DNA of 64,000 nt from Saccharomycopsis phalli (Eukaryota; Ascomycota; Saccharomycetes; Ascoideales; Saccharomycopsidaceae). Below are positions 1 to 64,000 of the stretch, in pieces (position 1 is the stretch's first letter; each line of letters opens with the position of its first letter). The DNA is taken from contig CP073214.1 of NCBI GenBank assembly GCA_020342235.1, positions 1,240,001 through 1,304,000 of the forward strand. Reading direction: 5' to 3'. The translations under genes and the position numbers were made by a program. The notes beneath the pieces are model-generated. The model was not told where the DNA came from. It searched no databases and worked only from the letters and a program-made list of their open reading frames with translations.

Positions 1-3000
1 CGTTGGTCCAAAGAAGCACTGTGCCATGATCTTGCGGCCTGTGTGACCATGGTAGAGCAATTCGAATCCACGGGACTGGTAGCCGTGCAGCTTGAGGAGC
101 TCTGAGATTGCTTCGACGGTGACGTCGGTGAATGGCGAGGCGTCGCCCTCGAGGCCGGTTAAGGAGGACAACTTTGAGAGCAAGCACTCGATCAAGTGGG
201 CGACCGTCATACGGGATGGGATGGCGTGGGGATTGATGACCAAGTCCGGCACGATTCCCTCGGCGGTGAAGGGCATGTCTTCGTGGCGATATGTGATACC
301 GATTGTTCCCTTTTGGCCGTGTCTGGAGGCGAACTTGTCGCCAATCTGGGGCACCTTGGTGGTACGCATACGGACCTTGCTAAACTTCAAGCCCTCCAGG
401 TTGATGGTGAGAAGCACCTGGTCGACGATTCCGTTTTCCGTGATACGGAGCGTGGTGGAAGCGTCACGCTTGGTGTGGAACTTTGTCCGCTGGCCCAACT
501 CCTCGTTGTTTGGCGGGATTGGCGCGGTCTTGCCAATGATGACGTCGCCTCCCGAGACCCGTACCCCAGGGGCAATAAGGCCGTCCTCGTCCAACTTCTC
601 GTAGGTGCCCTGTTTCAAGCGGAGGGTGTTGCTGCGGAGAGGCTTTTCAAACTCCTCGACAAAGTTCATGCCCTCACGGCGCTCCTGGTCCATGTAGGAG
701 CGGAAAAAGAGCGAGCGGAACAAGCCACGGTCGATGGAGGACTGGTTCATGATCACCGAGTCCTCCTGGTTGTACCCCGAGTAGCACAAGATCGCGACGA
801 TGGCGTTCTGTCCTGCCGGCAACTCGCGGAACTTGAGGTACTCCATCGACCGGGTGGTGGCAAGCGGTTTCTGTGGGTAGTACAAGATGTTGGCCATGGT
901 GTCCATGCGGACGCTGTAGTTGGTCAAAAACACCCCCATGGCCTGCTTACCCATGGCCGACTGGTAGGTGTTCCGAGGCGACTGGTTGTGGTCTGGGAAT
1001 GGGATGATTGAGGCTGCGACTCCGAGGATCATCGATGGGTGGATCTCGCAGTGGGTCCAAGTCTTGTTTCCCGCTCCATGGCGGATCTTGATACGCTGTG
1101 CCGGGTCGACGATCTGGTTATTGTCGGCGTCGCCTGAGGATTCGAGATCCTCAGGGGTCATGGCGATCATGGTGGTTTCCTCCTCCTCGGCATCGATGTA
1201 CTCGATGATGCCGTTGTTGACGAGCGACGTCCAAGTGAAATCCTCTGGGTCGTCGTCGTCATCATAGGTGCCGTCCAAACGCGCCTGAGTGTCCATCAAC
1301 GCGTTGATGTGACGTTTCTCCAAGCGCAAACGACCGTCGTCAACGACAAACAACGGCCGGTACACGCGGCCTGCGTCGGTGCAGATCTTGAACTCCTTCT
1401 CGCGCACGTTCCGCACAATCGACACCTCGGGCGAGATGTCGCCCTTGCGACGCAATCCCCGGAGCGCCTCGTCGATGATGCTGGCGTCCTTCTGTACCCC
1501 GACCCACACTCCGTTGACAAAGATCCGCGTGCTCGTGGTGTCCTTGTGCGGCACATAGTCCTCGAGCGGGTCCATGCCCCACTCCTCGAGATACTCAACA
1601 ATGGCGTCCGAGGCAGACCCGACGGAAATACACGTCATCAACGACAAGTTCTTGACAAGCCCACACGCCTGGCCCTCGGGGGTCTCTGCGGGACACACAA
1701 GGCCCCAGTGAGAGTTGTGCAACTGTCGCGGCTTGGCGATCTTGCCGTCACGGCCAATTGGAGTGTTGGTTCGGCGGAGATGCGACAACGTCGACGAGTA
1801 TGTGTAACGATTCAACACCTGGGACACGCCAGCCTTGGAGGACATGGCCTTCTTCTGCTCGCCCCAATTGCCTGTGGCCAACGAGTAGCGCAAGCCGTCG
1901 GTGATGGTCGACGGACGGATGGCCAACGAGAGGTTGAAGTCACGGTTGTTCTCGACACACCGCTGCATGTACCGGGTGATGTCCTTCTTCAACTTGCCAA
2001 ACAACATCCGGAACAAGTTCGCGAGCAACGGCCCGGCCAAGTCAAGCCGCTTCTTGCCAAAATGGTCCCGATCGTCGGGATCCTTGCGCTCCAACGCACA
2101 GAGCAACAACTTGTTCACCATGTACCCCAAGAAAAACGCCTTGCGCGACTCAAACCCTTCCTTGCGCGTAATGTGCGGCAACAACTCGTTCTGGAGAATG
2201 TTCTTGGCGTGCTTGATCCGCCGCTCTCGGCGCACGCCCAACGCATTTGCTCGCTTGCCAATAAAGTCAAGCGCAATCTCCCGCTCCTGGATGACAAACG
2301 CCTCCTCGATCGACGGTTTCAACAACTCAAGCATCTGCCAGTCGTTCTCGTCGTAGCAAATGTGCTCGATAATGTCCCCATCAGGAACAACCCCCAACGC
2401 CCGGAACACCACCATCAATGGGATCTCAGACTTCACCCACGGCAACGTCGCCTTGATCGTCTTGTTGTTCCGCATCAACTTGATCTCAAGGTTGCTGATC
2501 AACCGTGACCCATTGTCCACCGCACTCCGCACCTCTGACATGTACTCAATCGGCGACGGAGCAGCCTTCTTAAACACCTGCACAATGTTCGCCGCCGCCC
2601 GCTCCTGCGCAATCAACACCTTCTCCGAGCCGTTGATGATAAAGTACCCTCCCATGTCGTACGGACACTCCTTCAACTCGTAGCACTCGGCCTCGCTCAA
2701 ATCTCGCAACAAACAGTACTTTGACCGCAACATAATCGGCACCCGGCCAATCGGCGCCAAATTCTCAGGATGGCCCGTGGTCTCCTCCTCCACCGTCCAC
2801 ACCGCGTCGCCAGGCATCGCGTCGTTCGGGTCGTCCACCGATACAGACACCTTCTTGCTCATCAGAACCTGCAAGTACGCAGAGTACGTCAAGTTCCGCA
2901 ACCGCGCCTCCTGGGGAAAAAGCGCGTGCACGTCGCCATCCGGCTCGGTGATGCTGGGCCTGGTGATGTAAATCTTGCCAAACGTGATTTCGTACCGCTT

Positions 3001-3270
3001 GTTGATGTTGTCCTGCGCCGTCATATGCTGCGCCGTCTGCTCCAACGTGATCGTCGGGTCGTCCCAGATAAGCTCCTGGATCGTGGTGCCGACAAACTCG
3101 TCAAACGAATCAATCTGCTGCGACACGAGCCCCTTCTCCTGGAAGAACGACGAAATCACAAACCAGCAGTCCTCTGGCTGGATCTGTTGGTTCTCGTAGT
3201 CGTCGTACCCATAGGGGTCGTCGTAATTGTCTCCCGCACCTTGCGATTCTCCCTGATACACGTCAGTCAT
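1..3270 (-). CDS. RPB2: RNA polymerase II second-largest subunit, 3' end beyond the window
   Basis: Encodes the second-largest catalytic subunit of RNA polymerase II, which acts in the nucleus. The reading frame opens at an ATG at 3268-3270 and runs without a stop to the window edge: 1090 codons, against about 1220 in the family, so roughly the last 130 residues (clamp-binding end) lie outside. The active-site block [14 protein letters not shown] spans residues 975-988, which puts Lys979 and Lys987 at the same numbers as in S. cerevisiae. The [16 protein letters not shown] block follows. No intron is seen. Only three CTG codons occur (residues 136, 958, 1061); at 958 and 1061 homologues have polar residues. 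It shares a 128-bp divergent promoter with MRP20. Confidence 0.98.
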
Positions 3271-3398
3271 TCAAGGTGGTACCAAAGGTCCCGTCAACGC
3301 TACATTTTTGGTTTTTTTCACTGCACCGCCGGGTAACAGGTACCCGGCAGCCCCATGGGTGAATTTTTCACTCGCACACTACAACCACCACTTGCAAA

Positions 3399-4112
3399 AT
3401 GATAATCCCCGCCAAGAGCGTCCCGCCGTTGGCTTCCGAAATAGCAAAGGGCTCGTCCCGTCTCTCAGACCGTATTCTTGCGCGCCGCGAGGCCAGCATC
3501 GCCAACGGTGAAGCCCACTTCCAGATCGGTGGTGACAAGCGGTACTTCCCCAAGGCCAGAGTGATCTTGTTGCGTCCGTCGGCAAAACACACACCATACC
3601 AAGCCAATTTCATGGTCCCCAAATCCTTCAACCGCTTGGACCTCCGCGACTACCTCTGGCATGTATACGGTCTTCGAGCACTCAGCATCACCACACAGTT
3701 GCTTCCTGGAGCGTACACCAGATACAGCCGAGGTCCTCGGTTCAGACAGGGACAAATCAAGAAAATGACCATAGAAATGGAGGAGCCGTTTGTGTGGCCC
3801 GGCGACGAGACCGTGCCAGACAAGTCGGTGTTGGACCTTATCGACTTTCACAACGACGCCAACAACACCAGCCAGAAAGTCCAGCAGAACCGCGGGTCCG
3901 ACTTGTTGAAGCCAATCAAGGGATTCGATGGCGTGTACAAGTACTTGGAAACCGTCGTAAAGCACGAGGCTGAGCCTTTTGTGCCTCGCAGCGTCGCACG
4001 CCGCTTGTTGAACCAGAAGCAGCAGGACCTCCAGGCAGAGGCGAGAAAGGAGGAGCTCGACAACTTGCACGCGTTCTTGCGCAAGAAGATTCAGGAGCAA
4101 CTGAACTTGTAA
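3399..4112 (+). CDS. MRP20: Mitochondrial large-subunit ribosomal protein uL23m
   Basis: A 237-residue basic protein of the uL23 family. It sits at the peptide exit tunnel of the mitochondrial large ribosomal subunit. The core runs from the KRYFPKARVILLRP segment (about residues 48-61) through a tyrosine/arginine-rich loop (YGLRALSITTQL, then YTRYSRGPRFRQGQ). A charged helical C-terminus (about 195-237) follows, as in yeast Mrp20. The start is the first ATG, 128 bp from the oppositely oriented RPB2 start, so the two genes share a short promoter. It converges with the REEP/HVA22-type gene downstream. The length is close to that of S. cerevisiae Mrp20 (263). Confidence 0.9.
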   Translation: MIIPAKSVPPLASEIAKGSSRLSDRILARREASIANGEAHFQIGGDKRYFPKARVILLRPSAKHTPYQANFMVPKSFNRLDLRDYLWHVYGLRALSITTQLLPGAYTRYSRGPRFRQGQIKKMTIEMEEPFVWPGDETVPDKSVLDLIDFHNDANNTSQKVQQNRGSDLLKPIKGFDGVYKYLETVVKHEAEPFVPRSVARRLLNQKQQDLQAEARKEELDNLHAFLRKKIQEQLNL

Positions 4113-4397
4113 ATATAAATAGTACTGGGCATGCTGCTGCGCATATACAATTTAGAGTACGGCTAATGAGAATCAAACGTGTATTTATTCTGCCAGTAGA
4201 GCATAGCGACGAGTCGGCATACAATGGTCATGCCACTAATTTGCGCCAGGTCCTAGCCTCATACGTTGGCAATAAGGTGGTTTGCCATTAGCTGCAAAAT
4301 GACAACCAAGAGAAGGTATAGTTATGAATGAAATATAATTTGGTAGAGGGTCGGACAAGAGGGTTTGTAGTGGGTCAGTCAAGTCTACTCCCTTTAT

Positions 4398-5212
4398 CTA
4401 CTTTCCCTTCTTGACCTGTATCCAACTAGCACTGTCCGGTGTAACGTCTCCTCCCACTTCATCAAATTCCTCTGAAACTTCCTCAGGTTTAGACCCAACT
4501 GAACTTCCCCCAGTCCCTCGCAGCAAATTGTCAAATTCACCGCGCAATGCAAGCCCACTCTGCGGGATTGTCGAGAGAAAGCTGCTCAAAAACGTAGACG
4601 CACTGGCATCAACCCGCACCTCCGACTTCAGCTCCTTGAACTGGCTCAATAACGAGTCCACATACGAGTTTGAAAGATGATCCTCCTCTGGCAGAGACGC
4701 ATAGTAGTTTCTAAGCGAGCTGAAGTAGCCTCCCGGCCGAGGCCCCTGGTCACGCTTCGCACCAAACAACTTCACCCGAATGACATCACTCAAATACTGC
4801 CTAATGTCCCCAACAATCGCCCACAAGTTTCCGTGAAGATTGTTGACAAACGCCTCGATTGCTGCATCATGGGTCTTTAGGAACGGCGCAAAATAGGCGT
4901 TGTAGAGAAACACCGATCCCTTGGTCTGTGGCAAGACAAGCCAGACAAGAAAGTACAACCTGAACATCAGGTAAAACGGAACCAACCCAAGCACAAAGCC
5001 AAGAAGCGTCTCTGCCGACGTAAGGGTCACAAACATCACCCAGTATGTGAGCCACGGCTTCAATATGGTGCTGTCGTTGCTATTGAGGGCCTTGAAGGAA
5101 GCATAAATGGGGAATAACACCGAGATAACAAAACTGGAGGTCAGTACGACTATATTCGTAGCAGAGGGGGAAAATATACTCACCTTAATAAATTAAATAA
5201 CGATTCAAACAT
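4398..5212 (-). CDS. TB2/DP1/HVA22 (REEP1-4 type) ER-shaping membrane protein, two exons
   Basis: REEP/HVA22 proteins are hairpin proteins that curve ER tubules. The start is an ATG at 5210-5212 in a 29-nt first exon (5184-5212). A 50-nt intron (5134-5183) follows, with donor GTGAGT, branch TACTGAC and acceptor CCTCCAG. Splicing joins MFESLFNLL to SFVISVLFPIYASFKAL and gives 254 residues; without it the first exon has no sensible continuation. The TB2/DP1 core holds hydrophobic segments and the signature LPQTKGSVFLYN. The acidic tail after about residue 150 is poorly conserved. The short N-terminus before the first hairpin resembles REEP1-4 and fission yeast Hva22 more than Yop1. Family certain, exact orthologue not. 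Confidence 0.85.
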
Positions 5213-5438
5213 AGCTACTCCCCGAAAATAAAACAAAAACAGAGATGGCTCTGGTAGGAAACGATGAGATGATCATCCATAAAGGAGTACCGTATACCAT
5301 GCGCATGGGCGGGCCGGGTAAACTGGAGCAACGTCCGGGGTACTAATTAACATCACCGCCACTAATTAAGCTGATGTAATAAAAATCATTAGTTGAACAA
5401 TTTCTCTTTACAAAAAGGCCTCTTCAAAGACCGTTAGT

Positions 5439-5444
5439 CACGTG
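5439..5444. promoter_or_regulatory. CACGTG (Cbf1-type) site upstream of CIA30
   Basis: A TCACGTGA palindrome lies 47 bp before the CIA30 start codon, in the divergent space shared with the REEP/HVA22-type gene. CACGTG is the site for Cbf1/Tye7-type bHLH proteins. Binding is inferred from sequence only. Confidence 0.4.
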
Positions 5445-5491
5445 ATGCACGCTAAATTGGTGGTGGTTCGGGAGGTACGTTTGGTTGCAAC

Positions 5492-6224
5492 ATGTTCAAG
5501 TTTGCGTCTAGGTTGAATGGTGAGTAATTGGATCTTCTGTTTTATATTAACATTAGTTTTCAAGACTCCTCAGGTTAAGGATATTGAAACAGTTTTAGAT
5601 TTCACATCGAAAGAGGCGTTGGGCTCGATTCTAACTAGATCCGATCAAGAGCTAGGTGGATACTCTACTGTGAATTTCGATTATCTCCCAGAGGAAAAAG
5701 CATGTCGCTTCCACGGAGAACTAAACTTGGATCCTCCAGTGAGTCGCCCGGATGTGCTTTTATCAGGATATGCAATGTTCCGTAGTCAGGACCAGGGCCA
5801 GGGCCTTATGCTCAATGACAAGTTCTGGGACTGGGGAAATTATAACCAATTGGCACTTCGGGTACGAGGAGATCACCGTAAATATTTTGTGAATTTGCAG
5901 GCTGATAGTCCATTGAAAACAGATATATACCAGCATCGATTGTTCTTGAACCGTCCTGGGGAATGGGAGACTGTACTTGTTTCTTTGAATGATTTTGTGC
6001 TCACAAACTGGGGGATCATCCAAGATGAGGCCGGTCTCGATAAGTCGCGGGTCAAGACCGTTGGGATTGGTCTTTTGGACCGTCAATTTGGACCTTACTG
6101 TTTGGATGTCCAGTGGATCAAGGTAATGACTGGCCAAAGTCTAGCAAAGGTTATTGATGAAGAACGGAAAACCAAGACGAAGCAAATCAAGGAAGAAGAT
6201 CCTTTTGGAGATGCACTTGTATAG
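5492..6224 (+). CDS. CIA30: Complex I intermediate-associated protein 30 (NDUFAF1 type), two exons
   Basis: An assembly factor for the membrane arm of mitochondrial NADH dehydrogenase. The first exon is 28 nt (5492-5519, MFKFASRLN). A 37-nt intron (5520-5556) follows, with donor GTGAGT, branch TATTAAC and acceptor ATTAG. Unspliced, the frame from this ATG hits a stop inside the intron, which supports splicing. The product is 231 residues. The CIA30 galactose-binding-like domain fills most of it (VLDFTSKEAL near the start, then WDWGNYNQLALRVRGDHRKY and FGPYCLDVQWIKV). Together with the 49 kDa subunit gene near position 44000 it shows that this organism has complex I. Confidence 0.92.
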
Positions 6225-7061
6225 AATATTCATGTGGACGTGTGCTACTCATTACGTAAGAGTACGGTTTGTTCAAAGTGACTTGAGTTGTTGGAAGTAG
6301 CTGTATTAATCATATGGCACTTTATTTTACATTATACTTGTATTTATGAATACTGTAGTGTTCTGTTGTATACTTTATGTCAGAGCAGCCTGGTGGTCTG
6401 GCTAATCATGGATGCATGATTTGACAATTGGTATTGCGCAATAGATGTTTATACAGAATATATACATGCCGTACCATTTTTTGGTTGTGCTGTCGAGGAG
6501 TGGACGAATCACTTGATCTAACCTCACTTTGATTGGCAAAGGTCTCAGGCACATTTTAGCTAGATCGTATTCACGTGCCGATCTGTGCGTGGACAGCTGG
6601 ACATGCACCTGTAATAAGGCAATCTAAATTAGCTTGATACTGCAGCCAATAGTAACTTTGAGTCTTTAGATTGGAAATTGTTGGCTAATCTGACTGATGC
6701 TCGTTGACTGACACTTGTTGGACAGAAGATATAGGTAGATCAGACCAGAGTAAACCACAATGGTAAATCATGGCAGATCACTTAAATTGGGGCTAGTCAA
6801 GTGTCAGCATATAGTGGCATTGCCACTCCACGATTTGATTTCTCAAGCAGCACTAGGCCGAGCACTTTTGTAAAATTGATCATCACATCATCCTCGAGGC
6901 TATGTAGGCCGAATTTGATGTGTACTTACATGGACTGTTATTGATTATCACCCGTGGGCTTGTTTGATGCAAGTATATTTATTTGTGTTCCTGAGGAAAC
7001 TAGTCATTTTGACGTTATGGAGAAGACCTGTAGTCTTGAGGATTTCTGAGAACCCTCGGCA
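6225..7061. other. Intergenic region without a recognised gene
   Basis: 837 bp of AT-rich sequence between CIA30 and a small minus-strand ORF. One TCACGTG lies at 6571-6577. Short open frames here (for example 6402-6608, minus) have no recognisable similarity. No tRNA, repeat array or mobile element was seen. Confidence 0.5.
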
Positions 7062-7319
7062 CTATATCTTGTCAAACTCGACTATGCATCTGATCTTGAA
7101 ATGCGCAGTATCCTCAAAAGAATTTGTCCAATTAATTGGTGGCAATATATATGGTCCGTTTTGTAGTAGAACGTTGTTTGGTTGTAATTCGAGCTCAAAC
7201 ACCCCGGTGTCGGTACATTTGCTTTCCTTCAAGACCTTGACGACCAAGTCGCACGGAACGTCGTTTGACTGGTACTCATCGACAATAACCTCCTGAATAC
7301 TTGGCAACAATTCAGACAT
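7062..7319 (-). CDS. Small hypothetical protein, 85 residues
   Basis: An ATG-started frame of 85 codons, divergent from RRP6 (130 bp between starts). I do not recognise it. The composition is protein-like: acidic N-terminus (MSELLPSIQEVIVDEYQ), then alternating hydrophobic stretches suggesting beta strands (CDLVVKVLKES, GVFELELQPNNVLL, AHFKIRCIVEFDKI). No signal peptide or membrane segment is evident. Size and strand-rich look would fit a small OB-fold-like protein, but that is a guess. A downstream exon cannot be excluded. The opposite strand is also open over much of this stretch, which lowers confidence. Confidence 0.4.
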   Translation of the reverse strand: MSELLPSIQEVIVDEYQSNDVPCDLVVKVLKESKCTDTGVFELELQPNNVLLQNGPYILPPINWTNSFEDTAHFKIRCIVEFDKI

Positions 7320-7449
7320 GCTGAAATATGAAAAATAATGATTCCCAAACCTAAATCGCTAAACTAGCTCAGTTATAAAGTCTGGTTGCGTGCCCCGTGC
7401 ATGTGAATTTTGATGAGCATCTGAAAAATTTCTGGTTTTTCTGCAGAAC

Positions 7450-9597
7450 ATGGCCACTGATTCTGAGCTAAACGAGCTAGTCGGCCGGTCCAAGAAGTTG
7501 GTAGAGCTCACTGGTAAGCTTGCCTTGCAGGATGTTTCCTTTTATAGGACGGTAGACCCTGCGTTTGCTGCGGAGGTGGACCAGACCAGTGGATTGGTAC
7601 TTGAAATGATCAACGGTATAATACAGTCGGTGGACAGTGGGGTGGAGAAGATTGGCTCGGGAAAGGACGAGTTTGAAAGCCGCTGGAAGTCCATCAGCAA
7701 TAATGTGTTGGATAATTTGTTTGAAAAATCCGAGATTGCCAGCGACAGAATGCGGAATGGTACCCGGGCTGAGGCGAGTGACAAGAAACCGGTACAGATG
7801 ATAGATGAGGCAGAAGGAGATCGTCCACGCCACCGGCACTCCAAGCCACAGCTCAAGTTTAAACGGGCTGTTGACAATTCTGAGTCGCATTGTTTTGTAC
7901 CACAACTACTGTCGAAGCCAAATGCAGTCAAGTCATATGAGGAGAGCATGGAGCTTGTCGTGGACGATGGTGAGGCATTGCAGCACCATCAGCAGCCGTA
8001 CGAGAGCGAAATAATGGACAGTGAGTATCCTGCGAGTATCTTGGAAGTGAAGGAGCCTGTAGCGTCGAAACCCTGGCCTGGAAAGGAGCCGGTGTGGGTG
8101 GATACTGTTGCGGGATTTGAGCAAATGATGAAGGAGTTGGAAGGTTGCCGCGAGATAGCTGTGGACTTGGAGCACCACGACTATCGGACGTACTACGGGA
8201 TTGTGTGTTTGATGCAAATCAGCAACCGAGAACAGGACTGGTTGATCGACACCCTAGCATTGAGAGACGATCTCGAGCCGTTGAACCGGATCTTCACTGA
8301 TCCTGGCGTGGTGAAGGTGTTCCATGGGGCGTATATGGACATTATCTGGCTCCAGCGAGACCTTGGATTGTACGTGGTGAGCCTCTTTGACACGTACCAT
8401 GCAACCAAGAGCCTTGGGTTCCCGAAGCACTCGTTGGCGTACTTACTTGAGAAGTATGCAAACTTCAAGACCAACAAGAAGTACCAAATGGCCGACTGGC
8501 GGATCCGGCCGTTGACCAGCGCCATGCGCATGTACGCTCGTTCAGACACACACTTCCTCCTCAACATTTACGACCAGCTACGCAACATGCTTGTCGAGAA
8601 AAACATCCTCAACGTGGTGCTCCACCAGTCGCGGAAAGTGGCTCTGCGCCGATTTGAATATTACGCGTTCCGTCCGGCAAAACCCAACCCAGCTGTTGTC
8701 ACGCCCATTACCGACCGTATCGAGCCTTGGCGCGCACTTATGAACCAGTACAATATAGGCTTGACCAAGAAGCACTTGGTGGTTGACTTGTATGACTGGC
8801 GGGATGCAATGGCTCGCAGAGATGATGAAAGCGTCCGGTACATCATGCCTAATCAGCTTCTCGTGGCCCTTGTGCTTTCAGCACCTACAGACTCGTTTGG
8901 CGTCATTGCAGTGAGTGATAACATCACGGAGCACGTCCGGCTGAATGCCAAGGAGATTGCTGATATCATTGAGCTGTCATTGCGTGCCTCTGAGGACGAA
9001 GATATGGAACTCTTGAACGAGGCAACGTACCTGGAGGTCAATGATGACGACTTGTCTGAGCGGAATGTCAGCGCAAACATCAGTGGGTTCAACCTGATTG
9101 TGGCCAAATCCGTCAGCACCAGCACCGACTTGTTGAAACCAGACTCACAGTTCTTGTCCAAGAACATGTTCGTGTCTCTGGGCAACTACACCTGGGCCAA
9201 AGACTATGCCAGTGGCAAGAACTTCACCGTCAGTGATTTACAGAAGCGGGAGTCCGCAACAGTACAACAGCTCAAGGAGGATACTGGCAAGATCATCAAA
9301 ATTGCTGAGCCTGTTCTCGAGCAAACCGTCAAAGTGGAAACAAAGCCACCGCCAAAGGAAAACCTCGATGAAATTATTGTGCTAAAAAAGAAGGGCAAGA
9401 AGCAGATACACAACCACAAGACCAAGGACGTTGGCAGTGTGTTTGACTACAAAAGCGCAACCAAAATTCTCTCAACTACAGTGAAAAACGAACGGAAAAG
9501 AAAGACGTTCGACGATGCCAAGGATTTTGAGGGCCCTAAACCAGTAAAGAAGGTCACGGGGTCTAACAGGGGAAAGCAGTTATCTTATAAGCATTAA
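7450..9597 (+). CDS. RRP6: Nuclear exosome 3'-5' exoribonuclease Rrp6
   Basis: The exosome-associated exoribonuclease that trims and degrades nuclear RNA. It has 715 residues (S. cerevisiae 733). The PMC2NT region that binds Rrp47 is at about 10-100. The DEDD-Y nuclease domain is at about 215-390: Asp239 and Glu241 in AVDLEH, Asp297 in HGAYMDIIW, Tyr362 and Asp366 in YARSDTHF. The HRDC domain is at about 430-510, and a charged, lysine-rich tail carries likely nuclear-localisation and RNA-binding segments. All catalytic residues are present. The start is the first ATG. No intron is seen. RPS4 follows on the same strand. Confidence 0.96.
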   Translation: MATDSELNELVGRSKKLVELTGKLALQDVSFYRTVDPAFAAEVDQTSGLVLEMINGIIQSVDSGVEKIGSGKDEFESRWKSISNNVLDNLFEKSEIASDRMRNGTRAEASDKKPVQMIDEAEGDRPRHRHSKPQLKFKRAVDNSESHCFVPQLLSKPNAVKSYEESMELVVDDGEALQHHQQPYESEIMDSEYPASILEVKEPVASKPWPGKEPVWVDTVAGFEQMMKELEGCREIAVDLEHHDYRTYYGIVCLMQISNREQDWLIDTLALRDDLEPLNRIFTDPGVVKVFHGAYMDIIWLQRDLGLYVVSLFDTYHATKSLGFPKHSLAYLLEKYANFKTNKKYQMADWRIRPLTSAMRMYARSDTHFLLNIYDQLRNMLVEKNILNVVLHQSRKVALRRFEYYAFRPAKPNPAVVTPITDRIEPWRALMNQYNIGLTKKHLVVDLYDWRDAMARRDDESVRYIMPNQLLVALVLSAPTDSFGVIAVSDNITEHVRLNAKEIADIIELSLRASEDEDMELLNEATYLEVNDDDLSERNVSANISGFNLIVAKSVSTSTDLLKPDSQFLSKNMFVSLGNYTWAKDYASGKNFTVSDLQKRESATVQQLKEDTGKIIKIAEPVLEQTVKVETKPPPKENLDEIIVLKKKGKKQIHNHKTKDVGSVFDYKSATKILSTTVKNERKRKTFDDAKDFEGPKPVKKVTGSNRGKQLSYKH

Positions 9598-9632
9598 TAT
9601 ACATTTTCTGACTCTTGTAAATCAGACAGAGC

Positions 9633-9667
9633 TGCCCTGATGCTCAGTAAGCATTGTATCACGTGCA
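9633..9667. promoter_or_regulatory. RPS4 promoter boxes: AGGGCA-like (9633-9640) and TCACGTGCA (9659-9667)
   Basis: TGCCCTGA (reverse TCAGGGCA) and TCACGTGCA lie about 150 and 125 bp before the RPS4 start. The same pair of box types recurs upstream of RPS18, RPL34 and RPL18 in this window. It resembles the Tbf1/Cbf1 arrangement known for Candida ribosomal-protein promoters. Confidence 0.5.
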
Positions 9668-9786
9668 TGTAACCGGGTCTTGATCTTGTGACTGTGACTT
9701 GCGCTGGTTATGATCACCGCTGATGAAAATTCAGCTCCTCTATCTGAGGAAAATTTCTAAATTTTAATACTGTATAGTAGTTGAAA

Positions 9787-10722
9787 ATGGCAAGAGGACC
9801 GTAAGTGAATTATAGAATGGGGCATTATGAATGAATTGAAGGAAGTAATTATGTTATGATAGACAAGAGGAACTTGACAGAAAACTATTCAAGACTCATC
9901 CATAATGTGTCCCAAGCCGCAAACCCAGTATACTAACAAAATAGAAAGAAGCATCTTAAAAGATTGGCAGCTCCATCCCACTGGATGTTGGACAAATTAT
10001 CTGGTACTTACGCACCACGTCCATCTCCAGGTCCACACAAGTTAAGAGAGTCTTTGCCATTGGTTGTTTTCTTGAGAAACAGATTAAAGTATGCCTTGAA
10101 CGGAAGAGAGACCAAGGCTATTTTGATGCAAAGACACGTGAAGGTTGATGGTAAGGTCAGAACCGACACTACTTTCCCAGCTGGGTTCATGGATGTCATC
10201 AGCATTGATGCCACCAACGAGAACTTCAGATTGGTCTATGACGTCAAGGGTAGATACGCCGTTCACAGAATCAGTGACGACGAGGCTAAATATAAATTAG
10301 GAAAGGTTAAGAGAGTCCAATTAGGAAAGAAGGGTATTCCATACGTTGTCACCCATGACGGGAGAACTATCAGATACCCAGACCCAGCTATCAAGGTCAA
10401 TGACACTGTCAAGATCAACTTGGCCACTGGTAAGATTGAGGACTACTTGAAGTTTGACACTGGTAAGTTGATTTACGTCACCGGTGGTCGTAACTTGGGA
10501 AGAATTGGTGTTATCACTCACAGAGAGAGACACGAAGGAGGATTTGATTTGGTCCACATCAAGGATGCTTTGGACAACACTTTCGTCACTAGATTGAACA
10601 ACATTTTTGTTATTGGTGAAGCTAACAAACCATGGATCTCTTTGCCAAAGGGTAAGGGTCTTAAATTATCTATTGCTGAGGAGAGAGACAAGAAGAGAAG
10701 ACAACAAGGTTTGGCTGCTTAA
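9787..10722 (+). CDS. RPS4: 40S ribosomal protein eS4, two exons
   Basis: A structural protein of the small cytosolic ribosomal subunit. The coding part of exon 1 is only 14 nt (9787-9800, MARGP). The 144-nt intron (9801-9944) has donor GTAAGT, branch TACTAAC at 9930-9936 and acceptor AATAG. Exon 2 starts at 9945 and restores [18 protein letters not shown], giving 263 residues. The S4-like RNA-binding segment, the KOW motif ([18 protein letters not shown]) and the C-terminal [18 protein letters not shown] match the family throughout. Codon use is strongly biased (TTG, AGA, GGT), as expected for high expression. Confidence 0.98.
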
Positions 10723-11317
10723 GTTTTCTTATAGTCATGAATTCATAGTAATAGTAATACTGTATTAAATAACGGTGTAGTGTGGCTAGGATTGGTGTGT
10801 TGGGTTGTCTTGAACTTGGGTGTGTATGAATGGATTTGGTTTGCCATGGGAAATGATGATTGAGTTGTGTAGTAGTGAGCCATAGTACTGAGTTGTTTGA
10901 TATTCATCATGTACTGATACTCAACATAGTGTAATATTCATCATGTACTGATACTCAACATAGTGTAATATTCACCATGTACTGATACTCAACATAGTAT
11001 AATATTCACCATGTACTGATACTCAACATAGTATAATATTCATCATGTACTGATACTCAACCATTATTTGCACCAATTGTACAATGACATGGCATCTCCA
11101 TATACCAAATCAACCAAAGAAATACCCCAAATCCCCGGATACTTGCCATGGCAACTTATTATATATTTAAGCACACTTTTATTTTTCGTGTTGAAATACC
11201 CACCTCGAGGTGAGCTTGCAAGGTGTCTTGCCAAATTGGCCCGATTAGGATGGGGCGTTTTTCCCGCACAGTGTCATTCAGCTTTGGATCTAGGATTCGT
11301 TTGTTACGTGTTATAGA
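10723..11317. other. Intergenic region holding a 34-bp tandem repeat
   Basis: 595 bp between RPS4 and ISN1, both on the plus strand. The middle is a tandem array (10900-11060). The remainder is AT-rich leader and promoter sequence for ISN1. No gene was recognised. Confidence 0.6.
10900..11060. repeat. 34-bp minisatellite, about 4.7 copies
   Basis: A unit beginning ATATTCATCATGTACTGATA and ending with CTCAACATAGTGTA is repeated head to tail with only single-base variants (TCA/TCC, GTG/GTA). No spacers separate the copies, so this is not a CRISPR array. It lies in the RPS4 3' flank and ISN1 5' flank. Confidence 0.9.
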
Positions 11318-12687
11318 ATGTCTTCAAGGTAAGCAGTTTGGTTGACGACGGAGTGGCATGATACTAATAACAGATATCGAATTGAATGTAAGTGGAATTA
11401 TTTGCATTGGTATACTAACGACAGACGCTTTAAAGTCTCACCGTAGAGATGATTTCATTGAGTGGATCAAGGGCTTGCTAGCCGTAAGTACCGGTTTATC
11501 CCCCGGGCCAAACACTAACTATATAGGTTCCCTTTGTTCTCCATGCTGTCAGCGGAACATCCATTACCGGAGAAGAGACCAACGTGAGTGCGCGGAAGCG
11601 GTACGCCGAGACGTTTGCCGACGTTGAGAAGTTGATCGAGGACGACATGCGGGTACAAAATGAGGGCAAGTTCTACTTGTCGCGTCTTCGCCAGTTGGTT
11701 CCTACGTTGGGTACGATGTTCACCAAGTTACCCTTGGAAGCTGCGTTTTACATTGAGGACGAGCGACGGGGGATCAGCAAGCGACGGTTTGTGAGCCCGA
11801 GTTTCAACGATGTTCGGAACGTGTTGAACACCGCGCAGATATTGGGGTTGACCAAGTACAATAGCGACAGTCGTTTGCGATTGGTTACGTTTGACGGAGA
11901 CGTCACGTTGTACGAGGATGGGGAGTGCATTGCTCCGGACTCGCCATTGATCGGCGAGCTCATTGGGTTGCTCAAGCAGAACATATATGTGGGCATTGTG
12001 ACTGCTGCGGGGTATTCCGAGAAGTCAGGCAAGAACTACTACATCCGATTGAAGGGCTTGATCGACGAGGTGCGGCTGACGCACGAGCTCAGTGACACGC
12101 AAAAGGAGATGTTGATCATCATGGGCGGCGAGTCGAACTTCTTGTTCCGCTACAACTGTGCCAGCGAGCGGTTGAAGTACGTCAGGCACGAGGATTGGTT
12201 GCTTCCTGAGATGCAGCGCTGGACCCAGAGCGACATTGATCTTGTCTTGGACGTGGCCGAGTCGAGTCTCACTGGACTTAGCGAGAAGCTTGCGTTGAAG
12301 TCGCAGATCATCCGCAAGGAACGAGCCATTGGGATTATTGCCCAGCCGGGGTTCAAGATCCTCAGAGAAGTCCTTGAGGAGCTTGTCTTGTCGGTGCAAA
12401 AGCGGTTGGAGAACCACGAGGTATCGCTGCGGATCAAGTTCTGTGCGTTCAACGGCGGCTCAGACGTCTGGATCGACGTTGGCGACAAGAGTCTTGGTGT
12501 CCAGTCGCTACAGAGTTACTTGGGTGGAATTCAGCCGTCCGAGACCTTGCATGTTGGAGACCAATTTCTTTCCTTGGGTGCAAACGACTTCAAGGCGAGA
12601 TTGGTAGCGTGTACTGCCTGGATAGCTAGCCCTTATGAAACAGGACAGTGTATCAGTGACATTTTGAGGTGGAAAAACGACGGTTGA
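11318..12687 (+). CDS. ISN1: IMP-specific 5'-nucleotidase, four exons including microexons
   Basis: Hydrolyses IMP to inosine. Exons: 11318-11328 (11 nt), 11374-11387 (14 nt), 11425-11483 (59 nt) and 11527-12687. Introns are 45, 37 and 43 nt. Donors are GTAAGC, GTAAGT and GTAAGT, each intron with an ACTAA(T/C)-type branch point. Splicing yields 414 residues and an N-terminus (MSSRYRIEYALKSHRRDDFI) closely matching yeast Isn1. The HAD-like nucleophile motif TFDGDVTLYEDG follows, then IMGGESNFLFRY and the C-terminal GGSDVWIDVG and LHVGDQF blocks. A CTG codon at residue 329 (VS-x-RIKF) falls where S. cerevisiae has a polar residue. Confidence 0.95.
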
Positions 12688-13151
12688 AAAAGAAAAAATT
12701 TTTTTTAACCGCATAGTGTTCCACCAGAAGCTAAATTGCAATGGAACTCTAATAGTTGTGAGGAATTCTAATAGTTGTGAGCAACTCTATTGTCGGGCAA
12801 AAGTTTGCTAGGCATGGGAAACCCAGACTGGTAAAGTAACAATAAATATCTACGGTGAATGCAAATAAATCCCCGGTATTATCCTGTATATTATTATCCA
12901 TGATTCAGTGTCGTGAATATATACTAGACCCTGCGGTATTTACCGAGCTTGGCATATATATATTCCGGATTCGGGATGCAAGCAATTAACTAACTTGTTT
13001 CAGACAACTTGCGCGTCAAAACTTGTCGAATTTCAGTGCATCCATACTCTTGGGTATACACCAAATATAGCAAGAAAATCAAGCAATCTATTTTGTATTC
13101 ACTTTTTTTCGTGCTACTTATTGAAACAAATATCCCAGTAAAACACAAACC
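12688..13151. other. Intergenic region, PNS1 upstream sequence
   Basis: 464 bp. A poly(A)/poly(T) run follows ISN1. A small duplication (CTAATAGTTGTGAG, two copies near 12750-12780) and AT-rich sequence with TATATATA near 12955 lead into PNS1. No gene was recognised. Confidence 0.5.
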
Positions 13152-14723
13152 ATGTCTCAACCGCCCACATACCAACAGGACCCTGAGTACAGGCCCCAGC
13201 AAAACAATAGTCAGCAAAACGGATGGCAAAATTACAAGCAGGATCAAGAGAAAGGCTATGCCGACACTCTTGGTTCTGGGCGGCCGGAAAATGCAGGGAC
13301 CTTTGACGAGGCCTTCAAAATTGAAAAGCCAAAGTACAGAGACTGGCCGTTTGCCATATTTTTCTACTTGGTGCTTGGAGGCTTCATTGCCGTCGCGGTG
13401 CTTACCATCAGAGCATACAAATTGACACACAGTAAGCAGGGGAACGGTATCTATTTTGACAACGGCTCAAAGTCGCTTAATACCAACACCATCATCTTGT
13501 TTATGTTTGCAACAGCCATCTCGGTGGTTCTAGCCACAGCCACTATTTCCCTCGCACGAATGTTCCCCACCAAATTCATCACCATCGGGCTTATATGTAA
13601 CGTCATCCTTGGCTTGGGAACGGCAATCGCATACTTGGTGCTCAAGTACTGGTCTGCAGGTATAGTCTTTCTCGTGTTTACGCTTCTATGTGCCTGGGGT
13701 TACTGGACTTGCCGGTCTCGGATCCCCTTCTCAGGAACTGTCTTGACCATCGTCATTGACGTCATGAAATCCCATCCTAGTGTATTGGTGACTTCGCTTT
13801 TCGGGGCCTTGATTTCGGGAGCCTTTAGCGTGATTTTCAGTGTCGTGGTCACCGGCACTTACATCAAGTACGACAACAAACAGGGAAACCCAGGATGTAG
13901 TATCTCGGGGGGATCCTGCTCCCAGTCGAAGCTCATTGGTGTGTTGGTGTTTGTGTTCTTTGCGGGATACTACATCACCGAGGTCATCAAAAACGTCATC
14001 CATACCACCATCTCCGGTGTCTACGGTACCTGGTACTACCTTTCGAGATCTGACCAGGGCGAGCCGAGCCATCCTGCCTTGGGCGCATTGAAACGTGCCC
14101 TCACTTACTCGTTTGGATCCATCTGCGAGGGATCCCTTATCGTGGCTATCATCCGCTTGATCAGACAGGGAATCAACATCTTACGTCAAAGCGCAATCAA
14201 TGGCGGCGACACCTGCCAGAGCATCTTGTTCTGCTTCCTCGACATTATCGTCGGTGTCATCGAATGGATGGCCAGATACTTCAACCACTACGCATACTCC
14301 TACATCGCCCTATATGGCCAGTCGTACACCGCCGCTGCTAAGGATATTCATGAATTGTTACGCTACAAAGGCATGGACGCACTTATCAACGACTGTTTGA
14401 TTGGCACTGCCCTAGGCTTCTACTCCCTCTTGGTCGCATATGTTGCTTCCTTGTTCGCTTTCCTCTACTTAAGACTCACCAAGCCTCGCTACAATAATGA
14501 TGGCTCGTTCTACGCGCCATTGGTGGCATTCACATTCTTGATTGCTGGTCAGATCACAAACATCACCACAAACACCATCACCAGCGGTACCAGCACTTTT
14601 TTCATTGCCTTGGCTAGAGACCCAGAGGTATTTAGACTTAGTTACCCACAGCAGTTTGATGAGGTATTTAGAAACTACCCAGACGTGCTAAACAAGTTGA
14701 ATTTACCAAACAGCCATAACTAG
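13152..14723 (+). CDS. PNS1: Choline-transporter-like (CTL/SLC44) membrane protein Pns1
   Basis: A 523-residue multi-pass plasma-membrane protein of the CTL/SLC44 family; S. cerevisiae Pns1 is 539. A proline/glutamine-rich cytosolic N-terminus (1-65) leads to the conserved KYRDWPFAIFFY entry and about ten hydrophobic segments. Family blocks are visible: the stretch with YYLSRSDQ, then LGALKRALTYSFGSICEGSL, then YGQSYTAAAKDIHELLRYKG. The last block, ending in the DEVFRNYPD tail, is intact. The transported substrate in fungi is uncertain. The start is the first ATG. No intron is seen. Confidence 0.93.
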   Translation: MSQPPTYQQDPEYRPQQNNSQQNGWQNYKQDQEKGYADTLGSGRPENAGTFDEAFKIEKPKYRDWPFAIFFYLVLGGFIAVAVLTIRAYKLTHSKQGNGIYFDNGSKSLNTNTIILFMFATAISVVLATATISLARMFPTKFITIGLICNVILGLGTAIAYLVLKYWSAGIVFLVFTLLCAWGYWTCRSRIPFSGTVLTIVIDVMKSHPSVLVTSLFGALISGAFSVIFSVVVTGTYIKYDNKQGNPGCSISGGSCSQSKLIGVLVFVFFAGYYITEVIKNVIHTTISGVYGTWYYLSRSDQGEPSHPALGALKRALTYSFGSICEGSLIVAIIRLIRQGINILRQSAINGGDTCQSILFCFLDIIVGVIEWMARYFNHYAYSYIALYGQSYTAAAKDIHELLRYKGMDALINDCLIGTALGFYSLLVAYVASLFAFLYLRLTKPRYNNDGSFYAPLVAFTFLIAGQITNITTNTITSGTSTFFIALARDPEVFRLSYPQQFDEVFRNYPDVLNKLNLPNSHN

Positions 14724-15552
14724 TCGCCCGTGTTTAATTTTGTTAATATATGATTTGTAATTAAAACAGTAGTCACCTACGACCTAGGAAAAGTTTACTT
14801 GCTCCTCCAAGGCCCATTTACATATTCACAAGCTCTAGTCAAACGTTTTTTCTGTCGCAGAGTTTTCTTTCGACAACTACATAGTCGTCCTTAGTATTGG
14901 ACGGCAAAGTATAAATCTCCTCTGGTAACCTAGTATAATTATAGCCTTGAATAAACATTATAATTATTAAAACAGCATTTGTCGTCGCCATGCCGCATGG
15001 TCACGTGTCGTGTTCATACTTCAACTGACTCCAGTTGCAATTTCACATTTGCCAGTGCTAATTTGTCTGTCGTGATCACCAGTTGATCACTAGCTGATCA
15101 CAAAGTAGTACATAAGTTGTGTACACTGGTAGATCAAATACAAGGGATTCGCTATGTCTGTACAGAGAGTATTTACTCTCTGAACAGCATACGCTGATCA
15201 CTGAAACGACTATAAAAGGCTAGGAAGAAAACTACCTAGGACATCTATCGTTTTAAGGACCTTTGGTTTAGATTCAATCATTCAATCTTAAAGGAACAAC
15301 AAAATATATAGAGTTTATATTAGTGCTTCATAGTCATTAATTACCCCTACTTATATAAACTTTGACATTTGTCCTGTATATATCGTCACAGTTGAAATAG
15401 TATCGCCATAGTCAAAATAATACCAGACACGGTACATTAAAGTATATTGTTTAAAAGAGTAAAATTTGAAGATTGAATGTAAAATTTGAAGATTGAAAGA
15501 AAAACTATCGAAATTAAAAAGAGTCATATTGCATTCATTATCCCAAGCACAA
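14724..15552. other. Intergenic region with an orphan promoter-like array
   Basis: 829 bp between PNS1 (plus) and a secreted-protein gene (minus) that face each other. It holds a CACGTG at 15002-15007, phased TGATCA palindromes, an inverted repeat and a TATAAAAGG box (15073-15219), and a 20-bp duplication (AAAATTTGAAGATTGAA) near 15461-15498. No open frame starts downstream of the TATA box on the plus strand. A relic of an old element's end is possible but not shown. Confidence 0.5.
15073..15219 (+). promoter_or_regulatory. Promoter-like cluster: TGATCA x4, inverted repeat, TATAAAAGG
   Basis: TGATCA occurs at 15073, 15084, 15095 (exactly 11 bp apart) and 15195. CAGAGAGTA-TT-TACTCTCTG at 15163-15182 is a perfect 9-bp inverted repeat. 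TATAAAAGG begins at 15211. The layout looks like an activator-binding array plus TATA box, yet no coding sequence follows. It could drive a non-coding RNA running towards 15550, or be a remnant. Confidence 0.35.
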
Positions 15553-16047
15553 TTATAAAAGTGCAGTGGTGGTAACCGTAGTGACTGGAGCACTGAAAGT
15601 AGCAGCAAATTGCTGAAGTTTAGCAGCAAAATCGGCTGGCAAGGCCTGCAAATCTACTTGTTCTTCTCGTTTGCTTGGAGGTGGAAACACCAAGCCTTCA
15701 ACTGCATTGGCAAACTCATTGAGAACCAAAAAGAGTGCATTGCCACCGTCCGAAGCAGCCTTGGTGGCACCGTTGATTAATTGTGCCGCACCAACATTAA
15801 CCAACAACCCAGCACTTTGAGGAAGCGCAGATGCAACCTCACCAGCTAGTCCTTGAGCACCTTGGGCAAGAACAGTGACAGCATCACCACTACCAGCAGA
15901 TAAAAGGGACAAGCCGTCTCCAATGGCACCCTCAATGGCACCTGCGATGTTGGAATTGACTTGTCTTTTCTCAGCCTGTTGTAGTGTCAAAGCGTTGGCC
16001 AACGCCAAAGCTCCAGCTGCAGAGAGTGTAAATTGAGAAGCACGCAT
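15553..16047 (-). CDS. Small secreted Kex2-processed precursor, unknown function
   Basis: 164 residues that I cannot assign to a named family. Residues 1-19 form a typical signal peptide (MRASQFTLSAAGALALANA). A Kex2-type Lys-Arg pair follows at 27-28 and a second at 126-127. Processing would release a roughly 97-residue alanine/glycine-rich, mostly uncharged middle segment with hydrophobic helical patches, and a 37-residue C-terminal peptide (EEQVDLQALPADFAAKLQQF and onward). There are no cysteines, no N-glycosylation sequon and no GPI signal. A TATAAATA box lies about 60 bp upstream. Secretion is a strong inference; the function (peptide, adhesin, cell-wall protein) is open. Confidence 0.75.
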   Translation of the reverse strand: MRASQFTLSAAGALALANALTLQQAEKRQVNSNIAGAIEGAIGDGLSLLSAGSGDAVTVLAQGAQGLAGEVASALPQSAGLLVNVGAAQLINGATKAASDGGNALFLVLNEFANAVEGLVFPPPSKREEQVDLQALPADFAAKLQQFAATFSAPVTTVTTTALL

Positions 16048-16571
16048 TTTTTAAAAAACAAGGTTGAAATGTTAAAGACAATAATAATTATATAGAATTT
16101 GGTTGTATTTATACCTCAATGGTGGATAATCACTCCCTGCTAGCACTACATTAACAGCCCAGTTTGGGAGAGGCAAATATGCACATAAATTGCCAAATGG
16201 GCTCTGTTGATTCCAAAAGCTTGCGGAATTATCCTTGAAAGGACGTATTAAGCGTCGTATCAATATCGCAACTTCAGGTTCCACAATCCTGGCCAAATAT
16301 TATTGTCACAACAATGATGCATATTGAGCTTGTTTTCTCCACAACACGCATGACAAGAAATTGCAAAACGGTAAAGTTGAGGGTCTGAAAATTGGCAAAG
16401 AATGTACTAAATAAAAAAGGAATGAAATAATATTAGGTCAAGTAGAAGGACTGCGACTGCTACAGTGTCATAATATGTGTTGATACCGCTTGTTATTATA
16501 CATGCAAGGATTAGCCTCGCTTCGAAGGTAAAAAGTATTGGATAAGGTCTTCCCCATTTAAAAATTCTATT
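16048..16571. other. Promoter region of the secreted-protein gene
   Basis: 524 bp upstream of the secreted-precursor gene and downstream of HFI1 (both minus strand). A TATA box in the minus orientation is at 16106-16113. The rest is AT-rich with no recognised gene or repeat. Confidence 0.5.
16106..16113 (-). promoter_or_regulatory. TATA box (TATAAATA) of the secreted-precursor gene
   Basis: Reads TATAAATA on the minus strand, about 60 bp before the ATG at 16047. Consensus and spacing fit a TATA-type, regulated yeast promoter. Confidence 0.5.
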
Positions 16572-18098
16572 TCAGTTTAAAAGATCATGAATAAGCCAAA
16601 GAAGCTCTTCGTTGGTGCCCTCATTGGAACCTTCGTTTGCGGCTTCTGTGGTCCCCGACTCTTTTTTGATTTCCTGCACTTCCTCGGAAGCACTTTCTTT
16701 GACTGGCTCGGTAGTATATGTCTGGAAATGGCTGATGACTTTAACCTCATCAGGACTCAATTTTCGCTTTTTCACGTATTGAGAGTCCTCCAACTCTGCT
16801 TTTCTAATAGGCAACAAGTCGACAATACCGCTGGTGTTTGTAGTATCAAACTTGTAATAGTCCTCGTCCTTCAAGAGCACACTAGAAATGCGCTCCATCA
16901 TGCCATTGGGCTCGATTATGTGCGGCACGAGTTTGAATGTGTCGTACATGTCTTCTGTAGTCAATACAATGCGCCGCTTTCTCTCTATTTCTGCTAGTCT
17001 GCTGCGCTCAGTCTTTTCCAGCGCAGGCATGAAGTCCTCCATGCCCTCATTTGCATGCTTGAATTTCCGGTACCGCACGGAGTCGATCACGGTCTCAATG
17101 ACATTCTTCAAGTAGTTTTCCAAGCCTAGGACCATGATGTTGAGTGCCTGTTCGTTCAAGTTGCCCATCAACCCATGCTCCCGCATAATACCCAACATTC
17201 TATTCTTCAACACATTTGTGTCAGGAAGCTCGTAGCTCTCGCTGGCTAGCAACGTCTGGATTCCGCCCATCACCTCTTGCGTCCACGTAGTCACGTTACC
17301 ACCATTGGTGTTGGCACTTGTAGGGGTATTGCTGGCTGTGGGTGTTTTCATGAGATTCAAGTTCTTCTGGTCCTTGCCATCCTTCACCTGTATTGATAGC
17401 TGGTTCAAGTTTTTGCCCTTACCCTTGCCCTTGTCCTTGGAGTCGTCATCGTCCATCTTGCCGTTGGCCCGTGTTTTCGCATCCAGGTTTGCAGTTCCGC
17501 TGAAATTGGACACTCCCGCTGGGATCTTGGGGATCAACTCGTAACGCTCGGCACTCACCTCACCCATCTTGTAGCGTTTGTGCATATGACTAATCAGCAG
17601 ACTTACGTTCTTTGCAATATCCTTCACTCGGCGCCGCTCCTTTCCCAGCAACGACATGACAGTCTTCTTCAAATTCTCGTGTTCGTTGATGTCGCTGCCG
17701 TTCATCGACTTCAAATTCTTCATCTTATTCTTGGTGGTCAAAGTGTTCAAGTACCCATACCCATCTGTCGACACACCATTAGGGTTTGGCGAGTCCCGAA
17801 ACGCGTTGGCCAAGTTGGCAAGAAGAAACTTGTTATGGAAACGCGTGAACTTGTGCTTCATGTCCTTGTGACCCACATACTTGTCAAGGGTCCCGTGCTT
17901 AAACTCTTGGAACGACAACTTCCCAAGCAAAAACTTGCACAAGTTGGAGTAGTAAAAACACCATTTTTTTTCTCCCATGTACTCGCGGAACTCCTTCACC
18001 AACCCATCGAGCTCAATTCGCCGAGCTACCGCATTATTATTCACTACGCTCCCACCATCATCAAGCTTTTTCGCAAGCTGGCTTTGCACATCATTCAT
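16572..18098 (-). CDS. HFI1: SAGA coactivator subunit Hfi1/Ada1
   Basis: A structural subunit of the SAGA histone acetyltransferase complex. It pairs through a histone fold with Taf12. From the first in-frame ATG (18096-18098) the product is 508 residues (S. cerevisiae 488). The conserved N-terminal block (RIELDGLVKEFREYMGEKKW, then YYSNLCKFLLGKLSFQEF) is present. A lysine-rich linker follows, then the histone-fold region (LNEQALNIMVLGLENYLKNV) and the VLTTEDMYDTFKLVPHIIEP segment. The open frame extends further 5' only through non-ATG codons, so I reject a longer start. The C-terminus is acidic and variable. Confidence 0.9.
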   Translation of the reverse strand: MNDVQSQLAKKLDDGGSVVNNNAVARRIELDGLVKEFREYMGEKKWCFYYSNLCKFLLGKLSFQEFKHGTLDKYVGHKDMKHKFTRFHNKFLLANLANAFRDSPNPNGVSTDGYGYLNTLTTKNKMKNLKSMNGSDINEHENLKKTVMSLLGKERRRVKDIAKNVSLLISHMHKRYKMGEVSAERYELIPKIPAGVSNFSGTANLDAKTRANGKMDDDDSKDKGKGKGKNLNQLSIQVKDGKDQKNLNLMKTPTASNTPTSANTNGGNVTTWTQEVMGGIQTLLASESYELPDTNVLKNRMLGIMREHGLMGNLNEQALNIMVLGLENYLKNVIETVIDSVRYRKFKHANEGMEDFMPALEKTERSRLAEIERKRRIVLTTEDMYDTFKLVPHIIEPNGMMERISSVLLKDEDYYKFDTTNTSGIVDLLPIRKAELEDSQYVKKRKLSPDEVKVISHFQTYTTEPVKESASEEVQEIKKESGTTEAANEGSNEGTNEELLWLIHDLLN

Positions 18099-18343
18099 TA
18101 CGGAAAAATCCTCAGTCCTGTTTCGCGCTACCTTGCTCAAAGTTATCCTCAAATGTACCTGTCCTGCTAGGCAAATATCTTGCCTATTGTCCTCCACAAG
18201 TCCTTCGCTGTACCTATCTTCTTGTGCACTCCAATCGTTGTGGTTACGTGCCCCGTGTAGCTCCTAACCTCGGGCATGCAAAACAATTGCAGCACAACTA
18301 CAACATCCCAAAATTATTCCTATATTAGCATATATACCGCTAC

Positions 18344-20443
18344 TCACTTGTACAACTCTTCGACTTGTGCTTCAACCTCCTTCAAGATCTTCTTTCTCTG
18401 AAGTTTGTGTGCACTGCTCACGTATCCATTCTCTGGAGTCCACTCATAGTCAATCAACACAACCCCAAGAATCAATTCAATCCCCGATAAGCCGTCTCTT
18501 GAGGCCTGTTTTACCATGGATCTGGTCACAGCCTTGGCCACTTCCGGTCTCTTAACCACCTCATGCAAGTCGAATTCTTCGCCCCTCTTCAAGAGACCCT
18601 CCTTGATTACAAACTCCTTGAGCGGATCTGGGGCCGGCGACACAATCGCAACTGGCTTCACCTTGGTCTGGTCAGCATAGCACAAAACGTTGGCAACAAT
18701 TGGGTTTGACCGGTATACTGACTCCAACTTCTCCAAGGCAATGTACTCTCCATTCAATGTCTTTACCAAATTCTTGGCCCGGTCAATAATCCTCAATTGA
18801 CCAGTTGCGGTCCACTCGCCAATGTCACCAGTCATAAACCATCCGTCCTCGGTTATGGCCTTTTTGGTTTCCACATCGTTATTATAATACTCCACCATCA
18901 CAGAAGGGCCCTTGATCCACACCTCACCTTGCTGGTTCTTGGCAAAGTATCCGTGCTCCTTTGCGTCGACTAACTTAACCGTGACAGCGCCAGTAAGAGC
19001 ACCAGCGACACCAGACTCGTAATAACGAGGGTCCAATACCGTAGTGTTGGCGACGGTTTCTGTCAAGCCGTAACCAATAAGCATAGGAGCAATAAGTGTG
19101 GTGATAAAAGCCTGGGTATCCTCAGACAATGGAGATCCACCGTTCAACACATATCGCAACTTGCCACCAGTGACCTCTCTGATCTTGCCAAAGAGTAGGT
19201 GGTTTATTATCGAGGAGCCTGGAATGTGGTAATTGGTCATGATCTGCTTCGACCGGTACCCGGCCCAAAAGATCTTCTGGGTAATTGCAGGCAACTGGCT
19301 GATCTTGCCGGTGATTCCCTTTTTGATTGTCTCCCAAACAGCAGCCACAGCAACCATGACAGTAGGCTGGAACACCTTCATGTCACCCTCTGACTTCCGC
19401 ATAGATACATCGGTTAAAGTCTTGACCCCGGCGTATCCAATGACACCTCCCCAGTAGAAGATGATCAACTCAAAGGTCAATTCAAAGATATGTGCCAAAG
19501 GAAGGAACGCAATTATCCGGTCGGTGTGGTCAATGACTGCGTGGTTGATGATCGCACTCACGCCACCAACACCGGCCAAAATGTTGCGGTTCGAGAGAAC
19601 CACTCCTTTTGGATCACCAGTCGACCCGGATGTGTACATGATACACGCAATGTCTTCTGGTTTAGGGGACACGTCTACGACGTCTGTGGCCTTTGCGCCC
19701 AACGCAACCACCTCATCAAGGGAAAAAAACTTAATGTCTGGACGGCTCTTTAAAATTGCCTCTTTGCCGTCGCGAGCCTCCAGGAAGATTTTCCCATTTT
19801 GTCGCTTATCAGCGGGGTCAATTGCCTCGGTGTGAATGACATATCTGATTTTGTTGGCCTTCTTTAATGGGTTGACTAAATTCTTGAGCAATGCATTGTC
19901 AGTGAATACCGCACAGGTCTCAGTTTGCATCAACGAGAATGTAAGGCCGGCCTCGCCCAAAGTATCATAGGCAGTGACCACCGGAATGGATTGGGACAAG
20001 GAGGCAAGGAATGTCTGCATCCATGCCGCGGAAGTAGAAGCAAACAAGTGTAATTTCTCTGCATTTCCCGGCTTCAAGCCAATTTTGACCAACCCTCTGC
20101 CATAATTGCGGTACAACTCCTTGAGCTGCTTCTTGGTGAGGTACTCATACGGGCCCTTTTCGAAGTACAACCAGGTCTTCTCGACTTGTCTTTCCTCCCC
20201 CTCAACGATTTTGGTGACGGTTTTGGATTCCTCGTGGACATCAATTAACTTCCGGCTTCCCATGACGTTTGCGTCGGGGTGTCGGTCCAACGCCGCTTCA
20301 ACAAACTCGTAAAGCGTAGTGCACTTCTCGTATCCGATTGGGGCATTTAACGGAAGCTTCGCGTCTTTGATTAAGCCGTTTTGTCTTGGAGCTGTCTCTC
20401 CAGCTTTTGGTTCTCCAACGGGAACGTTGACTAATTTTACCAT
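18344..20443 (-). CDS. FAA1/FAA4: Long-chain fatty-acid--CoA ligase
   Basis: Activates imported long-chain fatty acids to acyl-CoA using ATP, for lipid synthesis, beta-oxidation and protein acylation. The start is the ATG at 20441-20443 (MVKLVNVPVGEPKAGE), giving 699 residues, the same size class as yeast Faa1/Faa4 (about 700). The AMP-binding signature YTSGSTGDPKGVVLSN is near the middle. The GYGLTE motif, the ATP/hinge motif (GWFMTGDIGEWTATGQLRII) and the acyl-CoA signature follow in order. It ends in the typical EVEAQVEELYK tail. Whether it is orthologous to Faa1 or Faa4 cannot be settled here. Confidence 0.93.
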   Translation of the reverse strand: MVKLVNVPVGEPKAGETAPRQNGLIKDAKLPLNAPIGYEKCTTLYEFVEAALDRHPDANVMGSRKLIDVHEESKTVTKIVEGEERQVEKTWLYFEKGPYEYLTKKQLKELYRNYGRGLVKIGLKPGNAEKLHLFASTSAAWMQTFLASLSQSIPVVTAYDTLGEAGLTFSLMQTETCAVFTDNALLKNLVNPLKKANKIRYVIHTEAIDPADKRQNGKIFLEARDGKEAILKSRPDIKFFSLDEVVALGAKATDVVDVSPKPEDIACIMYTSGSTGDPKGVVLSNRNILAGVGGVSAIINHAVIDHTDRIIAFLPLAHIFELTFELIIFYWGGVIGYAGVKTLTDVSMRKSEGDMKVFQPTVMVAVAAVWETIKKGITGKISQLPAITQKIFWAGYRSKQIMTNYHIPGSSIINHLLFGKIREVTGGKLRYVLNGGSPLSEDTQAFITTLIAPMLIGYGLTETVANTTVLDPRYYESGVAGALTGAVTVKLVDAKEHGYFAKNQQGEVWIKGPSVMVEYYNNDVETKKAITEDGWFMTGDIGEWTATGQLRIIDRAKNLVKTLNGEYIALEKLESVYRSNPIVANVLCYADQTKVKPVAIVSPAPDPLKEFVIKEGLLKRGEEFDLHEVVKRPEVAKAVTRSMVKQASRDGLSGIELILGVVLIDYEWTPENGYVSSAHKLQRKKILKEVEAQVEELYK

Positions 20444-21161
20444 TGTATGATTATAGAGCAAGGAGTAGCAATATAAAGTAAAAACGCGGCTCAAAAAAAG
20501 GCTGCGATGACCTACCTATGTAATCAACAGCCTGCGCCAAATTTTTTAGGGTCTAATACATACGTTGTATGCGTGAATACAAGTGAGGGGGTGCTAAAGG
20601 GGAAAAAAAAAACCTGCCAAGCCAACAGAAAGTCACACAGTACCAATTAATCTCAACTCTAATAATTAATGTCCCCAGTTCCCGGTAAAAACTCCCCGCC
20701 AAACACAAGCGTCAGTCGCCAAGGAGAGCTATACTTCTGTTGCATATGCACAGGGGCGTTTTATAGAATATGCTTGTGAATACCAGCTGGTTGTAAATAT
20801 AGCGCAGGGCTTCCCAACAAAGTAAATAGTGCCCATTGAGCTCCGTGCCACTTGCTTGTTCAATGGGAATGACAATCACAGGGCATCGTGAGAGCCAACT
20901 CAATCTGGAATAAATACACCAAAAGGCATCACTTCTATTTGCCGGTATTTACTGTGTTTTACACATGTGGTCAGGCTATAATTTTTAGCTCCAATCGGTT
21001 GATAAACCAGATCTATATCTGAATTTTCTACGCGCTTCCGAGATACGAGTTTTTTTTTAGTTGTTCCAGTGGCCACTTCCGACTTGACATCCCCACATGC
21101 ATATTACCCGGACATTTACTCCGGTATTTTGACATTAGAAAAATAATTGGTGCACACCGCC
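20444..21161. other. Divergent intergenic region between the acyl-CoA ligase and COA6
   Basis: 718 bp. It contains poly(A) tracts, an AGGGGAAAA stretch near 20595-20605 that resembles a stress-response element, and AT-rich promoter sequence. Short frames here show no similarity I recognise. Confidence 0.5.
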
Positions 21162-21482
21162 ATGTCTTGGTTCTCTGGAAGTAACAGCGAGGATACAAAA
21201 AAGGCACCAAACCGCAGTTCACGACGAAAGTGCTGGGACAGTCGTGATGAGTACTTCAAGTGTTTGGATAAATTAAATATCGACAATGCGTTGGATGACA
21301 AGAAGCAACTGGAGATTGCCACTAATTGCGGAACGGAGCTGAAGGGCTTTGACAGAGACTGTGCCGAGAGCTGGGTAAAATATTTCAAGGAGCAACGATT
21401 CTATGCCATCAAAAAAGAGCGATTCATGAAGGAAATGGAGGAAAAAGGCGGGCAAGAGATATCTTTGAGTGGGAGAAAGTAA
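21162..21482 (+). CDS. COA6: Cytochrome c oxidase assembly factor Coa6
   Basis: An intermembrane-space protein needed to deliver copper to the CuA site of Cox2. It has 106 residues from the ATG at 21162. The paired cysteine motif is complete: Cys24-x9-Cys34 and Cys56-x10-Cys67, the pattern particular to Coa6. The surrounding conserved residues (RRKCWDSRDEYFKCLDK and CAESWVKYFKEQR) match. An earlier in-frame ATG would add five residues (MVHTA); the chosen start aligns with homologues. CTG codons at residues 50 and 60 fall at polar positions of the family. Confidence 0.93.
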   Translation: MSWFSGSNSEDTKKAPNRSSRRKCWDSRDEYFKCLDKLNIDNALDDKKQLEIATNCGTELKGFDRDCAESWVKYFKEQRFYAIKKERFMKEMEEKGGQEISLSGRK

Positions 21483-21722
21483 GGTGATGCGCTTGTAAAT
21501 ACTAAATACACATTGGATGACCCATTTGTAGATGACGTTCAGCAAATGCATTGCAGATCATACACATAAAAAGCCGGATAGTCTTATCCACCAATATGGG
21601 AGGTTCCCCTCATGGTGTAGTCTTTTAGTACATTGGTGGTGTATACGGAGTGCGATTAGTTGGCACAGTCCCGATGGCTTCAACTTCCCGTTTGGAACGA
21701 CAAAATATCCAGGCGCCGATCA

Positions 21723-22841
21723 ATGAATGGAGTCGTAAAAGGCATGTATCGTTGTTTCCACTTTAACCTTGTCAAGTTCCGAAAGGTGCATTCTCTGAGG
21801 GTTTGCCTGGATTCCATCCGCAGGTTGAAGGACGCCAAGCCATTTTCCGCGTTTCTTACAGACTCGTTTCAGAGGCAGCACAATTATTTACGGATTTCCG
21901 TAACCGAGCGATGCAATTTACGTTGCTTGTATTGCATGCCTGAAGAAGGGGTTGAGCTCTCCCCCAGTGATCAGCTTCTTAGCACCGACGAGATTGTACA
22001 ATTGAGTAAAGTGTTTGTAAGCCAGGGAGTGTCAAAAATACGGCTCACGGGAGGAGAGCCTAGTGTGAGAAAGGATATTGTGGAAATTTTTTCCCGGCTC
22101 AATGGTATTGAGGGCTTAAAAGAGATTTGCATGACGTCCAATGGGATAGCCTTGCAAAGAAAGTTACCAAAGTTGGTGCATAACGGCTTGACTGGACTAA
22201 ACCTCAGTTTGGATACCTTGGTGGATGGTAAGTATACTGTTATTACCCGTAGAAAGGGTCTTGGTAATGTGTTAAAATCATTGGATACGGCAATCGCCTT
22301 GAAGGTGCCAAAGATTAAGGTCAACTGTGTGGTGATGAAGAACTTCAATGAGGATGAGATTTTGGATTTTGTGGAGTTAACCAAGGACAGAGAAATCGAA
22401 GTGCGATTTATTGAGTATATGCCGTTTGACGGAAACAAGTGGAGCGACTCCAAGATGATCAGCTACAAGGAGATGCTACTGACAATCAGAAACAAGTATG
22501 GCGACTTGCTCAAGCAAGTTCACGACTCGGTAGGTGGAGAAACAGCAAAAACCTGGAAGATTGAAGGCTACCAGGGTAAAGTCGGTTTTATAACATCCAT
22601 GACCCACAACTTTTGTGGGAGCTGTACACGGCTTCGTATAACATGTGACGGTAATTTGAAAGTATGTCTCTTTGGCAACCATGAAGTGAATCTCAGGGAC
22701 ATTTTGCGGTCCCCAGACTATACCCCAGAAAAGTTGCTTGATGTCATAGGCATGGCAGTGAAGAATAAAAAGAAGGCGCATGCCGGAATTGGAGAGTTGA
22801 AAGATCTTCCTAATCGTCCAATGATTTTAATAGGCGGATAG
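21723..22841 (+). CDS. MOCS1A: GTP 3',8-cyclase (MoaA/MOCS1A), molybdenum cofactor step 1
   Basis: A radical-SAM enzyme that turns GTP into the 3',8-cyclised intermediate of molybdenum-cofactor synthesis. 372 residues from the ATG at 21723. The N-terminal ~50 residues are rich in Arg/Lys and almost free of acids, a likely mitochondrial presequence, as in other eukaryotes. The radical-SAM cluster is Cys64-x3-Cys68-x2-Cys71 (CNLRCLYC). The second 4Fe-4S site is Cys298, Cys301 and Cys315. TGGEPSVRKD binds SAM. The protein ends in the obligatory Gly-Gly tail (MILIGG, residues 371-372) directly before the stop. A consensus GTAAGT donor lies inside the coding sequence at 22228. The MoaC-like part follows 22 bp after the stop in the same frame. 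Confidence 0.93.
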   Translation: MNGVVKGMYRCFHFNLVKFRKVHSLRVCLDSIRRLKDAKPFSAFLTDSFQRQHNYLRISVTERCNLRCLYCMPEEGVELSPSDQLLSTDEIVQLSKVFVSQGVSKIRLTGGEPSVRKDIVEIFSRLNGIEGLKEICMTSNGIALQRKLPKLVHNGLTGLNLSLDTLVDGKYTVITRRKGLGNVLKSLDTAIALKVPKIKVNCVVMKNFNEDEILDFVELTKDREIEVRFIEYMPFDGNKWSDSKMISYKEMLLTIRNKYGDLLKQVHDSVGGETAKTWKIEGYQGKVGFITSMTHNFCGSCTRLRITCDGNLKVCLFGNHEVNLRDILRSPDYTPEKLLDVIGMAVKNKKKAHAGIGELKDLPNRPMILIGG

Positions 22842-22863
22842 TCTGGATGAACTAACAGTATAG
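22816..22863 (+). other. Candidate alternative intron joining MOCS1A to MOCS1B (48 nt)
   Basis: Removing 22816-22863 (donor GTCCAA, branch AACTAAC, acceptor TATAG) deletes RPMILIGG and the stop, and joins LPN-R-TRRYSTLSHIND in frame. The length matches the 37-50-nt introns elsewhere in the window. The acceptor half is convincing; the donor is weak. The other phase-compatible donor is GTAAGT at 22228. Confidence 0.4.
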
Positions 22864-23357
22864 GTACTCGGAGATATTCAACTCTTAGTCATATCAATGA
22901 CAAAGGAGAGGCCAGCATGGTTGATGTTGGCGGAAAGTCCATAACGCACCGTGTAGCGGTTGCCAGTGGAAAGATTATGTTCACCAATAAAGCTGTCAAG
23001 GAGCAAATACGAGCCAACAACAACAAAAAAGGGGACGTCTTGAGCACTGCTCGAATTGCAGGCATTCTCGGTGTAAAGCGGACGGCTGAGTTGATTCCGC
23101 TTTGTCACAATATATTCATTTCGAAAATTCGTGTTTTGTTTGACGATATTGATGATGGTATTCTAGTGACTGTCCAAGTTGAGTGCGATGGGAAGACGGG
23201 TGTTGAGATGGAGGCTTTGACTGGAGTGAATGTCAGCTTGCTTACGATATATGACATGTGCAAGGCTATAGATAAGAATATGGTGATGGGTGATATCAGA
23301 GTGCTAGAAAAGTTGGGAGGTAAATCTGGCGATTGGAAAGCTTCTGATAATATGTAG
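22864..23357 (+). CDS. MOCS1B: Cyclic pyranopterin monophosphate synthase (MoaC/MOCS1B), probably fused to MOCS1A by splicing
   Basis: MoaC completes the pyranopterin ring begun by MoaA. The domain is whole: KGDVLSTARIAGILGVKRTA, LIPLCHN, GKTGVEMEALTG, IYDMCKAIDK and GGKSGDW. The first ATG (22917) gives 146 residues, but the conserved MoaC N-terminus (LSHINDKGEAS, compare bacterial LTHIN..GEA) is encoded just upstream, in frame, with no ATG. It is preceded by a branch-like AACTAAC (22850-22856) and acceptor TAG (22861-22863). I infer that the MoaC part is normally read as a 3' exon starting at 22864 and joined in phase to MOCS1A sequence. Translation from 22917 alone would lack the conserved start. 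Confidence 0.85.
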
Positions 23358-28230
<4,873 letters not shown>

Positions 28231-28401
28231 GACAAATGAAGAGAAAAAAACACACGACAATAAACCATGGCGACGCGGAAATATCACACAATACATGTAA
28301 AATACTAGGGCAACCAAAAAAATACTACATAATAATTAATTACTTCCATTAACTTAATACTCTACAGTACTAGAACATTAATACATTTCAAGTATTCACA
28401 A

Positions 28402-28842
28402 CTATCTTCTTCTTCTAGAAGTAGTCTTAGTATGTTGACCTCTAACCTTCAATCCCCAGTAGTGTCTGATACCTCTGTGGGATCTGATCTTCTTCAATCT
28501 TTCCAAGTCATCTCTTAATTTGGACTCGACACCGTTGGCCAAGTTGTGGTAGTCCTTACCGTCAGTAAAGTCTCTTTGTCTGTTTAAGAACCAGGTTGGG
28601 ATCTTATATTGAGTTGGGTTTTGCATGATGGTGACAACTCTCTCCAATTCTTCTTGGGTCAATTCACCGGCTCTCTTGTTCAAGTCAATGTCGGCCTTCT
28701 TGCAGACCAAGTTGGCGTAACGACGGCCAACACCCTTAACGGTGGTCAAGGCGTAGACAATCTTAATTCTACCATCGACGTTGGTGTTAAGCAAACGTAA
28801 AATGTGTTGGAAATTACCTTGTTCTTGAACAACTAAAGACAT
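28402..28842 (-). CDS. RPS18: 40S ribosomal protein uS13
   Basis: A head protein of the small cytosolic subunit, at the intersubunit bridges. The start [20 protein letters not shown] is at 28842; an ATG two codons upstream is in frame but does not fit the family. 146 residues, same as S. cerevisiae. The H2TH region ([20 protein letters not shown]) and the C-terminal [20 protein letters not shown] followed by a basic tail are complete. It has no intron, unlike its S. cerevisiae counterpart and the other three ribosomal-protein genes in this window. It converges with GCN2 across 171 bp. Confidence 0.98.
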
Positions 28843-28977
28843 GATCAATGATTGATTTCTCTAAACTTTCAGACTTTACTAGAGTGATTTTTTTCACCAG
28901 CCGGGATTATGTAAGCCGCCATAGAGGGTTATTTGTACCACGATCGATCGCTAGTCACAAATTGTTCGTGTGAATTT

Positions 28978-29000
28978 CACGTGCATGTATTCAGGGCTAC
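28978..29000. promoter_or_regulatory. RPS18 promoter boxes: TTCACGTGCA and CAGGGCTA
   Basis: CACGTG (28978-28983) and AGGGCTAC (28993-29000) lie 136-158 bp upstream of the RPS18 start, between it and the end of YML6. Same pair of motif types as at RPS4, RPL34 and RPL18. Confidence 0.5.
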
Positions 29001-29026
29001 AGTGATTTTTATTTACAAGCAGTTAT

Positions 29027-29767
29027 CTATTCTCCATACTTATTTGCCAAATACTTCAATGCATCCATCTCCACAAAAACAACCAGTGCCCTCAAGACGT
29101 CTCTGACCTCCAAGAATTCCTTTGATATAATGTCTATGTAGTCATATTGCTCAACGGCCTTTTGTAGGTTGGTTCTTGGCTTGTCCACTATAAAGAGAAG
29201 CTTCTTCTTCAAGAGCTTGTGTTTCTGTAAAAACTGCAACGCCGCAATTGGATCGTCGCTTAAAAACTCTGTAGTGTTTGATTCGTGCTCTTCCATTGGT
29301 TTGTCACCCCCAATTATGAAGAACTTGCCCTGTCTCCATTGCTGACTGAGTGCAGTTCGGAACGCCGACGAGTACACCTTAAATGGAAGTTCGGTTGTAT
29401 AGTCGTTTGGAGCGCTTCTGGCCAATGCCCGACCTCCCTCGTGTCTAATTGGAGATCCACGGTCACCCACCCGGGCTCTTCCCTGACCCTTTTGGGGCAG
29501 CAACTTTTTACGGGAGTAGCCCATTTCCGAGCGACCTGGGGGATTCGACGCCCCTACCCGGGAGGCATCGGCCTCAAAGACCACGGCTTTCCAAAGGATA
29601 TCGCGGCGCAAAGGACTGTTGAGGAACAATCTGTCCACCGGGAAGTAGCTCTTTGGCTCCAAGGATGGGAAGCTCCGGATCGTGGCTAGTACGTATTTGG
29701 GTACGGAGACCAAGTTATTGAGAGGCGCTGAGGCGAAACCGCGCGAAAGGATGGACGCCCTGAACAT
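29027..29767 (-). CDS. YML6: Mitochondrial large-subunit ribosomal protein uL4m
   Basis: A uL4-family protein lining the exit tunnel of the mitochondrial ribosome. It has 246 residues. The first ~17 (MFRASILSRGFASAPLN) form a mitochondrial presequence with a typical Arg/Ser/Ala composition. The uL4 signature loop is plain (LLPQKGQGRARVGDRGSPIR followed by HEGGRALARS). The C-terminal Rossmann-like part (KKLLFIVDK, DIISKEFLEVRDVLRA) is complete. It lies 77 bp downstream of RUP1 on the same strand. Confidence 0.95.
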   Translation of the reverse strand: MFRASILSRGFASAPLNNLVSVPKYVLATIRSFPSLEPKSYFPVDRLFLNSPLRRDILWKAVVFEADASRVGASNPPGRSEMGYSRKKLLPQKGQGRARVGDRGSPIRHEGGRALARSAPNDYTTELPFKVYSSAFRTALSQQWRQGKFFIIGGDKPMEEHESNTTEFLSDDPIAALQFLQKHKLLKKKLLFIVDKPRTNLQKAVEQYDYIDIISKEFLEVRDVLRALVVFVEMDALKYLANKYGE

Positions 29768-29844
29768 TGTTGCTGGGCTACAAAGGCATTGTAAATTTTC
29801 GTAATATGGCTAAGGTTACCCGGGCGATGCATTGGGGGAGGAGA

Positions 29845-31785
29845 CTACTGGGGTTTCTCGTCGGAGACTGCTTCATTGGAGCTGATTTCCGATTGGTTTG
29901 TGACCCTCAACGGAGCATCGGAGACGTAATCGGAGTCCTCATCGGAGGTGTGTGTGTAGAGATCATCGTTTTCGGCAATGACAAGATTGAGCTGGTCGTT
30001 GTCGTTTTGCAAGAATTCGGCAAGGGACTCGGGGATCCTCTGGTCGTGCTTCACGGTTAGCAACGTGCGGCTAACATAGAGCAACACCAAACAGCCGTTG
30101 AGCTCGCTGCTGGAGACGACTTTCACGTGATGCTCGATCTGGGCAAACAGGACTGCCTCTGCGTTAAATCCCGTGACCCGGGGATCGCCCTCGTACTTCA
30201 TGTGAACCCATTGGTTTGGGAACTTGGAGTTTGTTTCGTTCAAGCGGTAGTAGAACTCGGACTCATTGATAATCACCCCCGTGAGAATGTAGGGGACCTC
30301 CGGCTCTGTGTCGTGGGTCTGGCGAAACTGCTCCAAGATGTTCTCGACATTGTAGATGTTCATTTCGCTGCCAGCCAACTCAAGCTGCTGGCACTCGGTC
30401 GACAAGTCCTGTTTGCGTTTCTGGATCGTCTCGTGCACCTGCCGTAGGTCTTCCAAAGCGCTCTTCACTTCCAGGGAATCACCTGGTTCTCGATCGGCAC
30501 CAGCCACCTCCTGTGACACCGTTTCCAAGTACTGGATGCTGTCCTCGAAAAGCGTGTTGATACGCTTGCCCTGGAAGCTCATGAGAGAGTTGTTTGCGCG
30601 CAGGATATCCTGGATCTTTCGCACAATCTCGACCTGCTCGCTGACAACCCCCCGCAAAAACGAGTCGTACTTCTTGGTGTAGATCTGCGGGAAGAACTCC
30701 TCCTCCAAGACTATTCCGCCAAAGTTGTACTCGCTGGGAAGCTCGTGATACGCAATGGTGAGCACGTCCGACAAGCTGTCAAAGAACGTCGCGCCCAATT
30801 TCTGGAAGTTCTCCTTCCAAAACAACCCGTGGAACGTCTCGTAAATGTTGGCCCGCACGTAGTCGGCCTCAATCTGGAATATCGACCCCGTGGTTGAGAA
30901 GCCGTCTTGCACCGTGGAAGACTCGAAAATCTCTTGCATGCTGTCCTCGGACCCGGTCAACGCCTTGATCTGGTCCACGAGCATCTGGTAAAACACGGGA
31001 ATCGCATCGTTGACACTCTCCTGTTCGATCACGGCAAAGAGCTGCGACGGGATCGCCAGCACAAACGTCTTGGCACACGCAAACAGCCGTAGCGAGATTA
31101 TGCCGTCGAGAAACCCAAGCAACCGTTGCACCTCGAGAAGCAACCGCATACTGTCGTCGCCTACTCGGGTGACACTCGACGCCACAGACACCACCTCGTC
31201 CTTCCACCAATTCGGTCGGTACCCATACTGGTCAAAGCCCTTGGAAAGAAACAAGTTCCGGAGCGCAGGGATCTCGTGCATGATGGCCACCAAGTATATG
31301 AAATAGTTCTCGGCAAAGCTCACGTGCACGGGCGTCACCACCGTCGGCGCATGCTCGTTCCTGAACTTCGTCGCGTCGTCAAACACCGATTCTCGCGCGA
31401 CAATCTGCTCACGGTGCACGAACCCGTCCTCCGGTCGGATCACCGACTCCGTCCGCACGTCCCTGGAATATGACGGCGGGTCTATCTGTGTGTCTTCATA
31501 CACTCCATTATATATCTAAGTTAGTCGTGGGGGAGGAATAAGACATGTGCTCTGCACCACTTACCTCTTGCGGTTCGGTACCTTCCTCTGGCTCGGGGTT
31601 GAGCAACAACTCCAACGCCTTTTCCACGTTCCTGTCGGATTTCTACATTGGTCAGCACCATAAAAGAAAACTCGCCTACTCACCTCCAAGGCACCCTGAG
31701 CCTGCTCATGGGTAAATCCCATATCCACAATCTGCTGTACCTCCATGCCAAAACTGTCCCTTGCGCCCCCAAAAACTTGGCCCAT
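29845..31785 (-). CDS. RUP1: UBA-domain Rsp5 regulator Rup1, three exons
   Basis: Rup1 bridges the ubiquitin ligase Rsp5 and the deubiquitinase Ubp2. Exons: 31684-31785, 31565-31642 and 29845-31515. Introns are 41 nt (GTGAGT, branch GCTGAC, acceptor TGTAG) and 49 nt (GTAAGT, branch GACTAAC, acceptor TTAG). Splicing builds the N-terminal UBA domain (MEVQQIVDMGFTHEQAQGALE joined to KSDRNVEKALELLLN) and gives 616 residues; S. cerevisiae Rup1 is 671. The rest includes PSYSRD and a central coiled-coil region (ALEDLRQVHETIQKRKQDLS). The tail is acidic and low in complexity. The UBA would be broken without splicing, which supports the model. Confidence 0.88.
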
Positions 31786-31793
31786 CGTAGGGT

Positions 31794-31820
31794 CACGTGG
31801 TTGGTATATTCGGTCACGTG
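31794..31820. promoter_or_regulatory. Two GGTCACGTGG sites in the RUP1 promoter
   Basis: CACGTG at 31794-31799 and 31815-31820, both embedded in GGTCACGTGG and 21 bp apart (two helical turns), 9-35 bp upstream of the RUP1 ATG. GTGATTGG directly beside the second contains a CCAAT-type box. Confidence 0.5.
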
Positions 31821-31851
31821 GTGATTGGTTCTACATTAATCACATTGTCTA

Positions 31852-32733
31852 TTAAAAAGCCGGGAACGCGGCCTCCAACTGCGGCACGCACTTCTCCAAC
31901 TTGTCCTTCTCAATCAAAATCAAGCTCATGTGCGGCTCGATCCCGTAGTCACTAAACACCCGTCGCGCATCGGTCTCCTGCAATTTGTTGTCATACTTGA
32001 ACACCCCGTGCTTCAAACTGTTCTTCTCCAACACACTGTCCTCATAGTGGAAGTAGTCAAACTCCACCTGGTCCTTGCTATTCTTCTTCACCTTCTTCTT
32101 GGCATTCTCCTCATCGTCACTGTCGTCGCTCAACTCACTCTCCACCACCTTGTACACCCGCGACGGAATAAGAAAGTACTTCAATTCTGGCTCCTGCTTA
32201 TTCACCTCCTCGAGAAGAAACTTGAACAATGGCGGTGTGACCTCCACAGGAACATTGATGATCCGCTCATTGATAATCAACCCTACATTGGCCCCATCGT
32301 TCTGGCTCAATACCTTCTTGAGCAAAATGAAAAACTCAGACTTTTGCTGACTCTTGTTGACAAAGTAATCCACCAACGTCTTCAACGACTCCTTGGCTTT
32401 GTAATCTTTCAAATTCACCAACGCCAAAAGCGCCAATGGATCACCTTCCTTGCCGTCGGTCTTGATACTGCTGCCAATGCTCGTTCCTTTCGTGTCAAGA
32501 ATAATGTCCGCAAGACCCGATAGGTTGAACTTGCCATAATCATCGCCAAGCAATTGCTGGAGGAACGTCTTGAGTCCCAAGAAATCCACCTCGGGATTCA
32601 AGTCAAAAAAGTCAAAGTCCACATTAATGACTTCCTGTGCCTCCTCCTCTTGATCCTCCGAGTCAGAATCGCTGAAATCAATAGAATCGTCAATCTTCTC
32701 GTCCTCCTTTTGTGATACTGTTCGCTTGCCCAT
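31852..32733 (-). CDS. BCP1: Nuclear export and Rpl23 chaperone protein Bcp1
   Basis: The BCP1/BCCIP family acts in nuclear export of the lipid kinase Mss4 and as chaperone for ribosomal protein uL14. 293 residues from the ATG at 32733 (MGKRTVSQKEDEKID); S. cerevisiae has 283. An acidic N-terminus (DFSDSDSEDQEEE) is followed by the family core (NVDFDFFDLNPEVDFLGLK, then LLGDD). The segment GLIINERIINVPVEVTPPLF and the ELKYFLIPSRVYKVVES block are typical. Longer 5' open frame exists only through non-ATG codons and overlaps FCF1, so it is rejected. Divergent from FCF1 by 104 bp. Confidence 0.93.
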   Translation of the reverse strand: MGKRTVSQKEDEKIDDSIDFSDSDSEDQEEEAQEVINVDFDFFDLNPEVDFLGLKTFLQQLLGDDYGKFNLSGLADIILDTKGTSIGSSIKTDGKEGDPLALLALVNLKDYKAKESLKTLVDYFVNKSQQKSEFFILLKKVLSQNDGANVGLIINERIINVPVEVTPPLFKFLLEEVNKQEPELKYFLIPSRVYKVVESELSDDSDDEENAKKKVKKNSKDQVEFDYFHYEDSVLEKNSLKHGVFKYDNKLQETDARRVFSDYGIEPHMSLILIEKDKLEKCVPQLEAAFPAF

Positions 32734-32784
32734 TGCTGCTTCTTGAAATATCAGCCCTTGTCGCGATGCAGAAAAAAAATCAGT

Positions 32785-32790
32785 CACGTG
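32785..32790. promoter_or_regulatory. CACGTG site in the BCP1-FCF1 divergent promoter
   Basis: GTCACGTGAT lies 52 bp from the BCP1 ATG and 48 bp from the FCF1 ATG, almost exactly central in a 104-bp divergent promoter of two ribosome-production genes. It could serve both. Confidence 0.5.
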
Positions 32791-32837
32791 ATACATGGCA
32801 GAGGATAAAAAAAATTTAAAACCCAGACCTTGGTGCG

Positions 32838-33404
32838 ATGGGCAAGCAAAAGAAGACGAGAAAGTTTGCACAGACAAAGCTTCTTATTTCCAAGAAAGAT
32901 GCACGGTTGAAGAAAAACCAGCAGGTTCAGCCTAAAAAGAAAGACGAGGAGTTGGTCAAGGAGGTACCTCAAGTTTCCTCGGCGTTGTTCTTCCAGTACA
33001 ATGAGGCCATCAAACCACCATATCAAATCTTGATCGATACAAATTTCATCAATTTCAGTATCCAGAAGAAAATAGACATTGTTCGGGGGATGATGGACTG
33101 CTTACTTGCGAAATGTATTCCTATTATTACCGACTGTGTCATGGCAGAATTGGAAAAGTTGGGCCCAAAGTTTCGTATTGCCCTCAGATTGGCCAAGGAC
33201 CCACGGATCAAGCGGCTAAGCTGCTCCCATAAAGGAACGTATGCTGATGACTGTATGGTGAGCCGAGTAATGCAGCATAAGTGCTACATTGTCGCTACTA
33301 ACGATGCCGACTTGAAGAGACGCATCCGTAAAGTGCCGGGGATTCCAATCATGTACGCAGGAAAGAAGAAGTACGAGATTGAAAGGTTGCCCGATGTGTT
33401 TTAA
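32838..33404 (+). CDS. FCF1: Small-subunit processome PIN protein Fcf1
   Basis: An essential nucleolar protein of the small-subunit processome, needed for early pre-18S cleavages. It has 188 residues (S. cerevisiae 189). A lysine-rich N-terminus (MGKQKKTRKFAQTKLLISKK) is followed by the PIN domain. The acidic residues are visible in order: LIDTNFINF, CVMAELEKLG, TYADDCMVSR and VATNDADLKRR. The C-terminal PGIPIMYAGKKKYEIERLP is nearly invariant in the family. No intron is seen. Confidence 0.97.
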   Translation: MGKQKKTRKFAQTKLLISKKDARLKKNQQVQPKKKDEELVKEVPQVSSALFFQYNEAIKPPYQILIDTNFINFSIQKKIDIVRGMMDCLLAKCIPIITDCVMAELEKLGPKFRIALRLAKDPRIKRLSCSHKGTYADDCMVSRVMQHKCYIVATNDADLKRRIRKVPGIPIMYAGKKKYEIERLPDVF

Positions 33405-33510
33405 CCTGACTTTACTCGTGACGGCATTTATTCTCAGCATCCCCGCCTTATGTACTTTATGAACTTTGCTTTCTCATACTTGACCATTATGTAACTTACC
33501 CATTTAATAC

Positions 33511-34063
33511 CTATGTACTCTTCTTATTCAACTTGTCCAACTCACCCTTGAATATCTTTTGCAACTCCTCAAATACTAAAAACCCATTCTCATTGTACAC
33601 CTTGGTAAACTCAATCTCAAACTTGCTTTTCGACCCATCAGCCTCCAAATCAACGTAATAGATCGGCTCGGTATTCTCAACTCGCGTGCCCACCACCACT
33701 CTCTCCTTCTTTTTGTTCACGCCAGCAAACTTTACATTCTTCTCCACAAACTTGGTCCACAACCAGAGCGCTCCAGAAAACGTAAAGTACACAGCAATCA
33801 AGCCACAGGTAATGTTGAACGTTTCGTAAAAATCCGTCTTCTTGTCCAAATAAAACTGAGCAGCAGCTGTTAGCGCACATATCGCGCTCAATATCAACTT
33901 GATGTCACCAATCTTGAAATCCTCATTGTATCCCAATCCTTGAAACACCAAAAACAAATTCTCGTCGAGATTGGCCTTCAAATCCTTAGAGGAACTGTGG
34001 TTAGACGGAATTGCGTTGAAACTCGTTTACTTACTATAAGTTTATTTTCTTGAGAATCGCCAT
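33511..34063 (-). CDS. SPC2: Signal peptidase complex subunit 2, two exons
   Basis: A non-catalytic subunit that links signal peptidase to the Sec61 channel at the ER. Exon 1 is 34035-34063 (29 nt, MAILKKINL-Y). A 40-nt intron (33995-34034) has donor GTAAGT, branch TCTAAC and acceptor CCACAG. Exon 2 is 33511-33994. Splicing gives 170 residues (S. cerevisiae 178). Two membrane segments lie in the central part, flanking FYLDKKTDFYET. The cytosolic C-terminal domain has ENTEPIYYVDLE and FTKVYNENGFLV, typical of Spc2. The gene converges with FCF1 across 106 bp. Confidence 0.92.
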
Positions 34064-35200
34064 TTGTTACTCGTAGCATCAAGGCAATGTTTAAACGTGG
34101 TGATTTGTTGTTACCCGGTCATGGTATGGTGGTTATGGAGAATGCTGGGCAAGTTGGAGAAGCTGAAGGAAATTAGGAAAACCGAGGAATTATCTTGATT
34201 ATTTTTGGAAATTTGCATTGGTGATGTTCATTAAAAATATCTATTGTTAAGTGGGGTACTATTTCATGATTTTAAAGTTACATACTGTGCGGTATAGTAG
34301 TTTTAAACTTACGCCGTATATATTGAGAGATCAAAGATATGAATATCATCAATTATATTTTATTTTCAATGATTTTTATTGATTGTCGGGTGTCACCAGC
34401 ACAGGTTCTTGATGGAGTAATTCAGCATTGAACGTACTCTTGTGATTGTAAAAATACACAATGTAAAGAGACTACGTGCTGATAAAGCCATCTATCATAA
34501 TTATGAATTTGTATAATTCAATATCAAACGCTGTTTTAATTGTTAATATGATTACTTAAACTGGGTCATGTCAGTTTTTTGTATTCCAGTAGACAGAATA
34601 ATCACACACTACTTTCGTATTATCCAATACGCAGTGGAAACTAGATAAATACTATTTACTTATATATCACCTACCTAAATAGTAGTAAAAAGTTATTTGC
34701 GAAAATTATCTATCCAGCACGAGCAGTTATAGTTTCAAATTAATCCGACAGGCGAGCACATGGTGGCCTCTTACGCAGAATGAAGTAGATAGATCAAACT
34801 GAATGAAAAAATACAAATTAAAGAGTATGGTGACTAATATTGCCATTGACAAAAATTATAACTACAATTATTCCTTTGGTGGTGAAAAATCAGTCAAGGT
34901 ACGTGAGTAGCTGATCTGCTACGGTAAATTAAATCTACTTATCCTTTGTGGCTTCTCTTTGACAACCAGTATTTCCATATTAAAGTCAAACAAACAGACG
35001 TGCTTTAAATATTATTTCACTTTTCTCATTGTCCATTTGCGGAACATACACTATTCAGACAGTTGGCCCGGTCTTTTTAGGCGGACTTTCATATGCACAA
35101 TGTCGCGGGATCCCCAGATAATTTATGTGACTGGCACATAGATTGGCAGACGAGAAATACTTTAATACCAGCAGCATTGACAAAATAAGCGAGAGTGAGC
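34064..35200. other. Long AT-rich divergent intergenic region
   Basis: 1137 bp between SPC2 (minus) and DDP1 (plus). Strongly AT-rich with no frame over 60 codons that looks like protein, no tRNA and no tandem repeat I can see. It is the longest gene-free stretch of the window. Confidence 0.5.
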
Positions 35201-35789
35201 ATGGAAAAGCCAAAAGAATCAAGAACCGGGAGAAGTACACAGGGTAAGTATAATGTTTCTTTTTGGTCTGGTTGATTCTAATAAAGCCTATTCCAAAGAA
35301 GGGTGTCGTTTGGTGGCGGGGGGAGTGATTTTGAATGAGGCCAAGGATAAAGTGTTGATGGTCTCTTCTTCGCAGAACAAAAACAAGTGGATCCTCCCCA
35401 AAGGGGGAATTGAGAAGGATGAAACCGACAATTTTGCCGTATCTGCCTTGCGTGAGTGCTGGGAAGAGGCGGGGGTTGAGTGTGTGGTGGTTAAGTCTTT
35501 GGGAGTCATTGAGGATAAGAGATCGCGGGAGAAGTTGGAGAAGGTTGAGAAAAAGTTGAAAGAAAACCCTGAGCTCAGGGATCAAGACGACTACGTCAAG
35601 GTGGTTCCAAAGAGCGAATTTCATTTCTACGAGATGACGGTGCGCCAATTGTCGAGCGAATGGCCCGAGTCTCACAAGAGGGAGCGACAATGGTGTCACT
35701 ATTCGACGGCTAAACTTGAGTTGACCAAAAGCAAGCGGATGGAGCTCTTGGAAGCGTTAGACCGGTCTGAAATCACCAAGGAGTTGTAG
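35201..35789 (+). CDS. DDP1: Diphosphoinositol polyphosphate phosphohydrolase (Nudix), two exons
   Basis: Hydrolyses inositol pyrophosphates, diadenosine polyphosphates and possibly polyphosphate. Exon 1 is 35201-35243 (MEKPKESRTGRSTQ). A 43-nt intron (35244-35286) has donor GTAAGT, branch TTCTAAT and acceptor AAAG. Exon 2 begins at 35287 and restores A-YSKEGCRLVAGGVIL, the family N-terminus. 181 residues, against 188 in S. cerevisiae. The Nudix box (KGGIEKDETDNFAVSALREC followed by WEEAG) has the two-residue longer spacing typical of fungal Ddp1. FHFYEMTV and KRMELLEALDRSEI complete the match. It ends only 41 bp from the end of the converging GET4. Confidence 0.94.
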
Positions 35790-35830
35790 GACTACATGTA
35801 CGTGATAAACTATTAATGTATACGCCCTGG

Positions 35831-36814
35831 CTATTTTAGAAACCCGCCCATCATCTCTTGCAAGAAATTGACCTGTTTAGGCACCTGTAAGTCAAAGTAG
35901 ATGGCACCCAACTTACCCACGCCTAAACCGAGGTTGTTTTTGTTGATGTCGCCCTCATATGTTGATTTGAGCTTGAGGAACAAGTCCTTATTGGAGCTCT
36001 GAATCGTTAAAACTGCCAACTGGATAAAGTTCAAGATGTAGTGGCTTGGGTTCTCAAACTCATAAACACGATAGAACTTGTCCACGGTAATGACTTTGTA
36101 CAGCAAGCTTTCAGTGGTGTTGTTCTTGAAGTAGAGCTCCAAAAACGCCACGAGAAACTGCTTAGCGGCCTTGATGTTCTTCAAGATCAAGTAGTTAACA
36201 ATAGGAAAGACCACATACTTGGGCAAGTTGCTGACATCTTGGTCATCCAAATACCAGTTCCAGGCCAAGTTCACCAACGGCGTGAAGGAGGAGCTTGTGC
36301 CTAGTATTAAGTGGTTTTGCGCCTGTGAATAGTTCTTGGAGAGGTCCACTGGATTGGTATTGTTCAAGTACTTCAAGCCCAACAAATCGTGCAATTGCGG
36401 GTGGCCAAACTTGTACTCGCTGTACTTACTGGACCAATTAATGATCTCCAGCGAGATTTTGTTGAAACTTGGCTCGGAAACTGGGAACTTGCTCAATATC
36501 GTAAGTAACTTGCCCAAGATGGACTTGTCAGACTGAATCTTGTTCCCGTTCAACAACTCCGTAAGGTAGTTTAACAAGTCAGCCGCCGATGCATACTGCT
36601 CCGAGCCAATCAAGATCAACGAGCCGTGATATATCAAGTCAATTGCCTCTTCAGTCTTGTTGCCCTTGGCAGCACGGTTTATCAAAGATCTCAAGGTCTG
36701 GTGCGCCTCATAATAGTCCTTGTTGTCAATCTTGGCTTGGAACCGGCTAATGGTCCGCTGGATCTTAGGATTTGTGGAGCTTATGTTCTCTGTGGTGGCA
36801 CTGATTACTGACAT
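35831..36814 (-). CDS. GET4: GET pathway protein Get4
   Basis: Forms the Get4-Get5 complex, which hands tail-anchored proteins from Sgt2 to Get3 for ER insertion. It has 327 residues (S. cerevisiae 312), an alpha-helical repeat protein throughout. The conserved N-terminal Get3-binding helices (RTISRFQAKIDNKDYYEAHQ, then TLRSLINR) and family blocks (LIYHGSLILIGSEQYASAAD; ESLLYKVITVDKFYRVYEF) are present. The first ATG is used. No intron is seen. Confidence 0.93.
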   Translation of the reverse strand: MSVISATTENISSTNPKIQRTISRFQAKIDNKDYYEAHQTLRSLINRAAKGNKTEEAIDLIYHGSLILIGSEQYASAADLLNYLTELLNGNKIQSDKSILGKLLTILSKFPVSEPSFNKISLEIINWSSKYSEYKFGHPQLHDLLGLKYLNNTNPVDLSKNYSQAQNHLILGTSSSFTPLVNLAWNWYLDDQDVSNLPKYVVFPIVNYLILKNIKAAKQFLVAFLELYFKNNTTESLLYKVITVDKFYRVYEFENPSHYILNFIQLAVLTIQSSNKDLFLKLKSTYEGDINKNNLGLGVGKLGAIYFDLQVPKQVNFLQEMMGGFLK

Positions 36815-37222
36815 GTTGTATTACTGTAGTATTGCCACGAACTTATGTTCTGGGTATGTGCCCTGTTGCACGTTGCCCGATGAGCTTCGTCATACTACAA
36901 GATGTATTGTTGATAAATTGAGCGAATAAGTCAAATGGATATTATTGATTGATTCCACTATTGCATAGCTGTCTTGATTTTGGATCATCATTGATTGATT
37001 CCACCGTTGCGTAGCTGTTGGATGAACCATGCTAGTGATACTTATTACGCGTTACAGCCGTTTGAGCTCAGATATCACTGGTCCGTAGATTATATTTACA
37101 TACCAATACACGAAATCGTATGCATACACTGAACAATACGAGTTATACATTCATCCACTGGCCACCTTCCACAGTACCTGTCAGGCTCTTAACAAGCGGG
37201 TACCACATTCCAATTGGATAAA
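36815..37222. other. Intergenic region with an imperfect 47-bp direct repeat
   Basis: 408 bp between GET4 and PAC10 (both minus). ATTGATTGATTCCAC..TTGC.TAGCTGT occurs twice (about 36943-36971 and 36990-37018). The remainder is GET4 promoter sequence; no gene was recognised. Confidence 0.55.
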
Positions 37223-37806
37223 CTATTTTGACGCCTTCTTCTTCTGCACATTCCAATTGTACAATCGCGCGGTATTAACCTCCATGGTCGTTATACTCTC
37301 CCTGCAGAACTCAATATCTTCCTCGGCATTGCTCAAATTCTCCTGCACGGTCTTCAACTTCCCTTGTAGCAACTCAATTGCTTCCTCAATGGGATACTCC
37401 ATCATGACATCGGCACCTAACCATAGACTCACAGTCTCGGTTGGCTCTATCACTGCTTGACTGTATAACGTGTCGTTCAACTCGTAGTTTGTGTGCATCA
37501 GTTCTCCGGCTTCCTTTTTCTCCAAAAGGTACTTTGCCATTTCCAACGACTTTTCAATATCCGGAATCTTTACGCGATACGAGGCTGCTGCATTTTGCTT
37601 CGTCTTCTCCATGAATTTATACTGCTGGAGCCGCTCCTGGAACTTCTTCATGAGCCCATCAAACTCACTTACATCTTTGATGATGTCATCGATTTTATCT
37701 ATAAATGGCGCCTGTGGAATTCCCCTCGGGTTCTTCTCAGTGACTCTAAAAATTAATACATGCTCGAGTCTCCTGACCTTACTTACTTGTCTAATATATC
37801 AGCCAT
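37223..37806 (-). CDS. PAC10: Prefoldin subunit 3 (Pac10/Gim2), two exons
   Basis: An alpha-type subunit of prefoldin, which passes nascent actin and tubulin to the CCT chaperonin. Exon 1 is only 20 nt (37787-37806, MADILD). A 41-nt intron (37746-37786) has donor GTAAGT, branch TATTAAT and acceptor TTTTTAG. Exon 2 (37223-37745) starts K-VTEKNPRGIPQAPFID, the conserved family start. Product 180 residues (S. cerevisiae 199). Two coiled-coil arms flank the central hairpins (LWLGADVMMEYPIEEAIELL). ESITTMEVNTARLYNWNVQ ends the second arm. An internal Met at 37651 would miss the conserved N-terminus. Confidence 0.93.
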
Positions 37807-37910
37807 GTCTAGCACGCATTGTAACGTTACGCTTACAAGGTATGATGGTCACGCATATAACACGTGAATAACAACAGGTCATATTTGTGACCCACATATT
37901 CTGAATATAT

Positions 37911-37934
37911 CACGTGCACTGGACCATTGCCCGA
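37911..37934. promoter_or_regulatory. RPL18 promoter boxes: TCACGTGCA and GCCCGA
   Basis: CACGTG at 37911-37916, then TTGCCCGA (reverse TCGGGCAA, 37927-37934), 39-62 bp before the RPL18 start. A second CACGTG at 37861-37866 lies 55 bp from the divergent PAC10 start. Confidence 0.5.
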
Positions 37935-37972
37935 AATAATTTTTCAACTCTACAATCTTCAACAAGCTAACA

Positions 37973-38718
37973 ATGGGTAGAGATCATTTCGTCAAACCAC
38001 ACGCCAGAAGCGGTCACCGTGAAGCTCCAAAGTCTGACAACGTTTACTTGAAGTTGTTGGTAAAGTTGTACAGTTTCTTAGCCAGTATGTGAACTTTTTT
38101 TTTATGGCAAAGTCTCAACTTTGTACTCGCTGTATAAGTCGTCTTATATAATCTTTATGATGAGCGGACTTGTCTGCTTGCGGATGTTCTGGTATATCCA
38201 GGACATTCTTCTGCGAGTGCAATTATTTGTGCGGCCTTTGAGCAGAAGACCTGTTACTAACTATACTAGGAAGAACTGATGCTCCATTCAACAAGGTCAT
38301 CTTGAAGTCTTTGTTCTTGTCCAAGATCAACAGACCACCAGTTTCTGTCTCTAGAATTTCTAGAGCTTTGAAGCAAAAGGGTGCTGCCGAGAAGACCATT
38401 GTTGTTGTTGGTACCGTCACCGACGACAACAGACTCTTTGAGTTCCCAAAGGCCACTGTTGCTGCTTTGAGATTCACTGCTGGTGCCAAGGCTAAGATCT
38501 TGAAGGCCGGTGGTGAGGTCATCACTTTGGACCAATTGGCTTTGAGAGCTCCAAAGGGACAAAACACCTTGATCATCAGAGGTCCAAGAAACGCCAGAGA
38601 GGCTGTGAGACACTTTGGTATGGGTCCACACAAGCACAAGGCTCCAAGAATCTTGTCCAAGGGAAGAAAGTTCGAGAGAGCTAGAGGTAGAAGAAGATCT
38701 AGAGGTTTCAAGGTTTAA
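37973..38718 (+). CDS. RPL18: 60S ribosomal protein eL18, two exons
   Basis: A large-subunit cytosolic ribosomal protein. Exon 1 is 37973-38084 ([20 protein letters not shown] to FLA). The 185-nt intron (38085-38269) has donor GTATGT, branch TACTAAC and acceptor ACTAG. Exon 2 (38270-38718) begins [20 protein letters not shown]. The product is 186 residues, the same as in S. cerevisiae, with [18 protein letters not shown] at the C-terminus. Codon bias is strong. PAC10 is divergent, 166 bp away. Confidence 0.98.
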
Positions 38719-38862
38719 TTTTAATGTTGATGTTATCATGCTGTAGTTTATTTTACATAATTTGTAGGTGCTCACCTGCCAGGCAACGTATTGTGGACTG
38801 ATGGGGTGTGTGGCACGTGACCATCATATAAGAACAGCACCATACATTTCTACTGTGTTACC

Positions 38863-39548
38863 ATGGTGAAGTCTACGTTGATATTTCGATACGATGGTAG
38901 GTGTGGTGCTAGAAGGAAGTTACAATACTAACAGCAGGACTCCCATTATCTGGGTCAGTGGACAATGATAACGACCCTGAGTTGCTCAAGGAGAAGAAGA
39001 ACATCAAGACGTTGGTTGGCAAGATCAACAGCAATTCCGAGCCCCAGGCAACCATAGAAGACGGTACTTACAGCATTCACTACTTGTCGGCCAATAACAT
39101 ATTCTATTTTGTTGTTTGCGAACGGTCATACCCTCGGAAGCTTGCGTTTTCGTACTTAAATGAGGTGGCTACCGAATTTTTCAACTCCCATGGACAGGAG
39201 GCAGTTAATAGCCCAAACCTCCGTCCGTATGCGTATATCAACTTTGACAATTTCTTGTCCAAGACCAAGAAAATCTACATTGACCAGCGTGCACAGTCAA
39301 ACTTGGATAAAATCAACGATGAGTTGAATGACGTCAAGAAGATCATGTCCAAAAACATTGAGGACTTGTTGTACCGAGGTGACAGTTTGGACAAGATGGG
39401 CGACTTGTCCAGCTCGTTGAAGCTGCAGACACACAAGTACCGCAAGGCTGCACAACGTATCAACTTTGAAGCATTGATTAGACAATATGCCCCAGTGGCA
39501 GTTGTGGGGTTGTTTGTGGTGTTCTTGATATGGTATATGTTCTTGTAA
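38863..39548 (+). CDS. SEC22: ER-Golgi v-SNARE Sec22, two exons
   Basis: An R-SNARE for transport between ER and Golgi. Exon 1 is 38863-38896 (MVKSTLIFRYD). A 41-nt intron (38897-38937) has the less common donor GTAGGT, branch TACTAAC and acceptor AGCAG. Exon 2 restores G-LPLSGSVDNDNDPE. The product is 214 residues, exactly as in S. cerevisiae. A longin domain (about 1-120) is followed by the SNARE motif with zero-layer arginine (MSKNIEDLLYRGDSLDKMGD) and one C-terminal membrane anchor. A CTG codon at residue 174 sits at a polar position. CACGTG lies 44 bp upstream. Confidence 0.96.
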
Positions 39549-39987
39549 GTCTATCAGGGATGGACAGAGGAGAAAAGCCAAGTATTAATATATGTTGGAA
39601 CTAATATGCTAATGTAGGGAGATTGCTAGGAGATTCATGTGCTGTAGTGGAGATTATTTCATGTGCATAAAGGAAATCATCCATGTACCGTAAAGAAAAT
39701 CCACGGACATGTACCAATGGAAAAATGATTCAGAATTGGAAAGAGACGTATCCGGAGAGTTGGTTACTCTTGGATGGATCAAGGAACAACAATTGAGGAT
39801 GGGGCTTTACCATGACTTGTATCAAATATCCATTGATTGAAACCAGCATAAAAACATGCACCGTGCCCAAGTGTTTGCTAGTCAAACCATCTGAACCAAG
39901 CTACTCAAGATATTATTCAATATTATTCAATATTATTCAATACTATTCAATACTACTCATATTACTCAAGGTTTACTACAATTATTA
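39549..39987. other. Intergenic region with a 10-bp tandem repeat
   Basis: 439 bp between SEC22 and DCS1 (both plus). About five copies of TATTATTCAA-type units occupy 39911-39960, just before the DCS1 start, and would lie in its 5' leader. Nothing else was recognised. Confidence 0.6.
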
Positions 39988-40998
39988 ATGAACCCCGTTG
40001 TTGAGCGATCCTACTCACGTGCCATGCGTAACAAGGCAGACCGGAAATACTCCAAAACTAGTCGACACAAGATGCAACTGACGACAAATAAACCCGAGGA
40101 AATGGAAAGCAGCGAATCCCCTAGTGAATTGCTCAAAAGATTCAAATTCACAACTGTGCTCAACAGCGACAACTCTACAAAGTCCATTTACTTGCTTGGA
40201 CTTATTGACAAGAAAGATGCCATTGTTGCATTGGAACGACTTCCCTACGAGGGACAGGACTTGGAGAAGATGGTGGACTTTTCACGCGGCAGCCCTATGG
40301 AGCACAATGATATATACCGATGGATGAATGCCGGTGCGACAGACTTTCCAAACAAGTTGAAACTCATTTGGCCGGCTACCGAGAAGCATATTGGAAAGTA
40401 CACCTCTCTGAAGCTACACATTGTCGTCGAGACTCCCGAGATGTACAAACAGATCACCAAGCCGTATATTGAGACGCAAAAGGGCAGTCGCATCCAATGG
40501 GTGATGAATATTCTCTTTGAAGGGAAAGAGGCCGAGTCCGTCATTTACCGGGAGGATGATCCCACCACTGGGTTTGTGCTTCTACCAGACATGAAATGGG
40601 ACGGTATGTCAAAGTCTACAATGTACTTTGTGTGTATTGTCAACCGGAAAGACATTTCCACGGTGCGCGACTTGAACGAGTCGCACATTGAGTGGCTCCA
40701 GACAGTGCGAGATACGATCCAGGACATACTATGGAAGGTTTACCAGCTTCCAAAGGACGAAATCAGGTTTTATATACACTACCAACCGTCATACTACCAC
40801 TTCCACATCCACGTGGTGAACATTGAGCACCAAGGCTTGGGGTATGGATTCTCTGCTACAAAGGCGATTATGCTTGACGAGGTTATCGATAATTTGAAGT
40901 TCTTGGGAAGCGAAGGGTACGCCAGGAAGACAATGACCTATACTCTCAATGAACACAGCGATTTATGGAAGTTGCTTCACACTCACAGCAATGTATAA
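39988..40998 (+). CDS. DCS1: Scavenger mRNA-decapping enzyme (DcpS type)
   Basis: Hydrolyses the cap left after 3'-5' mRNA decay. It has 336 residues (S. cerevisiae Dcs1 350). The N-terminal swapped-dimer domain has YIETQKGSRIQWVMNILFEG. The C-terminal HIT domain has the triad YHFHIHVV with the central catalytic His at 273. FVLLPDMKWDGMSKSTMYFV contacts the cap in the family. The N-terminus before residue ~45 is basic and poorly conserved. CTG codons occur only at weakly conserved polar positions. It converges tightly (63 bp) with RPL34. Confidence 0.95.
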   Translation: MNPVVERSYSRAMRNKADRKYSKTSRHKMQLTTNKPEEMESSESPSELLKRFKFTTVLNSDNSTKSIYLLGLIDKKDAIVALERLPYEGQDLEKMVDFSRGSPMEHNDIYRWMNAGATDFPNKLKLIWPATEKHIGKYTSLKLHIVVETPEMYKQITKPYIETQKGSRIQWVMNILFEGKEAESVIYREDDPTTGFVLLPDMKWDGMSKSTMYFVCIVNRKDISTVRDLNESHIEWLQTVRDTIQDILWKVYQLPKDEIRFYIHYQPSYYHFHIHVVNIEHQGLGYGFSATKAIMLDEVIDNLKFLGSEGYARKTMTYTLNEHSDLWKLLHTHSNV

Positions 40999-41061
40999 TC
41001 AGTGTATAAACCCTTTTGCTACATGTCTCATTAATATTCAATATCATCAATTACTATTAAC

Positions 41062-41595
41062 CTATTGCTTAGATTTCTTAGCCTTCTTGTTCTTCTTAGC
41101 TTCAGCAATCTTTTCCTTCTCAGTTTGTTCCTTGATAACTCTCTTGACGATCTTTTGTTCCTCAATCAAAAAAGCTCTGACGATTCTCTCCTTGACGGCA
41201 TTGGCAGATCTCGATCCACCGTAAGCTCTGGTAACAGTCTTGTGGGTCTTGGAAACGGAACCGTATTGTCTTGGTCTCAAAGCAGAGATACCCTTCAATG
41301 GAACACCAGTGTCACCACACTTTGGAATAGTACCAGCCTTCTTAACGTGCTGAGCCTTCAACACTCCACCTGGAGTCTTGACAACCTTGATTTGGTTGGA
41401 CTTGGTCTTGTCTAGAAGTTAGTAATGGTCTTTTCAAGCTGGAATAAACAGCTCTACGAATTCATAATCAAATGCCATTTTGTCATGTGTCACCGAACGG
41501 ACTGATTTATAACTTTGTAACGTCACAGTTTAATTCCTCCATATTCACTAATACATACATGGATTTCTCTTTCTGAAAGTAACTCTTTGAGCCAT
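41062..41595 (-). CDS. RPL34: 60S ribosomal protein eL34, two exons
   Basis: A large-subunit cytosolic ribosomal protein. Exon 1 is 41559-41595 (37 nt, MAQRVTFRKRNP-Y). The 147-nt intron (41412-41558) has donor GTATGT, branch TACTAAC and acceptor TCTAG. Exon 2 (41062-41411) continues KTKSNQIKVVKTPGGVLKAQ. 128 residues, slightly longer than S. cerevisiae (121) through a lysine-rich tail. PKCGDTGVPLKGISALRPRQ, SKTHKTVTRAYGGSRSA and VKERIVRAFLIEEQKIVKRV confirm identity. Of the two zinc-ribbon CxxC pairs only one cysteine (PKCGD) remains, so zinc binding is probably lost. Confidence 0.97.
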
Positions 41596-41737
41596 TGTGA
41601 TCAGTCTATAGGTTATATTTTTCAGTATCAAATTTTTTTGTTAGACAGTACCTCCACGAAAACAATTACCCGGCAACCAGAGTCGGTCCCTCTGGGCTTT
41701 TGATAGGCAATGTGACGTTGAAAAATACAATGCATAT

Positions 41738-41758
41738 CACGTGTACAAATATAGGGCA
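41738..41758. promoter_or_regulatory. RPL34 promoter boxes: TCACGTGTA and TAGGGCAA
   Basis: CACGTG (41738-41743) and AGGGCAA (from 41753) lie 143-165 bp upstream of the RPL34 start and immediately before the end of PET8. Same two-box composition as the other ribosomal-protein promoters in the window. Confidence 0.5.
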
Positions 41759-41770
41759 AGCAACATACTA

Positions 41771-42636
41771 TTAAAACTGGGTCTGGTTACTGGTTAATGC
41801 TTTGCTAACAGTCTCGTAGACCCCTAGGAAAATGGCTCCTCCGGCACTAATCCACATCGTTCGGGGACCAATTCCCGCGGCAAAGCCCTTGAGTCCTTCT
41901 TCTTTAGCAACTTCCTTGACAATATTAACAATCGACACTTTATCTTGACAGAGCATAATGCGGGTCTTGATCACGTCTAGAGGCGTGGTGGCTGCAGCTG
42001 CGACTCCGCCGGCTATGGATCCACAAACGGCTCCCTGCAAAGGCGAGACCTTTTCAATTTGCTGAGAATTGGCCCAGCTGGCCTTGAGGGCCTCGTAGAG
42101 CGGGAATTGGATGACTGTAAATGGGATTTCTCTAAAGATTGTGGCCCCCCACCCTCTGTAGAGACCTCGTAGCACTCCTTCGCCATGCTGGTTCAGGAGA
42201 ATATACTTCAATGCCTCGCTGGAAGATGCAAAATGAGCAGCCTGTGCGCGCTGTTTGATCACCTCAGCCGGGACTCTAACTAGACAGGCGGCAATTTCAC
42301 CTGCCGAGGCACTTATCATGTGAACCAAGGCGTCGTTAGTTGACTTGTGGGCAGAGACGTTGAGCTTGAGGCTGCGTTTCAAGCTGTCGTAGGTGATGAA
42401 AAACAAGGAAGCGGATGGCGCCGAGGCGACAACGGCACTACCCAAGCCACGGTATATTCCTCTCCAGCCGCCATTTTGAAAAAAGCCGCCCTTGGCCTGG
42501 AGTCTTGTCTTGACGGTGTCTATAGGAAAGAATGCTAAATCGGTGGAGGTTCCTGCGCAGCCTCCGCTCTGACGTTAGCAAGGGGCAATTGTTGAGGTGT
42601 GATACATACGATTAAGGAGACTAGAAAGGGATCCAT
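41771..42636 (-). CDS. PET8: Mitochondrial S-adenosylmethionine carrier, two exons
   Basis: An inner-membrane carrier importing SAM into mitochondria, where it serves methylation, lipoate and biotin synthesis. Exon 1 is 42610-42636 (27 nt, MDPFLVSLI). A 41-nt intron (42569-42609) has donor GTATGT, branch GCTAAC and acceptor GTCAG. Exon 2 continues SGGCAGTSTDLAFFPIDTVK. 274 residues (S. cerevisiae 284). Three carrier repeats are visible by their Px[DE]xx[KR] motifs: PIDTVKTR, PAEVIKQR and PLDVIKTR. Specific blocks such as RGLGSAVVASAPSASLFFIT, REIPFTVIQFPLYE and GPRTMWISAGGAIFLG match Pet8. CACGTG is 52 bp upstream. Confidence 0.95.
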
Positions 42637-43224
42637 GTGGTATACGATGCTGCGATGCTGCGTCGAGTGATGATGGTTGGCCGTGGTCACGTGAGTATGT
42701 GATTCATGAATCATTGAGGAAGTAGGGTGGTAATGTAGGGTGGTATAATGTAGAGTGATGTAGTAGAGTAATGTATGTAATAATAAAATATAGAGTAATA
42801 CAATATAGAATGGTATAATATTGTATAATAAAATATAAAAAAAATTAGTATAGTTTAATAAAATATAGTTTAATAAAATATAGTTTAATATAATATAGTA
42901 GTATAGTGTAGGTAGTGTAGGTAGTGTAGGTAGTGTAGGTAGTGTAGGTAGTGTAGGTAGCGTAGGATGGTATAATGTAGAGTGATGTAGTATAGAGTAA
43001 TGTATGTAGTAATAAAATCTAGTTTAATATAATATAGTATTGTAGTGTAGTAGTGTAGTAGTGTAATAGAATAAGTAGTGTAATAAAGTAGGTAGTATAG
43101 CAGATAGGTAGTATAACAGATAGGAGAGATAGGAGAGATAGGAGATATAGCTAGAAATAACTAATCACAAGCGTACATTAATCACTGATTCTACAGACAC
43201 ACTCATGGATATATATTCATGTCA
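42637..43224. repeat. AT-rich intergenic region built of nested short repeats
   Basis: 588 bp between PET8 (5' end) and the 49 kDa subunit gene (3' end). A block of about 52 bp (GGTATAATGTAGAGTGATGT and onward) occurs at 42742-42793 and again at about 42969-43022. Between them, seven copies of a 9-bp unit (GTGTAGGTA) lie at 42905-42966, flanked by TTTAATA(T/A)AATATAG units. Short GATAGGAGA repeats follow near 43120-43150. No gene was recognised. Confidence 0.8.
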
Positions 43225-44607
43225 TCAACGGTCCACCTCTCCAAAGACAAGATCCATAGTACCAATGATAGCCACACAGTCGGCCAAAAAGTTACCTCTG
43301 GCAATATGATCAAATGCAGAAAGATGCGCAAACCCTGGTCCTCTGATGTGGCATCGGTATGGTCGCTCACTGCCGTCAGAGACAAGGTACACACCCAACT
43401 CGCCCTTTGGAGCCTCAATCGCGGTGTAGGTGTCTCCCTGAGGCACAGCATAGCCCTTGGTGAACAACAAAAAGTGGTGGATGAGTGCCTCCATGTCCTC
43501 CTTCATGGCCGCACGTGGAGGAGGGCTGACCTTCCAGTCCTCGGTCTTGACTGGACCAGCCGGCATGTCGTTGATGCACTGCTCGATGATCCGGAGCGAC
43601 TGTCTGAATTCCGCCATCCGGCACAAGTACCGGTCGTAGCAGTCTCCATTGAGCCCCACAGGGACGTCAAAGTCGACCAAGTCGTACGCGTCGTACGGCT
43701 GGCTCTTGCGAATGTCGTACGGGATACCGGAGCCACGCAACATCACTCCGGTACACGAGTAGTTCAACGCGTCCTCGGCGGTCAAGATCCCGACGTCGAC
43801 GGTCCGCTGCTTCCAGATCCGGTTGTCGGTCAACAACTCCTCGGTCTCATCCAATCTGTCAGCAAATTGGGTCGCCCACATGTAGATGTCGTCCAACAAG
43901 CCTTCTGGAAGATCCTGCGACACTCCGCCAGGACGAACATATGCCGCGTGCATACGTGCGCCAGAGACCCGCTCGTAAAACTCCATGAGCTTCTCCCGCT
44001 CCTCAAAGCCCCACAAGAACGGAGTAAGGGCCCCGACGTCCATCGCGTGCGACAAAATCGACATGCAGTGGTTCAACACCCGGGTGATCTCGCCAAACAA
44101 CGTCCGGATGTACTTCGCCCGGATTGGCACGTCAATGTTCAACAACTTCTCCGTTGCAAGCGCAAAACTCAACTCGTTCGTCATCATCGAACAGTAGTCC
44201 ATTCGGTCAAAGTACGGCAACGCCTGCATGTACGTCTTGCTCTCAATCAACTTCTCGGTGCCCCGGTGAAGCAACCCGACATGCGGGTCCGACCGCACAA
44301 TCTCCTCGCCTTGCAACTCCAAGATAAGCCGCAACACTCCGTGGGCCGCTGGATGCTGTGGTCCAAAGTTGACAGTAAAGTGTCTGATCTTGGTGTTTTG
44401 GTCCCGCGACAACTCGTCCGCGTCCCTGTTGATCGTCCCCAAGTCCTCGTTTATCGTCGTTCTTTGGTACGTGCCCAACGCATTGTTGATGTCCTCTGGC
44501 GGGGCAATCCGAATCTGCTGGAGAACCGCCCCCTGGGAAAATTGCCGCAACTTGACATTTCTCAAGCTTCTGGTCTTCAATGTCGATCGACGAGCTAAAG
44601 AAAGCAT
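43225..44607 (-). CDS. NDUFS2: NADH:ubiquinone oxidoreductase 49 kDa subunit
   Basis: The quinone-site subunit of the complex I peripheral arm. 460 residues including an Arg/Ser-rich presequence (about 1-30). Conserved blocks: [50 protein letters not shown] with the quinone-site Tyr, and [40 protein letters not shown] follows, and the protein ends in [14 protein letters not shown]. No intron and no CTG codon were found in 461 codons. Its presence excludes Saccharomyces-type yeasts and fits with CIA30 elsewhere in the window. Confidence 0.97.
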
Positions 44608-44980
44608 TTCACAATTAACGTGGGTGTCTAAATAGCTTCAGATGCCTGGTAATTGTGCCTATGAATTTGACAATTGTAAAAAACTTGTCTGCCATTGGCC
44701 AAAAAAAGCTGTGCTGACTAAGCGCAGCCAGGAACCCTCCCCAGTAAGCGCACCATGGAACATCGGTACATGGCAACTTTGGCAAACTAGTCACAGCCGG
44801 AATTGGCCCATTGACCAACGTGAATCGTTTCAATTCCATCCACAATTCCCCGCCTCAACTCCCGTCAGCTTCGCCGTAGAACCTTTGGAACCTTCCGTCA
44901 GCGGTAGGGTAACGCCCACATGGGGCATATAAATATTGCAAGCGGTGCCAGTTTCTAACAGAAATACGAAAAACAAAAAA
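44608..44980. other. Divergent promoter region NDUFS2-MIX17
   Basis: 373 bp. A TATAAATA box at 44928-44935 lies 45 bp upstream of the MIX17 start on the plus strand. The rest has several GGAA/TTCC and CCAAT-like (ATTGG) words, for example near 44695 and 44810. No gene was recognised. Confidence 0.5.
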
Positions 44981-45433
44981 ATGCCTAGATCTAGAGGAGG
45001 ACGTTCTACCGCACCAAGAGCCGCACCAAGAGCCGCACCTAGCTCTACCCAGAGCAGAGGTTATTCGACTGCTGCCGCCCATCCGGCACAAGCCCAAACG
45101 CCACCAGCCCAAGTAGCTTCTCAACCACAGACCCAGTCACAACAGCCTGGTTTGTTTGCCAACATGGCTTCGACTGCTGCTGGTGTTGCTGTCGGATCCA
45201 CCATTGGCCACACTCTTGGAGCCGGAATCACTTCGATGTTTGGCGGATCATCCTCGGCCCCAGTGGAACAAGCTCAACAGCAAACGACATTGAGTCAGAA
45301 TACTGCCAGAACATGCGAAACCGATGCCCGGGCGTTTACCAGATGCTTGGATGAGAACAACGGAAACATGCAAATCTGTGACTGGTACTTGCAGCAGTTG
45401 AAGGCCTGCCAAGAGGCTTCCCGTGAGTATTAG
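44981..45433 (+). CDS. MIX17: Twin CX9C intermembrane-space protein (CHCHD2/CHCHD10 family)
   Basis: A mitochondrial intermembrane-space protein linked to respiratory function. 150 residues from the ATG at 44981 (S. cerevisiae Mix17 156). The N-terminus is Arg/Ala/Pro/Gln-rich and low in complexity (PRSRGGRSTAPRAAPRAAPS), with a small tandem repeat of RAAP units. The hydrophobic glycine-rich segment (ASTAAGVAVGSTIGHTLGAG) is conserved with CHCHD2/10. The C-terminal CHCH domain has two CX9C pairs (CETDARAFTRC and CDWYLQQLKAC). An upstream in-frame ATG (44936) lies at the TATA box and is unlikely to be used. Confidence 0.93.
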   Translation: MPRSRGGRSTAPRAAPRAAPSSTQSRGYSTAAAHPAQAQTPPAQVASQPQTQSQQPGLFANMASTAAGVAVGSTIGHTLGAGITSMFGGSSSAPVEQAQQQTTLSQNTARTCETDARAFTRCLDENNGNMQICDWYLQQLKACQEASREY

Positions 45434-45580
45434 TAATAAATATCTGTACTTGGTATAGTAGTCCTGTGTATAATTAAAAAGATGTAAATATGATAAAGAT
45501 GTAATGTTAATAAAGATGTAATGTTAATAAAGACATAGTATAATTAAAGATGAAATGTGAACCATTGCATAGTCCAATCT

Positions 45581-46447
45581 TCAGATCCGTGCCTCCATGT
45601 TGAGACAGACGCTTTGATCAGTGTCAATATTAATGTACTGCTTGTCCAAGAAATAGTTACTGCTCGAGACATTGCCAGTCATTTTTGTATCCCAACCATG
45701 GACGTCCCACCGCAATCCCTTGGTGGAGATTTTGGCGTCTCCATACAATGGCAAAATCCCACAGTTGCAGCCCTCAGAAGAGTACTTGACGTAGTTATTT
45801 CCCTTTGGAACAAGGACAACCAAATCGGCTGAATTGATGGCCACGAAAAAAAGATCAGGGTCGGTCTGTTGGTACTTGTACAATGTGGAGATCATTTGGA
45901 TCGAGTGGTCGAATCTACCACCAATACCCCCAAGAACGACAATAGTAATTGGCATACGGCCTGCCAATGAGTCCGCCAAGAGCCCCAAACCCTCGTGGGG
46001 ATTCTCAAACGCGGCTAGTTCCTTCTGGTGGCCCGAACAAAGAAGCTTGATCGCCCACACGGACTTGGTGAAATCCGTGGCATACTGGCTGTCCTGCTGC
46101 TTGATAATCACGTTCCTGCCACTATAAAAGTGTCTGACAGACTCGGTGAGCGAGTCCAAGTCGCCAATGATGACCGTAGGCACAAATTCATCAAGAGACT
46201 TGTGCTCAACTGCATAATCGTGTAATCGATTGGCACCTCCATCGGCACAGACAATGTACTGCGACTGTCTCCAAACCCTGGTAAAAGACCCTATTGTGCA
46301 AGTAATGGGTCTGTTTAGGATAAGAAGAACCTTTGACGCCTGGTGTGAGTTGGTTCGGCCAAGGGCATCGTCTATATCGATCAAGTTGAACCCACCATCT
46401 GGAAGCTCAAGTGGTTCACAATTGTCTGGATTCTCAGTGACTGACAT
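45581..46447 (-). CDS. THI80: Thiamine pyrophosphokinase
   Basis: Converts thiamine and ATP to thiamine pyrophosphate in the cytosol. It has 288 residues (S. cerevisiae 319). Active-site blocks are in order: VCADGGANRLHD, TVIIGDLDSL, QDSQYATDFTKSV and VLGGIGGRFDHSIQM. The C-terminal thiamine-binding beta-sandwich has STKGLRWDV and a GNVSSSNYF motif. The first ATG is used; SWT1 starts 159 bp away in the other direction. A 17-bp repeat (AAAGATGTAATGTTAAT, about three copies, 45478-45540) lies just beyond its 3' end. Confidence 0.95.
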   Translation of the reverse strand: MSVTENPDNCEPLELPDGGFNLIDIDDALGRTNSHQASKVLLILNRPITCTIGSFTRVWRQSQYIVCADGGANRLHDYAVEHKSLDEFVPTVIIGDLDSLTESVRHFYSGRNVIIKQQDSQYATDFTKSVWAIKLLCSGHQKELAAFENPHEGLGLLADSLAGRMPITIVVLGGIGGRFDHSIQMISTLYKYQQTDPDLFFVAINSADLVVLVPKGNNYVKYSSEGCNCGILPLYGDAKISTKGLRWDVHGWDTKMTGNVSSSNYFLDKQYINIDTDQSVCLNMEARI

Positions 46448-46606
46448 TTATCAAGGATATATATGCATAGACTATATATGCATAGGATTTTATCGTCGGG
46501 CTCAATGCTTTTCTTTTCTAGCGGGACCTGCCTTTGGTGGTTGGTTTTGGAGTGCAGATGTACTTGTGTTTTTCGTGGGTTTTGATTTCTGTAAAAGGAC
46601 GGTAGG

Positions 46607-48076
46607 ATGAGTAAGAAGACGTTGAGGCAGATATACCAGGAGCAGCGGCTTCTACATTCAAAAGAGGATGATGACTCTCACAAATCAAATGATACCATAG
46701 CGGTGTCCTCGAAGGATTACGAGGTGCCAATGGACGACGTGATGCATATGGATGACGATGGAGATTTTGAAATGAGTCCTGATAAAAGTACTCATCAGAG
46801 TGCTGATTTTACCACCAATGGCAGAGGCGAGTCCGATTTAACCAAAGGCAATAGATCACGCCAAAGTTCAAAGCTAACAAACAGAGGCGATCAGAAAGCT
46901 GCGACACGGTCCATTCTGGAGTCAAAGCATGCGACCCAGATCATTCTGGACTCCAAGTATACATCACAAGTCCTGAGTATATTGGACTTGACCCCAGTAG
47001 CAAAAGTGAATATAGACATTTACTTGGTGGTGGATACGAATTTTTTCCTCAGCAACTTGCAAACGTTGGATACTCTTGAGAAATTGGCAGCAAAATACCA
47101 CTACATGATCATTGTGCCTACCGCAGTGGTACGCGAGCTAGATGCGCTCAAGACCTCAAACAGGTACTCGGACGGTGAAAATCTAGCCAGACTGGCACGG
47201 TCAGCCAATAACTGGATATACAACCACTTTTCGCAGTCCAATCCGTACGTCAAAGGCCAGACATACCGGCAGGTGATCAACGGGGACTTGATCAAGGATG
47301 ACAGCATCTACGACTGTTGCTTATACTTTAAGGTCAAGGAGCACGGGCTAGTTGTGCTTGTGACAAACGATACAAACTTGAGCATAAAGGCCTTGAGTGA
47401 CGGCATTTTGACAGTCACATACTCCAGCAAGGTTTCTCCACAAATGATTGCCGAATGCATCTACGTCAAGGCACAACAAGTGACTGGTGTTTCACAAGAC
47501 AGTGGTGTTTTACAAGCCACTGGTGTTTTACAAGCCATTGACACTCCACAAAACTCAGCTAATCAGCACAATACCTTCCATGAGGAGGTGGCAATGGAGA
47601 TTTTCGATGATAAAGACATTGACCCGGCTGTGCGCCAGTATACGCAAATGGATTTCCCGCACCTTTCATATGCCCTACACTCTGATATTTGCGATAAAGT
47701 AATCCCGTTGTTTGTCAACTATGTGACTGTGAAATGCGGCCAGGCGCCGCCACAGCTCAGTAGCCTCCAGGATATTTTAGAGTTTCTATTCATTTACTGG
47801 GATATTCTTGCGCCGCACTTCCCCTCAATCACCTTATCTCAGAGCAAGAGTAAGACTCCGCTTCTTGAGTTTCGGCACGAGTCGCGCGCGGTGAAAATCA
47901 GCAAGGTGCTGAACCTCTTTGTAGTGGCCGACACCTTGTTTCATTTGAAGCGTTTCTGCGACTTTTGGATCGATCTCTTGAACGAGGTGAAGCAAAACGA
48001 GCCGGTGGAAGAGTCGATTGCAGTGTGGCGGGGGGTAATTCGCAGTGAGACCACTAAAGATCTTCAGCAATACTAG
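46607..48076 (+). CDS. SWT1: RNA-surveillance endoribonuclease Swt1 (PIN domain)
   Basis: Swt1 is a nuclear endoribonuclease that removes faulty mRNPs near the nuclear pore. It has 489 residues (S. cerevisiae 458). A charged, disordered N-terminus (1-125) starts SKKTLRQIYQEQRLLHS. The PIN domain spans about 140-290, with acidic residues in LVVDTNFFLSNL, AVVRELDALK, KDDSIYDCCLYF and VTNDTNLSIKA. A linker with short repeats (TGVSQDSGVLQATGVLQAID) leads to a helical C-terminal domain. The PIN order and C-terminal domain favour Swt1 over other PIN proteins. Confidence 0.88.
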   Translation: MSKKTLRQIYQEQRLLHSKEDDDSHKSNDTIAVSSKDYEVPMDDVMHMDDDGDFEMSPDKSTHQSADFTTNGRGESDLTKGNRSRQSSKLTNRGDQKAATRSILESKHATQIILDSKYTSQVLSILDLTPVAKVNIDIYLVVDTNFFLSNLQTLDTLEKLAAKYHYMIIVPTAVVRELDALKTSNRYSDGENLARLARSANNWIYNHFSQSNPYVKGQTYRQVINGDLIKDDSIYDCCLYFKVKEHGLVVLVTNDTNLSIKALSDGILTVTYSSKVSPQMIAECIYVKAQQVTGVSQDSGVLQATGVLQAIDTPQNSANQHNTFHEEVAMEIFDDKDIDPAVRQYTQMDFPHLSYALHSDICDKVIPLFVNYVTVKCGQAPPQLSSLQDILEFLFIYWDILAPHFPSITLSQSKSKTPLLEFRHESRAVKISKVLNLFVVADTLFHLKRFCDFWIDLLNEVKQNEPVEESIAVWRGVIRSETTKDLQQY

Positions 48077-48142
48077 GGCTACTGGTCTGATATGCTAGAT
48101 GCTATTAATGTACATGTTATACAGGTATATGTGTAGATGAGC

Positions 48143-49498
48143 TCAGTTCAAGCGTGGGGTCTTTGCTGGGCCTCGCGGGCCCTTTTTTGTTCGCTTTTTC
48201 GAAATGTTTCTTGCGCTGAGGATTGTTCGCTTGGTCTTTGGTTCGGGTAGTTCTGCTGAGGGTATGGAGGAAGGAGCCTTTGCGTCGATTTTCAATTTTC
48301 TGGCTATTGGGGAGGAGGGAAGTTTGATTATCTTGGGTTTGGGCTCGTGTGGAGTTGATGGGTTGGAAGTTGGATTGAAGGCTGATTCATAGGTGGTTGG
48401 ATTGGAAGTTGGATTGATGGCTGGATTGGAAGTTGGATTGATGGCTGGATTGGTGGTTGAATTGATGTCTGGATTGGTTGAATCAATGGCTGGATTGGTT
48501 GAATCAATGGCTGAATCGACTTCATTGCACTGTGTAGCCTTGGCCAGTTTCGGCACAATGTCCACCTCGTTAAACGACTGCGACAAGTGAAAAATATCAT
48601 GGGAATTAGTCACTGGGGTCTTGCATCCGTCGTCCAGAAAGTCAGTGTACAGGTGATCTGGCTGCCGAACTTGTGCTTGAGATTGTGCCTGAGATTGCGC
48701 TTGAGATTGCACTTGAGGCCGGACCCTCTGGCTGTCATGATAATGCGTACTAAACTCCCACAAGTCTGGGTTTTTACTGACACGGTCCACCACTGCCCAG
48801 ATATCGTTGTGCGATGCATTCAACTCCTCCTCGCTCTTGTGCAACTTCCATTTCCGCACCCAGGTGTTGTAATTGAACGTCTTGAGGATCTTGGAGTTGT
48901 GTGAATCCTTGGGACCCTTGAACTTGTCAATGGCCCCCGAGCCGTGGAACAGGTCGACTGCTTCAAGCAAGTACGCAATGGCCTTGTCCTTTTCGGCAAT
49001 GATGTCGACCAAGGTGCTGCTTTGCATCTCCATGCGATACACCATGTTGAACAAATTGAAGTTGAGCTTCTTGAGAAACTCGCTGGCCAGAGCCTGTGGC
49101 ATTATCTTCAAGTTGAAGTCCCAGCGGAAGCTGTTTTTCGCCTTGATGGACACATAGACCTCGGTGTCGACTGCCTGGTGCGGGTTTACCTTGTGCAAGC
49201 TGAAGTCGCACTTGTACTCGCGCTGGCACACTGGGTTGTTGTAGTACTGCTGGAACAAGCACCCGTTCAAGACGCCGACAACCTCCTTGATGTGCGAGTC
49301 CTCTGTGAGGATCATGCTTCTGCTTCGCGCGATTCTAGCAATGTCTTGTCTGTATGCACCTTCGGTCCAGACATGTTGGAAGTCGGTCAAGTAGAACTGG
49401 TAGCCGAGGTGGTCGTCGGTGTATGCCATTGCATAGTAGTAGGGCTTTTCAATCACGCCGTCGATTTTCAACAACGACCAGTTGCTGGGAAACTCCAT
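48143..49498 (-). CDS. NEJ1: Non-homologous end-joining factor Nej1 (XLF-like)
   Basis: Nej1/XLF supports Lif1-Dnl4 ligase during end joining. It has 451 residues, longer than S. cerevisiae (342). The N-terminal head domain (about 1-140) has the XLF-like pattern (YYYAMAYTDDHLGYQFYLTD followed by FQHVWTE). A coiled-coil stalk (about 150-185: MVYRMEMQSSTLVDIIAEKD) follows. The C-terminal half is low in complexity: QSQAQ repeats at about 270, then repeats of NPAIDSTNP/NPAINPTSN at about 325-375. It ends in a basic patch (KRTILSARNISKKRTKKGPR), as expected for a Ku- or DNA-binding tail. The assignment rests on the head pattern and architecture. Confidence 0.78.
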   Translation of the reverse strand: MEFPSNWSLLKIDGVIEKPYYYAMAYTDDHLGYQFYLTDFQHVWTEGAYRQDIARIARSRSMILTEDSHIKEVVGVLNGCLFQQYYNNPVCQREYKCDFSLHKVNPHQAVDTEVYVSIKAKNSFRWDFNLKIMPQALASEFLKKLNFNLFNMVYRMEMQSSTLVDIIAEKDKAIAYLLEAVDLFHGSGAIDKFKGPKDSHNSKILKTFNYNTWVRKWKLHKSEEELNASHNDIWAVVDRVSKNPDLWEFSTHYHDSQRVRPQVQSQAQSQAQSQAQVRQPDHLYTDFLDDGCKTPVTNSHDIFHLSQSFNEVDIVPKLAKATQCNEVDSAIDSTNPAIDSTNPDINSTTNPAINPTSNPAINPTSNPTTYESAFNPTSNPSTPHEPKPKIIKLPSSPIARKLKIDAKAPSSIPSAELPEPKTKRTILSARNISKKRTKKGPRGPAKTPRLN

Positions 49499-49554
49499 GT
49501 GGGTTACTCAAGTGCGACGGTCTGACCTACACGGGCCCAGGGCGCCGATCGGGC

Positions 49555-49665
49555 GGGGCTCGTGTCAGGCAGTGTCAGGGCTCATACTGGGATCATACCG
49601 GGCTCACAGCAGGCTCGTGTCGGGTCAGGGCTCGTGTCGGGCCCGTGCCCGGCTCGTGCACACCA
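49555..49665. repeat. GC-rich degenerate repeat in the NEJ1-SEY1 divergent promoter
   Basis: Copies and variants of GGCTCGTGTCGGGTCAG recur about six times within 110 bp (for example GGCTCGTGTCAGG, GGCTCATACTGGG, GGCTCACAGCAGG, GGCTCGTGTCGGG twice). Unlike every other intergenic repeat here it is GC-rich. It fills half of the 205-bp space between the two start codons. Confidence 0.75.
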
Positions 49666-49703
49666 GTCAGGTGTGGGCATTTGATGACGAAACCACATCA
49701 CAG

Positions 49704-52061
49704 ATGAGCGAGCACCAGGCAATTCAGTTCGCTGACGAGCACCAGGCGATTCAGATCATTGACGAGGCCCAGGAGTTCAATCCGGGGATCCTACAGTACA
49801 TCCGCAATGTCACCAAGCGGGACATTGGCCTCGACTACCACATCATCTCGGTGTTTGGGTCCCAGTCCACAGGCAAGTCCACGCTACTCAACTGCTTGTT
49901 TGGCACCCAGTTTGGCGTGATGACCGAGTCGCGCCGGCAGCAGACCACAAAGGGTATTTGGCTAGCCCTGGCCGGGAACGTGGCCTCTTCGCACCACCCA
50001 GATCATGGAAACATTCTTGTGATGGACGTCGAAGGAACCGACGGACGGGAACGTGGCGAGGACCAGGACTTTGAGCGGAAGGCCGCATTGTTTGCGTTGT
50101 CAACCTCAGAGATCTTGATCATCAACATCTGGGAGCACCAGGTCGGATTGTACCAGGGTGCAAACTTGGGGCTCTTGAAGACCGTGTTCGAGGTCAACTT
50201 GTCGCTCTTTGCCAACTCAAACCCAAAGCGATGCATGTTGTTGTTTGTGATCCGTGACCACGTCGGAAACACCTCCTTGGACAGCTTGGCGTCCGTGGTC
50301 AAGGAGGACATCTCCAAGATCTGGCGCGACATTAGCAAGCCCCAGGGCCTCCAGGCGGCGCAGTTGGCAGACTACTTCGATCTACAGTTTGTCGCATTGC
50401 CCCATAAGATCCTCAAGCCAGCCGAGTTTCTCACCGACGTCGCCAAGTTGGGCGACCATTTGGTTGGCCCAGACTCGTACTTCCGACCACTGTACCACAA
50501 GCAAGTGCCCTTTGACGGCTGGACAGTCTACGCTGAAAACGTGTGGCAGCAGATTGTCGCAAATAAGGAGCTCGACTTGCCTACCCAGCAGATCCTCGTC
50601 TCCCGGTTCCGTTGCGACGAGATCATCCAGTCGTCAATGGACTTGTTCGAGGCCGACTTTGCCGCCTCCATCCCGGACTTTGACGGCAAGAGCTTACCCA
50701 AGACCCCAGGGTTCGACCTTGCCCGGGTCGTTGCTTCCTTAAGAGCCGGTCCTTTGGATAACTACGACTCGTTGGCGTCGCGCTACACCAAGAGCGTGTA
50801 CATGGACAAGCGCAAGCAGTTGATTGAGAAAATCAACTTGAAGTTGGTCAACGTGTTCAAGATCCATTTGCAAGAGACTAAGGCCGCAGCCATTGAGATC
50901 TTCCACTCAACCGTGTCGGCTAGAAAGTCTGCTAAGGCATCATTTAGCGATACCGCAGACGCAGCAGTTCAAGCCAGCTTGGAATACTACAGAGAGCATA
51001 CCCGTGCGTTCGATGACGACGAGAGTGGGATTTTCAGCTCAGAGTTTGAGTACAATAACTTGGTCAAGACCTTGGACGAGTTGGTAGAGGCACAACGCCA
51101 GAAGGAGGTCAACACCCTCGTCACAAAGTACCAGAAGAAGTTGGTGCCCCAGTTAAAGGAGAAAGTCGCGCATTTGTTGGAGAACCCCAGCGAAAATACC
51201 TGGGACGAGATCTTGGCTGCATTCCGCTCCCTGACTAGCCAAGTGCTTGCTTCTTACAAGAAGAATAACGCGTTTCAGTTTGGCCTAGGCTTGTCCGACG
51301 AGGGAAACAAAAACCTTGCTGCAAAGCTCGACAAAATCGCATGGAAGCTATTCCACTCGGTCGTCCACGACTATTTGACCGAGGAGCGCGCGGTCAAGAT
51401 CTTACGAGACCGCTTCGAGGACAAATTCAGGTACGACGACGAGGGTATCCCAGTCGTGTGGAAAAACACCACCGAGATCGACTTGCGCTTCAAAGCAGCA
51501 AAAACCGCCGCTCTCAAACTCTTGCCGATCTTGTCCTTGGCTAAGACCTCGGATGATGCCGAAATCGTGCCAGACTTTCCTGTTTTAGAGGCCGATGACG
51601 ACGATGATGAAGATGATGATGAGCTCCAGCATTCTTTCGCCCACATTTTGAGCGATATCCAGCAGAGTCATGCCGTAGCGCAGTTCAAGAAACAGGTCGA
51701 CATTATATATGTCGACGCAAAACGATCCACCATTCAGACACTCACGTCCATCCCATACTGGATCTACATCATCATTGCAGTTCTTGGGTGGAACGAGTTC
51801 ATGGCCATCATCCGTAACCCAATGTACTTTACGTTATTGGCCATGCTTTTGGTCGCCGCCTACTTTATAAATCTGCTTAACTTGTGGGGCCCTGTGAGAT
51901 TAGTCGTCAGTAATACCGTCAATGAGACCGTAAAGGTCGCCAAAGATAAACTCAAAGATTTGCTAATCACCGAAGAGGACATGATCAAGCGCTCCTCCAA
52001 TGAGGGTATCGTCGAGTCAATCCCTTTAAAAGACCTCGAGCCTAAAAAAAAAAGTTTATAA
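49704..52061 (+). CDS. SEY1: ER-fusion dynamin-like GTPase Sey1 (atlastin type)
   Basis: Mediates homotypic fusion of ER tubules. It has 785 residues from the ATG at 49704 (S. cerevisiae 776). GTPase motifs: P-loop GSQSTGKST at 52-60, the switch region RRQQTTKGIW, and VMDVEGTDGRERGEDQ. A long helical-bundle middle domain follows. Two closely spaced C-terminal membrane segments (around IPYWIYIIIAVLGWNEFMAI, then TLLAMLLVAAYFINLL) form the ER hairpin, followed by a cytosolic amphipathic tail ending in lysines. A longer upstream open frame crosses the GC-rich repeat and lacks similarity, so it is rejected. Confidence 0.97.
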   Translation: MSEHQAIQFADEHQAIQIIDEAQEFNPGILQYIRNVTKRDIGLDYHIISVFGSQSTGKSTLLNCLFGTQFGVMTESRRQQTTKGIWLALAGNVASSHHPDHGNILVMDVEGTDGRERGEDQDFERKAALFALSTSEILIINIWEHQVGLYQGANLGLLKTVFEVNLSLFANSNPKRCMLLFVIRDHVGNTSLDSLASVVKEDISKIWRDISKPQGLQAAQLADYFDLQFVALPHKILKPAEFLTDVAKLGDHLVGPDSYFRPLYHKQVPFDGWTVYAENVWQQIVANKELDLPTQQILVSRFRCDEIIQSSMDLFEADFAASIPDFDGKSLPKTPGFDLARVVASLRAGPLDNYDSLASRYTKSVYMDKRKQLIEKINLKLVNVFKIHLQETKAAAIEIFHSTVSARKSAKASFSDTADAAVQASLEYYREHTRAFDDDESGIFSSEFEYNNLVKTLDELVEAQRQKEVNTLVTKYQKKLVPQLKEKVAHLLENPSENTWDEILAAFRSLTSQVLASYKKNNAFQFGLGLSDEGNKNLAAKLDKIAWKLFHSVVHDYLTEERAVKILRDRFEDKFRYDDEGIPVVWKNTTEIDLRFKAAKTAALKLLPILSLAKTSDDAEIVPDFPVLEADDDDDEDDDELQHSFAHILSDIQQSHAVAQFKKQVDIIYVDAKRSTIQTLTSIPYWIYIIIAVLGWNEFMAIIRNPMYFTLLAMLLVAAYFINLLNLWGPVRLVVSNTVNETVKVAKDKLKDLLITEEDMIKRSSNEGIVESIPLKDLEPKKKSL

Positions 52062-53114
52062 CGTGCCAATCGTGGTAATATAGGTAGTTTAACTATGTCA
52101 TGCAGTGCGTAATTTCTGGTGTCTTGTGTTTGGCTTATACACCCGTATATCCCTCCAAGAAATCTAGTGGCCTCCAGAGAATCTAGTGACCTTCAACTCG
52201 TCACCAGGAAATAATCAATGGCTTTGGATACTTACAAGAAAACCTGAGCGCGTGGCTTTGCGGTGGGTTTTACAGCATTCAAGTTGTTTTTATTGCATTA
52301 TTTGCTCAGCCGCGCCGCGTAATTTTGTTAGCAAAATGCCGTTCTTAATCTATATTTCAATAATCCTAGAATTTTCTTGGTTCTTTAGTAACTACAGGGA
52401 GTTTTCGGCTCTAATTCTCAGTCATGATTTTAAAAATTCCCTTGATAAATCAATGAATGCAAGATCGCATTCAATTTAACGGTCAACCGACATAATATAA
52501 TAAATTTTCCGACACTAATATTAGCGTCGTCAATCTTTATCCATGACAGGCCTCGAATTTACGGGGCCACTTTAAGTTGATGGTGGTAGTTATTGGCAAA
52601 AGTATCAGCATGCAACAGCGTTGGATTGGTTACAGCTTACTAGTTACAACAGTAATAAATGTATAATAATATATAAACAATTTCTCTTCCATTTAGTGGA
52701 TATCCTGTCCTTTAAATACTAACTGCATACCTTGTATCTGGGGCATCACTTTATCCCGGATCTCGTAACATGGATTTATCCTTGCTCTTTGCTCAGCCCA
52801 TATTTCCTTGTACATATATAGTATTTACGTCAGTCTACACTTGTTCCATTGTTTTGCAAGTACATCACTTCTGTTATTTTCAATCCTTCTCTTTCCACTT
52901 TATCCAAAATTTTGCTATATCATATAAAAAGTAGCTCTTTGAAGCAATATAAGATCGTTGAGGCTTTCCAAATAAAAAAAAACATAATAGTCACGAAACT
53001 ATATTTATAAAATGACAGACCGAGTAACCAACAGGCACATTATAGGCACTACTGGTCATCAGAATTTTTAACTTCAGAACATCACACAAATTTCATTTTC
53101 AACGTGTATCAAAT
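52062..53114. other. AT-rich intergenic region
   Basis: 1053 bp between SEY1 and the tRNA gene. A short duplication (GAAATCTAGTGGCC / GAATCTAGTGACC, about 52158-52192) is visible. A 97-codon open frame without an ATG start (52186-52479) looks non-coding. I saw no other gene, repeat array or mobile element. Confidence 0.5.
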
Positions 53115-53196
53115 GGTAACGTGGCCGAGTGGTCTAAGGCGCCAGGTTAAGGTCCTGGTATCTTCGGATGCGCGAGTTCGAATCTCGCCGTTATCA
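53115..53196 (+). tRNA. tL(AAG): tRNA-Leu, anticodon AAG
   Basis: An 82-nt class II tRNA. The acceptor stem is GGTAACG paired with CGTTATC (one G-U), discriminator A at 53196. The anticodon stem CCAGG/CCTGG encloses loop TTAAGGT, so the anticodon is AAG (53149-53151) and reads CUU and, through inosine, CUC. A variable arm (ATCTTCGGATGC) and the T-arm with GTTCGAATC (B box, 53176-53184) are present. There is no intron. A T6 terminator follows. A separate tRNA for CTU/CTC codons fits a genome in which CTG is handled apart from the leucine box. Confidence 0.96.
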
Positions 53197-53200
53197 AAAA

Positions 53201-53206
53201 TTTTTT
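53201..53206 (+). terminator. RNA polymerase III T6 terminator of tRNA-Leu
   Basis: Six T residues start 5 nt after the discriminator base, the usual position for a Pol III stop. Confidence 0.85.
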
Positions 53207-53498
53207 GCGCGTGCCATGAAAATGGTACGCTAGCACAATGTTTATACGATGCTGTCCCTACAAAACTTGATGATGAATATTGTACTGACAACTATAAGAT
53301 AAAGGTCATACTTGAGTAAATTTAAAATCCTAGCTACTTTGAGTCGCTATTTGTGCTCTTCACAGAGCATCACTGTGTCAATTGCTCTTTATTTCTGTGG
53401 CTTGCTTGGTCTTGATATATTCTTCTTCACGTGCAAGGTTTCGAGCGACCTTGAATCGTTATGCGGGCTGCTTTTTTTTGGATTGCATACCTCAGCTA

Positions 53499-54284
53499 AT
53501 GGCAGATAATTCGATTAATTTCCCTCGATTTAGGGGCGACATTCTGGGCGAGATCCTTACTCGAGATAGCGGAACTGGGTCTTTTGGCCAAAACTCAGAC
53601 CGTGATTTCGAAGTGGAGGAGCTTGTGGATGAGGACAATGGAGTAGAACAGGACGAGGAACTGGAGGAAGATGAAGAGGAAGACGAGGCCATGGCAAATG
53701 CGAATTTACATGAGACGTATAATGACAAGTTCAGCAAAGCAGATACTGAAGGGTTGACGGATATTGGGAGTCTAGCACTTTGGAAGTTATCATCTAGTAA
53801 GCCAGGATGTGGTCTTGGGCAACTACGAGACGACAACCCGGAGACTTTCTGGCAATCTGATGGGGCCCAGCCACATCACATTACAATTCATTTTAACAAG
53901 AGAGTGCAGATCCAGCAATTGTCTATTTTCACGTACTATCCGTTTGATGAGAGCTACACGCCATCTAAGATAAAAGTGTTGGCCGGCAATGAGCTACACG
54001 ACGTTAAAGAAGTTACAGAGATAGAGGTGAACCAGCCTAGCGGGTGGTACAATATTTCCTTTGAAGAAGCGCGGCATGACGGAACTTTGAAGACGATTTT
54101 CCTCAAGATCAGCATAGAAGCCAACCACCACAATGGCAAGGATACGCATGTGAGGGCATTGAAGGTGTTTGCACTGACCGATTCGAAGCCTACAATAGAA
54201 GGGGAAGCGTTGGATATAGAGAAATTGAGCGGTGGCATTGAGTTTTCGAGTGTCAAGTTTATCAGCGAGTCGACGATCCGCTGA
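53499..54284 (+). CDS. DOC1: Anaphase-promoting complex subunit Doc1/Apc10
   Basis: A substrate- and processivity-promoting subunit of the anaphase-promoting complex. It has 261 residues from the ATG at 53499. An acidic low-complexity N-terminus (VEQDEELEEDEEEDEA) precedes the DOC beta-sandwich (about 85-240): DIGSLALWKLSSSKPGCGLG, LRDDNPETFWQSDGAQPHHI, FDESYTPSKIKVLAGN and NHHNGKDTHVRALKVFA. The protein ends in Ile-Arg (STIR), the IR tail that docks on Cdc27. A CACGTG lies 66 bp upstream and the tRNA-Leu gene about 300 bp upstream. Earlier in-frame codons lack similarity. Confidence 0.95.
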   Translation: MADNSINFPRFRGDILGEILTRDSGTGSFGQNSDRDFEVEELVDEDNGVEQDEELEEDEEEDEAMANANLHETYNDKFSKADTEGLTDIGSLALWKLSSSKPGCGLGQLRDDNPETFWQSDGAQPHHITIHFNKRVQIQQLSIFTYYPFDESYTPSKIKVLAGNELHDVKEVTEIEVNQPSGWYNISFEEARHDGTLKTIFLKISIEANHHNGKDTHVRALKVFALTDSKPTIEGEALDIEKLSGGIEFSSVKFISESTIR

Positions 54285-54344
54285 TTAGGAGCCCCTGCAC
54301 GCGATGGGTGAATTTTTTTTCTAGCCGCATTTGGTGAGGTAGTA

Positions 54345-54968
54345 ATGGCACCAAAGAAGCAAACGAAGGCGTTCAAGCGGACATCCAAGCAGAATGGGAT
54401 GCGGAAAATCGAGTCAGAGGTGTTTTCGGACTCGAAGGCGTCGAATTTGATGGCGAACAAGCCGAAGTTGATGGAGAAGTCTAAAGTGCGCAAGCCGTCA
54501 AAGAAGGAAGTGAAGAAGCAGCAGCACAAGGCGAAGTTGTACGGGGTGAAGAAGAAGGAGCGGGAGTATACTGAGAAAGAATTGAATATTCCCCAGTTGA
54601 ATACGACTGTTGTTGCTGGGCGGAAGATCAAAAAGGGTAAGATTGGCAAGAAGTTTGTGGATGACCATGACTCGTTGATGATGAATCGGATTATAAAGAG
54701 TATTAATGATAAGCATGACATAGTTAATGAGAGCAAGTTGGAGAAGGCACAGCGGTTGGAAGAGTTGCGGGAGCTCAAGCGACAGGAGTATGAGCGGAAG
54801 GAGCAGAGCAAGAAGGACGTGATTGAAAACAAAAAGAACGAGTTGCGGCTGAAATCGAGTGCGGCGCGGACGCTTCGCCGGAAGCGGGCACGTGAGGCTA
54901 AGGAGGATGTCAAGGACGACGCGAAGGAGGGGACGAAACCAAAGAAGTCGGTGTCGTTTTCGGTGTAG
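54345..54968 (+). CDS. LOC1: Nucleolar 60S-assembly and mRNA-localisation protein Loc1
   Basis: An RNA-binding nuclear protein needed for 60S assembly and for ASH1-type mRNA localisation. 207 residues (S. cerevisiae 204), extremely basic. The conserved line-up includes the [15 protein letters not shown] start, [54 protein letters not shown] and [33 protein letters not shown] segment and a KKSVSFSV end complete it. It lies 60 bp after DOC1 on the same strand. Confidence 0.92.
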
Positions 54969-55039
54969 CATAATACGATGGTCATGGTCATTAATATAAA
55001 TATACATGTACTCTGATGCGTAGCTGGTCTAGGGTAGAG

Positions 55040-55693
55040 GTCTATTTGAATGGCATAATGAATGGTATTTTGAATGGCATTTTGATTATTGACATTTTGA
55101 TTATTAAAATTTTGAATAACATTTCTAAACAATGATATTTAGATAAATGAAATTTCTAAATAATAACATTTTGATTGGCATTTCTGACTAATGAGATTTC
55201 TGAATCATGACATTTTGAATTATGACATTTTGAATATTGACATTTTGAATATTGACATTTTGAACATTGTGATTTTGATTATTGACATTTTGAATAATGA
55301 CATTTTGAACAATAACATTATAAACATTTTATAACATTATGAACATTTTATAACATTTTGAGTAACATTTTGATTATTGACATTTTGAATAATGTCATTT
55401 TGAATATTGACATTTCTGAACAATGGCGTTTTGATAAATGACATTTTGAACATTGACATGTTGAACAATAACATTTGAACAATAACATTTGAACAATAAC
55501 ATTTGAGCAATAACATTTTGAATGCTACCATTTTGAACATTGACATTTGAACATTTTAAATGCTGCCACTTTGAACATTGACGTTTGACCAATGATATTT
55601 TGAACATTTTAAATGCTGCCATTTTGATTATTGACGTTTGATCAATAACATTTTCAACATTTTAAATGCTGCCACTTTGAACATTGACATTTT

Positions 55694-55694
<1 letters not shown>
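55040..55694. repeat. Degenerate ~15-bp minisatellite (TTTTGAACATTGACA family)
   Basis: About 650 bp made almost wholly of variants of TTTTGAA(C/T)A(T/A)TGACAT in head-to-tail order, in the convergent space between LOC1 and the NNF2-like gene. Towards the right end a longer, higher-order unit with TTTTAAATGCTGCCA recurs three times. Open frames that appear here on the minus strand are products of the repeat (runs of Asn, Gln, Ile, Val). Confidence 0.85.

Positions 55695-55733
<39 letters not shown>
55695..55733. repeat. (AC)n microsatellite next to the NNF2-like stop codon
   Basis: About nineteen uninterrupted AC dinucleotides end 3 bp before the stop codon of the minus-strand gene, so its mRNA would begin the 3' UTR with a (UG)n tract. 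Confidence 0.95.
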
Positions 55734-55734
<1 letters not shown>

Positions 55735-55736
55735 AC

Positions 55737-57914
55737 CTAACCCAATTCCAACTTATATATCCTCTCCTCATAGGACTTGCTCATCTCCTCCACCTTACGA
55801 ATCTCCTTGCGAAACTCATTGAGCAACGTCGTGCGCTTTGCTGTGCGTTTCTCGCGCTCCATCTGCCGCTTGGTGATACCATCGCTGACAATCGAGCTGA
55901 TGAGCTTGCTGTATTTGCCGACGGCGTCCTGGCTCTTCTCCAACTTGCCGGCAAGCCGCTCGTGCTTGCGTCGCACCGAGTTGACAGACTTCAACTCCTG
56001 CTGGCGGACCTCCTCCAAATGGGACATTTCTTGAAGATGGTCAGCTTGGAAGGACTGGAAGAACAAGTGCTGCTTGTCGAAGCGGGACTTGGCGGACTGG
56101 TAAGGCGAGTTGAGGGCCGAGTCCTTGTCCCTGAGCGTGTGGAGACGGGTCTTTTTCTCGAGGATGTCGTCGTCGAGTCTGGAGCACTCGGCCTTGTAAG
56201 CGGCGACTTTCTTCCATATTTTGTCGTCGTGGCGGTCGGAGTCTCTTATTTTCTTGTTGAGGGACTCGATCTCGCGGGACAAGTCTGCGAGGCTGCGGTT
56301 GCAGTCCTTCTTCAACTTCTTCAAGCGAAGCCGTTCGCGGGCCACGATGCTGTTTGTAGTGGCGACGCTGCGCTTCAATGTGACGACGGGCGAGTCTATT
56401 TTCGAGGCGGCCTTGGCGGAGCTGTTGTCGTTGCGTGTGCTGATGATGTACTTTGCGACAAGCGACTCGTGGTAGAACTTCCCGACCGAGGTGACGGCAA
56501 AGATCTCAATGTCGTATGTTGACGCCGGGGTGAGGCCGATGATGGCGATGTACTGTTCGTTGTAGATGTGGGTGTTCCACTCGACGCCGTTGACAAGCAC
56601 CACCATGTCAAAGTCCTTTGTGGGCTCGAGCTTCTGCTTGAACTTGGTCAAGTGGACAATCTGGAATGCGACCGAGGTCTGGCCAATGAAGTCGACAAAG
56701 CACTTTACCGGGAATTTGTTGTCGGGGAAGTGGCGGTCTGCGTACTTTGACTCGTGCACCGTGACTAGCGATGTGCGGGAGTCGGACTCGAGGGAAGTTT
56801 CGCCCGAGTAAATATCTGGGCGGGAGCGCATGGCGAAAAGCGCGGCGACGACTGCCCAGAGCGGCTGGTACCTTTTTGGGCGGGTCTTTGCCTTGGAGTA
56901 GGGCAACTTGAAGAAAGTCTCCAAGTTGGAGATGACGGCGTTGAGCGACGACGAGAGTGGGTTGGACAAGATGTTTTCTTGCGGAGACTCGTCTGGGAAC
57001 GCGGCGGGCGACTGGTAAAAGTCGTCGAGCTCGTCGATGTAGTGGAGCTGCCCATTGAGCTTTGAGTCTGCCAAGTCGGTGGGGATGCAAATGACCACGG
57101 TTTCACCGTTGACGGTCTTGGTGAGCTTTTCGTCCGGCACAGGATCAGCGACGTCCTCAATGTCCTCGGGGGAGATGCGGGCCAACTGGTCCAACAGGGC
57201 CATGTATGTGCGGATGTAGTGTATGTTGCGGAAGCTGGGGGAGAACTCCAAGAGGATCACGTGGATCGAGAGCGAGTAGTTGAGGAAGTTCCAAAACGAC
57301 GAGAAGAAGTGACGGAGCACGGGTGGGATGTGGTACGCGGGGAACACGAGATGGGCCTGTAGTGCGGAGTTGAGCGGCACCATGAAGCGGGCGTGGGTCA
57401 CGAGGATGTTGTAGCATGTGCTGCAGACAATAATGGCACAGGACATGAACAAGCAGGAGATGAGGGCCCTGGTGCCGTGGATGCCGAAGATGTTGCAGGA
57501 GATGAGCGACTTGGCAAGGAGCATCACCAAGTTCAACAAGTTGGGCGAGCAGTAGTACAACAGCACCGATATGAGGAAGTTGATCATCAATGGGAGCCAG
57601 CTGGAGTCGAGAATGTAGCTGAAGAGCACAAGGTACCCGACCTTCTTCTCCTCGTAGTCTGTGTCTAGGAGATTGTACACTTCAACAATGTCCTTGGTCT
57701 CGTCGGTGTGGTTGTAGTTGAACCGGAAGATCTTGGCCAAGAGCTTGCTGGCAATGGCCTTGGACAGCTCCGAGATGGCATATAGAATGAGCACCACGCT
57801 GTTGATTGCCGGCGGGAACCTGAGGAGGATGATTGTGAATGCGAGCGCATCCTTGATGGGGTGGAACGGGATGATTGCGCGCACCATGGAGTTTGGAGAC
57901 TCATGTCCGCTCAT
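55737..57914 (-). CDS. NNF2: NNF2/AcrB-like multi-pass membrane protein with coiled coil
   Basis: A 725-residue protein. Several hydrophobic segments lie in the N-terminal ~230 residues (AFTIILLRFPPAINSVVLIL; SWLPLMINFLISVLLYY; ALISCLFMSCAIIVCSTCYN). A polar loop follows, then a fibronectin-III-like stretch (about 420-500: FVDFIGQTSVAFQIVHL to GLTPASTYDIEIFAVTSVG). A long C-terminal coiled coil (about 530-725) ends the protein. This order matches fungal proteins annotated as NNF2 in yeast and AcrB (ubiquitination network signalling) in Aspergillus. Molecular role poorly known. Start from the ATG at 57914. It is divergent from MED4. Confidence 0.6.
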   Translation of the reverse strand: MSGHESPNSMVRAIIPFHPIKDALAFTIILLRFPPAINSVVLILYAISELSKAIASKLLAKIFRFNYNHTDETKDIVEVYNLLDTDYEEKKVGYLVLFSYILDSSWLPLMINFLISVLLYYCSPNLLNLVMLLAKSLISCNIFGIHGTRALISCLFMSCAIIVCSTCYNILVTHARFMVPLNSALQAHLVFPAYHIPPVLRHFFSSFWNFLNYSLSIHVILLEFSPSFRNIHYIRTYMALLDQLARISPEDIEDVADPVPDEKLTKTVNGETVVICIPTDLADSKLNGQLHYIDELDDFYQSPAAFPDESPQENILSNPLSSSLNAVISNLETFFKLPYSKAKTRPKRYQPLWAVVAALFAMRSRPDIYSGETSLESDSRTSLVTVHESKYADRHFPDNKFPVKCFVDFIGQTSVAFQIVHLTKFKQKLEPTKDFDMVVLVNGVEWNTHIYNEQYIAIIGLTPASTYDIEIFAVTSVGKFYHESLVAKYIISTRNDNSSAKAASKIDSPVVTLKRSVATTNSIVARERLRLKKLKKDCNRSLADLSREIESLNKKIRDSDRHDDKIWKKVAAYKAECSRLDDDILEKKTRLHTLRDKDSALNSPYQSAKSRFDKQHLFFQSFQADHLQEMSHLEEVRQQELKSVNSVRRKHERLAGKLEKSQDAVGKYSKLISSIVSDGITKRQMEREKRTAKRTTLLNEFRKEIRKVEEMSKSYEERIYKLELG

Positions 57915-57984
57915 ATGCGACAGGTAGGGTAAGCTGGGCAGCGACGATATTTGTAGTATAGCAGATGTTATATCAGATAGTATA

Positions 57985-58099
57985 GCAGATATTAGATATT
58001 AGATATTAGATATTAGATATCAGATTGGCAGATTATTTAGCAGATTATTTAGCAGATTATTTAGCAGATTATTTAGCAGATTATTTAGCAGATTATTTC
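57985..58099. repeat. Two adjoining tandem repeats (7-bp and 12-bp units)
   Basis: ATATTAG units (about 57985-58023) are followed by six copies of GCAGATTATTTA (58028-58099). They fill the centre of the 276-bp divergent promoter between the NNF2-like gene and MED4. Read through, the 12-bp unit encodes Ala-Asp-Tyr-Leu repeats, but this is not part of a gene. Confidence 0.9.
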
Positions 58100-58190
58100 A
58101 GAACAGATTATTTGGCAAATTATTTCCAACCCATTCAACTAATTCAATCCATTCAACTCTTCCACCCTTCACCTTCACCCTTACTTCCCC

Positions 58191-58853
58191 ATGCAAGGAC
58201 TACAAATTGAAAAAACCATCAGCGACTTCGAGGCCGGATTGCAAAACTACATCAACTCGGTACAAAAGTTCGACCCAAACCAGGACAGCATTCACCAAAT
58301 AATCACCTCCGACAAGGAAATTGAGTCGTTTGTCCGGTCGTTCATCGAACACCAAAACTACAGCAACGAGCTCCGCGGCTTGCAGCAGCACAACGTCGAA
58401 ATCAACCACCGGTTGATCCACATCTTGGAGGAATTGAACCAGTGCAGAGACGACTTGTTGCAGTTGCCGGACTCAAACGCAGACTCCAGCGACGAAGAAA
58501 TCTCGTCCAGCAATCTCTCCAGCGACGAGTTGCTCAAGTACGCCGCCCGCTTGTCGAAATTCACCACAATCCCCGCGACAAACGACCTCAACATCGGCCC
58601 AAACAACTACATCTGGCCGGGCGAAGACGCGTTGCGCAAGGGCATGATGGCAGTCGCAACAAAGTACGGCGACGAGTTGGTCAACATCAAGCCGGACGAG
58701 CCGGTTGTCGAGGCCAGAGCCACGCCACAGGCTCCTGTGCAGGCTCCTCCGTCGCGCAGAGGCTCTTTTGAGGTGTACACCAACCCAGTGGCGGCCGAGG
58801 AGCCGGCTGGAGTGGCACTTGACTTGTTTAACTCGGACGACGACAGCGATTAA
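58191..58853 (+). CDS. MED4: Mediator middle-module subunit Med4
   Basis: Part of the middle module of the Mediator coactivator of RNA polymerase II. It has 220 residues (S. cerevisiae 284). Helical N-terminal half (about 1-100) with coiled-coil character (NELRGLQQHNVEINHRLIHI, then LEELNQCRD) pairs with Med9 in the complex. The signature region DELLKYAARLSKFTTIP, followed by NYIWPGEDALRKGMM, is the part shared by all Med4 proteins. The acidic C-terminus (DLFNSDDDSD) is typical. The start is the first ATG. Confidence 0.9.
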   Translation: MQGLQIEKTISDFEAGLQNYINSVQKFDPNQDSIHQIITSDKEIESFVRSFIEHQNYSNELRGLQQHNVEINHRLIHILEELNQCRDDLLQLPDSNADSSDEEISSSNLSSDELLKYAARLSKFTTIPATNDLNIGPNNYIWPGEDALRKGMMAVATKYGDELVNIKPDEPVVEARATPQAPVQAPPSRRGSFEVYTNPVAAEEPAGVALDLFNSDDDSD

Positions 58854-58895
58854 TGGAACTGGTGTTGGTAGCTGTTTTTAGGCCATTGAATTCTC

Positions 58896-59010
58896 GGTCT
58901 ATTGAATTCTCGGTTATTGGATGCCTCGGTTATTGGATGCCTCGGTTATTGGATGCCTCGGTTATTGGATGCCTCGGTTATTGGATGCCTCGGTTATTGG
59001 ATGCCTCAAT
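58896..59010. repeat. 16-bp minisatellite (GGTTATTGGATGCCTC), six perfect copies plus one degenerate
   Basis: Perfect units start at 58912, 58928, 58944, 58960, 58976 and 58992. A diverged copy (GGTCTATTGAATTCTC) precedes them. The array sits between the converging 3' ends of MED4 and the G-patch gene. Confidence 0.95.
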
Positions 59011-59043
59011 CCATTGCATACCTCAACCAATTATCATCCTTCA

Positions 59044-59883
59044 TCATTCGTAGTGGTCCTCCTCCATCGTCCCAGGACACATTTCATACATCTCCTGCTC
59101 AGACCCATACTGGGTCCCACAATACATGCAATAGTACCACTGGGCCCGGAGATACGTCACCAACATGAATATTCGCTGGGCCGGTGTCTCGCGATTAAAG
59201 TCCTGTAGCTCGGTATCGTCGTCCGCACAATACTGCCCGTCTCCCTGTCGCTTCTCCTGGACTTTCTCCTGGCTCGTCTTAATCACCATAATACGTCCGC
59301 TTTGCAACTCCTTCTGGAGACTCACAAGGTGCTCCCGCCACAATACATTCACGTCAAGCGGATTCAACTTGTCGATATCCTCGAGATCAGCGTCCCCGCT
59401 CAATTCAAACGCCTGCTTCATCAACTTCCGTAGCACTTTTTGCTCCTGGCCGTCCTTCCCTCGAGTAGCCATGTACTCGTCATAATTCCCGTGCTCCACG
59501 TCACTCCCTTTCCCCTTACGCCCACTAATCACATCAATTGGCTCCGTGAGCTGCCCTTTGCCCAACGGCTCTCCCGGTTGGTACCCCATCTTCATCATGA
59601 TACTCATGCCCACTGAACTCTCGGACAAAATCAGCTTGCCCAAACCCTCCTGCCGCACCTTCTCTTGCAACTCCTCATAGTTGGCCACCTCTTCCTCGGG
59701 AAGCTCAAACTCAATCTCGTCGTACTCTACAAACAGATCAGCCTCCTCGGCCTGTTCCTCGTCCCGTCCGGGTTTTTCCAGTCTGCTCAATTGCGGAATG
59801 TACAATTTCCGCTTCTTTTTCGTCACCACAGCCAACTCCTCGGAGTCGGACCAATCGTGAAACGCGTCAACAGGTATTTTCAT
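59044..59883 (-). CDS. G-patch and DUF4187 protein (GPATCH11 / YLR271W family)
   Basis: A 279-residue protein of the GPATCH11 family, likely nuclear and RNA-related; G-patch domains activate DEAH helicases. The G-patch is at about 90-135 (SVGMSIMMKMGYQPGEPLGK, then GQLTEPIDV). The middle is charged and helical. The C-terminal DUF4187 region holds a CxxC pair (YYCMYCGTQY) and a later Cys (EMCPGTMEEDHYE), fitting a small zinc-binding end. The acidic N-terminus (FHDWSDSEELAVV) is conserved. The first ATG is used. The partner helicase cannot be told from sequence. Confidence 0.85.
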   Translation of the reverse strand: MKIPVDAFHDWSDSEELAVVTKKKRKLYIPQLSRLEKPGRDEEQAEEADLFVEYDEIEFELPEEEVANYEELQEKVRQEGLGKLILSESSVGMSIMMKMGYQPGEPLGKGQLTEPIDVISGRKGKGSDVEHGNYDEYMATRGKDGQEQKVLRKLMKQAFELSGDADLEDIDKLNPLDVNVLWREHLVSLQKELQSGRIMVIKTSQEKVQEKRQGDGQYCADDDTELQDFNRETPAQRIFMLVTYLRAQWYYCMYCGTQYGSEQEMYEMCPGTMEEDHYE

Positions 59884-60241
59884 GGTGTGGATTTCAAAGT
59901 CTCATTCATGTGCCTCATCACGCACCCGCAAAATTGGTATACGAGCCTTGGACAATTAGTCTTGGACATTTAGTCTTGGTGCAACTATTTCCCTCCCATT
60001 ATTGCTTGTCTTTTTAGTCTTAAAGTCTTTATTCTTTATTTCTTACAGTCTTTATCCTTTATGACTTAAAGTCTTTATTCTCTGTCTTAAAGTCTTACTA
60101 GTCTTCTTTTACAGTCTTTACAGTCTGTATATCTTGATATCTCGTGCCATCTCATTGGACATCATTAAACGTCTCAATACTACTACCTCCTCCTCCTACA
60201 TTCTTCGCCTACCAAATCAACCTCGCTATTCAGTATACACC
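59884..60241. other. Intergenic region with AGTCTTTA-type repeats
   Basis: 358 bp between the G-patch gene (5' end) and ALE1 (3' end). Irregularly spaced copies of (A)AGTCTTTA/AGTCTTA recur at least ten times from about 59955 to 60130, giving a pyrimidine-rich plus strand. No gene was recognised. Confidence 0.6.
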
Positions 60242-61981
60242 TCACTCCTTCTTCGGCTTCTCATTAATCAAACCATCCACCTCTTTCTTGAAGTCATCCA
60301 ATGCACTCCGCATCACCATTTGTCCTTCGTTGATCGAGTTCCGTCGATCCCACCGCTTCAACTCGTCCGCAATCTCAGAGGCCTCCTTAATGTTCTCCTC
60401 AAACTCCTCCCTGGTAAAGTCGGGGCTTGGAACTCCCAAACTACCATACTGCTCAAACGACTCCTTGTCCTTGAGAATTTGTGCCAACTTGCTGTTCTTC
60501 ACCACTGGCTTCTCCTCCTTCTCCACGTAATGGTACTGCTTCAAAAACAGACTAGCCGTCTTGCCAAACGGCCCGTTGAACAACAAAAGCGAGCCAACGA
60601 CCCCTACCAACGGATAAAAGTACACCGTGCGCCAGCACTGCATGCTGCGGCCAAAGTCGAGAATGATAAACGGTTGCACCATGAATCCAAACGAAAGCTG
60701 GGTCACAATCCAGCAAACGATATCATACACCAACTTGCGCCGCTTGTCACCCAAGAAAATCGGCCGGAAGTTGCGGCGGTACACTTTCATGCACGACTGG
60801 AACAACGCTCCGGTTGCAAAACTGATGTAGTACCCTGGACGCGTCCCGTGCCAGAAAGCACTGACAATAAACGTGAACAACGTGCTCTTGAACCCGGGCT
60901 TCTTGTTCTTGCGCTTCACCCGGAGGTACACGTAGTTTTTCAACCACTTGTTGGTGTTCATGTTCCATGCCTCAAGACAAACGTGTGCGTTCTGGCCCAA
61001 CTCAAACCCAAGCGGGTCAATGTTCTGCACCCCGTTCCAGAGAAACTTTCCCGTGGTCTTGTCATAGCCTTTGTATCCAAGGCCACAGAGGATGCACGAC
61101 GCCTCGGAAATGCTCCAGGCCGCATAGTACTTGAGACGATAGGTGATCCCCAAGAAGTACAACAAGACGGCACGGGTGACAAACCGGTGCTGGAGGAACA
61201 GCGGCAAGAACACCGAGTTTACCGTGATGTACTGCTCGGACTGGAACCAGACAGCGGCCCAAAAGATGCCCTGGGCCAATTTCCAGGCCACGGCACCGCC
61301 GTTTTTCGGAATAAGTCTGCGTCTGCGTCTGCCTGGCTTCTTTGATTCTGGAACATCCGCAAACATCTCCCCGGTCAACCACTTGTTGTAGTCCATGTAG
61401 TCAAACGACGGGCCCGTGAGAAGCGACGGGAAGAAAAACGCATAGCTGATGAAATTGACCAAGTGCGGGTGTGTTGAGATCATCTTTTCCTTTTGGCGGT
61501 CGCTCAATTCCAGTGCCGGGGCCCGGCCATCTTGTACGCTCCAGGCAAACGAGGTGAGCTTCATGACAAGAACCATCTGCGCAGCAGTGATGTCAATGAC
61601 ATTTGGATCATAATTCTCGGTGATAAAGAACTGTGCCTTGAGGTGGTTGAGCGCCAAGTGGCCCATGATGAGCGTGAAGTTGATCCAAGGCATCAACGGA
61701 GTCTTGAGGTACCGCGAGACAAGATAGGTGGTTATCGAGCTGAAGAATAGCGTGAGAAACCCGCCAAACAAGTTCATCACGCCAAACAAGTAGAACGCGG
61801 CCACCGCGATGATGTAGTAGTTTTTGAGTTGCACGTTATCATCGGGAAGTCTCTTAAGTATGGCGGCAAAAGGAAAGGACGCAAACAAGCAGACCATCTG
61901 CTTGAGAATCCCGCCCTCCAAGCCAATGCTCTCGGCTAGTACATCCAAGTGATGCCCAGGGTTGATGCTGTTCCACGACAT
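60242..61981 (-). CDS. ALE1: MBOAT lysophospholipid acyltransferase Ale1
   Basis: Reacylates lysophospholipids with unsaturated acyl-CoA at the ER (Lands cycle). It has 579 residues from the ATG at 61981 (MSWNSINPGHHLDVLAESIG); S. cerevisiae 619. Multi-pass MBOAT protein. The catalytic His is in AFWHGTRPGYY and the conserved Asn/Trp region is EAWNMNTNKWLKNYVYLRV. FFFPSLLTGPSFDYMDYNKW is the family signature. The charged C-terminus ends LINEKPKKE, a lysine motif compatible with ER retention. An upstream open extension lacks an ATG and is rejected. CTG use is low. Confidence 0.95.
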   Translation of the reverse strand: MSWNSINPGHHLDVLAESIGLEGGILKQMVCLFASFPFAAILKRLPDDNVQLKNYYIIAVAAFYLFGVMNLFGGFLTLFFSSITTYLVSRYLKTPLMPWINFTLIMGHLALNHLKAQFFITENYDPNVIDITAAQMVLVMKLTSFAWSVQDGRAPALELSDRQKEKMISTHPHLVNFISYAFFFPSLLTGPSFDYMDYNKWLTGEMFADVPESKKPGRRRRRLIPKNGGAVAWKLAQGIFWAAVWFQSEQYITVNSVFLPLFLQHRFVTRAVLLYFLGITYRLKYYAAWSISEASCILCGLGYKGYDKTTGKFLWNGVQNIDPLGFELGQNAHVCLEAWNMNTNKWLKNYVYLRVKRKNKKPGFKSTLFTFIVSAFWHGTRPGYYISFATGALFQSCMKVYRRNFRPIFLGDKRRKLVYDIVCWIVTQLSFGFMVQPFIILDFGRSMQCWRTVYFYPLVGVVGSLLLFNGPFGKTASLFLKQYHYVEKEEKPVVKNSKLAQILKDKESFEQYGSLGVPSPDFTREEFEENIKEASEIADELKRWDRRNSINEGQMVMRSALDDFKKEVDGLINEKPKKE

Positions 61982-62774
61982 GTGCTGATGGATTGTTGGG
62001 CATCTAGAATTTATAGGTGCCAGAATAGCGGATGGTGCGGCAGGGTAATATACAATCACCAGGTGCCAAGACAAGTCAAGTGGAGGACAGTAATATAAAT
62101 GGCCAGGGTTTTAATTGTCGGGTTTTAATTGTCGGGGGGTCTAGGAATCTGAGCCTTGGGTGCTTGTTACTATTTTGCTGGTGGCTATGTTGATTGGATG
62201 TATTCTGAAGATGTTCATATGGGTCCAGCCCGGGCAGATTGGTTATCTTTTATTTATTTGTGGTCTATAGCTATAGGAGGATTGTTTATGTTTCGATTTT
62301 TGGAATTGCAAGGGTATTGAGTGGTTTTGAAATTGTCAGATTCGTTGGATATGCAGTGCCAGTACCTGTGTTGCAAGGTGTATAAGATTGTATTTACTGG
62401 AAAGTGGGATGGATTTAATAGAGGATTATGTAAGATGAAATTTTATAGTGAGTAGTGAGAATGGCAGTAGTTTAATAATGAAATCAATTTGGTGAAATCA
62501 ATTTGGTGAAATCAATTTGGTGAAATCAATTTGGTGAAATCAATTTGGTGAAATCAATTCAACATACAATTAAATAGACTGAATTATATGACCATTACAG
62601 CGACAGACTTTCATGATACTCGCCACAAAACCATCACACTTGCATCTTCCATACAACAATAACTTCATTTGTATTTCCAATGACAATTATACTACACCCA
62701 ACTTTCAGCCTGCACCCTCCCGGTTATGAGCCCGCTCATGATAACAGCGTGAAACCAACTATACAAAGAGCATC
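61982..62774. other. Divergent intergenic region ALE1-MVP1
   Basis: 793 bp, AT-rich, with a small duplication (GGGTTTTAATTGTCGG, twice near 62106-62137) and a 14-bp tandem array (62477-62560). The remainder holds no recognised gene. Confidence 0.55.
62477..62560. repeat. 14-bp minisatellite (GGTGAAATCAATTT), six copies
   Basis: Five perfect units from 62491 and one slightly diverged unit before them, in the upstream region of MVP1. Confidence 0.95.
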
Positions 62775-64000
62775 ATGTCTATTTTCCCAGACGACCTATC
62801 AGACCCATGGTCCGAGTCCACTGCGCCTACTGCGCAGTATCTGGTGGACGTTGCACCAGAACAGGAAAGTTTGACAGACCCTGGGAGCAGCTATTTGTAC
62901 GATTTGGTTAGCCAGAATGAGGAATTGGCTGAGGCGGTTGCAGACCTTCGCAGCAAGACCATTCCGCAGACATATGTGGAATTGTACAACAAGAATATTC
63001 GCAATGACGGGCTAGTTGATTTCATTGCAGTGGAGGATATCTTGGAGAAGACGAGTCTCAACCAGTTGAGCATTGACAATGTGTTGAATCTAGTGACCAT
63101 GAATCAGAAGCTCGCATTCACGACTGTGGACAGCCAGGTGTTCTACGCAGTATTGGGCTTGATTTCGTTGGAGCAGGAGAAGTTGGGTTCAGGCAACTTC
63201 CAGAACCTCAAGACGTGTGGCAGTTTGCCTGACTTGGTGGTTGGCGGGGCAAGTCACGGGACCTGGGAGAGCGACGTGAAGCAAAAGTTGACGATTTCCG
63301 ACGGCGACAACATGCCGTTGCGGCGCAGTTTCGACCCCATGGCAAAAGATATCATCAGGGTCGTGGAGATTCCGGAGAAGGAAGGGTTGGTGTTCAAGCA
63401 CATCAACTACATGGTTGCCCACAACGTGACCTTGAGTGTGAATGCCACCAACAAGAAAGTCGTGCGACGGTACTCGGACTTTGCATGGTAAGTAGACGTG
63501 CGTGTGGAAATGTCACTAACGGACAGGTTGTACGAGGTGTTGTTGGTCAAGTATCCGTTCCGGATGCTTCCAAACCTACCACCCAAGAAGTTTACAGGTA
63601 AGTCTCTCTGATGCGCTCATGGGAGGTACTAACAGCGTAGTAGGTGCCAGCAATGACACCCTTTTTCTAGAGCGGCGGCGCCGCGGACTCTGTCGCTTCT
63701 TGAACCTTGTCATGAAGCATCCGGTGTTGCTGCAGGAGCCCATGGTGATTATGTTTCTCACGGTTCCCGCCGAGTTGGCGCAGTGGCGTCGGCTGGCAAA
63801 CATCGATACCGTCGAGGAGTTTGAAGGCCAGCGGATCCTGAAGAAGTTCATCTCGGGCTGGAGTGCCGACAACGAGCGGGTCTGGAGCCAAGCCGAAAAG
63901 GCATTGCCCGGTCTCGAGAGCCAGTGGGAGAAGGTCACGTTGTTGATCGAGCGGTTTGAGCGGCGCAAGCAGTTGTACAACAACGACACCATGAAGCTTG
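62775..64000 (+). CDS. MVP1: Sorting nexin Mvp1, three exons seen, 3' end beyond the window
   Basis: An SNX8-type PX-BAR protein for endosome-to-Golgi and vacuolar sorting. Exon 1 is 62775-63487. Introns: 63488-63526 (39 nt) and 63598-63640 (43 nt), both with GTAAGT donors and CACTAAC/TACTAAC branches. Exon 2 is 63527-63597, and exon 3 runs from 63641 off the end. The PX domain starts at about residue 195 (VVEIPEKEGLVFKHINYMVA), with the phosphoinositide-binding VVRRYSDFAW spanning the first splice junction, then KYPFRMLPNLPPKKF. RRRRGLCRFLNLVMKHPVLL follows. About 370 residues are visible; the BAR domain is incomplete. The second acceptor is a tandem TAGTAG. Confidence 0.92.

What the first reader, a model, noticed from the sequence alone, without database searches (positions are those of the whole stretch)
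22812..22919. MoaA stop codon sits inside a candidate intron: a yeast version of the MOCS1A/MOCS1AB splice switch
The conserved MoaC N-terminus (LSHINDKGEAS) is coded upstream of the first MoaC ATG with no start codon of its own. It follows an AACTAAC branch point (22850-22856) and a TAG acceptor (22863). Splicing 22816-22863 (48 nt, within the 37-50-nt range of other introns here) removes exactly RPMILIGG plus the stop and fuses MoaA to MoaC in frame; retention gives MoaA with its essential Gly-Gly tail. Animal MOCS1 makes the same choice by alternative splicing. The donor GTCCAA is weak, which could itself allow both forms.
Basis: partly seen in the sequence, partly recalled or inferred. Interest (0 to 1): 0.82.

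Follow-up and report, generated by a model that had tools for sequence, protein, structure and literature searches.

The report
Yeast MoaA–MoaC gene, probable splice switch

Summary
The anatomy is real. MoaA (21723-22841, ends NRPMILIGG-stop) and MoaC share one frame, separated by two in-frame stops. MoaC's conserved start (LSHINDKGEAS) is coded upstream of its first ATG, behind a well-formed branch point and acceptor (ACTAAC...TATAG, 22851-22863; 0.001 expected in a gap of that size). The leader RRYST just after the acceptor fits the mitochondrial MPP/Icp55 cleavage motif, present in 52 of 61 dissimilar linkers of annotated, nearly all fungal, MoaA-MoaC fusions. This fits the Neurospora nit-7 / animal MOCS1 kind: intron kept = MoaA; intron removed = fusion that delivers MoaC. 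That switch is published for Neurospora (PMC7232280).

GTCC-type donors show no excess genome-wide, whereas GTAAGT and GTGAGT do. The donor place implied by fungal fusions (G|GT of the first Gly codon) reads GGC here. A perfect in-frame donor (GTAAGTAT) lies at 22228 and would make a 636-nt intron. No RNA data and no DNA of related yeasts were available, so splicing is inferred.

The parts
21723..22841 (+). MoaA (GTP 3',8-cyclase) reading frame, 372 aa, ending NRPMILIGG-TAG; the start ATG is my choice of the first in-frame ATG
   Evidence: Pfam Radical_SAM and Mob_synth_C; frame
22228..22235 (+). GTAAGTAT, full match to the local donor GTAAGT, phase 1, 636 nt before the acceptor
22816..22821 (+).
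22833..22841 (+). codons GGC GGA TAG (Gly-Gly-stop); the place of the donor implied by fungal fusions (G|GT) reads G|GC
   Evidence: fungal junctions
22848..22850 (+). second in-frame stop, TGA
22850..22856 (+). branch point AACTAAC
22860..22863 (+). acceptor ATAG
22869..22883 (+). codons for RRYST, which fits the MPP/Icp55 motif RX(F/Y/I/L)|(S/A)(S/T)
22864..23357 (+). MoaC exon (cyclic pyranopterin monophosphate synthase) with its stop; first ATG at 22917
   Evidence: Pfam MoaC

Best explanation
This is the yeast's nit-7/MOCS1-type gene. One pre-mRNA is made from the MoaA promoter. If the intron ending at 22863 is kept, translation stops at TAG 22839-22841 and gives MoaA with its Gly-Gly tail (frame shown; expression inferred). 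If it is removed, a MoaA-derived N-terminus that carries the presequence is joined in frame to the MoaC exon (inferred). After import the chain is cut at RRY|ST by MPP with Icp55, which frees MoaC beginning STLSHIND (inferred); the attached MoaA part serves only as a carrier. The acceptor is well supported. Which donor is used is open: GTAAGTAT at 22228 (strong, far), GTCCAA at 22816 (weak, near), or another.
For: Branch point plus acceptor in the gap: 0.001 expected. MoaC coding upstream of its first ATG, with no start codon: among the 120 best-listed MoaC hits 118 have the MV[DNHR] anchor, and 116 of these have at least 9 residues with a His before it; the two exceptions are P0121 and P0141, whose longest contigs have the same lengths (12,618 and 6,252) as those of MoaA hits P0001 and P0004. 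RRYST after the acceptor: R-x-[FYL]-S is in 52 of 61 dissimilar fusion linkers against a shuffled mean of 7.0 and maximum of 17, and in 0.47% of random 7-codon stretches of this region. The phase-1 junction is the one implied by 102 of 109 annotated fusions. Published precedent in Neurospora. A Moco enzyme frame and MoaE are present in the genome.
Against: No RNA evidence. No good donor at a usual distance: of 15 phase-1 GTs from 22228 to 22855, only 22816 lies within 197 nt of the acceptor, and it is GTCCAA. The ancestral donor place reads GC. The MoaA N-terminus looks like a presequence only by composition (8 K/R and 1 D/E in 35 residues).
Confidence: 0.7

Rival explanations
1. Long-intron form: donor GTAAGTAT at 22228, acceptor 22863, 636 nt. 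Splicing discards the second half of MoaA; the product is the presequence, the first 168 residues of MoaA and MoaC (332 aa, 36.8 kDa). A case of the best explanation.
For: Only full GTAAGT in phase within MoaA. Phase-1 GTAAGT occurs 11 times (this one included) in 171,279 nt of 88 long frames, so about 0.07 are expected in MoaA. In Neurospora the A part of the fusion is lost after import, so half of it could serve.
Against: Far longer than the introns seen here (37-66 nt among nine GTRAGT...ACTAAC...YAG strings in 264 kb; one possible 144-nt case). Given Gly-Lys-Phe/Tyr, codon use alone gives GTAAGT with probability 0.165. Annotated fungal fusions keep the whole of MoaA up to NRPMILI in 109 of 109 with both anchors, which is how they were picked.
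Confidence: 0.28
2. One reading: 48-nt intron 22816-22863 with donor GTCCAA, inefficient and so allowing both products. A case of the best explanation.
For: Right phase and a usual length; the only phase-1 GT within 197 nt of the acceptor.
Against: GTCC and GTCCAA show no excess genome-wide. The GT comes from the CGT codon of a conserved Arg-Pro, so the next bases must be CC; 13% of Arg codons here are CGT. In a fold of 22790-22870 the donor is paired to bases just before the branch point, though the fold is not better than shuffles (z 1.10).
Confidence: 0.2
3. No fusion: MoaC is translated on its own, from ATG 22917, from a non-AUG start, or from a separate mRNA with another first exon.
For: ATG 22917 has A at -3 and G at +4. 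No convincing donor nearby.
Against: A start at 22917 drops the leader that 116 of 118 anchored MoaC hits have and would leave RRYST and LSHINDKGEAS untranslated although conserved. In Neurospora, NIT-7B alone is not mitochondrial and does not give wild-type-like growth with NIT-7A.
Confidence: 0.22
4. GC-AG intron 22834-22863 (30 nt) at the ancestral donor place.
For: Exactly the place and phase implied by the fungal fusions.
Against: In the short-intron pattern search 25 of 34 hits are 34-36 nt and 7 are shorter (the total of 34 does not exceed its control of 41). Donor to branch A would be 22 nt, against 31-57 nt in nine local introns. GCGGAT is a poor donor.
Confidence: 0.05

Closest known systems
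Neurospora crassa nit-7 (NIT-7A / NIT-7AB); PMC7232280: abstract, passages, the Discussion and the second part of the Results seen
   Same: One gene; the retained intron codes the Gly-Gly and stop of MoaA; splicing fuses A to B; B is freed after import.
   Different: Its intron is 237 nt by the numbers 1460-1696 and is shown by cDNA. Here the acceptor is only predicted, the donor is unknown, and the frame from stop to branch point is 8 nt.
Pachysolen tannophilus fusion protein P0016 (a yeast gene model)
   Same: Fused MoaA-MoaC with RRMFST in the linker.
   Different: Junction NRPMILI|D, so the donor lies in the Gly codon; longer linker.
Animal MOCS1 (MOCS1A / MOCS1AB)
   Same: Alternative splicing chooses between MoaA with Gly-Gly tail and a fusion (known to me from memory and from statements in PMC7232280).
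   Different: MOCS1AB is cut in the cytosol to expose an internal import signal, according to PMC7232280, which found no such thing for Neurospora. Primary papers not held.

Membership tests
nit-7 / MOCS1-type two-product gene | MoaA and MoaC adjacent, same strand, joinable in frame | tested here: met
nit-7 / MOCS1-type two-product gene | MoaA ends in Gly-Gly-stop inside a stretch that ends at a 3' splice site | tested here: met
nit-7 / MOCS1-type two-product gene | a usable donor before the Gly-Gly-stop | tested here: inconclusive
   three phase-1 candidates, each with a fault
fungal fusions, donor at G|GT of the first Gly codon | first Gly codon GGT | tested here: not met
   GGC here; implied in 102 of 109 fusions
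nit-7 / MOCS1-type two-product gene | both mRNA forms exist | not testable with these tools
   no RNA data
nit-7 / MOCS1-type two-product gene | N-terminal mitochondrial presequence on MoaA | tested here: inconclusive
   composition only: 8 K/R, 1 D/E in 35 residues
MPP/Icp55 substrate | RX(F/Y/I/L)|(S/A)(S/T) before the mature part | tested here: met
   RRYST; motif as given in PMC8847149
MPP/Icp55 substrate | cleavage in mitochondria | not testable with these tools
   needs N-terminal proteomics
short GT-AG intron of this genome | donor GTRAGT | tested here: not met
   for the 48-nt form: GTCCAA
short GT-AG intron of this genome | branch ACTAAC and YAG close behind | tested here: met

The most novel reading that the evidence does not exclude
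The fusion is made with the donor at 22228: one pre-mRNA gives either full MoaA or a half-MoaA that is only an import carrier for MoaC, cut off at RRY|ST in the matrix. The donor would be written in the codons of a Gly-Lys-Tyr of the enzyme, taken up after the donor in the Gly-Gly codons was lost as the intron shrank.
Probability: 0.28. Interest if true: 0.65.

Novelty: new variant of a known kind. Interest (0 to 1): 0.42.

Why it matters
It would carry the retained-intron switch for the first Moco step from Neurospora to a yeast whose genome gave no Oxidored_molyb match (the nitrate reductase / sulfite oxidase domain), and show that the donor can move while acceptor, phase and cleavage site stay. 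Separately, the cleavage-like motif shared by most of the annotated fusion linkers examined gives a specific, testable site for the release of NIT-7B, which was seen in Neurospora without a named protease in that paper (the words peptidase, MPP and Icp55 do not occur in its main text).

Tried and rejected
Stop read-through: two different stops in frame, TAG and TGA. GC donor at the ancestral place: 30 nt and 22 nt to the branch A. Alternative first exon from ATG 21674 through GTAAAA at 21735: a weak donor and a 1129-nt intron; other non-MoaA-frame first exons were looked for only with donors matching GTAAGT in 4 or more places. RNA hairpin across the junction: no better than shuffles. Decaying gene: both frames are intact and a Moco enzyme frame is present. 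DNA of related yeasts: the one genome-contig scan gave 207 relatives, of which the 80 listed all bear bacterial titles as I read them; viral contigs were not scanned, and no tool here gave the DNA behind P0001/P0121 and P0004/P0141.

Literature: searches, open-licence papers only. In their listings I saw no paper on MoaA-MoaC splicing in a budding yeast and none naming a cleavage site in NIT-7AB; I opened only PMC7232280 and PMC8847149 (parts). Gray and Nicholls 2000 and Mayr 2020 are not held; Probst 2014 I know only as a citation.

Full report
Setting. The window lies at C3:1240001-1304000 of a genome of 14,148,124 bases in 8 contigs. It is a yeast by its short GTAAGT...ACTAAC...YAG introns and by the named yeasts among the best MoaA hits. 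The species is not known to me. The gene before MoaA has a COX6B domain and the one after MoaC has the domains of GCN2.

Observation. MoaA runs from ATG 21723 to TAG 22841, 372 aa, ending NRPMILIGG. MoaC is in the same frame. Between them are two in-frame stops and no ATG. The leader reads TRRYST-LSHINDKGEAS and then MVDV. Of the 120 MoaC hits listed (the best of 7,999), 118 have the MV[DNHR] anchor. Of these, 116 have at least 9 residues with a His before it, and the two without are P0121 and P0141 (P0216 and P0220 lack the anchor). These two stem from contigs of the same lengths (12,618 and 6,252) as MoaA hits P0001 and P0004. So the same layout probably occurs in two more yeasts; this is inference, as their DNA was out of reach and an ORF caller may choose a late start.

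3' splice site. ACTAAC-N2-10-YAG occurs 24 times, this site included, in 528 kb of both strands (200 kb of neighbouring C3 plus the window), i.e. 0.001 in a 22-nt gap. Several of the 24 sit behind good donors and so are probably real introns.

5' splice site. Whole-genome counts with the same 3' end, against the pattern read backwards: GTAAGT 127 against 31, GTGAGT 53 against 12, GTATGT 24 against 21, GTCC 67 against 219, GTCCAA 9 against 19. The control is crude, since reading backwards changes the words, but the two GTRAGT donors stand out and GTCC does not. From 22228 to 22855 there are 15 phase-1 GTs. Only GTCCAA at 22816 is within 197 nt of the acceptor. Only GTAAGTAT at 22228 matches GTAAGT in full, 636 nt away. 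In 171,279 nt of 88 long frames there are 11 phase-1 GTAAGT, this one included, so about 0.07 are expected in MoaA. Given Gly-Lys-Phe/Tyr, codon use alone gives 0.165. So 22228 is suggestive and no more.

What other fungi do. From the MoaA and fusion searches 126 proteins of 540 aa or more were examined; 109 had both anchors and 17 were dropped (listed). In 102 the residue after NRPMILI is D, G, E, V or A, all coded by GNN; the other 7 read GG. This is what a donor at G|GT of the first Gly codon gives. The window has GGC there. Most of the 109 are gene models, not cDNA, mainly from filamentous fungi, with at least one non-fungal (P0330, starfish). A GC donor at that place would need a 30-nt intron. 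In the short-intron search 25 of 34 hits are 34-36 nt and 7 are shorter; the total does not exceed its control (41), so only the pile-up speaks for a lower bound near 34.

Linker. Of 94 distinct linkers of 25 or more residues, 83 hold R-x-[FYL]-S (shuffled mean 10.5, maximum 20 of 500 rounds). Of 61 that are less than 60% alike, 52 do (mean 7.0, maximum 17); nine do not, the starfish among them. In a few the first match lies far from MoaC. The motif is that of MPP followed by Icp55 as given in PMC8847149 (passages seen), which also mentions internal MPP processing in fungi and plants. The window codes RRYST at 22869-22883, directly before LSHIND. Random stop-free 7-codon stretches of the region hold the motif in 701 of 149,714 (0.47%). 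The exon therefore very likely begins at or before 22869, which fits the acceptor at 22863.

Mechanism. In Neurospora (PMC7232280) the unspliced nit-7 mRNA gives NIT-7A and the spliced one NIT-7AB; growth on nitrate needs both; NIT-7B alone is not mitochondrial; NIT-7B is freed from NIT-7AB after import. The window's gene fits: MoaA from retention, MoaC through a fusion, release at RRY|ST. Shown here: frames, stops, acceptor, motif. Inferred: splicing, donor, import, cleavage.

Need for Moco. The genome has a MoCoBD_1 match in a 1461-aa open frame that reads to me as a xanthine dehydrogenase (part seen), MoaE, two MOSC places and no Oxidored_molyb match. So the gene is probably in use, though not for nitrate reductase of the usual kind.

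Verdict. The general idea is probably right. The proposed donor is unsupported and probably wrong. The principle is already published for Neurospora; what is new here is the loss of the usual donor place, the possible far donor, and the shared cleavage-like motif.

Noticed in passing
own genome G000: C6:1251405-1252100 (L025), C4:1394885-1395238 (L026), C8:441571-441906 (L027), C1:994675-995076 (L028): Moco-related places: MoCoBD_1 in a 1461-aa frame (xanthine dehydrogenase by reading), MoaE, and two MOSC matches, with no Oxidored_molyb match anywhere.
   Followed up: partly
linkers of annotated MoaA-MoaC fusions (P0009-P0345): R-x-[FYL]-S before MoaC in 52 of 61 dissimilar linkers, an MPP/Icp55-like site that could explain release of NIT-7B.
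   Followed up: partly
window 21674: An ATG out of frame with MoaA lies 49 nt upstream of the MoaA ATG; its frame overlaps the MoaA start and could act as an upstream reading frame.
   Followed up: no
window 23440-23520: Two near-identical A+T-rich copies of about 37 nt, head to tail, after the MoaC stop (seen by eye).
   Followed up: no
window 23788-28230: GCN2-like kinase whose translation holds a run of SEASE repeats.
   Followed up: no
window 9932 (+ strand site): ACTAAC...YAG with GTAAGT 144 nt upstream and a 258-codon open stretch after it: a possible intron longer than the usual 34-66 nt.
   Followed up: no
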